A stretch of DNA of 64,000 bases from positions 1 through 64,000 of the forward strand of contig PLSV01000146.1 in NCBI GenBank assembly GCA_003165235.1. Reading direction: 5' to 3'. Positions 1 through 64,000 of this stretch are shown piece by piece. The stretch is from Syntrophobacteraceae bacterium (lineage in GTDB: Bacteria > Desulfobacterota > Syntrophobacteria > Syntrophobacterales > Syntrophobacteraceae). The notes under the pieces are model-generated. The model was not told where the DNA came from, searched no databases, and worked only from the letters and a program-made list of their open reading frames with translations. Positions within the stretch are counted from its first letter, which is position 1; each line of letters starts with the position of its first letter. Position numbers and translations under genes: made by a program.

Positions 1-184
1 TGATGCCGCGTTCGCGCTCCTCGGGGGCCTTGTCGATCTGGTCAAACGGGACATACTGGGCCTTGCCCTTTTTTGCAAGTTGCTTTGTAATAGCTGCGGT
101 AAGGGTCGTCTTCCCATGGTCAATGTGACCAATCGTGCCCACATTTACATGTGGCTTTGTCCGCTCGAATTTCTTCTTAGCCAT
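1..184 (-). CDS. tuf: Elongation factor Tu, N-terminal part (truncated by window edge)
   Basis: Reverse complement from 184 reads [61 protein letters not shown], the EF-Tu N-terminus with the GHIDHGKT P-loop. Confidence 0.97.
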
Positions 185-302
185 TGCCCTTTCTCCTAAA
201 TGATTCCGATGATATAAGGAAAATGTTTGACAGGCTACGTTTCCAAGGGTCCGATGATATCACCGGCATACCCGCTCAAACCTACAAACCAAAGCCAAAT
301 GG

Positions 303-376
303 AGCCCACGACCGGGTTCGAACCGGTGAACCTCTTCCTTACCAAGGAAGTGCTCTACCTGCTGAGCTACGTGGGC
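303..376 (-). tRNA. tRNA-Thr (GGT anticodon)
   Basis: Reverse complement gives GCCCACG...CTTCC-TTGGTAA-GGAAG...GGTTCGAACC...CGTGGGC cloverleaf; anticodon GGT. Confidence 0.95.
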
Positions 377-559
377 TTTCGAAGTTGCAGCCAAACAAGA
401 GGATTGGAGAAGGTCCATAACGTGAAGGGAATGCGGGGCCATCTGGAGCTGAAAGGCGCCCCGGCCGGAATTTTCCTTGCATCCCGAACTCAGCGTATGT
501 AGTCCCGACGACAATGACTCGCTTTATGGCTGCCACCATCTCCTACATGCCATAAGTGA

Positions 560-641
560 TGGTGAGGGGAGGATTCGAACCTCCGAAGGCTACGCCGGCA
601 GATTTACAGTCTGCTCCCTTTGGCCGCTCGGGAACCTCACC
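560..641 (-). tRNA. tRNA-Tyr (GTA anticodon), long variable arm
   Basis: Reverse complement GGTGAGGTTCCCGAGCGGCCAAAGGGAGCAGACTGTAAATCTGCCGGCGTAGCCTTCGGAGGTTCGAATCCTCCCCTCACCA; anticodon GTA. Confidence 0.96.
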
Positions 642-777
642 CTAGAAAAGCTCGCTCTAAGAGCCATAAATTCCAAATAAGCTTTCCTAGATAGCATGCC
701 GAATCAAAAAAGACAACTCTTTTTTAGTAAAATTCGCCCGATGCCCAGCGCCCATGCAAAATACAAACTAGCGCAGC

Positions 778-1584
778 TCATTCTGCGGCTTTTACCCTGG
801 CTATCTGCTGGTCGATCAAAGCAGAAGGGGGATAATCACCGGGTGCCTGGGAGGCAAGCTGATACATCTCGGCGGCCCTCGCAAACTCCTTTTTACCTTC
901 GAAGATCCTGCCCAGGTTCCAGTCGGCTTCCCGCTCCAAATCGGGTATGCCGCCTTGCTTCAGGCTGGTCCATTCATTGGCGGCCTCATCGGGCTTTCCG
1001 GCCGACTCATAGGCATAGCCAAGCTGATACAGGATGAGAGGTCCAAGGCTGTTACCCGCAGTCGCCAAATTGAGGGCTTCTTTGCCTGTTTTGATCGCAT
1101 CCCCGTAGCGCTTCGCCTCAAAGAAAGCCTTCGCAAGCTCGATCCGGGCGTTTAGAGCAGGCGCTGTATCCCTGTGTTCGGAGATGAATCTCTGCAGATC
1201 GGGGATAACCATTTCCCAGTCCGCCGGACTCACCTTCCCTTCCGCAGGGAGTCTGGATAAAAGCGTCCCGTAAGCGGACTGCGCCCGAAGCTGTTTTGAA
1301 CGATCGTATGCGCTGAAGCCCCACACCGCTATAACCGTAAGCACGATTGCGGCGCATGCGCCAAAGACGATCGCGTAATTCTTATCAGCCCATTTTTTAA
1401 CTTGCTCAAAAGCTGTATCCGGCGGCAACGCCAGTTTTTTCTGCAATTTTCTTACAGGTTTTATTTTCTTTGCGCCCAAAGCGGACTCCTTCCCGGGATC
1501 TATTTTCGCCAAAATTTGACCGGCCCAATCAGGAAAACATACTCTTCTATTTCTTTGACGGAGAAATTGCAACCCCCTGAGCAT
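778..1584 (-). CDS. Membrane-anchored tetratricopeptide-repeat protein
   Basis: One TM segment (YAIVFGACAAIVLTVIAVWGF) followed by TPR-like helices. Start codon uncertain. Confidence 0.7.
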   Translation of the reverse strand: MLRGLQFLRQRNRRVCFPDWAGQILAKIDPGKESALGAKKIKPVRKLQKKLALPPDTAFEQVKKWADKNYAIVFGACAAIVLTVIAVWGFSAYDRSKQLRAQSAYGTLLSRLPAEGKVSPADWEMVIPDLQRFISEHRDTAPALNARIELAKAFFEAKRYGDAIKTGKEALNLATAGNSLGPLILYQLGYAYESAGKPDEAANEWTSLKQGGIPDLEREADWNLGRIFEGKKEFARAAEMYQLASQAPGDYPPSALIDQQIARVKAAE

Positions 1585-1635
1585 CCATAGACGGGGTTAA
1601 AACCAGATTGTTTGCGACCTGGCCTGCAATTGCGA

Positions 1636-2517
1636 TTACTCGATATTTTGCGCCTGCTCCTTTAGCTTTCCGATCTCCGTCTTCATCCGGACGACTGCCT
1701 GCACCGTATCCAGGTCTGAGGTCTTGGAGCCGATCGTGCTGGCCTCCCTGTGAAGTTCCTGGATAAGGAAATCGAGCCTCCGTCCGTCGGCCGGCTTTGC
1801 GCCGGCCAGAATAGACTCAACCTGTCCAAGGTGGCTTCCCAACCGAACGATCTCCTCGTTTATGTCCGCCCGGTCGATGATAAACGCTATCTCCTGAAGG
1901 AGCCTGTTCTCATCGGGCTCCGTCCCGCCCAGGAGTTGTTTAATCCGCTCCTGCAGCCTGGTCCTGTACTCTTCGATAACGGCCTCCCGGCGGCTTGCCA
2001 CCGCCGAAAGATCATCCCTTAGCGCCGTCAGCCGGTCCATGAAGTCGCGAAGCAGCATTTCGCCCTCGAGAGCGCGCATCCCCAGCACCTGCTCCAGCGC
2101 CTCGGACATGGCGGATGAAATAAGTTCCCTGATTGCTTCGGAGTCAATAACCGCTTCCGGCGTCTCATAGATATGCGGGATCCTTAACAGGTGATCCAGC
2201 GAAGGTTCTTCTGAGCGCACGATCTCGCGGTGAATCTCCTGGAGCTGTGACCAGTAGTATTGGGCAAGCTCCAGGCTGATATGGGGCGCCTTTTGCCTGA
2301 CATCGGTGCTCTCTATCTGAATGGAGGCATCGATCCGGCCTCTTCGGATCCTCTTTGCAATCAGCTTCCTGCACAAGTCTTCGAACTCGAAGAAGTTTTT
2401 TGGAATGCGAACGGAAATGTCGAGCTGCTTGGCGTTAAGAGCACGCATTTCAACGCTGACGGCGTAGCCCGCCCCTTCTTTGCGGCTGCGGCCAAATCCG
2501 GTCATACTGTGAATCAC
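1636..2517 (-). CDS. yicC: YicC family endoribonuclease-like protein
   Basis: MIHSMTGFGRS N-terminus and C-terminal FLIQELHREASTIGSKTSDLDTVQAVVRMKTEIGKLKEQAQNIE are YicC signatures. Confidence 0.95.
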   Translation of the reverse strand: MIHSMTGFGRSRKEGAGYAVSVEMRALNAKQLDISVRIPKNFFEFEDLCRKLIAKRIRRGRIDASIQIESTDVRQKAPHISLELAQYYWSQLQEIHREIVRSEEPSLDHLLRIPHIYETPEAVIDSEAIRELISSAMSEALEQVLGMRALEGEMLLRDFMDRLTALRDDLSAVASRREAVIEEYRTRLQERIKQLLGGTEPDENRLLQEIAFIIDRADINEEIVRLGSHLGQVESILAGAKPADGRRLDFLIQELHREASTIGSKTSDLDTVQAVVRMKTEIGKLKEQAQNIE

Positions 2518-2527
2518 AGATTAACTC

Positions 2528-3535
2528 CTATGGATTTAAAAGATCAATACAACGGATCAGCGCGCGCATCTCGGAGTCCGCAAGCTGACCCGGCGCGCCG
2601 GCAGACCGGCCCTCGAACTGCGTATAAGTCCAGGGACTGCCCAGAAATATGCTTGCCAGCCTGCTCCATTTTCCAGCCTGTCCCATGCAGAACGCGATCA
2701 GATCGATGCCGAATTCTTTTCCGGCCAGCGGAATCAGTTCGAGCACCCTCAGGTTATCTTCGCCCGATTGGGCCATGGTCACTATTTTCAAAGCATCGGC
2801 CCCTGTCTTGTGCATGCTCGCCAGCTTTTCCCGCAAAACCCTCCTGGATGGGGTCTCGGCAGGACAGTGCCATGAAAGCAGGACCTTCGCTCCGGCCTGC
2901 CGAAACCGGGCGATATTGTCAACGTCTGTGTCGTGTTCGAGGTCTATCCATTCGGCGCCGGATTTTGCCGCCTCATCGAGCATGCTCAGCCGCAGGTCTT
3001 CCCGACCGGTAAAAACGCCCATTTCCCGAACCGGTCTGTTGGTGGCTATCACCGGAAGCCGCTGCTTTATAGACAGAGCGCTGAGAAAAGTCTTCATCTC
3101 CTCCATCGAGCGCCTGCCGGCGAATTTATCCATTCGCCACTCCACCAGATCGACTTCGGGGTGGTTCAGCCATTTCGGGAACTCTTCAAAGGAGCTTTCG
3201 ACAAGACATCCGCAAATACCGGCCTTTCGAACCCCGGAAGAGCGTTTTCCCAATTCCGCGTTCGTATTGTGCGAACCGTACTGGACAAGCCGGGAAGCTG
3301 TAAATACCTCGCGGTAGATCGAACGCAGCGATTCCTCGGATAAAGGGCCGGGGTTCAGATTCGAGAGGCGCCGGGAAATTATCTGCTCGCGTTCCGGGTG
3401 AAAGAAGGGCAGGCCCTTTGAGGCTTTTATCCGGCCCACTTCGACGGCAAGCTCCATCCGCCTGTTAAGAAGCCGGAGCAGATCAGAATCTATACCGTCG
3501 ATTTCCTGCCTTATATTATCAAGCTCTTCATTCAC
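2528..3535 (-). CDS. Bifunctional chorismate mutase (AroQ type) / type I 3-dehydroquinate dehydratase
   Basis: N-terminal MNEELDNIRQEIDGIDSDLLRLLNRRMELAVEVGRIK (chorismate mutase). C-terminal VEWRMDKF...LLSWH...ALKIVTMAQS...FCMGQAGKWSR (type I DHQase). Confidence 0.88.
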   Translation of the reverse strand: MNEELDNIRQEIDGIDSDLLRLLNRRMELAVEVGRIKASKGLPFFHPEREQIISRRLSNLNPGPLSEESLRSIYREVFTASRLVQYGSHNTNAELGKRSSGVRKAGICGCLVESSFEEFPKWLNHPEVDLVEWRMDKFAGRRSMEEMKTFLSALSIKQRLPVIATNRPVREMGVFTGREDLRLSMLDEAAKSGAEWIDLEHDTDVDNIARFRQAGAKVLLSWHCPAETPSRRVLREKLASMHKTGADALKIVTMAQSGEDNLRVLELIPLAGKEFGIDLIAFCMGQAGKWSRLASIFLGSPWTYTQFEGRSAGAPGQLADSEMRALIRCIDLLNP

Positions 3536-3580
3536 TCTCGTTCAACTCACTCCGGATCAAGCCAAAGAAACTCGTCGGAA

Positions 3581-4570
3581 TCAACCGCCGATCGAAAACA
3601 TTGGGCGAGAGATGCACTTGCGGAAAACAGGGCTGCTAAGTTGGTGCTTTTCCGGTTTTTTGTTTATGGCTGCGAGCAGTGCGGCGGCAATCTCTTCGTC
3701 CGGGGCACCCTGTCGCAACGGCCCCCGTAGATCGGTTTCATCACTGGAAAAGAGACAGGTCCGGAGTTTTCCGTCCGAGGTTATCCGGAGCCGGTTGCAA
3801 CTCGGGCAAAAATGGCCGGATACCGGGCTGATGATTCCGATTTTCCCCAGAGCGCCCTGGAACCTGTAATAAAGGGCCGGGCCATTGCTCTCGTCCGCGC
3901 TCGAGGCCTCCAGAGGCGCAACACGCCTCAAGCGCTCCAGAATTTCAGAGGCCGGCATGAAAACTGACTCGTGATCGGACTGCCGGAAAGGCATGAGCTC
4001 GATAAAGCGGACGTGGAAAGGGAACCGGAAAGTCAGGCGCGCCAAATCTTCAATCTCATCGTCATTCACCCCGCACATGATTACCGCATTCAACTTCACA
4101 GGCGAAATGCCTGCCTCTTCAGCGGCCATGATCCCGGCCCACACCTGGTTGAAAAGGTCCTTCCTGGCGATCTTCGCAAACCTTTCAGGCTTCAGGGTGT
4201 CAAGGCTGACATTTATGCGCCTGACGCCCGCCTGGAGAAGTCCCACGGCAAAATCCGAGAGCAGAACGCCGTTTGTCGTAAGGCTCAGGCTACTTAGTCC
4301 CGGGACCCTGGAGATGCTCTCGCACAAACTGAGCACGTCCTTTCTGACCAGAGGCTCACCCCCCGTTATGCGGACCTTCGATATGCCCTTTGAGACCGCG
4401 ATCCGCACAAGCCTTACTATTTCCTCGTAGCGCAGTATTTCCGTGTGGTCCAGCCTTGCAACGCCACTTTCAGGCATGCAGTACGTGCAGCGAAGATTGC
4501 ACCTGTCCGTAATTGACAATCTCAGATAATCGATTTTCCTGTGGAAAGAATCGGTCGGCGGAGCGGGCAT
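3581..4570 (-). CDS. moaA: GTP 3',8-cyclase MoaA (radical SAM)
   Basis: LRLSITDRCNLRCTYCMPE radical SAM motif; C-terminal CPSCNRLRITSDGKLRTCLFS; ends FSIGG. Confidence 0.96.
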   Translation of the reverse strand: MPAPPTDSFHRKIDYLRLSITDRCNLRCTYCMPESGVARLDHTEILRYEEIVRLVRIAVSKGISKVRITGGEPLVRKDVLSLCESISRVPGLSSLSLTTNGVLLSDFAVGLLQAGVRRINVSLDTLKPERFAKIARKDLFNQVWAGIMAAEEAGISPVKLNAVIMCGVNDDEIEDLARLTFRFPFHVRFIELMPFRQSDHESVFMPASEILERLRRVAPLEASSADESNGPALYYRFQGALGKIGIISPVSGHFCPSCNRLRITSDGKLRTCLFSSDETDLRGPLRQGAPDEEIAAALLAAINKKPEKHQLSSPVFRKCISRPMFSIGG

Positions 4571-4803
4571 TCAAATTTCCCCGGTTAAATAGACTATTTG
4601 TTTCAAACCCATCAAAACTCTTTATTTCATAACATTTGGATAAGTTTTATAAAACATAAAAACTGCCATGGCGGCATTCCGATGAGATTCTCTCCAATAC
4701 GCCGGGGGGTTTGAGACGAAAAACATTTCGATCAGGACCTCTTTTGCGTGTCACAGTAAATGATCGCCAAAACGCTCTTGACTTTGACATTTGGCTGTGG
4801 TTT

Positions 4804-5760
4804 ATGACTGACCAGTCCGTATCAGGAGAAGGAGCCGCTTCGTTGCAGAAATGTCCGGACCAGCAAAATGTGTACGCCAACGTGAAGAAAATGGCCCTGG
4901 CCGGAAACAGGCAAGGGCTCATCGAGGCCATTTCCGAAGAGATTGCAGGCTCGACGCCCGAAAACCTCACCGAAGAGCTTTCGCGCTGTTTGCTCCAAAT
5001 CCGGGGACCTTTGCGGACCGGACCGCTTCAAAACAAAATCGGCCTTTCAGCTCTGATCGAAGCCATCGGGGAGATCGCCCAAAAAAGAGGCATCCCGGCC
5101 TCGAGTTTTTACCCGAGCCTTTTGGAGAAAATCCTGACGGAGGAAACTGCCCCGCTCCTGCCCAGGCCGGGCGCAAAAGAAAGGATACTCGAGGCGGCCC
5201 TGGAGGTGTTTTCTCAGAAAGGCTTTCATCCGGCCACCATGGACGAGATCGCCGAGAAGGCCGGCGTTGGGAAAGGGACCCTTTACCGCTATTTCGAGAC
5301 CAAGGAAAAGCTCTTTGCTGAGCTGGTGCGGCTCAGATTGGAAGAACTCGGAAGAACCGCCGGTTCGGTAATGGACGGCCAAGACGACGTGCTTACGATG
5401 ATTTCCAAGTACATCCGGATGTATTTCGAGTTCTTCGACCGAAACCAGCGTCTCTACAGGCTAATCATCCAGGAACAACTCGACCTGGGCGAACACTCCC
5501 CGGACGAGTACTTCCGAAAAGTGATGCGGGCCATTCCCAATCTTAAGAGGAAAGTCTACGAAGGGACCCAGCGGGGGATTCTCAAGGACGTCGATTTTCA
5601 GACGGTTTTTTACGGCACTATGGGCTTTGCCCACGGAGTAATACAGAAATGGCTCGCCAGGGATTGTTCCTATCCACTTGTGGATGAGCTGCCGGGGGTG
5701 CTGGAAGTTTTATTCTATGGATTTGTCAAAGATGTCCGAACAATTGAATGCGAAACCTGA
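4804..5760 (+). CDS. TetR/AcrR family regulator with ~120-aa N-terminal extension
   Basis: HTH ERILEAALEVFSQKGFHPATMDEIAEKAGVGKGTLYRYFETKEKLF is internal, preceded by a non-HTH N-terminal region. Confidence 0.88.
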   Translation: MTDQSVSGEGAASLQKCPDQQNVYANVKKMALAGNRQGLIEAISEEIAGSTPENLTEELSRCLLQIRGPLRTGPLQNKIGLSALIEAIGEIAQKRGIPASSFYPSLLEKILTEETAPLLPRPGAKERILEAALEVFSQKGFHPATMDEIAEKAGVGKGTLYRYFETKEKLFAELVRLRLEELGRTAGSVMDGQDDVLTMISKYIRMYFEFFDRNQRLYRLIIQEQLDLGEHSPDEYFRKVMRAIPNLKRKVYEGTQRGILKDVDFQTVFYGTMGFAHGVIQKWLARDCSYPLVDELPGVLEVLFYGFVKDVRTIECET

Positions 5761-5775
5761 GACAAGGAGGATTAA

Positions 5776-6021
5776 ATGAGCATTGCGGAGGAACAGACCA
5801 GAATCATCGATATTATTGCAAACCAGCTCGGAGTTGACAAAGATATGGTGACATCCGGCGCAAACATAGTTGACGACCTGGGGGCCGATTCTCTCGATGT
5901 CGTTGAACTGGTGATGGCGCTGGAGGAAGCCTTCGACACGGAAATCCCCGATGAAGACGCTGAAAAGATTCGCACTGTTCAGGATATTTTTGATTATATG
6001 AAAAAGAAGAGTGGGGCATAG
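5776..6021 (+). CDS. acpP: Acyl carrier protein
   Basis: [33 protein letters not shown] phosphopantetheine site; 81 aa. Confidence 0.97.
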
Positions 6022-6118
6022 TATAGAAGCAAGAACGGGAAGCAGGGAGTGAAAACCATGTCCGCTTCTTACTTCCCGCTTCCTGCTTCCTTCTTCACAC
6101 CTGCTTCAGGATTTTCAA

Positions 6119-7090
6119 TTGAGCGGCTTCCAGGTCCTTGCCTCGGTTGAGCGGGTGGTTGCTCGAAGCCGCCTGGTCACATTTCGCCCAGACCGGATCG
6201 GCCCGGCAATTTTAAAATGGGGGCATACGGTCAATCCGCTTTCATCTTGGGAACATCCCTGCCATTTCTTTGACGGGACTGAGGAGAGCGTTCGCTGGAT
6301 TTTTGCTCTCGAAGTTTTGAACCACTGCTTCTGGCCCGGTCTGGATGAGCCGGTCTGGACGGTCATCTACAATGGCATGCCTTACTCGGGGTACTGGGGT
6401 CTTGCCGCGAGTCTAAAGCGGGCGCAAGAGCAGGGTTTCCCCATAACCGATCCTCATTTCCTGTCGAGCATCAGCGCAGGCGACCTTGCCGAAATCTTTT
6501 CCGGCGCTGGCAGGATTCCAATGTTTGAAGAGCGGCTGAAAAACCTCCGGGATGCAGGCTCGATAATTCTGTCCGAACTTGGCGGCGATCTCATGTCCCT
6601 GTTCGATGCAGCGTCAGGTTTGAGCGCCGTCGGGCTTGTCAGCAGGACTGTCTCCCTTTTTCCGAGCTTCCGCGATGAGGCCCTTTACAGAACAGAAAGA
6701 GTTGATTTCTGGAAGAGGGCCCAGATTTTCGCCTTTGACGTTTTCACCGCGTTCGGGGGAGACAAATGGGGGAAATTCGACGACATCGGGCTGCTTACCG
6801 CATTTGCGGACTACAAGCTTCCACAGGTGCTCCGAGAGCTTGGAATCATTTCATATCATTCGGGGCTCGCGACCAGGATTGACGCCATGCAGCCCCTCCA
6901 ACCGGGCTCCGAAGAGGAAGTCGAGATTCGGGCAATGACCGTATGGGCCGTCGAGAAACTGAAGAATGGTTTCCATGAGCACGGGCTCAAGCTTACGAGC
7001 TCTCTGGTCGATAACTGGCTCTGGAGGTTGGGCCAGCTCGATGCATTTCGCAAACGTCCATACCACCGCTGCCAGACGCTTTTTTACTGA
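6119..7090 (+). CDS. Queuosine salvage protein, DUF2419 / Qng1 (C9orf64) family
   Basis: YSGYWGLAASLKRAQEQGFPIT, SLFPSFRDEALYRTERVDFWKRAQIFAFDVF and LLTAFADYKLPQVLRELG match the family pattern recalled for Qng1/C9orf64. Start codon uncertain. Confidence 0.82.
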   Translation: MSGFQVLASVERVVARSRLVTFRPDRIGPAILKWGHTVNPLSSWEHPCHFFDGTEESVRWIFALEVLNHCFWPGLDEPVWTVIYNGMPYSGYWGLAASLKRAQEQGFPITDPHFLSSISAGDLAEIFSGAGRIPMFEERLKNLRDAGSIILSELGGDLMSLFDAASGLSAVGLVSRTVSLFPSFRDEALYRTERVDFWKRAQIFAFDVFTAFGGDKWGKFDDIGLLTAFADYKLPQVLRELGIISYHSGLATRIDAMQPLQPGSEEEVEIRAMTVWAVEKLKNGFHEHGLKLTSSLVDNWLWRLGQLDAFRKRPYHRCQTLFY

Positions 7091-7838
7091 ACGGCCTGTC
7101 GATCAGACTCGATGACAGACCACACAAAAGCCGGGAATTGTTATTGAAGGTTAAACAAGAAACTGCTCACCCGCGAAAGCCGTCTAACCAATATCCTAAA
7201 AAAACCAATGCTTCTCTTTATCAGGCGCCGGCGCACTTTCGGTTGCTGTTTAACCATTCCTTCCCGGCATGATTGGCAAACCGAAGAGCGGATACTTGTC
7301 TAACCCTTGCGCTCGATAGGCGGAAGTCGAGATTTTCTCATCGCTTTCCGAGAGTTATGAATTCGATATCGGTCGTTCGCCGAAATCGAATTACAAAATC
7401 GAGTTCCAGGGCCGATAACCACCCGTGGCTCTGGGACAAGGCCACTTAAGCCCTGTCACACATAAATCCTGGAGAGATTATGGCGGCGCAGGCGTGGGGA
7501 CCGGCGGCCGCCTCGCCGAGCGTCGAAACCTTGACGTCTAATAGAACCAACCTGTTGAGATGTTAAAATAAAAGGGTTATACGACCTTCCCGCGCCGCTT
7601 GTAAATGGTGTTGTCCATTATTGAGTCGCTTATAAGAAGACCGTGATTTGACACGTTAAAATCCTCTTGTAAATTTTTGTATTAAGTGTGATTAAATAAA
7701 GGGTTCGCAAAGCGCTCACCCCTTGTCGTAAGGGTTTTGCACAGATTGAGACGGCCTGTAATTTGCATTATAGCTCTGATCCGGCGCGCCGGTGAGAGCG
7801 CTCAATTTTATGAACCAGTGAAATCGGGAGGAAACAAT

Positions 7839-8744
7839 ATGAAAGAGAGCAAATGTAGAGTTTTGATTTGCTCCCTGAGTTTGCTTCTGGCCTTTTCGGC
7901 CCCTGCACTCGGACAGCAAAAACAGGAAAAGTCGAAACAACCCGTAGCGACTCTGTCAGAAGATCAGATGAAGGCCCGGGCGGCTGCGGCCAGGCGCGAA
8001 CTATTAAACCAGGAGTTATTCGCGGCCGTTGACTCGGAGGCCAGCGGGGCGGTGCGCAAGATGCTCACCAGGGGCGCTGATGTGAACGGCAGGGACCGTG
8101 ATGGAATGACCCCCCTTATGCACGCCGCTCTCCAAGGCAGTTCGGAGTTGATCCAATTGCTGCTCGACAAGGGCGCTGTGGTTAACCTGACGGACACTTT
8201 CGGAGTGACTGCCCTCATGCAGGCAGCTTGGGCAGGCCACACGGAAGTGCTCGAGACGCTCATGACGCAAGGGGCGGATGTGAACCTCCAGAGCGTCCTG
8301 GAAGTCCCCAGGCTCAAGAAAGCGGGAGTCAACGCCCTTATGGGCGCCAGCATGAACGGCAACCTCGAAGTGGTGCGGCTCCTTCTTGCCGGTGACGCCC
8401 GATTAAACCAGCAGGACGCTCAAGGACAGACCGCTCTTATGCACGCTTCCCAGGCAGGCTTCTCTCAAATTGCCGACCTTTTGCTTTCCAAGGGCGCCAA
8501 TACGGAAATAAAGGACCAGTTCGGCAGAACAGCCCTTACGGTTGCAACGATTTACGGCCACTACGATGTGGTTTGCCTTCTGGTCGCGGCGGGCGCAGAC
8601 GTCTACACCAAAGACATTCACAATATGAAGCCCATTGTTTACGCGTCCGCGCTGGACCGTGGGGAAATCTACAAATACCTTCAGGCGGCAATGGCAAGGA
8701 GACCCTCATCCACCCAGGCGGCAGGCTTCAGGCGCTCTCCTTAG
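7839..8744 (+). CDS. Secreted ankyrin-repeat protein
   Basis: Signal peptide MKESKCRVLICSLSLLLAFSAPALGQ; repeated DGMTPLMHAALQGSSELIQLLLDKGA units. Confidence 0.9.
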   Translation: MKESKCRVLICSLSLLLAFSAPALGQQKQEKSKQPVATLSEDQMKARAAAARRELLNQELFAAVDSEASGAVRKMLTRGADVNGRDRDGMTPLMHAALQGSSELIQLLLDKGAVVNLTDTFGVTALMQAAWAGHTEVLETLMTQGADVNLQSVLEVPRLKKAGVNALMGASMNGNLEVVRLLLAGDARLNQQDAQGQTALMHASQAGFSQIADLLLSKGANTEIKDQFGRTALTVATIYGHYDVVCLLVAAGADVYTKDIHNMKPIVYASALDRGEIYKYLQAAMARRPSSTQAAGFRRSP

Positions 8745-8854
8745 AAGGCATCACGCGAACGCCCGACGCGCCAACGACAGACACCTGAGGGGATGCCTTC
8801 CGGGCTATGCATCACCGGTCGCACAGGGTGGTTTATAAGTGTATCATACGAGGA
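8745..8854 (+). repeat. Dispersed repeat element, copy A
   Basis: AAGGCATCACGCGAACGCCC...GATGCCTTCCGGGCTATGCATCAC...CAGGGTGG...TATCATACGAGGA, shared with four other loci in the window. Confidence 0.8.
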
Positions 8855-8863
8855 CATTTGCAA

Positions 8864-9937
8864 ATGGCCGCTTGGAAGCCGGGTACTGACAGAAGACAAA
8901 CGGAGCGATTCAAAGTCGCATGGGCCGGTACGCTCACCTGTCTTTGCCTGAACCATGAAGAAAATGTTGAGGTCACAGTTACGGAGGTCTCGACAAGAGG
9001 TGCGCGGCTGGAATTAAAAACTCTGAAAGTCGGCCCTTATCATATAGTGATTGGAAGCGAATCGAGCCGGTTTACTTTGAAGGTCAGCCTGCCCGAGGCC
9101 GCCCTATGGGCGCCGGTCAGAATAGTTTGGTACAGCACTGACCAGGAGAAGGATTCGTTTAATTTAGGTGTGATGTTTCTGCACGCATCCGAGGAGCACC
9201 GAGCGGCGATCCAAAGGCTACTGGCGGATGTGCGCCGGGAAACATCCCGCTCAGAGGAGAGGAAAACGGGATTGTATCGAGCTAAAGATTTTCGGGCCAT
9301 AATTCTGGATGTTGACGGCACGCTGCTGGACACTCTGCAGGATGTGGCCGATTCAATGAACAGCACGCTTCGCCATTTCGGATTTCCCGTCCACGAATTA
9401 GAAAAGTACAAGTATTTCATCGGGGAAGGCATGGAGACCTTTGTTAGGCGCTCCCTTCCGGATTCGGCCAAAACAGACCCCCGGCTGATATCCCAATGCG
9501 TCGAAATGATGCGGCAGACCTATGAGCGCAACTGGAATGTGAAAAGCCGGCCCTATCCGGGGATTCCGGAGCTTCTTGACGCGTTGACCGCGCGCGGCTT
9601 GAAGATGGCCGTGCTTTCCAACAAGCCCCATGAGTTGACGCTGAGGACGATAGAGGGGCTTCTGCCCATCTGGCGCTTCGAGGTCGTCATGGGCGAGAGC
9701 CCGTCCGTCCCTCGCAAGCCCGACCCTTCCGCAGCACTGGAAATTGCCAACCGGCTCGGAGTTGAGCCCGCCGGCTTCCTCTACCTCGGCGATACGGCCA
9801 CTGACATGAAAACCGCAAATGCCGCAGGGATGTACGCGGTCGGCGCGCTATGGGGATTTCGAAACGCCGAAGAGCTTATAGCAAGCGGCGCCAAAAAGCT
9901 CATCGCAAAGCCCGCCGAACTGCTCGAACTGCTTTGA
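8864..9937 (+). CDS. PilZ-domain / HAD-family phosphatase (phosphoglycolate phosphatase-like) fusion
   Basis: N-terminal RRQTERF...VTEVSTRGARLEL (PilZ RxxxR and xxSxxG, with E in place of D/N). C-terminal AIILDVDGTLLDT...VLSNKPHE...PRKPDP...YLGDTATDMKTANAAG (HAD). Confidence 0.88.
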   Translation: MAAWKPGTDRRQTERFKVAWAGTLTCLCLNHEENVEVTVTEVSTRGARLELKTLKVGPYHIVIGSESSRFTLKVSLPEAALWAPVRIVWYSTDQEKDSFNLGVMFLHASEEHRAAIQRLLADVRRETSRSEERKTGLYRAKDFRAIILDVDGTLLDTLQDVADSMNSTLRHFGFPVHELEKYKYFIGEGMETFVRRSLPDSAKTDPRLISQCVEMMRQTYERNWNVKSRPYPGIPELLDALTARGLKMAVLSNKPHELTLRTIEGLLPIWRFEVVMGESPSVPRKPDPSAALEIANRLGVEPAGFLYLGDTATDMKTANAAGMYAVGALWGFRNAEELIASGAKKLIAKPAELLELL

Positions 9938-10237
9938 TGGAAATCAGAGCACATAAATCGGAGATCGGGTCAATGGGATTCGCTCGGGCTTCACATACCG
10001 CCATTGGTGCTTATTATTTTTTAGACTCGGTTGTTTCCGGTCTATATTACGAGCAACGAGCGTAGATTTCCCTTAATTGCAGGCTATCGCGCCCGATTGT
10101 CGCGCCGGCCCTGTTTTTGTGCTTGACGCGCGAGGATTTCGGTATCAAAAAGGACTTGATCTAAAATCCGAGAGTCTTTATTGTACGGCAACTGGTGCGA
10201 GACCGTTCAAAACTGCGGCATATTGGGGAAACAGCTT

Positions 10238-11200
10238 ATGAGATTGAAAAGGGTTGCAGGGCTTTGGTTTTTTCTCATGTTCACCCTCCTGTTTTATTCT
10301 TTTGTCTTTGCTGAAGAAGATAAAGAAGAAGTATTCTCGGCAAGCGTTCAAAAATTCGAGTATCGCATCCCGGACCTGACCGTGGTAGGGTCTCCGAGGT
10401 GGTACAATATCAAACCCAAAGACACTCTGTTGGACATAGCGAGGCGAAACGGCCTGGGCTACAATTCCGTCGATCTCCTTTTTCCCAAAATGGATGCATG
10501 GATTCCGCCCAAGGGCAAACGGATTTTTATTCCGACCTTCTGGGTGCTTCCGCCCAGCCAGCATTATCAACTGGTAATAAATATCCCCGAGTTGAGGCTC
10601 TACTTTTTCGACCAGCGCAGTTCAACCGTTCAGACCTATCCGATCGGGATAGGCGACGAAGGATGGGAAAGTCCGCTTGGATCCTTTTTCGTAAATGAGA
10701 AGAGGCCAAATCCGTCCTGGTATGTTCCTGTTTCGCTCCAGGAAAAATATGGCATGGCTGTAATGCCGCCCGGCCCGGAGAACCCGCTTGGAGAATTCGT
10801 CATGAAGTTTTCGGCAGGCGCCTATGGAGTTCACGGGACAGCAATGCCCTGGGGGGTCGGTCGACTCGTAAGCCACGGCTGCATTCGTTGCTACCCCGAA
10901 CACATACGCATCTTGTATCCTCAGGTGCCGATTGGAACAAAGCTCGAGATCATCTACGAACCGCTCAAATTCGGCCAAAAAAACGGGCGGATACTTGTAC
11001 AGGCTTTTCCGGATGTTTATAAGAAAATTCCTGATTATGCTAGATATGCATTCGATAAACTGGCGCAATACCCCCTTGCAAAAGATGTGGATCAGAAGAA
11101 ATTCATGGTGGCGATGAGTCTGCAAAATGGAGTCCCCACGGATGTGACGCGAAACGCTTACGAAGACGACTCGCTCAAAGTGGCTGAAATGACACAGTAA
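10238..11200 (+). CDS. L,D-transpeptidase (YkuD family), exported, with LysM-like segment
   Basis: Signal peptide; YNIKPKDTLLDIARRNGLGYNSV; catalytic HGTAMPWGVGRLVSHGCIRCYPEHI. Confidence 0.93.
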   Translation: MRLKRVAGLWFFLMFTLLFYSFVFAEEDKEEVFSASVQKFEYRIPDLTVVGSPRWYNIKPKDTLLDIARRNGLGYNSVDLLFPKMDAWIPPKGKRIFIPTFWVLPPSQHYQLVINIPELRLYFFDQRSSTVQTYPIGIGDEGWESPLGSFFVNEKRPNPSWYVPVSLQEKYGMAVMPPGPENPLGEFVMKFSAGAYGVHGTAMPWGVGRLVSHGCIRCYPEHIRILYPQVPIGTKLEIIYEPLKFGQKNGRILVQAFPDVYKKIPDYARYAFDKLAQYPLAKDVDQKKFMVAMSLQNGVPTDVTRNAYEDDSLKVAEMTQ

Positions 11201-11529
11201 CAGGTGCGGCCTGGCTCACTCAGCCGGGGGGACGGGGATAGGTCATCCGTGCGCTTCCTTTGGGGCAAGAAAAGGAGCATCAGATTTCCCGGCGCCTCCA
11301 GTGTATATGGGGTAATGGTTGGACAAAAAATTTCTTGATTTTACAAAACAGGTGTCGTAGCATCTAGTTGTTTTGTTCCATGAAAGCAGCGTAGGTGGTT
11401 TAATACACTTCAAAAAGATCTATTTTGCTAATTTTGGATTCGAGAGGAGGTGGGGATAGCACAGACAGTAAGGAGGATTTTGAAAGTCACATGGTAGTTA
11501 ATCTGATCGGTTTCTAAGGAGGAAAGAGC

Positions 11530-11784
11530 ATGAAGAGAATAGTAGCAGTTTTGTTTGTTGTTGCATTGGCTTTTACGATGATCTCCGGTTGCTGCGGCAC
11601 GAAGAGCGCTACGACGGATACTTACTCGAACTGTATGGATAAGTGTCAGTCAATCGAACAGTCATGTACAGCCAGCGCCAGAGCAGCCGAGGCTGCCGCG
11701 ATGAGGGCTGAGAACGCCGCTCGCAGAGCAGAAGCCGCTGCAGAGAAATGCGAAGCGATGTTCAAGAGACACATGAAGAAGTAA
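11530..11784 (+). CDS. Small alanine-rich coiled-coil lipoprotein (Lpp/OprI-like)
   Basis: Lipobox-like MISGC, then AARAAEAAAMRAENAARRAEAAAEKCEAM; strong RBS aaggaggaaagagc. Confidence 0.75.
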   Translation: MKRIVAVLFVVALAFTMISGCCGTKSATTDTYSNCMDKCQSIEQSCTASARAAEAAAMRAENAARRAEAAAEKCEAMFKRHMKK

Positions 11785-11803
11785 CTACCGCATTTATCTT
11801 CAT

Positions 11804-11845
11804 GGAATGAACGGCCGGGGGACTTTCACCGGCCATTCTTTTTTT
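11804..11845 (+). terminator. Rho-independent terminator after the small lipoprotein gene
   Basis: GGCCGG ... CCGGCC stem followed by TTCTTTTTTTC. Confidence 0.75.
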
Positions 11846-11852
11846 CTGGGCG

Positions 11853-12338
11853 TCAGCGCTGCTTCGGCGCAGCCATTCTTTTCCTGAGCAGAATTTCATT
11901 CCAGCCCGGCTTTATCAGGTCCTCCAGGATCGCCATTTTCTCGAAACCTCTACTGCTGTAGAATTTTTGCGCCCTCAGGTTGAAAGAGGATACCGTAGCC
12001 CACAGGTTTGCCGGTTCATACCGGTCGCAGACCCAGTCGATGATCCGTCGCCCGGTTGCTTTGCCCCTAAATCCATCAAAGATGGCCATGAGTTCGATGA
12101 ACGGTCCAAAAAGCCACGGAGACCTCACTGACACAACCCCGCAGACATCTCCGGAAATCATTACTGCATAACGGCTGAGCGCCGGGTCTGCGTGCAGCAG
12201 ATAAAACTCGAAAGCCTCCGGCCTGTATTCCAGGGTGAGCCAGGGGTCCATCGAGCACAGTATCATGCTCATTGCGCCCACATATTCCGGTCTGAGAGGC
12301 GCAAGAGAAAACTGTTGTTCACCTTTGATCTCTTCCAT
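11853..12338 (-). CDS. GNAT family N-acetyltransferase
   Basis: ELMAIFDGFRGKATGRRIIDWVCDR...SFNLRAQKFYSSRGFEKM acetyl-CoA binding pattern. Confidence 0.8.
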   Translation of the reverse strand: MEEIKGEQQFSLAPLRPEYVGAMSMILCSMDPWLTLEYRPEAFEFYLLHADPALSRYAVMISGDVCGVVSVRSPWLFGPFIELMAIFDGFRGKATGRRIIDWVCDRYEPANLWATVSSFNLRAQKFYSSRGFEKMAILEDLIKPGWNEILLRKRMAAPKQR

Positions 12339-12347
12339 GGAAACAGA

Positions 12348-12674
12348 CTACCTGAAACTCAGGATATAGCCGGCAAGCGCTTCCTTGTCCTGGTCCGGCA
12401 GGGTCTTTATCTTTTCGAGCTGCCCGAGCATCATACCCCACTTTTCGCTCTCGATGAGCGGCTTCATCTGTCCTTCGAAAAATTTAACAAGCTTGGCCTT
12501 ATCGGAATAGGTTTGGACTATCTCCGCCAGTGATATGGCAGCGGCCTTTTTGTCAGGTTTGTGGCACATGCCGCATTTAAGCTCCACGAATATCTGTGCG
12601 CCGTCCGCAGCCCAGGTTCCTCCGCCGGCCGACAACGCGGTCACCAGGACCAGTATGGATAATATCAGCCGCAT
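12348..12674 (-). CDS. Exported monoheme c-type cytochrome
   Basis: Signal peptide plus CGMCH heme-binding motif; 108 aa. Confidence 0.82.
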   Translation of the reverse strand: MRLILSILVLVTALSAGGGTWAADGAQIFVELKCGMCHKPDKKAAAISLAEIVQTYSDKAKLVKFFEGQMKPLIESEKWGMMLGQLEKIKTLPDQDKEALAGYILSFR

Positions 12675-12855
12675 TTACCTCTCCTCCGGGCATTTGATTG
12701 GCTTTTCGAATATATTAGTCCTAAAGAAACGAATCCAGCAGGAAGAAAGCGCTGGGGATTTGATCCTGTGATACCGGGCGCCGGGCGCATCGAGGAGCAT
12801 AGAGTTTGAACCCCTGTGGTGTTTATCCGGTATCCGGAGACCAATGCCCGGAAAG

Positions 12856-13545
12856 TCACCTCTTGGGCAACTGATCCAGATACCAGTCCATCGGGTCAAG
12901 CAGCGTAAAACCCAGCTCACGCAGGTGGTTTTTCACTTTAGATATGTTGTTGGTGAGAAGATACGGGAAAACTGCCCTTTTGCCTTCTTCCCACACCCTG
13001 GACACCAGGATGCTCCCGAACGGAACGCCCTGTTCGGTTATGGCGTCGACAATTTTTTTCATCTGACCCTGTTTGTTTTCGACCACAATACCGAGGAGGG
13101 CGCCAGGCTCCTCCAGCCCGAGCACGTTAACAAACGCGCGTGTCAGGTCCCGCACGGATATTATTCCGTTGAGCTTTCCATCCGGACCGACGACCGGAAA
13201 GGCGCCTACTTTCAGGTTCTGCATCATCAGGAGCGCGTCTTCCAGCGTCTGGGTCGGGGAGACGGTCACAAGGTTGGTGGTCATAATGTCTTTGACCTTC
13301 ATGGCCGCCAGCCGTCTTTCCTCGGTCGCTTTTTCAGCTTCGGAAAGAAGCGTCGAGGGCATGGCGCTTCTTATGTCCCGGTCGCTAACGATCCCAACCA
13401 GGATGTCATCTTCGACAACGACCGGCAGGTGCCTGATGCTGTTCTGGGCCATCAGGGTCTGCGCTGCAAGTATTCCCGTCTCCGGACTGACAGTTACAAC
13501 ATCCCTGGTCATCGATTTGTCAATGAACATATGGCCCCCCTTCAA
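12856..13545 (-). CDS. Tandem CBS-domain protein with C-terminal ACT-like region (AcuB-like)
   Basis: MTRDVVTVSPETGILAAQTLMAQNSIRHLPVV and VKDIMTTNLVTVSPTQTLEDALLMM CBS repeats. Confidence 0.85.
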   Translation of the reverse strand: MKGGHMFIDKSMTRDVVTVSPETGILAAQTLMAQNSIRHLPVVVEDDILVGIVSDRDIRSAMPSTLLSEAEKATEERRLAAMKVKDIMTTNLVTVSPTQTLEDALLMMQNLKVGAFPVVGPDGKLNGIISVRDLTRAFVNVLGLEEPGALLGIVVENKQGQMKKIVDAITEQGVPFGSILVSRVWEEGKRAVFPYLLTNNISKVKNHLRELGFTLLDPMDWYLDQLPKR

Positions 13546-13560
13546 ACTGAGTGTTAGCGC

Positions 13561-14511
13561 TTATAGGCCAAGCAGTATTTCGACATGATTTCTGATGAGC
13601 TTCGGAAGCAGATCCAGCGAATATCCCCCTTCGAGCACGGAAATGAGACGACCGTCGGCATACTGGACCGCCATTCCAAAAACCTTTTTCATTATCCAGG
13701 AAAAACCCTCCGTCGAGAGTTTAATGTCAGACATGTCATCTGCGGCGTGCGCGTCAAAACCCGCAGATACAAGGATAACTTCGGGCATGAATTCATCGAA
13801 CGCCGGAATCAGGTCCTGCATTATCTTGCGTCTGTATTCCGCATCGCCCTGTCCGGGAAGTATAGTAGAATTAAGAGTAGTTCCCAGTCCGGGGCCCGAA
13901 CCCTTTTCGAATTCGCGGCCCGTGCCCGGATACGCGAATGAAGGGTGTTCGTGAATTGAATAGAAGAAAACGTTGGGGTCCTCGGCAAATGTGTGCTGCG
14001 TTCCGTTGCCGTGATGGACGTCGAAATCGACGATGCCGATTCGCCCGGCGTTCCACCGGATTTGCAGATAACGGGCCGCGATCGCTACATTGTTGAAGAA
14101 GCAGAAGCCAAGGGCCTCATTCATTTCAGCATGGTGACCCGGCGGACGCACAGCGCAGAAGGCGTTATCGATCTTCCCCTCCATGAGCATATCGACTGCG
14201 TTGAGAATGCCGCCCACAGCGAGCAGGGCCGTTTCGTAGGTTTGCTGGCAGATCAGGTTGTCGGCGCTGTCCAGTTCGCCAAGATCGAGCAGGCAGGCTT
14301 CCTCGAACCTGTGTATGTACTTGGGCGAATGGACCTTCTCTACCCACTTTATTGCGGCGGCAGTGGCTGGGATAGGGATGAGTTTGGTAAGAAGGTCCGC
14401 CTCCTTCAGGCCGCGCAGGATCGCTGTCAGCCTCTCGGGAGCTTCCGGGTGCCCCGGCCCGGTCTTGTGCAGCATGAATCTTTCGTCATAAAGCAACCCC
14501 GTTCTTCTCAT
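13561..14511 (-). CDS. Histone deacetylase family protein (AcuC/HDAC superfamily)
   Basis: RPPGHHAE...GFCFFNNVAIAARYL...IVDFDVHHGNGTQHTF...VSAGFDAH. Confidence 0.94.
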   Translation of the reverse strand: MRRTGLLYDERFMLHKTGPGHPEAPERLTAILRGLKEADLLTKLIPIPATAAAIKWVEKVHSPKYIHRFEEACLLDLGELDSADNLICQQTYETALLAVGGILNAVDMLMEGKIDNAFCAVRPPGHHAEMNEALGFCFFNNVAIAARYLQIRWNAGRIGIVDFDVHHGNGTQHTFAEDPNVFFYSIHEHPSFAYPGTGREFEKGSGPGLGTTLNSTILPGQGDAEYRRKIMQDLIPAFDEFMPEVILVSAGFDAHAADDMSDIKLSTEGFSWIMKKVFGMAVQYADGRLISVLEGGYSLDLLPKLIRNHVEILLGL

Positions 14512-14654
14512 CCTGTTTCCCTCATATCCAGTGTCCACCCGAAAACGCCGGATAAACGCAGGAGCATCTCACCTTTTGAACGCAGGAGAATTTCAACTTA
14601 ACAGACACTGGAGGAAAGGAAAAAGATTCTTGCTCCCCGCACTGTGATATCAAC

Positions 14655-15965
14655 TCACGGAACCCGCAATTTCTGTCCTGGTTGCAGGTCGTTTGATTTC
14701 AGCTTATTGGCGGATTTCAGCTCCTGCGTGCTTATTTGGTAGCGCTGGGCAATAGCCGAGAGGCTATCCCCCTTCTTGACCCGGTAAATCTTCTCCCTGG
14801 CTTTTTGTTTCGCTTTGGGTGAATCGGCCTTCGCCGATGGAATGGCCGCTGCGATCCGCGACGGAGAGGACGCAGAAGCCGGGGTCACGTCCGGTGCGCC
14901 GGGATCCGGGAATTCCGTCCCCTGTGCCGTAGAGTTTTCCGGGCTTACCGTCCGGGCAGGGACGTCATTTCCGGCTCTTAAGTTAAGCTCGAGAGTCTTG
15001 CCTGTCCCCAGCGGCAGATTGATTTCATGATTGCCTGCGGGGATATCGTCCGACCGGAAAATCGGGTTGAGACGCTTGATTTCGCGGTAGGTTGTGCCGG
15101 CTGCGTTGGCTATCGTCTGAATCGGCATGGGCCTGGACAATGATACGGTCACGCGGTCCAGTCTGAATTCCTGGTATCCCCACCCTTTGGGCAGGTCGTA
15201 CCCGTACTGATTAGGATTACTCAGCACCGCCTTTACTGCGAGAATTCGAAAAACGTAGCGCTCGGTTTCCTGAGGAAGCCTCATATCGTAGTAGTCGCGA
15301 ACGCCCTGAATGCGAGATTCGTCAAGGATGCGCTTGTCCCCGCAGTTATAGGCCGCAATGGCCAGAGACCAGCTATGATATTTTTTGTACAGGTCGCTCA
15401 ATAAAAGAAAGGCGCTCTCCGTAGAGCGTTCAAAATCGTACCTCTTATCGACCGATCCTCTCCGCTCCAACCCGTAAGCCGCTCCAGTGCCTGGCATAAA
15501 TTGCCACGGCCCGGCCGCCCCCTTGGGAGAGCACGCATTTGGAAGCAGGTCACTTTCCACAATGGCCACGTACTTCAAATCGTCAGGCAAATTATAGTGA
15601 TGGAGCCGCTCTTCGATTGCCGGGAAATAACGCTCCATCCTCTTCAACCAGAGATAGACCTGAGCATGATTATAGACAACCAGCGTGAATTCCTTGTCGA
15701 AACGCTCATACACATCCTGCCTTTCCAGGGGGACAGGCTCGCCGCACAGGTCCATGCTGTTTGGCGGGGGGACGTAGGGAACGTTTATGGACGCGACAGC
15801 AACACCGGCCGGGGCAGGCGTCTTACGGCTTTCCATGACATGGACGGCGGCAGGTTGTTGCGCTGTATCCGCCGTTTGCAATGACGCGCAGCCGCAGACC
15901 CCAAGAATTAATCCCACAGCGGCCGCAGCAGCTCCCAATCTTACTGTTTGACGCCTGCCTTTCAT
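14655..15965 (-). CDS. Membrane-bound lytic murein transglycosylase, MltD-like, with C-terminal LysM
   Basis: AIVESDLLPNACSPKGAAGPWQFMPGTGAAYGL...SWSLAIAAYNCG; C-terminal YRVKKGDSLSAIAQRYQIS LysM. Confidence 0.92.
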   Translation of the reverse strand: MKGRRQTVRLGAAAAAVGLILGVCGCASLQTADTAQQPAAVHVMESRKTPAPAGVAVASINVPYVPPPNSMDLCGEPVPLERQDVYERFDKEFTLVVYNHAQVYLWLKRMERYFPAIEERLHHYNLPDDLKYVAIVESDLLPNACSPKGAAGPWQFMPGTGAAYGLERRGSVDKRYDFERSTESAFLLLSDLYKKYHSWSLAIAAYNCGDKRILDESRIQGVRDYYDMRLPQETERYVFRILAVKAVLSNPNQYGYDLPKGWGYQEFRLDRVTVSLSRPMPIQTIANAAGTTYREIKRLNPIFRSDDIPAGNHEINLPLGTGKTLELNLRAGNDVPARTVSPENSTAQGTEFPDPGAPDVTPASASSPSRIAAAIPSAKADSPKAKQKAREKIYRVKKGDSLSAIAQRYQISTQELKSANKLKSNDLQPGQKLRVP

Positions 15966-16002
15966 CTGTAACCCTCTCCTTGCCTGTTTCTGATGCCTGC
16001 CT

Positions 16003-16419
16003 TCAGTGCTGGATTTCGAGATCGTTGAAGAAGAACTTTATTTCCTGAGCGGCCGTCTCAGGGCCGTCAGAACCATGGACAATGTTTTTTTCGACATCGC
16101 TCGCAAAATCGCGCCTGATCGTACCCGGTAAGGCTTCTTTGGGGTTGGTGGCCCCCATAAGCTCCCGGTTTCTCTGGATGACATTTTCTCCTTCGAGCAC
16201 CATCGCAATGATCGGCCCCGACGTCATAAATTCCGTAAGCGAGCTGTAAAAAGGCCGCTCCCTGTGGACCGCGTAAAACATCCCGGCATGGTCCAGGGTG
16301 AGCCGCACCATCTTCATAGCGCAAATTTTGATACCGGCCTGCTCAAGACGCCTTATGACCTCTCCAGCCAGCCCCTTGCCGACTCCATCGGGCTTGATTA
16401 TCGAAAGCGTCCTTTCCAT
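16003..16419 (-). CDS. ndk: Nucleoside diphosphate kinase
   Basis: [29 protein letters not shown]...[24 protein letters not shown]. Confidence 0.97.
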
Positions 16420-16429
16420 CGAACCCCCT

Positions 16430-16557
16430 TCCTCGTATGATAGATTTATATAGCACCCAACCGAAAAAAATAACCCCTCTACGTCGTGCGAGCGCGTAGC
16501 GGGCAGGCCGACCGCGCGATACGTCTATCTGGCGCGTTAGGCGTTCGCGGGAGGCCT
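16430..16557 (-). repeat. Dispersed repeat element, copy D (upstream of ndk)
   Basis: Reverse complement CCTCCCGCGAACGCCTAACGCGCCAGATAGACGT...ACGTAGAGGGGTTATTTTTTTCGG...TATAAATCTATCATACGAGGA, near-identical to copy E. Confidence 0.85.
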
Positions 16558-16780
16558 AGTATCGCGAGCAAAAATCATGAAAAACGGAAACCGAGGCGCC
16601 AGGAACGGGAAGCCTGAAGCTCATGAGCCAAAAGCGCGACCGATCTTTTGCTCCGTGCTTCCTGTTTCCATCCTTTGCCTCGCAATCTCCCCAATTGAAC
16701 GTTACACGTTTACATCACAGAAGACACAGATGTCCAACCGAAATCTGAGGGGGCGGTTCAATGACGACGCCCTGTGTTGC

Positions 16781-17353
16781 TTATTTTGTCCTCTCCAACC
16801 AAAGATTGCTCAGGTCGATTTCTGTTTCCTGAAATGGTTCCGCACGCACTTTGTCGTCCTCGACAAAGGAACCCGCCACCATCCATCTGCCGGATTCGAG
16901 TCGGAATACGTCCAAAGTTCCAGCAATGGGATCGATGAGCCAGAAATGTTTCACTCCATTTTGGCCGTACAGCCGCATCTTTTTGATTTTGTCCAGGCGG
17001 AGGGCGCCGGGTGAGAGAACCTCGCACACCCAATCCGGATGGGCAGAAATCCAGTTGGTCTCTTCGGACGACGGAAAACGCTCCTTTTTCCATCCTGCCA
17101 GGTCAGGAACAAGGATATTTTCTCCCATCTTGATTTCAGGTCCAATGAGGATGATCCATCCGCCGGGCCCTCCACCCCGCCCGAATTGATAGGACGGCCC
17201 CAGCTCGCTTCCCAGTACGGAGGCAGCATACACGTGATGCCTGGATGGCCGCGGGGTGACGATCAGGTCGCCGTCGATGATTTGGCCGGTCATGTTTTCC
17301 GGGATATTATAAAGATCGTCATAATCAGCCTTCTTCTTTGCCTCTTCAGCCAT
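16781..17353 (-). CDS. Uma2/DUF820 family PD-(D/E)XK nuclease-like protein
   Basis: MTGQIIDGDLIVTPRPSRHH...GWIILIGPEIKMGENILVPDLAGWKKERF...WVCEVLSPGALRLDKIKKMRLYGQNGVKHFWLIDP. Confidence 0.88.
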   Translation of the reverse strand: MAEEAKKKADYDDLYNIPENMTGQIIDGDLIVTPRPSRHHVYAASVLGSELGPSYQFGRGGGPGGWIILIGPEIKMGENILVPDLAGWKKERFPSSEETNWISAHPDWVCEVLSPGALRLDKIKKMRLYGQNGVKHFWLIDPIAGTLDVFRLESGRWMVAGSFVEDDKVRAEPFQETEIDLSNLWLERTK

Positions 17354-17632
17354 TGGAGCCTCCTTTCAGCGGCATTTTTGCCGGGCGGCTTTGCGCCCGG
17401 TCATTATACTGCAACCATATCAATTGAACTATCGTCTTAACGAAAGATTAAAGCCGCTTGACACATTCTTGCACTTCCTTTGTCACCCTTAGGAGTTAAT
17501 CCTTCGACTCCTCATGATATCCAATAATTTTTCGGAATTTTTCTAGCGAGAGCAGAAAAATAGCTTGACAAATGGGTATTTGAAGCATAGGAAATCAGCT
17601 AAGTGGTCAATTGTGGGCAAAAGGGGCAGGAA

Positions 17633-18097
17633 GTGGGAATCTTAGACTCACCCAACTTTAGAGGACGCTCAACCGCCAGGCTCGACAACAAAGGGCGCCT
17701 CCGCATACCCACAAAATTCAGGGAAGTCTTGCAGCACCATTACACCGACGCTCTCGTCATCTCCCGACGAGAGGAATGTCTCGTCGCGTATCCGCCCGAG
17801 AAGTGGGATGAGATGGAAGCCAAAGCATTGAAACATCTTTCCCTGGTTCATCCCGATCATCGCTCCTTCGTGCGGCTTGCAATTTCGGGGGCGGAGATAT
17901 GCGAATTCGACAGCCAGGGACGAATACTGATACCTCCCCTTCTTCGTGAAGACGCCCAAATTGAGCAGGAGGTAATCATTGTCGGAATGCTCGGGAGTTT
18001 CGAAATCTGGGCCAAGGCTGCTTATGACCTCCAGGTTGTCCGCGACAAGCAGAACGAGCACAAGATAATGGAAGATATTGCGAATTCCGGTTTCTAG
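17633..18097 (+). CDS. mraZ: Transcriptional regulator / division protein MraZ
   Basis: RGRSTARLDNKGRLRIPTKFREVL...FDSQGRILIPPLLREDA; first gene of dcw cluster; GTG start. Confidence 0.95.
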   Translation: MGILDSPNFRGRSTARLDNKGRLRIPTKFREVLQHHYTDALVISRREECLVAYPPEKWDEMEAKALKHLSLVHPDHRSFVRLAISGAEICEFDSQGRILIPPLLREDAQIEQEVIIVGMLGSFEIWAKAAYDLQVVRDKQNEHKIMEDIANSGF

Positions 18098-18098
18098 T

Positions 18099-19076
18099 AT
18101 GGATGAAAGCCCAACTGAATGTCAACACATTCCGGTGATGCCTGGACCGGTGATTGAACTTCTTAATTGCAAACCAGGCGGAATTTACGTTGACGGGACG
18201 ATCGGGGGAGGGGGATATGCCGGGTCCATTCTGGAAGAAAGCGCGGCGGACGGGGTCGTGCTCGGAATGGATTGGGATGGGGACGCGATAGCGCGTGTGC
18301 ACGAAAGACTCGGCGGCTATGGAGAAAGACTCATTCTGGAGAAGGCTGACTTTGCCGATATACGCCGGGTCCTTCGCAAGCACGGCATCCAGGAGGTCGA
18401 TGGAATCGTGCTCGATCTCGGCGTCTCGAGTTTGCAGCTAGAGGATGCGCGACGGGGATTTAGTTTTTTGAGGGAAGGGCCGCTCGACATGCGCATGAAT
18501 CGCGATTTGCCTCAAACTGCGGCAGAGCTTGTCAATACTCTGCCGGAAAGGGACCTGGCCGGCTTGATCTACCAGTACGGCGAGGAGAGGCTGTCGAGAA
18601 AGATCGCGCGCGCGATTGTGGCGGCAAGGCGAAATGGCCGCATCGAGAACACGCGGGAACTTGCCGAACTGATACGGAAAACCGTCCCGCAGACGAGGGA
18701 CTCTTTCCGGATTCACCCGGCCACCCGCACTTTTCAAGCCCTGCGGATAGCGGTCAACCGGGAGATCGATTCTTTGGAGCGTTTTCTGCCCGAAGGCCTG
18801 GACGTTCTCAAACCTGGAGGAAGGATCTGCGTGGTCGCCTTCCATTCATTAGAGGATAGGATGGTGAAAGAGGCGTTCAGGAACTGGGCACGGTCGTGTC
18901 GTTGTCCGCGCGAGCGCGCTGCGTGCGAGTGTGAAGGTAGACCGCTGGTTAGGCTGCTTACCAAAAAAGCTCTCCGGCCTTCGCTGGATGAAGTTGAGCA
19001 CAACCCGCGCGCGCGCAGCGCAAAGCTCAGGGCGGTTGAGAAATTAGGCAGGCATCCACCGGGAACATCGGACTGA
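18099..19076 (+). CDS. rsmH: 16S rRNA (cytosine1402-N4)-methyltransferase RsmH
   Basis: HIPVMPGPVIELL...GGIYVDGTIGGGGYAGSIL...VVAFHSLEDRMVK. Confidence 0.97.
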   Translation: MDESPTECQHIPVMPGPVIELLNCKPGGIYVDGTIGGGGYAGSILEESAADGVVLGMDWDGDAIARVHERLGGYGERLILEKADFADIRRVLRKHGIQEVDGIVLDLGVSSLQLEDARRGFSFLREGPLDMRMNRDLPQTAAELVNTLPERDLAGLIYQYGEERLSRKIARAIVAARRNGRIENTRELAELIRKTVPQTRDSFRIHPATRTFQALRIAVNREIDSLERFLPEGLDVLKPGGRICVVAFHSLEDRMVKEAFRNWARSCRCPRERAACECEGRPLVRLLTKKALRPSLDEVEHNPRARSAKLRAVEKLGRHPPGTSD

Positions 19077-19121
19077 GCGTAGATTGTCCAAAGGGTTGCT
19101 TCGCAGGGCGCCACGGCCTTT

Positions 19122-19267
19122 TTCCTGCGGGTTTGAGGGGGCCCGCAGGAAGATCTGGCCGGATTCACCCCGAAAGGGGATAGTTAGTGGTTTTCCGGGG
19201 AAGGGGAGGGAAAGAGGGAAGCTTTTCCGGGCGGCCGCGGGGGTGACCGTCCGGAAAACTTCTTCCC
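19122..19267 (+). other. Structured intergenic region between rsmH and ftsL (candidate RNA element)
   Basis: 10-bp inverted repeat TTCCTGCGGG/CCCGCAGGAA, CCCC-GAAA-GGGG hairpin, and GGGAAGcTTTTCCGG / CCGGAAAAcTTCTTCCC stem. Confidence 0.5.
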
Positions 19268-19582
19268 GCGAGAAAAGGGACCAAAGCTTTGGAGGGGGGA
19301 ACAAAAGATAAGCGAAGACGGCTCCGTTCAGATCGGAGGTTTAGAGAAATTCACCTGATAATTTAGCAGAAGGGGCGTAATTATGCAGGCTATCACCTCA
19401 AAGAAAAGGTTTTCAAGAAGCGGCTGCCCTTCGACTCATTTTCTTTTCAGGCGCGACCTTGCGGATTATTCCGAGCCTCAAGGTTCTAACCGGATGGCCG
19501 GGACGGGCATGTTCTGCAGGTCAACCGGGGGCAGCTTTGCACGGGACTCCCATTGCGCCGGTCCCGGTCACAGGGGGCCGGA

Positions 19583-19747
19583 ATGGGATATTTGCTAGCG
19601 CTTTCTATCGGATTCGCGCTTGGCTGGCTTACGGCGGCCCTCCTTATGTCCAACTCGCGGGTGCAGCCGGGATCGCCGGAGACCGGATACGCTCGAGCCG
19701 GTATCTGCCCGATTTGTGAAAACTGCCAATTGACGGGCAACACATGA
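19583..19747 (+). CDS. Small single-TM protein with C-terminal CPICENC motif
   Basis: MGYLLALSIGFALGWLTAALLMSNSRVQPGSPETGYARAGICPICENCQLTGNT; stop codon overlaps ftsL start (ATGA). Confidence 0.55.
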   Translation: MGYLLALSIGFALGWLTAALLMSNSRVQPGSPETGYARAGICPICENCQLTGNT

Positions 19748-20100
19748 AGAGAGCTAAAGAAATCTCCCCAATTTTCAGCATGAAGCCGGCGAGCGATCCC
19801 GGTTTCCGGCAAAGGGATCCGGCGCCTGTGCGCATGAGGACCTGGCTTGCGTCGGCAATCCTTCTGGGCGTTGTTTTCGTCATCTGTGCGATTTTTTACG
19901 TATGGCTCTACGTTCAGCAAATTCAAAACGGATATCGGCTTTCAAAAACCTACGAACAAAGCGAGCTCCTCAGCACTGTTCATCGGAAGCTGACGATCGA
20001 GTGGTCTCGATTTCAAGACCCGCAGCGGCTGGAGGACATTGGCCGAAACCAGTTCAGTCTGGCGCCGCCCAGGCCCGATCAGAAAGTGTTGATGCGTTAG
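19744..20100 (+). CDS. ftsL: Cell division protein FtsL-like
   Basis: Position before ftsI; one TM segment then coiled-coil and FSLAPPRPDQ C-terminus. Confidence 0.8.
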   Translation: MKRAKEISPIFSMKPASDPGFRQRDPAPVRMRTWLASAILLGVVFVICAIFYVWLYVQQIQNGYRLSKTYEQSELLSTVHRKLTIEWSRFQDPQRLEDIGRNQFSLAPPRPDQKVLMR

Positions 20101-20144
20101 CAGTTTGACATGTAACCGGGCGCAGTTGAATTCGGGAGAGGAAA

Positions 20145-22124
20145 ATGGAAAGGCGCGAGCAGCGGAAATCTATGAACTCCTGCTACCGGTCGTGCCGCGT
20201 GCTTTTCCAGATTGTGGTGATTGCCGGCTTGTGCGCCATCGTAGTCAAAGCCTTTCGTCTCCAGGTGATCGAACACTCGTTCTGGGTGGGCCGCGCCAAT
20301 GCCTGTTTGAACACCAGGTTTACAGTCCCCGCATATAGAGGCACCATCTATGACAGGCAGGGGCGAGTGTTATCCTACTCGGTTCCGCAGCCTTCGCTTT
20401 ATGCTTTTGGGGACCAAATCGAAAATCCGTCAAAAACTGCGGTCCTTCTCGGCCAAATCCTGGACGAACCGGCCAGGTCCATTGAAAAAAAGCTCACTTC
20501 TTCCGGCCATTTCGTCTGGATAAAGCGCCACCTCTCAGATCAGCAGGCCAGCGAAATAGAGAAGCTAAAAGCTCCTGGTCTTAACCTCACCGATGAATAC
20601 AAACGGTTCTACCCCTACCGGGAGGTGGGCGGCCAGGTTGTGGGATTCGTCAATATTGACGGCGCCGGAATAGAGGGCATAGAAAAATCTTTCGATGATG
20701 TGCTGCGAGGCAAGCCGATCCCTGTATGTCAGTTGAGGGACGGCGGCCGCAAGCGGCTGTGGCTCAATTCATCGGCGCCCCCCGAGCCTGCAGAGAGTTT
20801 CGGCATAAAGCTCACGCTGGACGCCTTCATTGAGTACGTCGCCGAACGTGAACTGGAGAAGGCGGCGCAGCAATACAGGGCCAGAGAGGCGGAAGTGGTG
20901 GTCATGGACGTTGAGACTCGCCAGGTGCTGGCTATGACAAGTTGGCCCTTTTTCGATCCGAACATTATTCCGGAAAAGAAGGACTCCAAAGAAGGGTTTG
21001 GGCGCGACCACGTAATCTCCGACGCCTTTGAGCCAGGCTCGGCCTTTAAGGTGTTCCTTATGAGCGCCGCCCTGGATCAGAATGTGGTCCGGGAGCACGA
21101 CACGATAAACTGCGAAGGCGGCAGGTGCATGCTGGAAGGCCATTCCATAAAGGACGACCACCCTCACGGCTGGCTCACTATGCAGGAGGTGATAAAATAT
21201 TCGAGCAATATCGGGGCCGCCAAAATTGCGCTCCGTTTCGGCAGCGAAAGATACGCCCGCTACATTCACGAGTTTGGCTTCGGATCTTTGAGCGGGATCG
21301 ACCTGCCGGGAGAATTCAAAGGGCTTGTGAGACCGCAAAAGAGTTGGAAACCGATTGACCTTGCCGTAACCGGCTTTGGACAAAGCATTGGAATCACCAG
21401 CCTGCAACTCACCAACGCCATTGCCGTTATAGCCTGCGGAGGGGAATACGGCCCGCCGATAATCGCGGACGCTGTTCTTGACGCGGAGGGAAGACCGGTC
21501 AGGCAATTCCAATCGATCAGGACGCGAAGAGTAATTCAAAAGAGGACAGCCGACCAGATTAGTGCGATGATGATTGGTGTAACTCAGAAAGGCGGGACAG
21601 GGGCCAATGCGGCGCCCGAGGGTTACACGGCGGCAGGCAAGACTGGAACTGCTCAGGTAATGGACACAAAGACGAAGCGTTACGCTTCGGACAAGTATAC
21701 CGCAGTTTTTACCGGGTATGTCCCGGCTGAGCAGCCCAAACTGGTAATTACCGTAGTTGTCCACGAACCACGGGGGGCTATTTATGGGGGAATCGTAGCG
21801 GCGCCGGTATTCCGGGGTATTGCCGCAAAAGTCCTGCCCTACCTGGGTGTAATACCCTCTGCGCCGAATCCAACACCCAGTCCCGACATCCGCACTGCTA
21901 ACGCCTCACCCATTCATGTCAAACAGGCCTCTGGCAGCAAAAAAACTGCGGGCGAAAAGCCCGGCCCCAAGTCTGCTCAGAAAACAGTTTCGAAAAAATC
22001 GGCTTCTATAAAAAGTTCAGGGGCCGTTCCGATTGTTGCGAAGAAGATTCAGCCGGCTCCGAAGCCCGAAGCGCCTGAAAAGTACTCGCTAAAGATCGAT
22101 GAGCGGGAAGCTGGGGTTTATTAG
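20145..22124 (+). CDS. ftsI: Peptidoglycan transpeptidase FtsI (PBP3)
   Basis: YRGTIYDRQGRVL...FEPGSAFKVFLMSAAL...YSSNIGAAKIA...AAGKTGTAQV. Confidence 0.96.
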   Translation: MERREQRKSMNSCYRSCRVLFQIVVIAGLCAIVVKAFRLQVIEHSFWVGRANACLNTRFTVPAYRGTIYDRQGRVLSYSVPQPSLYAFGDQIENPSKTAVLLGQILDEPARSIEKKLTSSGHFVWIKRHLSDQQASEIEKLKAPGLNLTDEYKRFYPYREVGGQVVGFVNIDGAGIEGIEKSFDDVLRGKPIPVCQLRDGGRKRLWLNSSAPPEPAESFGIKLTLDAFIEYVAERELEKAAQQYRAREAEVVVMDVETRQVLAMTSWPFFDPNIIPEKKDSKEGFGRDHVISDAFEPGSAFKVFLMSAALDQNVVREHDTINCEGGRCMLEGHSIKDDHPHGWLTMQEVIKYSSNIGAAKIALRFGSERYARYIHEFGFGSLSGIDLPGEFKGLVRPQKSWKPIDLAVTGFGQSIGITSLQLTNAIAVIACGGEYGPPIIADAVLDAEGRPVRQFQSIRTRRVIQKRTADQISAMMIGVTQKGGTGANAAPEGYTAAGKTGTAQVMDTKTKRYASDKYTAVFTGYVPAEQPKLVITVVVHEPRGAIYGGIVAAPVFRGIAAKVLPYLGVIPSAPNPTPSPDIRTANASPIHVKQASGSKKTAGEKPGPKSAQKTVSKKSASIKSSGAVPIVAKKIQPAPKPEAPEKYSLKIDEREAGVY

Positions 22125-22227
22125 TCGAGCTGTTTAAGGCCTCTCCTAAAAGCCGTCTTTATGTAAAAATGGTACTGGTTCTGAACGAAGTTTGTTACAT
22201 AAATAAAAACCTGGCGATGCGAACCTG

Positions 22228-23781
22228 ATGAAGACGCTCAAAGAGCTCATACACGGTCTGGAAGTTATTGGCGCAAGCGGCAAGCTGGACGTCCCCGTGT
22301 CCAGTGTGTGCTGTGACAGCAGGCATGCGGAAAAAGGCGGGCTGTTTGTCTGCGTTTCGGGAATGCGTGCGGATGGGCACGATTTCATTGACGACGCCCT
22401 GTCACACGGCGCCGTTGCGATTGTCGCCCAAACTGAGATGCCCGCTGGCTTTCCAATGGGTTTTGTGCGCGTCCGGGACTCCCGCGCGGCGCTTGCAGCA
22501 ATATCTGCGAATTTCTACGGTCACCCGGCTTCAAGGCTCGATCTCATTGGAATAACGGGAACCAATGGAAAGACTACAACCTCACTGCTCATCGAGAGCA
22601 TTCTCCAGAGCCACGGATCAAGTCCGGGAGTCCTCGGCACACTCGTCTACAGGTGGGCGGGAAAGCAAATTCCCGCTCCCCTGACCACGCCCGAATCCCT
22701 GGAGATCCAGAGACTCTTTTCCTGCATGCTCCAGGACGGGGTTTCACACGTCGTCATGGAAGTCTCATCTCACGCGCTCGCGCTTGGCAGAATTGCCGGG
22801 TGCGAGTTCCGGACGGGGGTTTTCACCAATCTGTCACAAGACCATCTTGATTTTCATTCGACCATGGAGGAGTATTTCTCAGCCAAAAGGCTTCTTTTCT
22901 CGTCCTATCTTGACCCACATCGTTCTGTGGCGGTAATCAATGAAGATGATGAATACGGCAGAAGAATAATTGAAAACGGGACCCGCGCGGCCAGAATCAT
23001 CCGTTACTCCGGCGCAATTTCCCCAGGCCCCGGTTTGGAAAAGGGGGCAAATGACGTTTTCGTCAAAGAAGCCCGGTTCAGTCCCATGGGCATCACCGCG
23101 AAAGTCCATACAGCTCAAGGAGAAATCAGGGTTGATTCCCCACTCATGGGCAGGCTGAACCTGTATAACATTCTGGCCGCGATATCCGCGGCAGTGTCCC
23201 TGGATATTGCGCCAAACGCCATTGAAGAGGGCATCCGAAACCTTTCCCGCGTGGACGGGCGTCTGGAGCGCGTTGAGATACCTGACCGGTTCGGCTTTCA
23301 GGTAGTTGTTGATTACGCGCACACACCCGACGCAATGGAAAAGGCGCTTGCCTGTCTTCGCGAAATGACTGAAAACAGGCTTATCGCCGTATTCGGGTGC
23401 GGCGGGGACCGCGACAGGGGAAAGCGCCCGATCATGGGTAGAATCGCCGCAGAGCGTGCGGACCTCGTGGTCGTAACGAGCGACAATCCCCGGTCCGAGC
23501 CGCCCGATGATATCATCGATCAAATCGAGGCAGGAGTAAAACAGACGGGGATCCCGGCATTGGGACCCGCCGGAGGACTGTCAGCCGGGAAGGGCTACAT
23601 ACGGCAGGTTGACAGGCGAAAGGCCATCGAACTCGCGCTGGCGCTGGGTCGTCCCGGAGACACGATTTTTATCGGGGGCAAGGGGCACGAAACCTACCAA
23701 ATCGTTGGGACCATCAAACATTCATTTGACGACAGGCTGGCAGTGAGGGAGTATTTTAACAGAACCTCGACCGGACAATAG
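22228..23781 (+). CDS. murE: UDP-MurNAc-tripeptide synthetase MurE
   Basis: GITGTNGKTTTSLLIESIL...VVDYAHTPDAMEKAL...VTSDNPRSEPPDDIIDQIEAG. Confidence 0.96.
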   Translation: MKTLKELIHGLEVIGASGKLDVPVSSVCCDSRHAEKGGLFVCVSGMRADGHDFIDDALSHGAVAIVAQTEMPAGFPMGFVRVRDSRAALAAISANFYGHPASRLDLIGITGTNGKTTTSLLIESILQSHGSSPGVLGTLVYRWAGKQIPAPLTTPESLEIQRLFSCMLQDGVSHVVMEVSSHALALGRIAGCEFRTGVFTNLSQDHLDFHSTMEEYFSAKRLLFSSYLDPHRSVAVINEDDEYGRRIIENGTRAARIIRYSGAISPGPGLEKGANDVFVKEARFSPMGITAKVHTAQGEIRVDSPLMGRLNLYNILAAISAAVSLDIAPNAIEEGIRNLSRVDGRLERVEIPDRFGFQVVVDYAHTPDAMEKALACLREMTENRLIAVFGCGGDRDRGKRPIMGRIAAERADLVVVTSDNPRSEPPDDIIDQIEAGVKQTGIPALGPAGGLSAGKGYIRQVDRRKAIELALALGRPGDTIFIGGKGHETYQIVGTIKHSFDDRLAVREYFNRTSTGQ

Positions 23782-23786
23782 AGAAT

Positions 23787-25178
23787 ATGTTCAGGACTGT
23801 AGCGACACTGGCTGAGGCTGCGGGAGGCGAGATACTTGCCGGGGACCCCGGAGCGCAAGTCCGGGCGATTTCCACAGACACTCGGGAGATTGCGCCGGGA
23901 GACTGCTTCATTGCCCTCCCCGGAGAAAACCACGACGGGAGCGCCTTCGTTTCCGACGCCATGAGTAAGGGCGCCGGCGCGGTAATCGTGTCGGAGCGCA
24001 TCGTTTTATCCCAGGATACTTCCGCCGCCGTCATCAGAGTAGACGACACCCTTTACGCTCTCGGCGAACTGGCGCGGCGCCACCGCATGAAGTTCGACAT
24101 CCCGGTAATCGCCGTTTCCGGCAGCAACGGCAAGACCAGCACCAAAGAGATGATCGCGGCCATTTTCAGCCGAACTCGGAAGGTGTTAAAGAACAAGGGC
24201 AATTTCAATAACCTGATTGGCCTTCCGCTCACGCTGCTCGGCCTGAGCGAAGAGCACAGAGTCGCTGTCGTGGAAATGGGAATAAACGTTCCCGGAGAAA
24301 TGGAACGGTTGGCGCAGATCGGCGCTCCCACTGCCGCGATCATCACCAATATACAGCCGGCCCACCTCAAAGGACTTGAATCGATCGAGCGCATCATGGA
24401 AGAGAAGGGAAAGCTCTGGAAATCGCTGGGTTCGGACGGCGTCGCCGTGGTGAACCTGGATGACCCGATGCTTTCGCATTTCGCCGAACACATCAACTCC
24501 CGAAAAATCACCTGCTCTCTCAGAAATATCGCCGCCGATGTGTACGTGTGCTCGAAGATCGTAGTTACCGAAGGAAACACCTCATTTCGAATAAACGCAG
24601 GGGGCTTCGAGATACCAGTGTCGCTCCCCGTTATGGGCGTCCACCATGCCCAAAATGCCCTTGCCGCAACCGCCGCCGTTTTGAGTACGGGGGCTTCAGC
24701 CGAGGAGGTCGGCGCCGGACTCTCAGACTGCACGCTGCCGCCTCAGCGCATGAATTGCCTGAAGCTCCGCAACGGTGGGGTCCTGGTGGACGATACTTAC
24801 AACGCCAACCCCTGCTCGATGATTGCCGCAGTGGAAGCGGTGCTTTCCGCAAGCTCGGGCAGTCCTTTTGTGGCGGTGCTTGCAGAGATGCGCGAGCTCG
24901 GTCCGGACAGCCCTGTTCTTCACTTCGAGGTAGGCCGAAGAGTAGGCGCTGCAAAACCGAACAGGTTGATCACGCTCGGGCCGCTGGGCGTCGAGATACT
25001 CAAGGGAGCGCAGGCCGCCGGACTCGATGAGTCCCTGTGTTTTCACGCGGGCGATCATGCCGAAGCAGCGGATTTCTTGCGGCGGGTTGCGCCCGAGGGA
25101 GCGTGGATCCTGGTCAAAGGCTCCCGCGGGATGACAATGGAAAAAGTCGTCGAGGCAATGGCCGGGGAGTTTGCGTGA
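23787..25178 (+). CDS. murF: UDP-MurNAc-pentapeptide synthetase MurF
   Basis: VSGSNGKTSTKEMIAAIFS...LVDDTYNANPCSMIAAVEA. Confidence 0.96.
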   Translation: MFRTVATLAEAAGGEILAGDPGAQVRAISTDTREIAPGDCFIALPGENHDGSAFVSDAMSKGAGAVIVSERIVLSQDTSAAVIRVDDTLYALGELARRHRMKFDIPVIAVSGSNGKTSTKEMIAAIFSRTRKVLKNKGNFNNLIGLPLTLLGLSEEHRVAVVEMGINVPGEMERLAQIGAPTAAIITNIQPAHLKGLESIERIMEEKGKLWKSLGSDGVAVVNLDDPMLSHFAEHINSRKITCSLRNIAADVYVCSKIVVTEGNTSFRINAGGFEIPVSLPVMGVHHAQNALAATAAVLSTGASAEEVGAGLSDCTLPPQRMNCLKLRNGGVLVDDTYNANPCSMIAAVEAVLSASSGSPFVAVLAEMRELGPDSPVLHFEVGRRVGAAKPNRLITLGPLGVEILKGAQAAGLDESLCFHAGDHAEAADFLRRVAPEGAWILVKGSRGMTMEKVVEAMAGEFA

Positions 25179-26530
25179 GAGGCGAAGAAACCTGCGAAAA
25201 AACGCTCGTGGTTGGCCTTGGCGCGTCAGGCCGGGCCGTATGCGCTCTGCTCCGAAGCCGGGGGGCCAAAGTGACCGCGACAGACTTGCGCTCACGCTCT
25301 GAATTCAAGGACGCGCTGAACAGTATCGAGCAGGCGGGCTGTTCGTTGCGCCTGGGGTCCCACCTGATGGAAGATTTTCTCGATGCGGACCGGATAATCG
25401 TCAGCCCCGGTGTACCCCTGGATATCGGGCCGCTTAAAGAAGCCAGAAGCCGGGGGATAGAAATAGTAGGTGAACTCGAGTGGTCCTGGCGGCAGGTCAG
25501 CCTCCCTGTGATCGCGGTAACCGGAACCAATGGAAAAACGACCACAACCGCCCTGATCGGCCAAATGCTCAAGCAGGCCGGAAGGCATCCCTTCGTTGGC
25601 GGAAATATTGGAACACCCCTCAGCCAGTGGATACTTTCGGGTGAGCATGCCGACATTCTGGTGCTGGAGCTTAGCAGCTTCCAACTGGATACCGCTTCCA
25701 CCTTCCGCCCGGACATAGGGGTGTTGCTGAACGTAACCGAAGATCACCTGGACCGCTACGAAAGCTTCAAAGCTTACACAGATTCCAAGCTCTCCATTTT
25801 TCGGCGGCAAAACAGCGCAAATTTCGCCATCATCAACGGCGAAGACCCGATTTGCAGCAAGCGCATCGAGGAGATTCCGGGCACGGTCCTGTCCTTTAGC
25901 AGGTCGGACTCAGCCGCAAACGCCATAGTGGAAGGCGGCGCCATCAAGGTGGCTGTCCCGGGCAAAGGGAAGTGTGAGATTAGCCTGGAAAAAATCAAGC
26001 TGCAGGGTTCGCATAACCGTGAAAACATAATGGCTGCGGCCCTGGCCGCCGTATGCATGGAAGTTCCCGCCGGAGCAATTCAAGCGGCGGTTGAGGGGTT
26101 CGGCGGTTTTGCCCACAGGGTAGAGTGGGTGCGCAACTGGAAGGGAATCGATTTCTACGACGACTCCAAGGGGACCAACGTCGGTGCGGTGGTCAAAGCT
26201 CTGGAGGGTTTTGACCGGCCCGTCCTGCTCCTGCTTGGCGGAAAGGATAAACTCGGTGCCTACGAACCATTGCTCGCGCCGCTCCTCGCCAGGGGCAAGG
26301 GGATTTTCGCCTTTGGGGAAGCCGGTCCGAGAATTTACGGCCAATTATGCGGGAAAGTCCCGGCCGGAATTTATCCGGATTTGGGATCAGCCTTCCGGGA
26401 TGCGGTCAGACGCGCTTCGCCGGGAGACGTTGTGCTGCTCTCGCCCGCGTGCGCCTCTTTTGATCAGTATGAGAGCTACGCGCACAGAGGGGACCATTTC
26501 AAAAAGCTGGTGGCGGAGCTTGGGGATTAG
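25175..26530 (+). CDS. murD: UDP-MurNAc-L-alanine:D-glutamate ligase MurD
   Basis: GTG start overlaps murF stop (GTGA); VTGTNGKTTTTALIGQML...FYDDSKGTNVGAVVKALEGF...LLSPACASFDQYESYAHRGDHF. Confidence 0.96.
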   Translation: MRGEETCEKTLVVGLGASGRAVCALLRSRGAKVTATDLRSRSEFKDALNSIEQAGCSLRLGSHLMEDFLDADRIIVSPGVPLDIGPLKEARSRGIEIVGELEWSWRQVSLPVIAVTGTNGKTTTTALIGQMLKQAGRHPFVGGNIGTPLSQWILSGEHADILVLELSSFQLDTASTFRPDIGVLLNVTEDHLDRYESFKAYTDSKLSIFRRQNSANFAIINGEDPICSKRIEEIPGTVLSFSRSDSAANAIVEGGAIKVAVPGKGKCEISLEKIKLQGSHNRENIMAAALAAVCMEVPAGAIQAAVEGFGGFAHRVEWVRNWKGIDFYDDSKGTNVGAVVKALEGFDRPVLLLLGGKDKLGAYEPLLAPLLARGKGIFAFGEAGPRIYGQLCGKVPAGIYPDLGSAFRDAVRRASPGDVVLLSPACASFDQYESYAHRGDHFKKLVAELGD

Positions 26531-26602
26531 ACATTGAAGTGAGGTATTAATGAATCAACTTCCTCAATTCCCAAATTCCGCAATTCTGGAGAGGGAAATA
26601 GA

Positions 26603-27787
26603 TTGCATAGAACGGCGATAGACGCACCCCCGGCCATAACAGCCGACTCGAAGGAAAAGCAGCGCCTCGCATGGAAGCCTCTCCCCCTGGAGGTCCAGCT
26701 CTGGGTCGAAGTGTCCCTGCTGATTGCCTTCGGATTGATAATGATCTACAGCGCCAGCTCCATTCCGGCCTTGACGAGATTTGCCGACCCGAATCATTAC
26801 CTGAAGCGCCAGCTTTTCTACGTTGGGCTGGGGATACCGATCATTTGCATAGTGAGCCGCACTTCCTACCGCTCGTACAAAGATTATTCCGGCCTTATGC
26901 TGCTCGGTATGATTGCGCTGCTCGTTTTGGTCCTGATTCCGGGAGTTGGGGAGAAGTACAACAACGCCCGGCGCTGGTTTGGCTTCGGCAGCCTGCACCT
27001 CCAGCCGGCCGAGTACGCCAAAGTTGTCTGGGTTTTATTCCTCAGCAACGCTCTGGTCAAAAAGCAGGACCGCATCAAGGAATCGCGCGTAAGCTTCTGG
27101 CCCTTCATAGTCCTTTGCGCCATTTTCAGCGCCCTTCTGCTCAAAGAGCCCGACTTCGGCACTGCCTTTATGTTCGCGATCCTTATGCTCGTCATGCTGA
27201 CGACTGCGGGGGTCCCGTGCCGTTATTTCATGCTCATGGCCCCTTTTGCCGCCTTTGGACTCTATAAGTTCGTTTTCCTCGTCCCGTACCGCCGCAGCCG
27301 GTGGGAGGCTTTCCTCAATCCATGGCTCGATCCCCTTTATTCGGGATATCAGCTCATTCAGGCATGGATAGCGGTAGGCTCGGGCGGTTTTTTCGGAAAG
27401 GGCCTGGGAGCGGGACAGCAAAAACTCCTCTATTTGCCCGAATCCTACACTGATTTCATCCTGGCCGTAATCGGAGAGGAACTGGGATTTGTCGGCATTG
27501 TGCTGACCTGTCTGCTTTTCTTTCTTCTTTTCCGCACCGGCCTTCAAATTTCCAGGGAAGCTCCCGACTTTCTCGGAAGCCTGCTTGCGCTCGGACTTAC
27601 GATGCTGCTCTCCCTCCAGGCTTTGCTCAATATGGGAGTCGTACTGGGCCTGGTCCCGACAAAGGGCATGCCGCTTCCGTTTATCTCTTACGGGGGCAGC
27701 GCATATACCGCGAACTGCTTAATTGTCGGACTGCTGCTGAGCATAGCCAGGAGCTGTGAAAAAAGACCGGACAAATATTCCGGCTAA
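26603..27787 (+). CDS. ftsW: Peptidoglycan glycosyltransferase FtsW
   Basis: Multi-TM SEDS protein; GIPLLTTAG-like and KGMPLPFISYGGSAYTANCLIVGLLLSIAR. Confidence 0.95.
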   Translation: MHRTAIDAPPAITADSKEKQRLAWKPLPLEVQLWVEVSLLIAFGLIMIYSASSIPALTRFADPNHYLKRQLFYVGLGIPIICIVSRTSYRSYKDYSGLMLLGMIALLVLVLIPGVGEKYNNARRWFGFGSLHLQPAEYAKVVWVLFLSNALVKKQDRIKESRVSFWPFIVLCAIFSALLLKEPDFGTAFMFAILMLVMLTTAGVPCRYFMLMAPFAAFGLYKFVFLVPYRRSRWEAFLNPWLDPLYSGYQLIQAWIAVGSGGFFGKGLGAGQQKLLYLPESYTDFILAVIGEELGFVGIVLTCLLFFLLFRTGLQISREAPDFLGSLLALGLTMLLSLQALLNMGVVLGLVPTKGMPLPFISYGGSAYTANCLIVGLLLSIARSCEKRPDKYSG

Positions 27788-27803
27788 GCGGAATGAACAG
27801 ATT

Positions 27804-29195
27804 ATGTTTAAACGTTATCAACATATACATTTCATCGGGATCGGCGGGATAGGGATGAGCGGGATAGCCGAGCTTCTGCTCAACCTCGGCTACAAGGTGA
27901 GCGGCTCTGACCTGAAAGTCTCTGATTTGACGAAACACCTTGAGAAATTAGGCGCCGAGGTCTATTCAGGTCACGATCCCTGTAACCTCAGGGGTGCGGA
28001 TGTCGTGGTGGCCTCATCGGCTATTTCCCAGGATAATCCCGAGTTCCAGGCGGCGCGAAAGCTCCACAAGGTCCCTCTGATCCGCCGGGCGGAGATGCTG
28101 GCCGAACTGATGCGCCTCAAATACTCCGTGCTGGTGGCGGGAGCGCACGGAAAAACCACAACCACCTCGATGGTTTCCACGGTGCTCGCCCGCGGCGGTC
28201 TTGACCCTACGGTGGTCATCGGTGGAAGGCTAAATGCCTGGGGCGCCAACGCCAAACTGGGAAGCGGCGAATTCATGGTGGCCGAAGCAGATGAGAGCGA
28301 CGGCACTTTTTTGCTCTTGCCCCCGACCATCGCTGTCGTCACCAATATTGACCTCGAACACCTCGACTACTACCGCGACATCGATCACATACGCGATACT
28401 TTCCTTCAGTTCATAAACAAAGTCCCTTTTTACGGGCAGGCGATTCTGTGCCTCGAAGACGAAAACATCCAGGCCATCTTGCCCAGCGTCGAAAAGCGGT
28501 TTACAACCTACGGGTTTTCTTCGCAGGCGGATTTCCAGGCTAGACAGGTGAAGACCGGCGGACTGCGCACCTCTTGCCGGGTCTTTCATGGCGCAGAGGA
28601 ACTGGGCGAGCTGGAAATCCAAATTCCCGGCCGTCATAACGTGCTCAATTCGCTCGCAGCCGTCGCGGTGGCCCACGAGTTGGAGATACCATGGCCCGCC
28701 GTCCAGGCGGGGCTGCATGACATGACGGGGGTCCAGCGCCGATTTCAAATAAAGGGAGAAACCCGGGGCGTGCTGGTCCTGGACGACTACGGCCACCACC
28801 CGACTGAAATCAGGGCGGTCCTGGAAACCCTCGCGGGCTGCTACCCCGATCGCCGCCGGATAATAGCGTTCCAACCTCATCGCTTTACCCGGACCCAGGC
28901 CCTCCTGGAGCAGTTTTCCAGGTGCTTCTATCATTGCGACGCACTGCTCATATCCGAGATTTACGCGGCGAGCGAAAAACCCATACCCGGCGTCACCGGA
29001 CTCGCGCTCGTCGAAGAAATAGCCGCGCACGGGCTCAACAATCTGCATTTCTGCCCGACCCTGGAAGAGATGCACGATAAACTGCTCTCGATTGTGCAGC
29101 CGGGAGACGTGGTTATGACGCTTGGGGCCGGCAACATCTTCCAGGTTGGCGAAGCGCTTCTCAATAGCCTCGATCTGCGAGGTCCGAAAGAGTAA
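27804..29195 (+). CDS. murC: UDP-MurNAc-L-alanine ligase MurC
   Basis: HIHFIGIGGIGMSGIAELL...VAGAHGKTTTTSMVSTVL...LDDYGHHPTEIRAVL. Confidence 0.97.
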   Translation: MFKRYQHIHFIGIGGIGMSGIAELLLNLGYKVSGSDLKVSDLTKHLEKLGAEVYSGHDPCNLRGADVVVASSAISQDNPEFQAARKLHKVPLIRRAEMLAELMRLKYSVLVAGAHGKTTTTSMVSTVLARGGLDPTVVIGGRLNAWGANAKLGSGEFMVAEADESDGTFLLLPPTIAVVTNIDLEHLDYYRDIDHIRDTFLQFINKVPFYGQAILCLEDENIQAILPSVEKRFTTYGFSSQADFQARQVKTGGLRTSCRVFHGAEELGELEIQIPGRHNVLNSLAAVAVAHELEIPWPAVQAGLHDMTGVQRRFQIKGETRGVLVLDDYGHHPTEIRAVLETLAGCYPDRRRIIAFQPHRFTRTQALLEQFSRCFYHCDALLISEIYAASEKPIPGVTGLALVEEIAAHGLNNLHFCPTLEEMHDKLLSIVQPGDVVMTLGAGNIFQVGEALLNSLDLRGPKE

Positions 29196-29196
29196 A

Positions 29197-30108
29197 ATGA
29201 ACATCAGCTCCGCTCTTTCATCGGTCCCCGATGTTGAATTCCGGCTCGATGAGCCGCTCGCCCGGCATACCACTTTCCGGGTCGGAGGGCCGGTGCGGCT
29301 GTTTGCGCGCCCTCGCAGCGAAAAGGCGCTTTTCGCTCTTCTGGAGCCGATCCGGGAGTTGGACATCCCGTTCATCGTTCTTGGCGCAGGGAGTAACGTC
29401 CTGGCGCCGGACGGCCCATGGGAGATGTCGGTCATTCAGCTTCACCTGGCGTGCAACGGATTGCTTCGCAGCGAGCAGGGGGCGGACGGCCAAAAGGTTC
29501 TCTACGCCGGGGCGGGAACGAAGCTCCAAAAGCTTATCCTATACTGTATGGAAAACGGCATCGAAGGGTTGGAATCGCTTGCCGGGATTCCCGCAACGGT
29601 GGGTGGAGCGATAGTGATGAACGCATCGACATCTTTCGGCGCCATCTCGGACTCCCTTGTTTACGCCGATCTGTTGGACGCCGATGGCCAAAGGCGCTCA
29701 ATCCGCAGGGATCAACTTACCCCCGGCTACCGCACTATGGGTATTCCGGAAAGCAGCATCGTCCTGGGCGCCTGCTTCAAGCTCAGACCTCGCTCCAACG
29801 GCATGGTGAAGGCGCGCGTGGAGCAGATTCTTAAAAACCGCAGACGGACTCAGCCTCTGCGCTTCCACTCCGCGGGATCGATCTTCAAAAATCCTGGGGG
29901 CCGGTCCGCCGGATATCTTATAGAAAAGGCCGGCCTCAAAGGCTATCGAATAGGTGACGCCCAGGTCTCAAGAAAACACGCGAACTGGATCGTCAATCGA
30001 GGCGACGCCCTGGCCAGGGACATTATCGAGCTGATAGAAAAAATAGAAAATGAAGTTTATGGAACTTTTGGCGTGCGTTTGGAGCGAGAAATTCGTATAC
30101 TGGAATAA
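29197..30108 (+). CDS. murB: UDP-N-acetylenolpyruvoylglucosamine reductase MurB
   Basis: HTTFRVGGPVRLF...VLGAGSNVL...GIPATVGGAIVMNAS...SAGSIFKNP. Confidence 0.96.
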   Translation: MNISSALSSVPDVEFRLDEPLARHTTFRVGGPVRLFARPRSEKALFALLEPIRELDIPFIVLGAGSNVLAPDGPWEMSVIQLHLACNGLLRSEQGADGQKVLYAGAGTKLQKLILYCMENGIEGLESLAGIPATVGGAIVMNASTSFGAISDSLVYADLLDADGQRRSIRRDQLTPGYRTMGIPESSIVLGACFKLRPRSNGMVKARVEQILKNRRRTQPLRFHSAGSIFKNPGGRSAGYLIEKAGLKGYRIGDAQVSRKHANWIVNRGDALARDIIELIEKIENEVYGTFGVRLEREIRILE

Positions 30109-30128
30109 CTCTGTAGAAACCCGGCCCA

Positions 30129-30992
30129 ATGATAAAACCCAGGAAAAAGAGAAAGAACAAGTACCAAGAGAGCATGCTGAGGCGTGTCAAGGGGAATTTT
30201 CGTACTTTTCATGGTTTTTTTATCGTTTTTACCGGATTTTGCTTTGTAGTGCTGCTCGGTGCCGGTCTTTCGCGGTTCTATCATAAGATGATCGGCGCAC
30301 CCTGGCTCAAGCTGGAGGAAATCGAAATTACGGGGATCAACAAACTCGACCGGTTAGACATTTTGAACGCGATGGGCTTAAAAAGAGGCCAATGCACCCT
30401 GAGCATCAGCACCGAACAGGTCGCCGGGCGTTTGAGGAAGCTCCCGGCGGTCAGGGACGCTTCCCTGAGGCTCGCATTAGGCGGGCGCATGGCAGTGAAG
30501 ATAGTTGAGCGCGAGCCTGCAGCCATTGTCAGGTGCGCCGGCCAAAATATGCAGATGGACCTTGACGGGATCATGTTCTCTGAGGCGACTGCGGATGGAA
30601 ATGGCGCCCTCCCCCTTCTGACCGGGCTTTGCGGCTCCAGTCCCATGAAGGGCGCCCCTGTCGCGGCGCGCAGCCTGGAACAGATAAGGGAACTCCTGTC
30701 GGCTATCGATAGTTCAAAAAGCTGGCTCTCGGGAACCGCCATAAACGAATGCCGGTGGAGCGAAAGCGGAATTACCCTTATTCTTGGCGAAAGGGCCGTG
30801 CCGGTCGACATCGGGAAGGGCGCTTTCGAGCAAAAGATTACAAAACTAAGGAAGGTGATAAATACCCTGAACGAGAGGGATTGGACCGGTCTTGTGACCC
30901 GGATCGATCTCGATTATCCGGGCAAGGCGTATCTGGAGGGACAATTTCCAGTCCCTCAACCGGTTCAGGGGCGGGCAAGGCAGCCGAGCTGA
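30129..30992 (+). CDS. ftsQ: Cell division protein FtsQ (POTRA)
   Basis: Single TM then LEEIEITGINKLDRLDILNAMGL POTRA; between murB and ftsA. Confidence 0.9.
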   Translation: MIKPRKKRKNKYQESMLRRVKGNFRTFHGFFIVFTGFCFVVLLGAGLSRFYHKMIGAPWLKLEEIEITGINKLDRLDILNAMGLKRGQCTLSISTEQVAGRLRKLPAVRDASLRLALGGRMAVKIVEREPAAIVRCAGQNMQMDLDGIMFSEATADGNGALPLLTGLCGSSPMKGAPVAARSLEQIRELLSAIDSSKSWLSGTAINECRWSESGITLILGERAVPVDIGKGAFEQKITKLRKVINTLNERDWTGLVTRIDLDYPGKAYLEGQFPVPQPVQGRARQPS

Positions 30993-31066
30993 TCGGATAG
31001 GGCGCATCTTCATTGCGGTTATTTCCCCGCAAAGACTCGGCTCTAAGGGAGTCTGAAAGGATCCCA

Positions 31067-32290
31067 ATGGGAAAGAAAGAGGAACTGATCGTCGGTCTGG
31101 ACCTTGGAACCACTAAAGTCTGCGTCGTGGTCGGAGAAGTCACCACAGAGGGGATAGATGTAGTAGGCGTGGGGACCTATCCATCGGCCGGGCTGAGGGG
31201 AGGGGTCGTCGTAAACATGGACCAGACGGTCAATTCCATAAAAAAAGCGGTCGAAGAAGCCGAACTCATGGCCGGGTGCGATATCTCTTCGGTCTTCGCC
31301 GGTGTTGCCGGAACGCACGTCCAGAGCCTGGACAGTCACGGGGTGATCGCCATAAAAAGCCGTGAGGTCACCTCCTCGGACGTATCAAGGGTTCTGGACG
31401 CGGCAAAGACGATCGCCCTTCCCTTCGACAGGCAGATACTGCACGTTCTGCCCCAGCAATACATTGTCGATGACCAGGACGGCATTCATAATCCGATCGG
31501 CATGGCGGGAGTTCGACTGGAAGCAAAAGTGCACATCATTACCGCGATGACAAGCGCGGTTCAAAACACTGTGAAATGCTGCGAGCGGGCTGGTCTGCAA
31601 GTTCAAGACATAGTTCTGGAGTCGTTGGCGTCGAGCGGCGCCGTATTGGACTCTGATGAAAAGCACCTTGGCGTCGCTCTGATAGACATCGGCGGAGGGA
31701 CAAGCGAGATAGCAGTCTTCCAAAACAATGCAATCCGGCATTCGACTGTTGTCGGACTGGGCGGAAACCATATTACCTCGGATATCTCCGTGGGCCTGCG
31801 GTGCGCGATGGACGAAGCCGAAAAGATCAAAAAAAAGTATGGCTGCGCCCTGGCTGAGCTGGTCAACCAGCAGGACGTCATCGAGGTCGGATCGGTTGGC
31901 GGCCAAAAGCCGCGCCAGCTTGCCCAGTCGATTCTCACCCAGATTATCGAGGCGAGGGTCAAGGAAATTCTGGACATTATCGAATGGGAACTGCTCCGGT
32001 CGGGATTCATCGAATTGTTGCACGCCGGGGTGGTCCTCACAGGCGGGGTTTCGCTGCTGCCGGGAATTCGCGAGCTTGCCGAGAGAGTGTTCGACATGCC
32101 GGTGAGAATCGGGGTACCATGCAATTTCGGCGGTCTGGGCGATGTTGTGAAAAACCCGATTTATTCCACGGCAGCCGGACTTCTGCTTTACGGAAAAGAT
32201 CACGGAGGCGGGATGCCGATGCGGGATTCGCGCGGCAAACTCGGATCGATTTGGGAAACCTTTAAAAAGTGGTGGAGGGACTTTTGGTAG
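31067..32290 (+). CDS. ftsA: Cell division protein FtsA
   Basis: ELIVGLDLGTTKVCVVVGEV...VALIDIGGGTSEIAVF...GVVLTGGVSLLPGI. Confidence 0.97.
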   Translation: MGKKEELIVGLDLGTTKVCVVVGEVTTEGIDVVGVGTYPSAGLRGGVVVNMDQTVNSIKKAVEEAELMAGCDISSVFAGVAGTHVQSLDSHGVIAIKSREVTSSDVSRVLDAAKTIALPFDRQILHVLPQQYIVDDQDGIHNPIGMAGVRLEAKVHIITAMTSAVQNTVKCCERAGLQVQDIVLESLASSGAVLDSDEKHLGVALIDIGGGTSEIAVFQNNAIRHSTVVGLGGNHITSDISVGLRCAMDEAEKIKKKYGCALAELVNQQDVIEVGSVGGQKPRQLAQSILTQIIEARVKEILDIIEWELLRSGFIELLHAGVVLTGGVSLLPGIRELAERVFDMPVRIGVPCNFGGLGDVVKNPIYSTAAGLLLYGKDHGGGMPMRDSRGKLGSIWETFKKWWRDFW

Positions 32291-32432
32291 TCTCCCTCCT
32301 TTCCTGAAGAGGAAGGGGGGGATTTTAGGCGAATTTGCCCTATGGAGGGACCGGTCCCTTTGGCTGGGGCCGGTTCGAGGGGCGGAACGGCTGGCTGCTT
32401 TGATTAAGGAGAGCTTTTCAGGCGGAGAGATT

Positions 32433-33725
32433 ATGGCGAGAAAAGCGACTAAGAGGGGGAAGCACATAATGGAGCAGATGACGATGGAGCAAGCCGGAGG
32501 CGGCAACAGAGCCAAAATTACCGTTCTGGGAATAGGGGGCGGGGGCGGCAATGCTATTAACAACATGATAAGCGCTGGACTCGAGGGAGTTCATTTTATC
32601 GCCGCCAATACCGACTGGCAGGTGCTCGAGAAAAATCTCGCACCGACTAAACTTCAGCTTGGAACTAATTTGACAAAGGGCCTGGGCGCAGGTGGACAGC
32701 CCGAAATGGGGGCTAAAGCGACACAGGAGGATATCGACAAGATTCGTCAGGCAGTCACCGGAAGCGACATGGTTTTCATAACAGCCGGGTTGGGCGGCGG
32801 CACCGGGACCGGCGGAGCGCCAATCGTGGCGCAGATTTGCAAGGAAATAGGGGCGCTCACTGTGGCGGTTGTAACCAAGCCTTTCCTGGTCGAAGGAAAA
32901 GTCCGGCTTCGTCATGCGGAAGAAGGCGTCAAAGCGCTCCAGGATACGGTGGACACTCTGATCACCATCCCTAACAACAGGCTTCTCTGCCTGGCGGACA
33001 AGCGATCCACTTTCCTCGACATGATTAAGCGGGCGGACGACGTGCTGCTCTTCGCCGTAAAGGGCATCTCCGATCTGATAATAAAACAGGGCTACATTAA
33101 CGTTGACTTCAATGACGTGAGAACAGTCATGGGAGAAATGGGCCTTGCCCTGATGGGCACCGGTGTCGGGCGCGGCGAGAACAGGGCTTCCCAGGCCGTA
33201 CAGCAGGCGATTTCAAGCCCGCTTCTCGAAGATATTTCGATTCACGGCGCACGTGCAGCCCTCATCAATATCTCGGCCAGCCCTGACCTGAGTATGCATG
33301 AATTCGAAGAAGCCCTAGCGATCATTCAAAATGAGGTTACCGACGAAGCCAACATCATCCTGGGCATGGTTATCGACGAAAAGATGGAGGACGAGATTCG
33401 CGTCACCGTAATCGCAACAGGCATTGGAAAAATCGCCCAGAAGAAAACCGCCGAAGCATCGACGGTCCGGCCCTTAAGAAGAATCAGACCCGAGGGGGTG
33501 GCGCCCACGATCGATTACGACCTTCTCCAGGCGCCCCCGAGCGTTCGCCAGAGACTTCCCCTGGCTGAAGCGGTTCAGGGAATGGAACAGGTCGAACCTG
33601 AATCCGAACCAGAACAGCCGCCCTCGAAAAGAAGGACCCTGCTCCAGATGATCACCGGAGGCGGCCGCGCTCACGAGGAAGAAGATCTGAGCATTCCCAC
33701 TTTTATCAGGAGGCAGGCGGATTAG
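32433..33725 (+). CDS. ftsZ: Cell division protein FtsZ
   Basis: [12 protein letters not shown]...[16 protein letters not shown]...C-terminal peptide [13 protein letters not shown]. Confidence 0.98.
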
Positions 33726-33780
33726 AGGCGTCCGCCTTCGACTTTGGGACGGAACACAAGGATTGGAGATAATTCCCAAT

Positions 33781-33816
33781 AAAAATGACCGGGGCTTTGC
33801 CGGTCATTTTTATTTT
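33781..33816. terminator. Bidirectional Rho-independent terminator between convergent ftsZ and dnaN
   Basis: Perfect 12-bp stem AAAAATGACCGG-ggctttg-CCGGTCATTTTT with A/T tracts on both sides. Confidence 0.9.
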
Positions 33817-33818
33817 AA

Positions 33819-34928
33819 TCATATCACCATCGGCATAATCAGGCTTAGATACCCCGGATCTTCGGGGGCCAGGAAGATGCCGCCGTGGACATCGTCCACC
33901 CATTCAAACCTGATTGTAGGGCCTTCCATGACTGAAATGCAGTCCATAACGTACTTGACGTTAAAGGCTACGCTGAAATCTTCACCGTCGTAATCGATGT
34001 CGATAATGTCGTTGGCGTTTCCGAGTTCCGGATTTCCGGATTCGAGCTCGAGGGAGTTCTTGCTGATGTTGAATTTTACGTGCCTGTAGGTGACGTCGGT
34101 TACGACGGCAACCCTCTTCAGAGCCGGGTAGAGGACGTCGCTTGGCGCCGAAATTCCAAAAGGCCTCTCGGCCGGAATAATCATTTCATACTCCGGGAAT
34201 TCCGCATCGAGCAGGAGAGTGCTGAGAAATGTGCTGGGGGTCCTGATCACGAGTGAATTCTCGTCCACGCCGATGGTCGCCTCAGTCTCTTTCTCAAGCA
34301 GCCGGTGAATTTCCTGGACCGCCTTTCGAGGCACTATGATCTCTTTGGCCATTTCGAGCCCCGGAAACGCCCCTGCAGGGACCTCGTAATAGGCAAGCCT
34401 GTGTCCATCGGATGACACGAACCGGAAGTCGTTCTCTTCCGTTAAATGCCACAGAAGTCCAGGCGCGGTAAATGTTTCCTCTTCCATCGGAATGCTGTAG
34501 AGTGTCTTTTGTAGCGCACGCCTGAGGACGGCAGTATCGCAGCTTGTGAGCGGTAAATCCTGGTAAAGATTTATGTTTGGAAAATCTTCGGCCGGAATGG
34601 TGGAAAGCTCGAATCTGGAGCGTCCCGCTTTGACGATCAGCCGGCTGTTGGCCGTTGCCTCGAGAGATATTCTGTCCTGGGGTATTTCGCGAACTATTTC
34701 CAGCAGCTTTCGCGCCGATGCCGTGGTTTTGCCCTCGGTATTCACCTGCGCTCCTATTTTTGTCCACAGATTCAGCTCCAGATCGGTTGCCGAAAATTCT
34801 ACGGCGCCATCCGCAGCAGCCTTTATCAGGCAGTTATTTAAGATGGGCATCGTGGTTTTTTTTTCAGTGGCGCTCTGGATTCTTTGGAGTACCTGGACAA
34901 GGCTTGCCTTTTCCACCTGGAATTTCAT
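33819..34928 (-). CDS. dnaN: DNA polymerase III beta subunit (sliding clamp)
   Basis: MKFQVEKASLVQVLQRIQSATEKKTTMPILNNCLIKA...C-terminal YLSLIMPMVI. Confidence 0.97.
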   Translation of the reverse strand: MKFQVEKASLVQVLQRIQSATEKKTTMPILNNCLIKAAADGAVEFSATDLELNLWTKIGAQVNTEGKTTASARKLLEIVREIPQDRISLEATANSRLIVKAGRSRFELSTIPAEDFPNINLYQDLPLTSCDTAVLRRALQKTLYSIPMEEETFTAPGLLWHLTEENDFRFVSSDGHRLAYYEVPAGAFPGLEMAKEIIVPRKAVQEIHRLLEKETEATIGVDENSLVIRTPSTFLSTLLLDAEFPEYEMIIPAERPFGISAPSDVLYPALKRVAVVTDVTYRHVKFNISKNSLELESGNPELGNANDIIDIDYDGEDFSVAFNVKYVMDCISVMEGPTIRFEWVDDVHGGIFLAPEDPGYLSLIMPMVI

Positions 34929-35279
34929 GGTATCCCTCGATTCGGTGTTTTTATTGTTTTTGTTTTTTTACATAAGTAAAGATTCACAATATTAATAAGG
35001 GGTGTCGGGATTGTCAAAATGTTTGTTAACCGGTCGTAATTTCAGCAGATACGAGTTAACAATCCGTTGACGATTTCTGTGAAAAATGGGACGATGGCGT
35101 CTTGGTGGAGTGGTTTTATACATTTTCTCGACAATTTATTAACAGTATATTTACGGAAACTGACGGAGTTTTGAAGAATTGGCGCGGCCCTGTCATTATT
35201 TTTGAAAACTCCGTGTTCTCAGGCGTTGCGATTACCCTTGCCCGGATGTAAGCTGATAGTACAAAATGGCTTTTGCATG

Positions 35280-35424
35280 AAGGCATCCCGCGAACGCCCA
35301 AAGCGGATGACAGGCGCAGGCTGCGGTCGCCTTCCGGGCTATGCATCACGCGTCGATAAGGAGTGCCTGCGAGAGCATGTGGCCAAATGATAATTGTGTT
35401 GTTAACAATTCTGTCATACGAAGA
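35280..35424 (+). repeat. Dispersed repeat element, copy B
   Basis: AAGGCATCCCGCGAACGCCCAAAGCGGATGAC...CCTTCCGGGCTATGCATCACGCGTCGATAAGG...GTTAACAATTCTGTCATACGAAGA. Confidence 0.82.
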
Positions 35425-35432
35425 CTTATAAC

Positions 35433-35609
35433 ATGACAATCCCGGAAGAAAAAAAGAATATACTTTTAGACGACCTTTTGCGCGCCCGGTTGGAAGGGGC
35501 CTTCGTGTCTCCATGTGGAACCGAAGGAGCCATTTGGGAAGATTTTCCCGAGTCGCCCGAAGAATATCCTTCTGAGCTGACTCTGGAACCTTTGCCGGAA
35601 GCAGAATGA
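35433..35609 (+). CDS. Small acidic hypothetical protein (58 aa)
   Basis: MTIPEEKKNILLDDLLRARLEGAFVSPCGTEGAIWEDFPESPEEYPSELTLEPLPEAE; starts 9 nt after repeat copy B. Not in the supplied ORF list. Confidence 0.5.
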   Translation: MTIPEEKKNILLDDLLRARLEGAFVSPCGTEGAIWEDFPESPEEYPSELTLEPLPEAE

Positions 35610-35823
35610 TATGGAGAAGATCGAGCAAATTCTCCCGGCGTTCAAAGACGGCGGCGAGAGTAGGTAGGAAATGCTCGAATACATTGATAAAATTAGGCGG
35701 CTACATACTTATTGCCAGGGTGGATGCTTAATTCTTGTTCTCCCGGCGTCTGCGTTGTAAACATTGACAATGGTTTAGGGGCCGGATATCCGGCCGTGAT
35801 AATCAATCGGCGGTCATACGGGC

Positions 35824-36306
35824 GTGAAGAGCCATAACTCCGGTTCAAACGTGCAGGATGACAAAATGAAAGGAAACGGCGTGGGAAGAGAATACAGGCC
35901 GAACGTAAGAGAATCCGCGGTGATATCAAAACTGGATCATCAGAAAGAGTCCCAGCGGTATCACGCCATGAATCAGCTTCGTCACAATATTGACGAACTG
36001 GCCGATAGGATTTCGATGAAACTGATCGAAGAACGCCTGATAGAGACCATCAGCAAGGGGGACCTGCAGGACCAGATTCAATTTGCACTTCAAAAGATCC
36101 TGGACTCTGAGGAATTCGAAATCCAGTTCCAGACGGCCAACCTTCGGACCCTGGTCCCTCGCCCCAACTTCGTGAGCCTGTTCGTTACGGCTTTCGTTGT
36201 GGAAAAGCTTATCGACCATAAGTGCATAGTGGATATTTTCGGGACGGACGAGGAAATTTACGCGAGCGTCAACAGGCAGGTAAGCCGGTTCATCCAGATG
36301 GACTAA
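35824..36306 (+). CDS. Conserved hypothetical protein (160 aa)
   Basis: Open frame with helical composition upstream of glnS; no family recognised. Confidence 0.6.
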
Positions 36307-36353
36307 CTCAGGGACCGGCATTGAGGATTTTGAATCTTTCGGAGAAAATTAAG

Positions 36354-38060
<1,707 letters not shown>

Positions 38061-38186
38061 TGGACTGCCCGGGCATTCACAGCCAAATGGACCTTCTATA
38101 CGCTCGAGGTGTATAAATTATTTATTTTAATGTAGACGCCTGGTCCCGCCGATAGCTCTGTTAGAGCCTTAACAAAGGAGCAGGCC

Positions 38187-38441
38187 ATGAATATCGTAAT
38201 AGGAGAGACCGTTAGAATTGGGCCGGCGGCCCAATTCAGGCCGGAGGGCGAATCACTTTCGGTGGAGGCAAGGCTTTTGGAAATCAGGGACAGAAAAGCA
38301 AGCTCTGATTCGGGCAGCGCGGTTTCCGGTCGCGTCATAACGCTTCTGGTCCCGGAAGGCCAGAAGATCCCCCGTGGGGTCGAATCGGGGGACTACCGCA
38401 TCTACCTTAGATTCGTACACCGCCGCCAGGCAAGATCCTGA
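38187..38441 (+). CDS. Small hypothetical protein (84 aa)
   Basis: Clear RBS (aaaggagcaggcc) and ATG; no family recognised. Confidence 0.55.
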   Translation: MNIVIGETVRIGPAAQFRPEGESLSVEARLLEIRDRKASSDSGSAVSGRVITLLVPEGQKIPRGVESGDYRIYLRFVHRRQARS

Positions 38442-38909
38442 TCCGAGGTGGGCGATTACCTGTGATCCATGAACCGCCGTGCCCGAAACGAAATGGTTTT
38501 TTCTTGCCGAATGTGGCTCTCGGCCCAGATTGTCTTTGGACCCTTCCAGAGCTGTCTAGTCAGCGCGTTGGGGAAGTGTGCCCCGTCCCTGGCTGTCCTA
38601 CCTTGCGCTCTTTTCATCCTTCCGAACTATTTCCCGATAAATGAATTTCTTGAATTTTCTGGATTAGAATGTATTGTGTGAGCCTGTGATGAGGTTCAAC
38701 ACTAACCGGTTTCCGTCCGGAAAGGGTTCTTTTCCGCCCTGGCGGCGTCAATCTTCGGGGTTTCTTGTGCGGCGTACCCTGATGTGCGCCTCCGCGCAAC
38801 CCCTCGGTTTCCTTGCCGGGACGAAAAATCCCTCCTTTCCCCATCGGAAACTGCCAGTCTTATATCCGGAGATCCCGGATGGAGGCTAACCGGAGAGGCA
38901 GGGTCCCTT

Positions 38910-39503
38910 ATGTCCATCCAACGAACCGGCGCTGTGTCGAGAAGCACCAAAGAAACTCAAATTTCCGCAGAAATTTCGCTTGATGGAACCGGCAGCGCAG
39001 AGCTGAATACGGGGGTCCCCTTTCTCGACCACATGCTCACTCTTTTCGCCGTCCACGGGCTTTTCGACCTCAAGATCAAGGCGACCGGCGACCTGCAAGT
39101 CGACGCTCACCACACGGTCGAGGACATCGGCATCTGTCTTGGCCTGGCGCTCTCGAAAGCGCTGGGCGAACGGAAAGCAATCGTCCGCTACGGGTATTTT
39201 ACAGTCCCGATGGATGAGGCGCTTGCTTCAGTCAGCCTGGATCTGTCAAACCGCCCGTTCCTGGTCTATGATACCCCGCAGATGGCCGACCGGGCCGGGG
39301 AATTTGAAACCCAACTTGCGCCTGAGTTCTTCAGGGCCTTTTGCCAGAACGGCGGAGTCACCCTGCATATCCAGATTTTTTACGGCGCCAACACTCATCA
39401 CATGCTTGAGGCGGCATTCAAGGCATTTGCACGGGCACTGAGCATGGCCGTATCATTCGATCCCCGCCGCAGCGGAATACCTTCATCCAAAGGGGCGCTT
39501 TAG
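38910..39503 (+). CDS. hisB: Imidazoleglycerol-phosphate dehydratase
   Basis: GVPFLDHMLTLFAVHGLFDL...DAHHTVEDIGICLG...HHMLEAAFKAFARAL. Confidence 0.96.
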   Translation: MSIQRTGAVSRSTKETQISAEISLDGTGSAELNTGVPFLDHMLTLFAVHGLFDLKIKATGDLQVDAHHTVEDIGICLGLALSKALGERKAIVRYGYFTVPMDEALASVSLDLSNRPFLVYDTPQMADRAGEFETQLAPEFFRAFCQNGGVTLHIQIFYGANTHHMLEAAFKAFARALSMAVSFDPRRSGIPSSKGAL

Positions 39504-39643
39504 AGGTGAGCCGGATAACGCGCGGCTTGCTGGAAGGGTATTTGCGCAAACCGGTTAGCGCAAGGTTCTCGGATATGTATCTTTTTTGAAAGTTTCTCTT
39601 CCGGCCTTATCCTTGACGGCTGACAAGATACATTGCAGGCCTG

Positions 39644-40207
39644 CTAATCCAACCAAAGGTTTCCAAGCTCTATTTCTACCTCTTGGAACGGTTCCGCCCG
39701 CACCTTGTCGTTTTCAGCAAAGGTGGTCAACAAAACCCACCTGCCGGATTCGAGACCAAAAACCTCTAAAGACTTGACCAGTGGATCGATGAGCCAAAGG
39801 TAACTTACTTTATGCCGGGCGTAGACAGGCATTTTACGGATCCTATCCAGTCGCATTGTGCCGGGTGAGAGAATTTCGCACACCCAATCCGGAGGGACTG
39901 AAATCCAATTTTCCTTTGGTACTCCGGGAAAGCGTTGTTTCCTCCAACCCGAAAAGTCCGGGACAAGGAGGTGAGCGCCGAGCATAATTTCATGCTCAGG
40001 CAGGATGATCCATCCTCCAGGGCCGCCACCACGCCCAAATCGATAGGGTGGCGCAAGTTCACCGCTTAATGTAAATGCAACATTTGAATGTCTGGTCGAG
40101 GGCTTAGGCGTGACGATCAGTTCACCGTCAATGATCTCTCCGGTCATATTTTCCGGGATGGTGTAAAGATCGTCATATATGGCCGTTCTTTTTCCCGGTT
40201 CTGCCAT
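39644..40207 (-). CDS. Uma2/DUF820 family PD-(D/E)XK nuclease-like protein (second copy)
   Basis: Clear paralogue of 16781..17353 by eye: YDDLYTIPENMTGEIIDGELIVTPKPSTRHSN...FGRGGGPGGWIIL. Confidence 0.88.
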   Translation of the reverse strand: MAEPGKRTAIYDDLYTIPENMTGEIIDGELIVTPKPSTRHSNVAFTLSGELAPPYRFGRGGGPGGWIILPEHEIMLGAHLLVPDFSGWRKQRFPGVPKENWISVPPDWVCEILSPGTMRLDRIRKMPVYARHKVSYLWLIDPLVKSLEVFGLESGRWVLLTTFAENDKVRAEPFQEVEIELGNLWLD

Positions 40208-40297
40208 GTGCGCTCCTCATATCGCCTTCTTGCCGGCATCAGCTCGCAGTCAAGATGGCTCCCAGCCCCGTCGTCAGCCCTCATCTGCCGTCGCAGC

Positions 40298-41113
40298 CTA
40301 CATTCGTGGCGCGGGAGCCGGGCCAACCTCAATTACTTTCGTATCGCCAAAACCCTGTGTTCTCATTTGTTCCTGGAGCGTGTACGCCTTGCTCTGGGGG
40401 CTTGGGTTTGTAGTCACCAAATAGCCCCCGCCTTCGGCAGCGGGGCGAACCACCGTGCTGTAGCCCTTCGCGGCCAGGTTCTTCCGAACTGTTTCAGCTT
40501 GTGGCTTGTCTTTGAAAATCTCTCCTACCTGGACCGCATAATTTCCCTTTTCCTCCAAAGGGGCCGGTTTTGCCGGACGGGCTGGGCCGGCGGCTTTTGC
40601 TTTCGGTTTGGCAGGCGCCACTAGCGCTGCGGTCCCTGGCGCTTCGGATGGAGCGCCCTTTTTTGGGAACAGGTCTTTTGGCGCAGGTTGGGCGGACGGG
40701 GCTTTTCCAGGAGCAGGGGATTTGCCTTCCGGCGGCGCTTCCGAGGCGGGTGGCCCCTGAAGAGTGGCCGGACCTGGCGCCGGCTGGACCTCTGATGTCT
40801 GTACGCCCTCTGGTTTCGCTGTAGTTTCGGCTGGTTTGGTCTCAGCAGGTTTGACCGGTTCGGCGGGCTTCGTCAGTTCTGAAAGCCTGTCAGGCCCCGG
40901 TTGCTCTGGTTGTTTTGGGACCTCTTTTGTAATCGCCCCCCTCTCAGGAAGGGGCGTTTTGCTGAGATCTTTGGACTTTCCTTTGAAAAAGTGGTCCGTT
41001 AGGAGCACCAGTAAAATGAGGCACACTGCCGCAATCACCAAATACTTCTGATACGCGAGCCCCGAGCCGCCACCTTTGCGGAGATTTCTTTGGAAAATTA
41101 GCTTCTTGCGCAT
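40298..41113 (-). CDS. SPOR-domain membrane protein
   Basis: N-terminal TM, Pro/Ala/Lys-rich linker, C-terminal YAVQVGEIFKDKPQAETVRKNLAAKGYSTVV SPOR. Confidence 0.85.
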   Translation of the reverse strand: MRKKLIFQRNLRKGGGSGLAYQKYLVIAAVCLILLVLLTDHFFKGKSKDLSKTPLPERGAITKEVPKQPEQPGPDRLSELTKPAEPVKPAETKPAETTAKPEGVQTSEVQPAPGPATLQGPPASEAPPEGKSPAPGKAPSAQPAPKDLFPKKGAPSEAPGTAALVAPAKPKAKAAGPARPAKPAPLEEKGNYAVQVGEIFKDKPQAETVRKNLAAKGYSTVVRPAAEGGGYLVTTNPSPQSKAYTLQEQMRTQGFGDTKVIEVGPAPAPRM

Positions 41114-41216
41114 CCTTGCCCTCCTGAATGCCGTTCATTATGCACTGACAACCTGGCCCCAGCCCATTGGACATCCAAGAGCCAACGCTAACATCCGGAA
41201 GTTAGCAGGCAGTAAA

Positions 41217-42407
41217 CTAAATGCCTTTGGAACGTTTCATGGCCCTTTCGAATCCCGGCAACGCCCCTTCGATCGTAGAGTCATCGACGCAGTAGGCGAT
41301 CCGGATGTGGCCTGGCCCTGCGAATCCGCTCCCGGGCACGCACAGGATGTTCTCTTCCTGGAGGAGTCGAACGAACTGGATGTCGTCGGGAAGCGGGCTT
41401 TTGGGGAAAAGGTAAAAAGCACCCCGCGGGACCGTCAGTTCATAGCCAAACTCCGTAAGAGCGCTAACGAGCCGGTCTCTTTTGGCCTTGTAGATATCGA
41501 CGTCCACACAGACTCCCTGGAGCTCCACTACGAGCCGCTGCATGATAGCCGGCGCATTCACGAAGCCCAGAATCCGGTTCGCCAGCGCCAGGGCATCGAT
41601 GATTTTAGTCCCATCCGAGGCGGAGGGGCTCAGTGCTACGAAGCCGATGCGCTCGCCGGGCAGAGAAAGGTCCTTGGAGTAGGAGCTTGTAATCAGCGAA
41701 TCAGGGTAGTGCACAAAAACGCACGGGACGCAACAGTTGTCGTAAACGATCTTCCGGTACGGCTCATCGGAGACCAGGTAAATAACATGGCCGAACTGGC
41801 TGCTTTTTGCCCGGAGAATCTGCCCAAGCCGCGCAATGGACTCCTCCGGATACACTTGACCGGTCGGGTTGTTTGGAGAATTAATGAGCACGATCTTGGT
41901 GCGCGGACCGATCTCTTCCTGCATGCGGTCCAGGTCGAGATTGAAGTCCGGCTCGAGTGTCGGCGTAGTTTTGAGCACTCCGCCGTGATTGTCCGCATAA
42001 AATCCGTATTCCACGAAATAGGGGGCCGGACAGAGCACTTCGTCACCGGGGTCGAGCAGCGCCTTGAAGATTATGTTGAGGCCGCCCGCAGCGCCGCATG
42101 TCACGACTACCTGCTCGTGCGCCAGAGAGATGCAGAATTCCTGGCAAAAATAGGCGGACATGGCCGATCGGGTGGAAACAAGGCCCGCGTTTGGCATATA
42201 TGCATGCATTCCATGCTCTTCGCTTTTGGCCAGCTCGATCAATTTTTCGCGAACTATGTCCGGAGGCGGAACGTTAGGGTTTCCCAGGCTGAAATCGAAG
42301 ACTCCGCCCTCCCCATGGATTTTTTTCAGGCGCGCGCCCTCCTCGAACATCCTGCGAATCCACGAGGATTTTTCCATAAACTGGCTCATCTTTGCGGCAA
42401 CCGCCAT
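41217..42407 (-). CDS. Pyridoxal-phosphate aminotransferase class I/II
   Basis: FSLGNPNVPPP...NSPNNPTGQVY...VSDEPYRKIVYD...SYSKDLSLPGERIGFVAL. Confidence 0.93.
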   Translation of the reverse strand: MAVAAKMSQFMEKSSWIRRMFEEGARLKKIHGEGGVFDFSLGNPNVPPPDIVREKLIELAKSEEHGMHAYMPNAGLVSTRSAMSAYFCQEFCISLAHEQVVVTCGAAGGLNIIFKALLDPGDEVLCPAPYFVEYGFYADNHGGVLKTTPTLEPDFNLDLDRMQEEIGPRTKIVLINSPNNPTGQVYPEESIARLGQILRAKSSQFGHVIYLVSDEPYRKIVYDNCCVPCVFVHYPDSLITSSYSKDLSLPGERIGFVALSPSASDGTKIIDALALANRILGFVNAPAIMQRLVVELQGVCVDVDIYKAKRDRLVSALTEFGYELTVPRGAFYLFPKSPLPDDIQFVRLLQEENILCVPGSGFAGPGHIRIAYCVDDSTIEGALPGFERAMKRSKGI

Positions 42408-42812
42408 ATCGTGCTCGAGACCTCCCCGCAAATCGAAATAAAACCCGCTTTCAGGCTGTCTGTTACAAAGCGATCTTCCGGCACTATAAGAGAGATTTGC
42501 GTTCTTATGCAAGCATTCTATCTGTTTGAAATGAGCTTTTTCAACTCGTTGGCGTCATGAATTGACGGCGGGCTGGATCGGTGCGAACTCAAGTGGGATA
42601 CTGAATTCAAACGAAAAATGGTGGAGCGGCTCTTCATGGCGGCTGCAGGAGCGAAGAATCCCTCTTTCCGGCAGGAAGTGAGCGCCTGAAGAATCGAACT
42701 GCGGCGGGGCCGCAAAAATCCACGCACTGTGGGGTTATCTGATGATGTGTAATGACTCCGGCGCCCGGCTTAAAGAGAGCGTCCTGCCGTCTTTAAGCCG
42801 GACGTATTAAGA

Positions 42813-44264
42813 CTACCACTGGGATTCACCTTTGAGACAACTGTCGATATCCGCTGCTGCGCGCTTGCCCGCTCCCATTGCGCTGATGACCGTTGCAGCG
42901 CCCGTTACGACGTCGCCGCCTGCCCACACACCCTTCATGGTGGTGCGTCCCGTCTGCTGGTCGGCAACCACCGTCCCATGCCTGGAGCGCTCAAGGCCGT
43001 CGGCGTTTATGAAAACCAGCGGGTTCGGGCTGGTTCCCAGGGCCATGATTACCTGATCGACTTCCATTTCGAATTCGGACCCCTTGATTGGAACCGGACT
43101 GCGTCGGCCGGACTGGTCAGGTTCCCCCAATTCCATTCGGATACAACGAATCGCGCCTATTCCGCCTTTGCCGTCCGCGATGATTTCAACCGGGTTGGTC
43201 AAGAAATCGAAAATGACGCCTTCTTCCTTGGCGTGATGGACTTCTTCAAGTCTTGCAGGGACCTCAGCGGGTGAGCGGCGATAGACGATATGGACTTCAT
43301 CGCCCGATTGGCCGCCATTTGCCTTGCTGCGCAGAGACTGCAGGCGAAGAGCACAGCGCGCCGAATCCATCGCAACGTTCCCTGCGCCGATCACGGCCAC
43401 TTTCCTGCCTACCTTGACGGGGGTGTCAAACTCGGGGAACTGATACCCTCTCATGAGATTGACTCGAGTGAGGAATTCATTTGCAGACATGACGCCATTT
43501 AGATTGATCCCGGGAATGCGCATAAACATTGGAAGGCCCGCGCCGGTGCCCAGGAAAATTGCGTCGTATTGGGCCGCCAATTCAGAGATGGTAAGGGTGC
43601 GCCCTATGACGTGATTGGCAAGTATCTGAATGCCAAGGGCCTTTGCCGCCGTTTCGATTTCGGCCCGGATTACCGCCTTTGGAAGCCGAAATTCAGGAAT
43701 GCCATAGACGAGCACGCCACCCGGAATATGCAGGGATTCAAAGATTGTAACATCATGTCCCATGCGGCCGAGGTCGACAGCGCAGGTGAGGCTGGAAGGC
43801 CCGGAGCCGACTATGGCCACTTTCTTGCCGGTCGAAGGTCCCTTGGTGATCGCGAAAGTGTTGTGTGCAAGCTCAAAATCGCCCACAAAACGCTCGATGC
43901 GTCCGATGGCGACCGGTTCCCCCTTCTTGCCCAGGATGCAGAGCGCTTCGCACTGCACTTCCTGAGGACAAACCCTGCCGCAAATCGCCGGCAGGTTGTT
44001 TTTGTCTTTCATGATTTGAACGGCTTTGTCCAGATCGCCATCGCGCACGGCCGCGACAAACTCGGGGATAGTAACCTCGACCGGACAGCCTTCCATACAT
44101 TTGGGTTCCTTGCACTGCAAACAGCGTTCGGCCTCTCGTTGGGCAAGCTCCAGCGTAAAGCCCAGGGCCACTTCGTTAAAGTTTTGAACCCGGTCTTCTG
44201 CCTCCTGCACCGGCATATCCTGGCGGAGAATCTTCATCCGTTCTTTTTTCGTCAATTCAGCCAT
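42813..44264 (-). CDS. NADPH-dependent glutamate synthase small-chain-like / NfnB (NfnL) subunit
   Basis: AERCLQCKEPKCMEGCPVEVTIPEF...GRVCPQEVQCEALC...VAIVGSGPSSLTCAVDLGRMGHDVTIFE; adjacent NfnA-like partner. Confidence 0.85.
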   Translation of the reverse strand: MAELTKKERMKILRQDMPVQEAEDRVQNFNEVALGFTLELAQREAERCLQCKEPKCMEGCPVEVTIPEFVAAVRDGDLDKAVQIMKDKNNLPAICGRVCPQEVQCEALCILGKKGEPVAIGRIERFVGDFELAHNTFAITKGPSTGKKVAIVGSGPSSLTCAVDLGRMGHDVTIFESLHIPGGVLVYGIPEFRLPKAVIRAEIETAAKALGIQILANHVIGRTLTISELAAQYDAIFLGTGAGLPMFMRIPGINLNGVMSANEFLTRVNLMRGYQFPEFDTPVKVGRKVAVIGAGNVAMDSARCALRLQSLRSKANGGQSGDEVHIVYRRSPAEVPARLEEVHHAKEEGVIFDFLTNPVEIIADGKGGIGAIRCIRMELGEPDQSGRRSPVPIKGSEFEMEVDQVIMALGTSPNPLVFINADGLERSRHGTVVADQQTGRTTMKGVWAGGDVVTGAATVISAMGAGKRAAADIDSCLKGESQW

Positions 44265-45134
44265 CTATTTAACTCCCTCTGCGATCGCACGTTCCAGATT
44301 GCACTCGTGGCTCTTCCGCCAGCGCTCAACCGCCTGTTGTTCCTCGGGTCGGTAAAATGCCATCCGTGACAGCAGACTGCCCCAGTCAACCTTGTGAGCA
44401 TCGAACTCGGGGCCATCCACACACACAAACCGGGCGCCATCGTCCATCAGCACTCGACAGCCGCCGCACATCCCCGTGCCATCCACCATGATGGTGTTAA
44501 GGCTGACGATAGTCTGCACATTGTAAGGTTTGGTTGTGGCTGCGACAAACTTCATCATGATGGCCGGCCCGATGGCCCATATCTTGGCAATCTGTCCGGG
44601 TTGGGCTTCAAGGATTTCCTTGAGGGGCACCGTAACCAGGTCCTTGCGCCCGTAAGATCCATCATCGGTGGTGACTATCAGCTCATCCGAGACGGCTCGC
44701 ATTTTGTCCTCCCAGAGCAGGAGATCTTTCGTCCTGGCGCCGATAATGGAAATAACGTGGTTCCCGGCTTCCTTGAGTTCCCGTGCGATCGGATAGACAG
44801 GCGCAATCCCCACCCCGCCGCCTACACAGATCACCTTGCCGAAATTCTCGATCTCAGTCGGGTGGCCGAGCGGGCCGACAATGGCTTTGAACGAATCCCC
44901 CACTTTCATTGTTCCGATCGCCATTGTGGATTTGCCAACTTCCTGGAAGATCATGGTAATGACGCCGGCCTCCCTGTCATAGTCAGCTATGGTGAGCGGG
45001 ATGCGTTCGCCCTGATCGTGCATGAGCACGATAACGAACTGGCCTGCCCTGGCCTTCCGGGCGATTTGCGTCGCTTCCACCACCATCAGCTTTGTAACGT
45101 CACTCAAATCTTGTTTTTCAAGGATCTTGTACAT
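44265..45134 (-). CDS. Sulfide dehydrogenase / NfnA (NfnS)-like FAD/NAD-binding subunit
   Basis: VCVGGGVGIAPVYPIARELKEAGNHVISIIGAR...GTGMCGGCRVLMDDGARFVCVDGPEFDAHKVDW. Confidence 0.87.
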   Translation of the reverse strand: MYKILEKQDLSDVTKLMVVEATQIARKARAGQFVIVLMHDQGERIPLTIADYDREAGVITMIFQEVGKSTMAIGTMKVGDSFKAIVGPLGHPTEIENFGKVICVGGGVGIAPVYPIARELKEAGNHVISIIGARTKDLLLWEDKMRAVSDELIVTTDDGSYGRKDLVTVPLKEILEAQPGQIAKIWAIGPAIMMKFVAATTKPYNVQTIVSLNTIMVDGTGMCGGCRVLMDDGARFVCVDGPEFDAHKVDWGSLLSRMAFYRPEEQQAVERWRKSHECNLERAIAEGVK

Positions 45135-45628
45135 GCACGCTATCCTTATTGAGATATTATAGATTTGCTAACCCGGCGCTTCGCAACGCCAACAGATCTC
45201 CTGCACAGCCCGTGGAATCGGCTCAGGCCACCGCGCCTATCGCCATGCCCTGACCCGAATGCCTGCATAACAGAGGCCGATCAGGTGCCGGGGGAACCTC
45301 ACATCCACCGGTTTTGTTCCGGCAATTCCGGGTTGAAGCCGCTGAATGAGAGTCTGCGTTCGCTACCTGTCGAATTATATCAAAACGATGCTCTATATCC
45401 GCGTCCAATCCCGCATAAACATGCCTGATGCAGATTGAAAGAGGAATTGGAACTTGTAATTCAACGCCATTTTCAATAACCCCGTTCTGGACCATCGTCA
45501 AGAAAAATTATTCACAAACAGGCGGAACGGGTGCGAAAGAATCCTCAGCCAGAGCCGGCTGCGCCGTGTGAGTAATTTTGGCGGGCGCGGGGCTTTGGCT
45601 TTTTCGAAGACCCCTGTGTCGCCTCTAC

Positions 45629-46033
45629 TTATGAGAAAAAATGCTCAAGCCGGTCGCCCAAAGCGCTACGATCCTTAATTTGACATTCCCATATAATCAG
45701 CACATCCCAGTCCAAAGACTTTAGCGCCTCCAGGGTTCGTGCGTCGCGCTCTTTATTCCGGCTGATCTTCTTTGACCAGTAGTCTGTATTTTCTTTGGGC
45801 TGGCGGTCGCCGCGCTTGCAGTCGTGACCATGCCAGAAGCAGCCATTGACGAAGATGATTTTTCGTAATCGGGGAAAAGTCAGGTCGGGCTTGCCCGGCA
45901 AATCGACGCGGTGCAAGCGGTAGCGCTTGCCCATGGCGTGCACCGTGCGGCGCACGATCATTTCAGGCGTCGTGTCGCGGCCTTTAACCGCTCTCATGGT
46001 GTCGCTGCGCGTCTGCGAGGGCGTTTTATCCAT
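45629..46033 (-). CDS. vsr: Very short patch repair endonuclease Vsr
   Basis: RSDTMRAVKGRDTTPEMIVRRTVHAMGKRYRLHRVDLPGKPDLTFPRLRKIIFVNGCFWHGHDC. Confidence 0.95.
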   Translation of the reverse strand: MDKTPSQTRSDTMRAVKGRDTTPEMIVRRTVHAMGKRYRLHRVDLPGKPDLTFPRLRKIIFVNGCFWHGHDCKRGDRQPKENTDYWSKKISRNKERDARTLEALKSLDWDVLIIWECQIKDRSALGDRLEHFFS

Positions 46034-46076
46034 ACAGGCGGTCCATTAGCGCTTCAAACGGGATTTTCCGTCATGC

Positions 46077-47222
46077 TCAGGCCACTTTCTTTTTAGCCTG
46101 AGTAAATGCGGCAAGCACCGGTTCGAAGATGTGAGCTGCGAGGAATCGCACCACCGGCGCCGCCACGCCGTCACCGGCGACGTGATAGGCTTCGTTGTAT
46201 TTTGCCGGCAGTTCGTATTCCTCAGGCAAACCCATCAATCGGGCAGCCTCTCGCGGCGAAAGCAGCCTGGACCGGAGGTTATCGCCATTCACCACCAGAA
46301 TTGATTGACGGCTGGAGCCGCCTGCCGGCGTGCGTAAGCAGCCAGCCACGTCGTCAAAACGCGCCTCAGCCCGCTGCGCCTTGCACCCAGCCTTGTCGCG
46401 CCGTATCCTTTTATAGATTCCACCCACCACAGGCCGTCCAATTTTCTTGGCTTTTTCAACCTTCTCCAGGTTGATTTTGCTCATCATATCCAGTAGCCGC
46501 CGGGTTTCTTCCGCCGTATGCCATTTAACCCCACTTGGGTTGTCCTCGATCAAATCAGCGAAAGTCGTTTGCCGTTTCGGCGGCATGGGCAACGCCCACC
46601 AAACCCACTTTGCAGCCTCGCTTCCCGACAATTTGCCAAAGGCTTTCATAAGCCTTTCAGGGTGCCATTTTGGATCAGGGCTCGACGATGTCAAATTCTG
46701 AGGGATTTGCAAGTCTCCCAGAACCCCGATAATGAACAAACGAGGCCTGGATTGCGGCAGGAAATCAACCGCATCGATCACTACGGCGCCAAATCTATAA
46801 CCCGCGTCAGAAAGAGCGTTCCCTATCGCCGCAAAGTCGCCGCCATCATGCGAGTGGAGCGTGCCGCAGACGTTTTCAAGCGCAATGAGACGCGGTGACC
46901 GCCCTTCCTGTTTCAACTGGAGGATCAATTTCCAGAATGGCCAGAACGTGCCCGACCTCTCGCCCCGGAGACCCGCGCCGTTTCCGGCCAAAGACAAATC
47001 CTGGCAGGGGAATGAAGCCCATGCCAGGTCAACGCTGCCGGGAAGATGGGCAGTCGTCAATGCCGCCACGTCGCCGACGCATAGTTCCTCGCCGCCCCAG
47101 TTGGCGGAATAGGCAGCCGCTTTCCTGGGATCGAAGTCATTTGCGAATACACAACGCCAGCTTCCGCCGAGGCCGGCCCTAGCCATCCCGCCTCCCGCGA
47201 AGAATTCGTAAAATGACCTCAT
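46077..47222 (-). CDS. DNA (cytosine-5)-methyltransferase
   Basis: FYEFFAGGGMARAGLGG...LAWASFPCQDLSLAGNGAGLRGERSGTFW...IALENVCG...QSRPRLFIIGV. Confidence 0.94.
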   Translation of the reverse strand: MRSFYEFFAGGGMARAGLGGSWRCVFANDFDPRKAAAYSANWGGEELCVGDVAALTTAHLPGSVDLAWASFPCQDLSLAGNGAGLRGERSGTFWPFWKLILQLKQEGRSPRLIALENVCGTLHSHDGGDFAAIGNALSDAGYRFGAVVIDAVDFLPQSRPRLFIIGVLGDLQIPQNLTSSSPDPKWHPERLMKAFGKLSGSEAAKWVWWALPMPPKRQTTFADLIEDNPSGVKWHTAEETRRLLDMMSKINLEKVEKAKKIGRPVVGGIYKRIRRDKAGCKAQRAEARFDDVAGCLRTPAGGSSRQSILVVNGDNLRSRLLSPREAARLMGLPEEYELPAKYNEAYHVAGDGVAAPVVRFLAAHIFEPVLAAFTQAKKKVA

Positions 47223-47500
47223 GTCAGCCCCCAAATCGTTTGCCTTAATTGTTCAATATAACCGAGATTCCTTAACGTGAACAAAAAATCTTAACTATGA
47301 ATTGTCCTAAACCTGCGCAAGCTCACCATTACGGAGGTGGTCGGGGCAAGCAGGCCCAATGCCGCTAACTCAAGAAAAATATCTGTTCTTTCGACCCCCT
47401 ACGAGCTTGTGAAATCATATCTCCTGTTTTTATGGCTATTCCGGACCGCCCGAACTACTTCTCGACAAATCCATACGAATTGATTATGCATGCTATGCGG

Positions 47501-47692
47501 AAGGCGCCCCGTGAACGCCCAAAACGGATGACTTCCGCCTAAAGGCGGTAAGAGGAATGACCAGATTAAGACCAGATTAGACCCATCGAGGGGATGCCTT
47601 CCGGGCTATGCATCACACGTCGATAAGGGATGCCCGCGAGGGCATTTCACCATATGATCGTTTAGTGTAGTTAACAAGTCTGTCATACGAGG
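47501..47692 (+). repeat. Dispersed repeat element, copy C (longest)
   Basis: AAGGCGCCCCGTGAACGCCCAAAACGGATGAC...GATGCCTTCCGGGCTATGCATCACACGTCGATAAGG...GTTAACAAGTCTGTCATACGAGG. Confidence 0.82.
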
Positions 47693-47841
47693 TTGCGGCG
47701 TTCCCTTTCTTAAACAGGGACAGAGGGGGCCTGCATCCCTTTTGAGAAAGGGCCCGGCAGTCACCTGAGGTGGGTGCGGGGAAAAGCGAAGCAATATTTT
47801 GACGTGTCAAGGCTTAATAACAAAGGGAGGGAACTACAGTC

Positions 47842-50724
47842 ATGAACTCCTTAATGATAAAGAAATCGGTCATCGCCGCCATTATTTTTGGAATTGCGTC
47901 ATTGGCCGGCTTATCGATCTGCGTCAGGTCTCCCTTTGCTGTTGGTAATGCCGTTATGGAGGAAAACGACAGGGTGGTCCTTCATGGAACCGTTCCTCCC
48001 AAGGCCAGGCCTGAGTTCGATGTGGGGCCGACCGACCCTTCACTGCCGATGAAGCGAACGATCCTTCTTCTGAAGATCGCCCCGGAAAAGCAGGCGGAAC
48101 TGGATCGGCTCGTTGCCGAGCAGCAGGACCCTTCTTCCCCGAACTTTCACCGCTGGCTGACTCCGGAGGACTTCGGCAAGAGGTTCGGACGAACTCCGGA
48201 AGAGATCGCCACTGTAAAGGGCTGGCTTATCACCCATGGGTTTACCATCGATGAGACGGCCAAAGGCGGCACGTGGATAAACTTCTCAGGCACGGCGGCC
48301 GATGTCGATCTCGCCTTTCACGCGAACATGCACGATTACCAGGTCGATGGCCTGCTTCGTCATGCCAACTCAACCGATCCCTCAATCCCGCGTGCGCTCT
48401 CCGATCTGGTGGCCGGGCCGGTTTCGCTGCACAATTTCCCTCACAAGACGACGCACACCCCGCCCCGGCACATGCCGGAGACAACGCCGCAGCCGGGCTA
48501 CACTGAGTCAGACGGCAGCCACGATCTCGCTCCGGGCGACTTCGCGGCCATTTACGATGTCAACAGTGTCTACAACATGGGCTATGACGGCGCCGGGGTG
48601 ACTATCGCCGTCGTGGAACGGACCCACCCGGACGCCGCCAAGTGGAACGTTTTCCGCTCCACCTTTGGACTGCCTTACAATCCCCCGGTGGTCAAAGTGA
48701 ACGGAACTGACCCCGGCGACCTTGGGCCTGATGAAGACGCAGAGGCCGACCTCGACGTCGAATGGGCCGGCGCAGTGGCGACGGGCGCCACCATCAATTT
48801 CGTCACCTCTGCGTCAACTAATTCTGCTGACGGCGTTGATCTGTCTTCCCAATATATCGTCGACAACAACCTGGCGTCCATTATGAGCAATTGTTTCGAA
48901 ACATGCGAGCCGGATTTGGGCACGACCTGGAGCGCCTTCTATTACAACTTATGGGAGCAGGCGGCCTCTCAGGGGATAACGGTGTTTGTCGTCTCCGGAG
49001 ACTCCGGCGCCTACGCTTGCACCAACGCAAACGGTGTGCCTGGAGGGGGCAAAGCGGTGAACGGTCTTGCTTCAACTCCCTTCAATATCGCTGTGGGCGG
49101 CACAACATTAAGCGATGCATCAGCTTACTGGAGTACGGATAATAGCGCGTACGGCGTCTCGGCCCTGAACTACATGCCCGAAGCGGCCTGGAACAACTGG
49201 GGCCAATACGGTCTATATTTGGCCTCCGGAGGGGGGCCCTCCGTCCTTTGGCCCAAACCGGCGTGGCAGCGCTGCCCGGGCGTTCCCAACAATGGCGCCC
49301 GCAACCTGCCCGACGTCTCTCTCGATGCAGACCCCTACACCGGCTACAGGATTTACACCTGCACTAATTCTACCGGGATCTGCAGTTCTAATTCATGGAG
49401 CGTTATCGGCGGGACTTCGGCCGCATCACCTTCTCTGGCGAGCCTCATGGCGTTGATCGTGCAAAGTACGGGAGGTCAGCGGCAGGGTAACTTCAACAGC
49501 GCTTTCTACCAGCTCGGCAATGCTCAGTACAGCGGGGCAAGCGGCGCAATCGCCGTCTTCCACGACATAACCTCGGGCGGCAACGGCTTTGGCGCGAGCC
49601 TCCCCGGTTATTCCTGCACAGCTCACTACGACCTTGTAACGGGCCTGGGTTCGGTAGATGCCGCCAACCTCCTCCTGGCGTTTCAGGAAGGAGGGTCCCT
49701 GACCGTCACGATCGGTCCGGCTGCAGCCGTAAGCGCCGGCGCGATGTGGAACGTAGACGGCGGAACATGGCAGGCAAACGGTGCAACCATCTCGGGCCTG
49801 GCCGCCGGCCGGCACACAGTAGCTTTCAATAACGTCACCGGCTGGAACACCCCTGCCAGTCAAACGGTCGTTATCCCCCAATATGGGCCGATAAAGGCTA
49901 GCGCAACGTATCTCCTTGCGCCTCCAACGGTCGAATCATTTCTGATAGACAGCGGGGCGCCAAGCACTCCGAGCCGAACAGTTACGCTTAACAACACGGT
50001 GACCGGATTCCCTGCCTACTATATGGCCAGCCAGTCTTCCGCTTTCTCTGGAGCGGCATGGCAACCATACTCCACGGCCCCTTCCTTTACCCTGAGCGCC
50101 GCAAACGGACAGAAGACCGTATATTTCAAGGTGAAAAACGCAGGGGGCGTCTCGGCAAAAGCGAGCGCTTCAATTGTCCTGGCCCAGTTGCCGGTGGTTA
50201 CTTCTTTCAAGATCGACGCAGGGGCTTCAACTACGATTAATCCTATTGTAACGCTTAACAATACGGCGACCATATCGCCAACTCAGTTCATGGCCAGCGA
50301 AGACCCCAGCTTCAATGGGGCATCCTGGCTGCCATATTCTGCTACTCCCAAATTTACGTTGAGCCCCGGGGGCGGCTCCAAGACAGTTTATTTTCAAGTG
50401 CAAAACAGCGCCGGACAATCGCCGGCAGTAAGCGATACAATTCAACTCATCGTCCCGCCCATCCTACAAACATTTCAGATCAATGGCGGGGTCACTCCCA
50501 CTTCGAGTCGAACGGTTACGCTTAACAACACGACAACAGGAGGGACTCCCACCTATTATATGGCCAGCCAGTCTTCCACTTTCGCTGGAGCGGCATGGAA
50601 ACCATACTCCACGGCCCCTTCCTTTACCCTTAGTGCTGCAAAGGGGAACAAGACCGCCTATTTCAAGGCGAAAAATGCCGCTGGGGCCTCGAATGTGTTG
50701 AATGCCGGCATAACGCTTGACTGA
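47842..50724 (+). CDS. Secreted S53 (sedolisin/kumamolisin-like) peptidase, copy 1, with C-terminal beta repeats
   Basis: Signal peptide, pro-kumamolisin-type propeptide, EADLDVEWAGAVATGA, VSGDSGAY, GGTSAASPS, DLVTGLGSVDAANLL; 1 PEGA-like and 3 chitobiase/Fn3-like repeats. Confidence 0.92.
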   Translation: MNSLMIKKSVIAAIIFGIASLAGLSICVRSPFAVGNAVMEENDRVVLHGTVPPKARPEFDVGPTDPSLPMKRTILLLKIAPEKQAELDRLVAEQQDPSSPNFHRWLTPEDFGKRFGRTPEEIATVKGWLITHGFTIDETAKGGTWINFSGTAADVDLAFHANMHDYQVDGLLRHANSTDPSIPRALSDLVAGPVSLHNFPHKTTHTPPRHMPETTPQPGYTESDGSHDLAPGDFAAIYDVNSVYNMGYDGAGVTIAVVERTHPDAAKWNVFRSTFGLPYNPPVVKVNGTDPGDLGPDEDAEADLDVEWAGAVATGATINFVTSASTNSADGVDLSSQYIVDNNLASIMSNCFETCEPDLGTTWSAFYYNLWEQAASQGITVFVVSGDSGAYACTNANGVPGGGKAVNGLASTPFNIAVGGTTLSDASAYWSTDNSAYGVSALNYMPEAAWNNWGQYGLYLASGGGPSVLWPKPAWQRCPGVPNNGARNLPDVSLDADPYTGYRIYTCTNSTGICSSNSWSVIGGTSAASPSLASLMALIVQSTGGQRQGNFNSAFYQLGNAQYSGASGAIAVFHDITSGGNGFGASLPGYSCTAHYDLVTGLGSVDAANLLLAFQEGGSLTVTIGPAAAVSAGAMWNVDGGTWQANGATISGLAAGRHTVAFNNVTGWNTPASQTVVIPQYGPIKASATYLLAPPTVESFLIDSGAPSTPSRTVTLNNTVTGFPAYYMASQSSAFSGAAWQPYSTAPSFTLSAANGQKTVYFKVKNAGGVSAKASASIVLAQLPVVTSFKIDAGASTTINPIVTLNNTATISPTQFMASEDPSFNGASWLPYSATPKFTLSPGGGSKTVYFQVQNSAGQSPAVSDTIQLIVPPILQTFQINGGVTPTSSRTVTLNNTTTGGTPTYYMASQSSTFAGAAWKPYSTAPSFTLSAAKGNKTAYFKAKNAAGASNVLNAGITLD

Positions 50725-51072
50725 ATCGGGACTGTTGCCGATGGGAGGGAAAAACCATCAATGCTCACGTGCGAAGTTGCCAACTTGAGATGGCGGCGCC
50801 ACTCACTTTCCAGATGCCGTTTGAAATCATAGCTCCTGTTTTCGATGGCTGCCATGGATCGCCCGAACTGCTTCTTGCCAAATCCATACGATTTGATTAT
50901 GCATGCTATGCAAAATGTTACGGCATTCCCTCTCTTAAACAGGGACGGGGACCTGCATCCCTTTTGAGAAAGCATCCGGCAGTTCCCTGAGGCAAGGCAC
51001 GGGGAAATAGGGAAATAATATAAATAAAATCTGACCGCTGACTGTTTCTTTGTAAATAAAGGACGGACCGTA

Positions 51073-54000
51073 GTGATAAAAAAATTGATCATCGCTGTCA
51101 TTATTTTTGGAATTGCGTCATTGGCCTGCTTATCAATCGGGATCAGGTCTCATTTCGCTGTTGATAATGCCGTTATGGAGGGAAATGACAGGGTGGTCAT
51201 TCCTGGAACCGTCCATCCAAATGCCAGGGCTGAGTTTGACGTGGGGGCTACCGACCCTGCACTGCCGATGGAGCGAACGATCCTTCTTTTGAAGATCGCC
51301 CCCGAAAAGCAGGCAGTACTGGATCGGCTCGTAGCCGAACAACATGACCCTTCTTCCCCGAACTTTCACCACTGGCTGACTCCGGAGGAATTCGGCAAGA
51401 GGTTCGGACGAACTCCGGAAGAAATCGCCATCGTAAAGGGCTGGCTTATCACCCATGGGTTTACAATCGATGAGACGGCAAAAGGCGGCGCCTGGATAAA
51501 CTTCTCGGGTGCGGCGGCCAATGTCGATCGCGCCTTTCACGCGAACATGCACGATTACCAGGTTGCGGGTCATCTTCGTCATGCCAACTCCACCGATATC
51601 TCTATTCCGAGTGCGCTCGCCGGCCTGGTGGCCGGGCCGGTTTCGCTGCACAATTTTCCTCACCATACTGCGGCAAAGCCGCGGCCCGCTTACACGGAGT
51701 CAGACGGCACCCACGATCTCGCCCCGGGCGACTTCGCGGCAATTTACGATGTCAACGGCATCTACAACATGGGCTTTGACGGCGCCGGGGTGACTATCGC
51801 CATCGTCGAACGGACTCACCCGGACGCCGACAAGTGGAACTTATTCCGCTCCGTATTTGGACTCCCTTACAACCCCCCCGTCGTCACAGTGAACGGACCT
51901 GACCCAGGCGATCTGGGGTCTGATGAAGACCTGGAGGCCGACCTCGACGCCGAATGGGCCGGCGCAGTGGCGACGGGGGCTACCATCAATTTCGTCACCT
52001 CTGCGTCAACTAATGCTACTGACGGCGCTGATCTGTCTGCCGAATATATCGTCGACAACAACGTGGCGCCCATTATGAGCGATTGTTTTGCACTATGCGA
52101 ACGGGATTTGCTCCAGAGCGGGAGCACTTTCTATTACAACTTATGGGAGCAGGCCGTTTCTCAGGGAATAACTGTGTTTGTCGCCTCCGGAGACTCCGGC
52201 GCCTACGGTTGCATAGACCGAAACAATAATCCTGTAGCGCCTAAAGCGGTGAACGGTATTGGCTCAACCCCCTTCAATGTCGCTGTGGGCGGCACTGCAT
52301 TAAGCGATTCACCAGCATACTGGAATACGGTTAACAGCGCGGACGGCGTCTCGGCCCTGGGGTACATGCCAGATGTCGGCTACGAGGTGGCCTGGAACAA
52401 CTATGACCAGCGAGACGGCTGGCTCTATTATGCCTCCGGAGGGGGGCCGTCCGCCTATTGGAGCAAACCGGCGTGGCAGGTGGCCCCGGGCGTCCCGAAC
52501 GACGGCGCCCGCGACCTGCCCGACGTTTCTCTCAATGCAGACCTCGACGTCGGCTACAGGGTTTACACGTGCAGCAATGCCAGCGGTACTACCTGCCCGT
52601 CCAATTCGTGGTGGATTATCGGCGGGACTTCACTCGGCACACCTTCTTTGGCAGGCATCCTGGCGTTGATAGTGCAAAGTGCGGGAGGTGAACGGCAGGG
52701 TAACGTCAACCCCGTTTTATACCAACTGGGCAACGCTCAGTATACCGGGGCAAGCGGCGCAAGCCCCGTTTTCCACGACATCACCTCGGGCAACAACGGC
52801 TTTGTCGGGAATGGAACGAACCTTCCCGGCTATTCCTGCACACAGTACTACGACCTTGTGACGGGCCTGGGTTCGGTAAATGCTACCAACCTCTTTCTGG
52901 CGTTTCAGGAAGGAGGGTCCCTGACGGTAACGATCAGTCCGGCGGCAGCCGTTAGCGCCGGCGCTCAATGGAACGTCGATGGCGGGACATGGAAAAATAG
53001 CGGGGCCACGGTCGGGGGTCTTTCAGTTGGTTCACATACAGTAAATTTCAATACTATTACCGGTTGGACCAGTCCTACAAGTCAGGCTGTGAATATTGTA
53101 AAAGGGCAAACCACATCGGCCGGCGGTCTCTACGTACAACAGACACAGACAGGCTCGCTCAAGGTGACGATTACTCCCGCGGCAGCGGTTAGCGCAGGCG
53201 CACAGTGGAATGTAGACAATGGGGCATGGAATGCGAGCGGGGGGACTGTATCCGGCCTTAGCGCGGGATCGCACACGGTAAATTTTGAAAGTATTCCGGG
53301 CTGGAACACTCCTGCCAGTCAAACGGTTATTATCTCCTATGGACAGACAAAAACGGCGAGCGGAAAGTATGTCCTTACAACTCCAACGGTCGAATCATTT
53401 CTGATAGACAGCGGGGCGCCAAGCACTCCGAGCCGAACAGTTACGCTTAACAATACCGTAAACGGATTTCCTGCCTACTATACGGCCAGCCAGTCTTCGA
53501 CTTTCTCTGGAGCGGCATGGCAACCATACTCCACGGCCCCTTCCTTTACACTGAGCGCCGCTAACGGACAGAAGACCGTATATTTCAAGGTAAAAAACGC
53601 AGGGGGCGTATCGGCAAAAGCGAGCGCTTCAATTGTCCTGGCCCAGTTGCCGGTGGTTACTTCTTTCAAGATCGACGCAGGGGCTTCAACAACGATTAAT
53701 CCAATTGTAACGCTTAACAATACGGCGACCATATCGCCAACGCAGTTCATGGCCAGCGAAGACCCCAGCTTCAATGGGGCATCCTGGCTGCCATATTCTG
53801 CCGCTCCCAAATTTACGTTGAGCCCCGGGGGCGGCTCCAAGACAGTTTATTTTCAAGTGCAAAACAGCGCCGGACAATCGCAGGTAGTAAACGCCAGTAT
53901 TCAACTCATCGCCAAACCTGCGTTGACGTCATTTCAGATAGATAACGGCGCAGGGACCACTTCGAGTAGAACAGTCACGCTGAACAACACGGCGGCCGGG

Positions 54001-54180
54001 TCTCCCACGCACTATATGGCCAGTCAGTCTTCCATTTTCTCCGGAGCGGTATGGAAACAGTACTCCACGGCCCCTTCCTTTACACTGAGCGCTGCAATGG
54101 GGAGCAAGACCGTCTATTTCAAAGTGAACAATCCGGCTGGGGTCTCGAATGTGATGAATGCCGGCATCACGCTTGAGTAA
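51073..54180 (+). CDS. Secreted S53 peptidase, copy 2
   Basis: Same architecture; GGTSLGTPS; 2 PEGA-like and 3 Fn3-like repeats; GTG start. Confidence 0.92.
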   Translation: MIKKLIIAVIIFGIASLACLSIGIRSHFAVDNAVMEGNDRVVIPGTVHPNARAEFDVGATDPALPMERTILLLKIAPEKQAVLDRLVAEQHDPSSPNFHHWLTPEEFGKRFGRTPEEIAIVKGWLITHGFTIDETAKGGAWINFSGAAANVDRAFHANMHDYQVAGHLRHANSTDISIPSALAGLVAGPVSLHNFPHHTAAKPRPAYTESDGTHDLAPGDFAAIYDVNGIYNMGFDGAGVTIAIVERTHPDADKWNLFRSVFGLPYNPPVVTVNGPDPGDLGSDEDLEADLDAEWAGAVATGATINFVTSASTNATDGADLSAEYIVDNNVAPIMSDCFALCERDLLQSGSTFYYNLWEQAVSQGITVFVASGDSGAYGCIDRNNNPVAPKAVNGIGSTPFNVAVGGTALSDSPAYWNTVNSADGVSALGYMPDVGYEVAWNNYDQRDGWLYYASGGGPSAYWSKPAWQVAPGVPNDGARDLPDVSLNADLDVGYRVYTCSNASGTTCPSNSWWIIGGTSLGTPSLAGILALIVQSAGGERQGNVNPVLYQLGNAQYTGASGASPVFHDITSGNNGFVGNGTNLPGYSCTQYYDLVTGLGSVNATNLFLAFQEGGSLTVTISPAAAVSAGAQWNVDGGTWKNSGATVGGLSVGSHTVNFNTITGWTSPTSQAVNIVKGQTTSAGGLYVQQTQTGSLKVTITPAAAVSAGAQWNVDNGAWNASGGTVSGLSAGSHTVNFESIPGWNTPASQTVIISYGQTKTASGKYVLTTPTVESFLIDSGAPSTPSRTVTLNNTVNGFPAYYTASQSSTFSGAAWQPYSTAPSFTLSAANGQKTVYFKVKNAGGVSAKASASIVLAQLPVVTSFKIDAGASTTINPIVTLNNTATISPTQFMASEDPSFNGASWLPYSAAPKFTLSPGGGSKTVYFQVQNSAGQSQVVNASIQLIAKPALTSFQIDNGAGTTSSRTVTLNNTAAGSPTHYMASQSSIFSGAVWKQYSTAPSFTLSAAMGSKTVYFKVNNPAGVSNVMNAGITLE

Positions 54181-54262
54181 ATTGGGACTGTCCAAATCCA
54201 GGGGAAAAGGGAAGCAACATTTTTAAGCATCACGGTTTCATAACAAAGGGGGGACTACAGTC

Positions 54263-57200
54263 ATGAACTCCTTAATGATGAAAAGATCGGTCATCGCCGC
54301 CGCTATTTTTGGAATTGCGTTATTGGCGGGCTTATCGATCGGCGTCAGGTCTCCATTTGCTGTTGATAACGCCGTCATGGAGGGAAACGACAGGGTGGTC
54401 CTTAATGGGACCGTCCCTCCCAAGGCCAGGCCTGAGGCCGACGTGGGGCCAACCGACCCTTCGCTGCCGATGCAGCGAACGATCCTCCTTTTGAAGATCG
54501 CCCCTGAAAAACAGGCGAAACTGGATCGGCTCGTTGCCGAACAGCAGGACCCTTCTTCCCCGAACTTTCACCAATGGCTCACTCCGGAGGAATTCGGCAG
54601 CAGGTTCGGACGAACTCCGGAAGAGATCGCCACCGTAAAAGGCTGGCTTATCACCCAGGGGTTTACCATCGATGAGACGGCAAAAGGCGGCACGTGGATA
54701 AACTTCTCAGGTACGGCGGCCGATGTCGATCTCGCTTTTCACGCGAACATGCACGATTACCAGGTTGATGGCAAGGTTCGTCATGCCAACTCCACCGATA
54801 TCTCAATCCCCCGTGCGCTCGCCGATCTGGTAGCCGGGCCGGTTACGCTGCACAATTTTCCTCACAATCCGGCGCACACCCCGCCCCGGCCCATGCCGGA
54901 GGCAAAGCCGCAGCCGGCTTACACTGAGGGAAACGGCAGCCACGATCTCGCTCCTGGCGACTTCGCGGCAATTTACGATGTCAACGGGATCTACAACATG
55001 GGCTACGACGGCGCCGGGGTGACTATCGCCATCGTCGAACGGACCCACCCGGACGCCGCCAAGTGGAACTTCTTCCGCTCCACCTTTGGACTGCCTTACA
55101 ATCCCCCCGTGGTCACAGTGAACGGACCTGACCCCGGCGATCTGGGGTCTGATGAAGACTTGGAGGCCGACCTCGACGCCGAATGGTCCGGCGCAGTAGC
55201 GACGGGCGCCACCATCAATTTCGTCACCTCTAAGACAACTTATTCAACTGACGGCATTGCTCTGTCTGCCCAATATATCGTCGACAAAAATTTGGCGCCC
55301 ATTATGAGCGATTGTTTTGAGAACTGCGAGCAGGATTTGGGCCCGACCTGGAGCGCCTTCTATTACAACTTATGGGAGCAGGCAGCCTCTCAGGGGATCA
55401 CGGTCTTTGTCGCCGCCGGAGACGCCGGCGCCGACAGTTGCGTCAACGCAAACCTTGTGCCTGTGGGGGGCAAAGCGGTGAACGGCATCGCCTCGACTCC
55501 CTTCAATATCGCTGTGGGCGGCACAACGTTAAGCAATGCATCACTTTACTGGAACCCGGTTAACAGGACGTACGGCGTCTCGGCCCTGGGCTACATGCCC
55601 GAGGTGGGCTGGAACAACTATAACCAGCAAAACCAGTGGGTCTTTTTTGCCTCTGGAGGGGGGGCCTCCTCCCTTTGGAGCAAACCGGCGTGGCAGGTGT
55701 GCCCGGGCGTTCCGACCGACGGCCACCGCGACATGCCCGACGTCTCTCTCAATGCAGACCTCGACGTCGGCTACAGGGTTTGGACCTGCACCAATGGCAA
55801 CGGTCTCTGCAGGTCCAATTCATGGTGGACTATCGGCGGGACCTCGTGCGGATCACCTGCTCTCGCAGGCATCATGGCGTTGATAGTGCAAAGCACGGGA
55901 GGTGAACGGCAGGGTAACGTCAACCCCGTTTTATACCAACTGGGCAACGCTCAGTATACCGGGGCAAGCGGCGCAAGCGCCGTTTTCCACGACATCACCT
56001 CGGGCAACAACGGTTTTGTCGGGGATGGGGTAAACCTTCCCGGCTATTCCTGCACACCCTACTACGACCTTGTAACGGGCCTGGGTTCAGTAAATGCCGC
56101 CAACCTCCTCCTGGCGTTTTGGGGGGAAGGGGGGGCCCTGACGGTGACGATCAGTCCCGCGGCAGCGGTCAGCGCAGGCGCGCAATGGAACGTCGATGGC
56201 GGGATCTGGCAAAATAGCGGGGCCACGGTCGAGGGTCTTTTAGTTGGTTCACATACGGTAAATTTCAATACTATTACCGGCTGGAGCGCACCGGCAAGTC
56301 AGACTGTGAATATAATAAACGAGCAGACCACATTGGCTGGCGGTCTCTACGCACAACAGACACTGACAGGCTCGCTCAAGGTGACGATTACTCCCCCGGC
56401 AGCGGTCAGCGCAGGCGCACAGTGGAATGTAGACAATGGGGCATGGAATGCGAGCGGGGGGACTGTATCCGGCCTTAGCGTGGGATCGCACACGATAAAT
56501 TTTGAAAGTATTCCGGGCTGGAACACCCCTGCCAGTCAAACGGTTATTATCTCCTATGGACAGACAAAAACGGCGAGCGCAACGTATGTCCTGGCGCCTC
56601 CAACGGTTGAATCGTTTCTGATAGATAACGGCGCAGGGACCACTCCTGGCCGAACGGTTACGCTTAACAATACCGTAAACGGATTTCCTGCCTACTATAC
56701 GGCCAGCCAGTCTTCCACTTTCGACGGCGCCGAATGGAAGCCGTACTCCACAGCCCCCTCTTTTACCCTGAGCGGCGCAAACGGACCAAAGACCGTATAC
56801 TTCAAGGTGAAAAACGCCGGGGGTGTTTCGGCAAAGGCGAGGGCTTCAATTGTCCTGGCGCAGTTGCCGGCGGTCACCTCTTTCAGGATCGACGCAAGGG
56901 TTGTAACCACGATTAATCAGACTGTAACGCTTAATAATACGGCGACCTTATCGCCAACGCAGTTCATGGCCAGCGAAGACCCTAGCTTCAATGGGGCATC
57001 CTGGCTGCCATATTCTACTGCTCCCAAATTCATATTGAGTCCGGGAAGCGGGACCAAGACAGTCTATTTTCAAGTGCAAAACAGCGCCGGACAATCGCCG
57101 GTCGTAAGCGATACAATTCAGCTCATCGTCAAACCCGCTGTGACATCATTTCAGATAGACAACGGCGCAGGGACCACTTCGAGTAGAACAGTCACGCTGA

Positions 57201-57397
57201 ACAACACGGCGACCGGGTCTCCCGCGTACTATATGGCCAGTCAGTCTCCCACTTTCTATGGAGCGGTATGGAAACCGTACTCCACGGCCCCTTCCTTTGC
57301 TCTGAGCGCTGCAACGGGGAACAAGACCGTCTATTTCAAGGTGAGAAATGCCGCTGGGACCTCGTATGTGGCGTATGCCGGCATCACGCTTCAGTGA
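54263..57397 (+). CDS. Secreted S53 peptidase, copy 3
   Basis: Same architecture; GGTSCGSPA; 2 PEGA-like and 3 Fn3-like repeats. Confidence 0.92.
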   Translation: MNSLMMKRSVIAAAIFGIALLAGLSIGVRSPFAVDNAVMEGNDRVVLNGTVPPKARPEADVGPTDPSLPMQRTILLLKIAPEKQAKLDRLVAEQQDPSSPNFHQWLTPEEFGSRFGRTPEEIATVKGWLITQGFTIDETAKGGTWINFSGTAADVDLAFHANMHDYQVDGKVRHANSTDISIPRALADLVAGPVTLHNFPHNPAHTPPRPMPEAKPQPAYTEGNGSHDLAPGDFAAIYDVNGIYNMGYDGAGVTIAIVERTHPDAAKWNFFRSTFGLPYNPPVVTVNGPDPGDLGSDEDLEADLDAEWSGAVATGATINFVTSKTTYSTDGIALSAQYIVDKNLAPIMSDCFENCEQDLGPTWSAFYYNLWEQAASQGITVFVAAGDAGADSCVNANLVPVGGKAVNGIASTPFNIAVGGTTLSNASLYWNPVNRTYGVSALGYMPEVGWNNYNQQNQWVFFASGGGASSLWSKPAWQVCPGVPTDGHRDMPDVSLNADLDVGYRVWTCTNGNGLCRSNSWWTIGGTSCGSPALAGIMALIVQSTGGERQGNVNPVLYQLGNAQYTGASGASAVFHDITSGNNGFVGDGVNLPGYSCTPYYDLVTGLGSVNAANLLLAFWGEGGALTVTISPAAAVSAGAQWNVDGGIWQNSGATVEGLLVGSHTVNFNTITGWSAPASQTVNIINEQTTLAGGLYAQQTLTGSLKVTITPPAAVSAGAQWNVDNGAWNASGGTVSGLSVGSHTINFESIPGWNTPASQTVIISYGQTKTASATYVLAPPTVESFLIDNGAGTTPGRTVTLNNTVNGFPAYYTASQSSTFDGAEWKPYSTAPSFTLSGANGPKTVYFKVKNAGGVSAKARASIVLAQLPAVTSFRIDARVVTTINQTVTLNNTATLSPTQFMASEDPSFNGASWLPYSTAPKFILSPGSGTKTVYFQVQNSAGQSPVVSDTIQLIVKPAVTSFQIDNGAGTTSSRTVTLNNTATGSPAYYMASQSPTFYGAVWKPYSTAPSFALSAATGNKTVYFKVRNAAGTSYVAYAGITLQ

Positions 57398-57478
57398 ATT
57401 GGGACTGTCCAAATCCAGGGGAAAAGGAATCAACATTCGAATCATCACGGTTTCATAACAAGGGGGGGAACTACAGCC

Positions 57479-60400
57479 ATGAACTCCTTAATAACGAAAA
57501 GATTGGTCATCGCCGCCACTATTTTTGGAATTGCGTCATTAGCCGGCTTATCGATCGGGATCAGGTCTCCCTTCGCTCTTGGTAACGCAGTTATCGAGGA
57601 AAACGACAGGGTGGTCCTTAATGGAACCGTCCATCCCAATGCCAGGGCTGAGTTCGACGTGGGGCCAACCGACCCTTCACTGCCGATGAAGCGGACGATC
57701 CTTGTTCTTAAGATCGCCCCTGAGAAACAGGCGGAACTGGATCGGCTCGTTGCCGAACAGCAGGACTCTGCTTCCCCGAACTATCACCGCTGGCTCACTC
57801 CGGAGGAATTCGGCAACAGGTTCGGACGAAGTCCGGAAGAGATCGCCACTGTAAAAGGCTGGCTTATCACCAATGGGTTTACAATCGATGAGACGGCAAA
57901 AAGCGGCGCCTGGATAAACTTCTCGGGTACGGCGGCCGATGTCAATCTCGCCTTTCACGCGAGCATGCACGATTACCAGGTCAATGGTCATCTTCGTCAT
58001 GCCAACTCCACCGATATCTCAATCCCGAGTGCGCTTGCCGACCTGGTGGCCGGGCCGGTTTCGCTGCACAATTTTCCTCACCATCCGGCGGCAAAGCCGC
58101 GGCCAGGTTACACTGAATCAAACGGTACCCACGATCTCGCTCCGGGCGACTTTGCGGTGATTTACGATGTCAACAATATCTACAACATGGGCTATGACGG
58201 CGCCGGAGTGACTATCGCCGTCACGGAACTGACCTACCAGACCTCCGCCATCACCAAGTGGAACTACTTCCGCTCCCACTTTGGACTCCCTTACAATCCC
58301 CCCGTCGTCACAGTGAACGGACCTGCCCCCGGGGATCAGGGGCCCAATGATGATGAAGAGGCCGACATTGACGTCGAATGGTCCGGCGCAGTAGCGACGG
58401 GCGCCACCATCAATTTCGTCACCTCTGCGAGCACTAATTCCACTTACGGCATCGATCTGTCTGCCCAATATATCGTCGATAACAACTCGGCGCCCATTAT
58501 CAGCGATAGTTACATATTCTGCGAACATGATATGGGCTCGACCGTGAGATCTTTCTATTACAACTTATGGCGGCAGGCCGTCTCTCAGGGGATAACGGTG
58601 TTTGTCGCCTCCGGAGACAACGGCGCCTACAGTTGCATCGACCAAAACAATAATCCTGTAGCGCCTAAAGCGGTGAACGGTTATGCCTCAACTCCCTTCA
58701 ATACCGCTGTGGGCGGCACTGCGTTAAGCGATTCATCAGAATACTGGAATCCGGTTAACAGCGCGGACGGCGTCTCTGCCCTGGGCTACATGCCGGAGGT
58801 GGGCTGGAACAACTATGACCAGCAAGACGGCTGGCTCTATTATGCCTCCGCAGGTGGGCCCTCCGCCTATTGGCCCAAACCCGCGTGGCAGGTGGCCCCG
58901 GGCGTTCCGACCGACGGCCACCGCGACCTGCCCGACGTTTCTCTCAATGCAGACTGCGACGTCGGCTACAGGATTTACACCTGCACCAATGATACCGGTG
59001 CGTGCAATTCCGATTCATTGAGGGTTTTCTGCGGGACTTCACTCGGCACACCTTCTTTGGCAGGCATCCTGGCGTTGATCGAGCAAAGTGCGGGAGGTGA
59101 GCGGCAGGGTAACATCAACAGCGTTTTATACCAACTGGGCAACGCTCAGTACACCGGGGCAAGCGGCGCAAGCCCCGTTTTCCACGACATCACCTCGGGC
59201 AACAACGGCTTTGTCGGGAATGGAACGAACCTTCCCGGCTATTCCTGCACACAGTACTACGACCTTGTGACGGGCCTGGGCACCGTAGATGCTACCTATC
59301 TCTTTCTGGCGTTTCAACAAGGAGGGTCCCTGACGGTAACCATCAGTCCTGCGGGGGCCGTCAGCGCAGGAGCGCAATGGAACGTCGATGGCGGGACCTG
59401 GCAAAATAGCGGGGCCACAGTCCGGGGTCTTTCCGTTGGTTTACATACGGTAAATTTCAATACCATTTCCGGTTGGACCAGTCCCGCAAGCCAGACCGTA
59501 AATATTGTAAAAGGGCAAACCACATCGGCCGGCGGTCTCTACGTACAACAGTCACAGACAGGCTCGCTCAAGGTAACGATCAGTCCTGCGGGGGCCGTTA
59601 GCGCAGGAGCGCAATGGAACGTCGATGGCGGGACCTGGCAAAATAGCGGGGCCACGGTCGGGGGTCTTTCAGTTGGTTCACATACGGTAAATTTCAATAC
59701 TATTGCCGGTTGGACCAGTCCTGCAAGCCAGAGCGTAAATATCGTAAATGGGCAGACCACATCGGCCGGGGGTCTATACGTACAACAGACACAGACAGGC
59801 TCGCTCACGGTAACGATCAGCCCTGCGGGGGCAGTTAGCGCAGGCGCGCAGTGGAACGTCGATGGCGGGACCTGGCAGAACAGCGGGGCCACAGTTGGAA
59901 ATCTTTCAGTTGGTTCACATGCGGTAAATTTCAATGCTATTACCGGCTGGACCAATCCCGCAAGCCAGACCGTAAATATCGTAAATGGGCAGACCGCATC
60001 GGCTGGCGGTCTCTACGTCCAACAGACACAGACAGGCTCGCTCAAGGTCACGATTATTCCCGCGGCAGCGGTTAACGCAGGCGCTATGTGGAATGTAGAC
60101 AATGGGGCATGGAATGCGAGCGGGGGGACTGTATCCGGCCTTAGCGCGGGATCGCACACGGTAAATTTTGAAAGTATTGCGGGCTGGAACACCCCTGCCA
60201 GTCAAACGGTTATTATCTCCTATGGACAGACAAAAACGGCGAGCGCAACGTATGTCCTGGCGCCTCCAACGGTTGAATCGTTTCTTATAGATAACGGCGC
60301 AGGGACCACTCCGAGCCGAACAGTTACGCTTAACAATACGGTAAGCGGATTTCCTGCCTACTATACGGCCAGCCAGTCTTCCACTTTCTATGGAGCGGTA

Positions 60401-61063
60401 TGGAAACCATATTCCACGGCCCCTCCCTTTACCCTGAGCGGCCCAAACGGACCAAAGACCGTATACTTCAAGGTGAAAAACGCCGGGGGCGTTTCGGCAA
60501 AGGCGAGCGCTTCAATTGTCCTGGCCCAGTTGCCGGCGGTCACCTCTTTCAGAATCGACGCAGGGGCTGTAACCACGATTAATCAGACGGTAACGCTTAA
60601 CAATACTGCGACCATATCGCCAACGCAGTTCATGGCCAGCGAAGCCCCCAGTTTCAACGGGGCATCCTGGCTGCCATATTCTACTGCTCCCAAATTCATA
60701 TTGAGTCCGGGAAGCGGGACCAAGACAGTTTATTTTCAAGTGCGAAACAGCGCCGGACAATCGGCGGCAGTAAGCGATACAATTCAGTTTATCGTCAAAC
60801 CAGCGGTGACATCATTCCAGATAAACAACGGCGCAGGGACCACTTCGAGTAGAACCGTCACGCTGAACAACACGGCGACCGGGTCTCCCGCGTTATATTT
60901 GGCCAGTCAGTCTCCCACTTTCTATGGAGTGGTATGGAAACCGTACTCCACGGCCCCTTCCTTTACCCTGAGCGCTGCAAAAGGGAACAAGACCGTCTAT
61001 TTCAAGGTGAGAAATGCCGCTGGGGCCTCGTATGTGGCGTATGCCGGCATCACGCTTGAGTGA
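57479..61063 (+). CDS. Secreted S53 peptidase, copy 4
   Basis: Same architecture; CGTSLGTPS; 4 PEGA-like and 3 Fn3-like repeats. Confidence 0.92.
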   Translation: MNSLITKRLVIAATIFGIASLAGLSIGIRSPFALGNAVIEENDRVVLNGTVHPNARAEFDVGPTDPSLPMKRTILVLKIAPEKQAELDRLVAEQQDSASPNYHRWLTPEEFGNRFGRSPEEIATVKGWLITNGFTIDETAKSGAWINFSGTAADVNLAFHASMHDYQVNGHLRHANSTDISIPSALADLVAGPVSLHNFPHHPAAKPRPGYTESNGTHDLAPGDFAVIYDVNNIYNMGYDGAGVTIAVTELTYQTSAITKWNYFRSHFGLPYNPPVVTVNGPAPGDQGPNDDEEADIDVEWSGAVATGATINFVTSASTNSTYGIDLSAQYIVDNNSAPIISDSYIFCEHDMGSTVRSFYYNLWRQAVSQGITVFVASGDNGAYSCIDQNNNPVAPKAVNGYASTPFNTAVGGTALSDSSEYWNPVNSADGVSALGYMPEVGWNNYDQQDGWLYYASAGGPSAYWPKPAWQVAPGVPTDGHRDLPDVSLNADCDVGYRIYTCTNDTGACNSDSLRVFCGTSLGTPSLAGILALIEQSAGGERQGNINSVLYQLGNAQYTGASGASPVFHDITSGNNGFVGNGTNLPGYSCTQYYDLVTGLGTVDATYLFLAFQQGGSLTVTISPAGAVSAGAQWNVDGGTWQNSGATVRGLSVGLHTVNFNTISGWTSPASQTVNIVKGQTTSAGGLYVQQSQTGSLKVTISPAGAVSAGAQWNVDGGTWQNSGATVGGLSVGSHTVNFNTIAGWTSPASQSVNIVNGQTTSAGGLYVQQTQTGSLTVTISPAGAVSAGAQWNVDGGTWQNSGATVGNLSVGSHAVNFNAITGWTNPASQTVNIVNGQTASAGGLYVQQTQTGSLKVTIIPAAAVNAGAMWNVDNGAWNASGGTVSGLSAGSHTVNFESIAGWNTPASQTVIISYGQTKTASATYVLAPPTVESFLIDNGAGTTPSRTVTLNNTVSGFPAYYTASQSSTFYGAVWKPYSTAPPFTLSGPNGPKTVYFKVKNAGGVSAKASASIVLAQLPAVTSFRIDAGAVTTINQTVTLNNTATISPTQFMASEAPSFNGASWLPYSTAPKFILSPGSGTKTVYFQVRNSAGQSAAVSDTIQFIVKPAVTSFQINNGAGTTSSRTVTLNNTATGSPALYLASQSPTFYGVVWKPYSTAPSFTLSAAKGNKTVYFKVRNAAGASYVAYAGITLE
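59324..60271 (+). repeat. Four tandem 237-bp (79-aa) PEGA-like repeat units inside S53 copy 4
   Basis: Unit starts at 59324, 59561, 59798, 60035 (constant 237-nt period): GSLxVTIxPAxAVSAGAQWNVDGGTWQNSGATVxGLSVGSHTVNFNxIxGWTSPASQTVNIVNGQTTSAGGLYVQQTQT. Confidence 0.92.
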
Positions 61064-61107
61064 ATTGGGACTGTTGCCTAATATAGTGCCGCCCTGTCAG
61101 GCTTTAG

Positions 61108-61156
61108 CGGAAGGGGGCGGGGGTTTCATGGCCCATAGAAAAACCCCCTTCCCCGT
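61108..61156 (+). terminator. Probable terminator hairpin after the S53 array
   Basis: GGAAGGGGGCGGGGGTTT...AAAAACCCCCTTCCCC inverted repeat. Confidence 0.5.
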
Positions 61157-61197
61157 TGCCCGGCATTATGAGCAATAACGGGACGCCGGCGCCTGCC

Positions 61198-61641
61198 TCA
61201 TTTCGCAGCTTCGGGCTTTTTCGGGCGGGGCGGGCTGATTATTGCTTCGCCGTCCAGAACCAGTGTCGTTCCGTCATGCGTTGAACAGGTAGTCCTTAAC
61301 CTCAATTGTTTCTTCTCGCTCATAATCTCGATTACTTCAACTCGCGCGGTCACGGTGTCGCCAATTCTTATTGGAGCGAGGAAATTAAGCTCCTGCCTGA
61401 CATAAATGGAACCCGGACCCGGCAGACGCGTTCCCAGTACAGTCGAGATGAGCCCCGCCGCCAGCATGCCGTGCACGATCCTGGTTTTGAAAAAAGTTGC
61501 CCGCGCGTACTCTTCATTGATGTGAGCCGGATTGAGATCACCGGTCACACCCGCGTAAAGGTAGACGTCAGATTCGGAGATCGTCTTTGAAAACTCGGCG
61601 GTTTCGTTCAGCCTGATTTCCTCAATTGTTTTCCCGATCAT
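61198..61641 (-). CDS. MaoC-like (R)-specific enoyl-CoA hydratase
   Basis: SESDVYLYAGVTGDLNPAHINEEYARATFFKTRIVHGMLAAGLIS hot-dog hydratase motif. Confidence 0.93.
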   Translation of the reverse strand: MIGKTIEEIRLNETAEFSKTISESDVYLYAGVTGDLNPAHINEEYARATFFKTRIVHGMLAAGLISTVLGTRLPGPGSIYVRQELNFLAPIRIGDTVTARVEVIEIMSEKKQLRLRTTCSTHDGTTLVLDGEAIISPPRPKKPEAAK

Positions 61642-61656
61642 ATTGATTTTCTCATT

Positions 61657-61784
61657 TCCTCGTATGATAGACTTATATAGCACCCTACCGAAAAAAATAA
61701 CCACCCTGCGTCGTGTGAGCGCGTAGCGGGCAGGCCGACCGCGCGCCACGTCTACCTGGCGCGTTGGGCGTTTGCGGGAGGCAT
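61657..61784 (-). repeat. Dispersed repeat element, copy E (upstream of maoC-like gene)
   Basis: Reverse complement CCTCCCGCAAACGCCCAACGCGCCAGGTAGACGT...CACACGACGCAGGGTGGTTATTTTTTTCGG...TATAAGTCTATCATACGAGGA. Confidence 0.85.
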
Positions 61785-61931
61785 GGAGGTTGTCCCGCAT
61801 GGTTAGACGCCTCGCCACATGTTTGGCGGGATAACGGCAAAAAATATGTCCGATAAGCCCATTTAGCCTTACCGGACATACTTGACTCCACCTTCATAAG
61901 GGTTCACGCCGGGCGCTCCAGCCCGGTTTCT

Positions 61932-63074
61932 TTATCTGAGAAGATTTCGCGCGATTACGAGGCGCATTATTTCGTTGGTGCCTTCGTAGATCTGCGTGAT
62001 TTTTGCATCTCGCATATGCCTTTCCACCGGGTACTCTTTGGAGTATCCATAGCCGCCAAAAATCTGCACCCCTTCTACAGCGGCCCACATCGCGGTGTCC
62101 GAAGCGAGGAGCTTGGCCATGGCCGATTCTTTTTCGTAGGGCTTCTTATTTTGTTCGAGCCACGCCGCGCGCAGGATCAGCAGTTCAGAGGCGTCCAGTT
62201 GCGTGGCCATATCGGCGAGCTTAAACTGGGTGGCCTGAAAACCGGAAATGGGCTGGTTGAACTGCTCACGGGTTTTGCTGTATTCAACTGAGGCTTCCAG
62301 GGCGGCCCTGCCGATGCCAAGCGCCTGGGAAGCGATTCCGATGCGCCCTCCATCCAGGGTCGTAAGCATTTGCCTGAAACCCTGGCCGGGTTTGCCCAGC
62401 ATGTTTTCCGCCGGTATGCGAGCGTCCTCGAAGATCAGCTCCGCCGTCCCGGAGGCGGTAATGCCGAGCTTTTCCTCGAGTTTGCCCACGCGAAAGCCAG
62501 GCGTATTTTCGAAATCTATAATGAAGGAGCTTATACCCTTGTACCCGGCGGACTTATCGGTAAATGCAGCCAGGACGCAGTATCTTGAAACATTTCCGCT
62601 GGTGATGAAACACTTGGTCCCGTTTATGATCCATTCATTGCCCTTCATGACCGCCGTAGTCAACATTTTTGCCGGGTCGGAGCCTGCGCCCGGTTCGGTC
62701 AGCCCGTAGCAGCCAAGCGATTTGCCGCTTGCGACGGGGGTCAGATATTTTTGCTTCTGCTCCTCGGTGCCGTAAGCGTACACCGGGAAATTGTAAAGGC
62801 TGTTGCAAACGCTCATGATGACCCCGCACGAGGCGCATGCTTTGGATATTTCGATCAACGCCAGGGCATAGCAGATGTAGTCCATTCCTCCCCCGCCGTA
62901 TTCTTCCGGGATCGTTATGCCCATAAGACCCAGTTCCCCCATTTTTGCGCATATTTCAGAGGGATGAGCGTGCGTGCGGTCGAGTTCAGCGGCAACAGGC
63001 TTAATTTCCCGCTCGGCAAACTTGCGGGCCATTTCTTGAATCATCTTCTGCTCGTCGGTTAGCTCGAAATTCAT
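61932..63074 (-). CDS. Acyl-CoA dehydrogenase
   Basis: GCYGLTEPGAGSDPA...WIINGTKCFITSG...QIFGGYGYSKEYPVERHMRDAKITQIYEGTNEIMRLVIAR. Confidence 0.96.
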   Translation of the reverse strand: MNFELTDEQKMIQEMARKFAEREIKPVAAELDRTHAHPSEICAKMGELGLMGITIPEEYGGGGMDYICYALALIEISKACASCGVIMSVCNSLYNFPVYAYGTEEQKQKYLTPVASGKSLGCYGLTEPGAGSDPAKMLTTAVMKGNEWIINGTKCFITSGNVSRYCVLAAFTDKSAGYKGISSFIIDFENTPGFRVGKLEEKLGITASGTAELIFEDARIPAENMLGKPGQGFRQMLTTLDGGRIGIASQALGIGRAALEASVEYSKTREQFNQPISGFQATQFKLADMATQLDASELLILRAAWLEQNKKPYEKESAMAKLLASDTAMWAAVEGVQIFGGYGYSKEYPVERHMRDAKITQIYEGTNEIMRLVIARNLLR

Positions 63075-63100
63075 ATTGTCCTCCTCTGTGGGGCAAAGGT

Positions 63101-63892
63101 TTATTTCGTGAGGGTTCCCTTGAACTGAGGTTTGCGTTTTTCAAGAAAAGCGGTGACGCCCTCCCGCATGTCCTGCATTCCGAAACAGACTCCGAAGGCT
63201 TGAGCCTCAAGGGTGCAGGCATTTTTCAGGTCCACGTCGACGCCGGAGTTGATAACTTTCTTTATGGCGTTAAGCACCGACATGGATTTGGAGGCAAGCG
63301 TGCGTGCGACTTTCATAGTTTCAGCGAAAAGCTGGTCGGCCGGAAAAACTTTGGCCACAAGGCCAAGCTCTTTGGCCTGTTGAGCATCTATCATTTCTCC
63401 GGTCATGCACATCTCTTTGGCCTTGGCGCGGCCCACCAGACGCGAGAGCCTCTGCGTTCCGCCAAATCCGGGAATGAGCCCAAGATTTACTTCCGGCTGG
63501 CCGAATCTCGCCTTGTCGGAAGCGTAGATAAAATCGCAGGACATTGCAATTTCGCACCCGCCCCCGAGCGCAAAACCGTTGACACACGCGATAACGGGCT
63601 TGGGAAGATGTTCGATCGCGAAGAAAATCCCCTGGCCCTTTTCGGCAAAAAGCATGGCGCTCAAAGGGTTGAAGCCGAGGAACTCGTTTATATCGGCACC
63701 GGCCACGAACGCTTTGTCTCCGGCCCCGGTAAGTATCAGCACGCGAATTGCGTCATCCTGAGCCACACGCGCCATCACAGCAGCAACTTCGTCCAGCGTG
63801 GATGGATTAAGAGCGTTCAGGACTTTTGGCCTGTTAAACGTCATGACCCCCACACCATCTTGAATCTCAAAAAGAACATTCTCATAGTTCAT
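63101..63892 (-). CDS. Enoyl-CoA hydratase / crotonase family
   Basis: VMTFNRPKVLNALN...GAGDKAFVAGADINEF...ALGGGCEIAMSCDFIYAS...GLIPGFGGTQRLSRLVG. Confidence 0.96.
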   Translation of the reverse strand: MNYENVLFEIQDGVGVMTFNRPKVLNALNPSTLDEVAAVMARVAQDDAIRVLILTGAGDKAFVAGADINEFLGFNPLSAMLFAEKGQGIFFAIEHLPKPVIACVNGFALGGGCEIAMSCDFIYASDKARFGQPEVNLGLIPGFGGTQRLSRLVGRAKAKEMCMTGEMIDAQQAKELGLVAKVFPADQLFAETMKVARTLASKSMSVLNAIKKVINSGVDVDLKNACTLEAQAFGVCFGMQDMREGVTAFLEKRKPQFKGTLTK

Positions 63893-64000
63893 AGGCGTAC
63901 ATCCTCCAGCTTGAGTACATTTCAGGGTCTTTGAACGGCAAGGGCGCTCCCATGCCTTCCGGCCTATACACAGGGTCGCTATTTTGTCATTGGAGCCGCG

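Follow-up and report, generated by a model that had tools for sequence, protein, structure and literature searches.

A short repeat in one Syntrophobacteraceae species that probably inserts at Shine-Dalgarno sequences and spares them

Introduction

When the end of a repeated sequence coincides with the ribosome-binding sites of unrelated genes, has the repeat brought those sites with it, or has it come to rest on sites that were already there? The question is raised by positions 8838-8866 of the window analyzed here (one stretch of 64,000 nucleotides from a draft Syntrophobacteraceae genome), which run up to the start of a PilZ-HAD gene and have counterparts at four other places in the window. 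An earlier note on this DNA leaned towards the first answer, proposing that the repeat supplies a Shine-Dalgarno (SD) sequence, and perhaps a -10 hexamer, to the gene behind it, or else that it is a shared cis-regulatory leader. We argue for the second. The feature probably forms the right end of a mobile element that is non-autonomous, has multiplied in a single species, and inserts at SD sequences and spares them.

Results

The Repeat and Its Copies

Positions 8838-8866 form the 3' end of a structured non-coding repeat that extends over ~105-190 nt and of which the source genome (G000; a draft of 7.07 Mb in 424 contigs with an estimated contamination of 8.9%, the window lying on contig C43) holds about 117-119 copies. 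The census was made by pattern and BLAST searches of that genome. With up to two mismatches allowed, AAGTCTRTCATACGAGG gave 119 matches against 2 for the reversed control, and the repeat is therefore not a product of chance. Of 117 places that we inspected directly, a few are chance matches; three were flagged as lying inside a called gene, and these comprise two chance matches lacking the 5' module and one place (L056) near a contig edge.

The copies fall into subtypes A (~124 nt), B (~140 nt) and C (~105 nt), together with longer ones that carry nested repeats. Common to the subtypes are a 5' module, C(C/A)TCCCGCGAACGCCCAAC.., and a 3' module, ..AAGTCTRTCATACGAGG, whose terminus holds TATAAG/TATCAT-like hexamers; between them lies GGCCTG or GCCTT and, after it, a CTAYGC motif. 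RNAalifold returned almost no structure from a mixed-subtype alignment, because the subtypes are offset by one alignment column. The two strands of a candidate pseudoknot, GATAGAC in the inner arm and GTCTATC at the terminus, are conserved, but covariation between them is absent. Rfam gave no match in the window except two tRNAs, and none at E ≤ 1 for two element copies.

Two further sequences are found within copies. A second repeat, CTTCCGCCTAAAGGCGGTAAGAGGAATGACCAGATTA, which resembles another short mobile palindrome, is nested in several of them (47532-47579 in the window, and L045, L079, L080, L084 and L098), and in about a quarter of all copies the middle is replaced by a cassette, CCCCGTCTCTGGTCATGGACAGTGATCATAGACAGGTCATGAAGGGATAGCG... 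(L009, L013, L020, L036, L061, L064 and others), as if families had exchanged parts.

Table 1. The five element copies of the window, their ends, and the target and guide of copy 1.
Feature	Position	Strand	Remarks
Target tetranucleotide AAGG, left flank of copy 1	8745..8748	+	Sequence; left-flank consensus over 99 copies
Element copy 1, short C-type, 105 nt	8749..8853	+	Ends CATACGAGG; PilZ-HAD start 10 nt on, at 8864
Internal guide CCTT of copy 1	8796..8799	+	Complementary to the AAGG left flank
3' end of copy 1, TATCATACGAGGA	8842..8854	+	
Element copy 2, A-type, 124 nt	16431..16554	-	Left flank TAGG (16558-16555); before ndk, start 16419
3' end of copy 2, TATCATACGAGGA	16430..16442	-	
Element copy 3, B-type, 140 nt	35284..35423	+	Left flank AAGG (35280-35283); 3' end variant GAAG
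3' end of copy 3, TGTCATACGAAGA	35412..35424	+	
Element copy 4, B-type, 188 nt	47505..47692	+	Left flank AAGG; nested repeat at ~47532-47579
3' end of copy 4, TGTCATACGAGGT	47681..47693	+	
Element copy 5, A-type, 124 nt	61658..61781	-	Left flank CATG (61785-61782); before maoC, start 61641
3' end of copy 5, TATCATACGAGGA	61657..61669	-	

The five copies of the window are listed in Table 1. Pfam confirmed the genes behind copies 1, 2 and 5 as PilZ plus HAD, NDK and MaoC. Behind copy 3, a 58-aa open reading frame at 35433 has no Pfam match and no support from our gene caller, which places the next gene 427 nt away, and it should thus not be counted as a gene; the next called start after copy 4 lies 161 nt downstream. 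Upstream of copy 1 is an ankyrin-repeat gene (Pfam), called at 7881-8744, whose stop codon, TAG (8742-8744), is directly adjoined by the AAGG target, which presumably served the PilZ-HAD gene as its ancestral SD. From this arrangement, the insertion of copy 1 probably split two genes of one operon.

Near copy 5, we note that the acyl-CoA dehydrogenase and maoC genes of one relative (G004) are nearly adjacent and element-free. The source genome has a second maoC, 91% identical and also element-free, in another neighborhood (contig C253:6761-7212, L137); we rejected this paralogue as an empty site because the difference in neighborhood makes it uninformative. Between copies 4 and 5, at 47842-61063, four tandem paralogous genes of ~3 kb (960-1194 aa) contain internal repeats, and the translation of one of them resembles, by eye, a secreted peptidase whose C-terminal modules are repeated.

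Position Relative to Start Codons

Gene starts were called with a home-made dicodon caller that uses no SD information. A called start lies 5-17 nt downstream on the same strand in 33 of 114 copies (29%), against 2.2±1.5 expected, and at most 7 in 200 draws, when copies were placed at random in the intergenic sequence of the same loci. The presence of an AGGA end at SD distance, on which the earlier note had built, is thus both correct and enriched. Its count of four copies in five before a start codon holds less well: the spacings given for the PilZ-HAD, ndk and maoC genes are right, the 58-aa frame drops out, and genome-wide most copies are not at start codons. At least one further copy (L141) lies at SD distance once the start is corrected by orthologues. 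ATG triplets peak 9 nt past the terminal GAGG, and 79 copies are followed by a gene on their own strand and 30 by one on the opposite strand, where 56±5.6 same-strand copies were expected. Several copies sit in convergent or non-leader contexts. Housekeeping genes with the element at their ribosome-binding site include ndk, pfkA, gap, pgk, lepA, rplI, secF and bioD; at L177 (contig C343) gap and pgk are neighbors, each with its own copy at the SD.

Flank and Internal Guide

Among 99 copies compared, most have (A/C)AGG as their left flank: AGG is present in 87, and position -1 is G in 98. Their right end reads GAGG in 83. Deviations on the left and on the right are independent of each other, which argues against a target-site duplication. 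The flank does vary together with a site inside the element. In 77 of 87 copies, base -4 of the flank and the last base of an internal CCTN form a Watson-Crick pair (shuffled pairings gave a mean of 39 and a maximum of 54): C occurs with CCTG in 39, A with CCTT in 36 and G with CCTC in 2. Another pair of covarying bases is internal to the element. The CCTN is on the 3' side of a stem, ~45-60 nt from the left end in short copies, and we infer that its pairing with the flank drives target choice.

The four-base motif alone cannot explain the preference for SDs, since only 4.9% of intergenic (A/C)AGG sites, or 9.5% if an A follows, are at an SD position, compared with 29% of copies. The excess could possibly reflect better survival of insertions at SDs, an additional element of recognition, or the exposure of leaders while they are transcribed.

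A flank that pairs with an internal guide also recalls P1 of group I introns, and an intron-like element acting at the RNA level, by reverse splicing into mRNA and reverse transcription, would explain the preference for SDs and for the sense strand. The stem topology, in which the flank and the 5' end pair with the guide, speaks for such an element, as do the SD excess beyond the motif and the 79-to-30 sense bias near genes. However, the repeat measures just ~105-190 nt and matches no Rfam intron family, group I and group II included, and no clear sense bias is seen in copies remote from start codons; we consider this explanation quite unlikely.

Empty Sites in Related Genomes

Orthologues of 40 genes located behind copies were sought in five relatives from the same genus, and the leaders of about 23, plus those of ndk and maoC, were read. 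In these element-free relatives the leaders are ordinary and nearly all have an SD of their own; that of ndk, for example, reads ..AAGAGGGAAGTCTA-ATG. When the element is removed from the source genome and its flanks are joined, the result aligns to the relatives' empty sites, best at secF, L039, L097, bioD, gap, pfpI, rplI and a tRNA-tig site. With the insertion point marked by a slash, secF reads ..TTTAGTTCAAAACCATAAGG/AAAAAGA-ATG in the source genome and ..TTTAGTTCGGGGCTACATAAGG/AAAGCGA-ATG in a relative; the corresponding pairs are ..CGCATCAGGAAGG/ATTTTTTCGTAC-ATG and ..CCTATCAGAAAGG/ATTTTTGGGTAG-ATG at L097, and ..TTTACGTAACGGCAAGG/AAGGACAA-ATG and ..TTTACGTGACAGCGAGG/AAAGAAGC-ATG at bioD. 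An example away from any SD, a copy directly behind a tRNA gene, gives ..CTCTCGCACCAGG/AAAGTGCGCC and, in a relative, CTCTCGCACCAGC/AAAGCGAGC.

The spacing between AGG and start codon, taken by hand from the alignments, is the same as in the relatives at 10 of 17 SD loci and within 1 nt at 13; it differs by 2-4 nt at pgk, ndk, n14 of L180 and lepA, where the alignments are weaker. An AGG stands at either junction, which leaves an uncertainty of up to 3 nt in the point of joining, and the AGG on the gene side may be native or may come from the element (at L161 and pgk, the right-hand AGG looks closer to the relatives). Whichever its origin, the gene already had an SD there beforehand. In these alignments the element has gone in at the NAGG of the native SD, which appears to be both target and preserved.

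Of the 10 loci that could be scored, 8 have empty sites that fit the guide. Relatives have AAGG at the CCTT loci L097, secF, L039 and L141; at least one relative has CAGG at the CCTG loci L078, L076 and rplI; and relatives have GAGG at the CCTC locus bioD, whose flank in the source genome is now AAGG. The two loci that do not match are pgk and ndk.

These leaders bear directly on the proposal that the element carries a promoter and an SD and is kept because it newly switches genes on. The 33 of 114 copies whose AGGA is at SD distance, and the TATAAG/TATCAT-like hexamers of the terminus, had suggested as much, and the earlier note had pointed to orthologues in relatives as the place to look for a different ribosome-binding site. 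However, element-free orthologues in the same genus already use their own SD at the same position and distance, which indicates that the element inserted at pre-existing SDs and did not install them on genes that had none. The majority of copies, moreover, are away from start codons. We rejected the promoter in particular: two copies scanned contain no sigma-70 -35/-10 pair, so the -10-like hexamers lack a partner there, and by eye the subtypes share no -35 hexamer. A promoter and SD cassette is therefore very unlikely, and insertion at existing SDs is the reading we carry forward.

Restriction to One Species

Searches allowing one mismatch found no copy in ten other genomes of the genus or in 28 further genomes of the order (38 in total), and 90 in the source genome. 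An exact 20-mer had no match in other species of a collection of ~85,000 species, which may omit the source genome itself. Phages and plasmids gave only short chance matches and no element copies; the single match in a viral contig is inside unrelated sequence, with no element around it. By the acyl-CoA dehydrogenase adjacent to maoC, the named relatives that come closest are uncultured Deltaproteobacteria and Syntrophobacteraceae bins, together with Desulforhabdus.

The shared-leader proposal, in the form of an ancestral riboswitch-like RNA that governs a regulon and was lost in relatives, would suit a structured, conserved sequence often found 5' of housekeeping genes, but its absence from all 38 other genomes, the lack of an Rfam match, the intact and ordinary leaders of the relatives, the copies in convergent or non-leader contexts and the fact that most copies are not at starts make it extremely improbable.

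Search for a Transposase

No element-linked transposase, and no autonomous or full-length copy with the same ends, was found in the source genome. Matches to PF01797 there are not flanked by the element, and solo 5' modules are truncated, diverged or due to chance. The genome does have an intact Y1/RAYT-like gene (contig C66:2514-2993, L223), with no element copies nearby and with a 74% identical orthologue in an element-free relative (G003). A lagging-strand bias is expected of IS200/IS605 elements; of the copies far from starts, 33 of 61 are on the strand of positive skew, GC skew serving as a proxy for replication direction in this draft genome.

Discussion

We suggest the following course of events. 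The element would insert beside NAGG without duplicating its target, the NAGG probably being recognized by base pairing with the guide CCTN on the 3' side of the terminal stem. SDs would be preferred or best-tolerated targets because they are rich in NAGG and close to start codons. With a right end of ...ATACGAGG and a left flank of NAGG, an AGG would stay at the SD position and the translation signals would be spared. The chemistry may be carried out in trans by a single-strand (HUH/Y1-like) transposase. A broader interpretation, which we hold to be evenly poised, is that the repeat belongs to a class of guide-directed mobile elements not described before, with subfamily guides CCTT, CCTG and CCTC, with SDs as evolved safe sites, and with ends that restore both SD and spacing.

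The targeting of safe sites has precedents, at tRNA genes, terminators and REP palindromes. Landing on the ribosome-binding sites of housekeeping genes with the SD spacing kept would, if true, be a new way of inserting harmlessly. DNA base-pair-guided target choice has reportedly been shown mainly by engineering IS608, and natural guide variants with matching empty sites would provide evidence for it from the field. There is also a caution here, in that a repeat abutting start codons is not necessarily a regulatory cassette.

Among known systems, classical MITEs differ in that our element makes no target-site duplication, left and right deviations not co-varying. Correia and ERIC sequences are small interspersed repeats of a similar type, to which BOX, RUP and SPRITE may be added (PMC3049150). 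The element resembles Correia, BOX, RUP and ERIC in its length of ~100-150 nt, its intergenic position, its nested insertions and its possible effects on neighboring transcripts. It differs from them in the absence of a target duplication and in its targeting of SDs with the spacing kept, which we did not find described in the open-access literature; within that literature, an SD-targeting family appears, as far as we found, not to have been described before.

REP and BIME sequences, with their TnpA-REP (RAYT), are likewise many, intergenic, structured and species-specific, and lie beside a tetranucleotide, and a RAYT-like gene is present in the source genome. However, TnpA-REP systems use GTAG (PMC8266576). 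A tetranucleotide of this type stands at the foot of a short palindrome in such systems, and their copies cluster near the RAYT gene, whereas our element has NAGG in its flank and no GTAG, is several times longer than REPs, and has no copies near the RAYT-like gene.

The closest likeness in mode of action is to the IS200/IS605 family and its non-autonomous derivatives (IS608, ISDra2 and PATE-like MITEs). IS608 inserts 3' of a tetranucleotide that is kept in the left flank and is recognized by a tetranucleotide guide within the transposon, 5' of the base of a subterminal hairpin (PMC5934647). In our element the guide is instead 3' of the stem and extends it, the target is an SD motif, there is no obvious right-end hairpin, and no cognate transposase or full-length copy was found. 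We do not file the element in the family because its guide is on the other side of the stem, neither a linked transposase nor a full-length copy was found, and no strand bias was evident by the GC-skew proxy in this draft genome. By comparison of the two, however, it appears to work as IS200/IS605 elements do: the target is retained in the left flank without duplication and is complementary to an internal guide, and retargeting follows a change of guide, which in our element takes the form of the natural variants CCTT, CCTG and CCTC.
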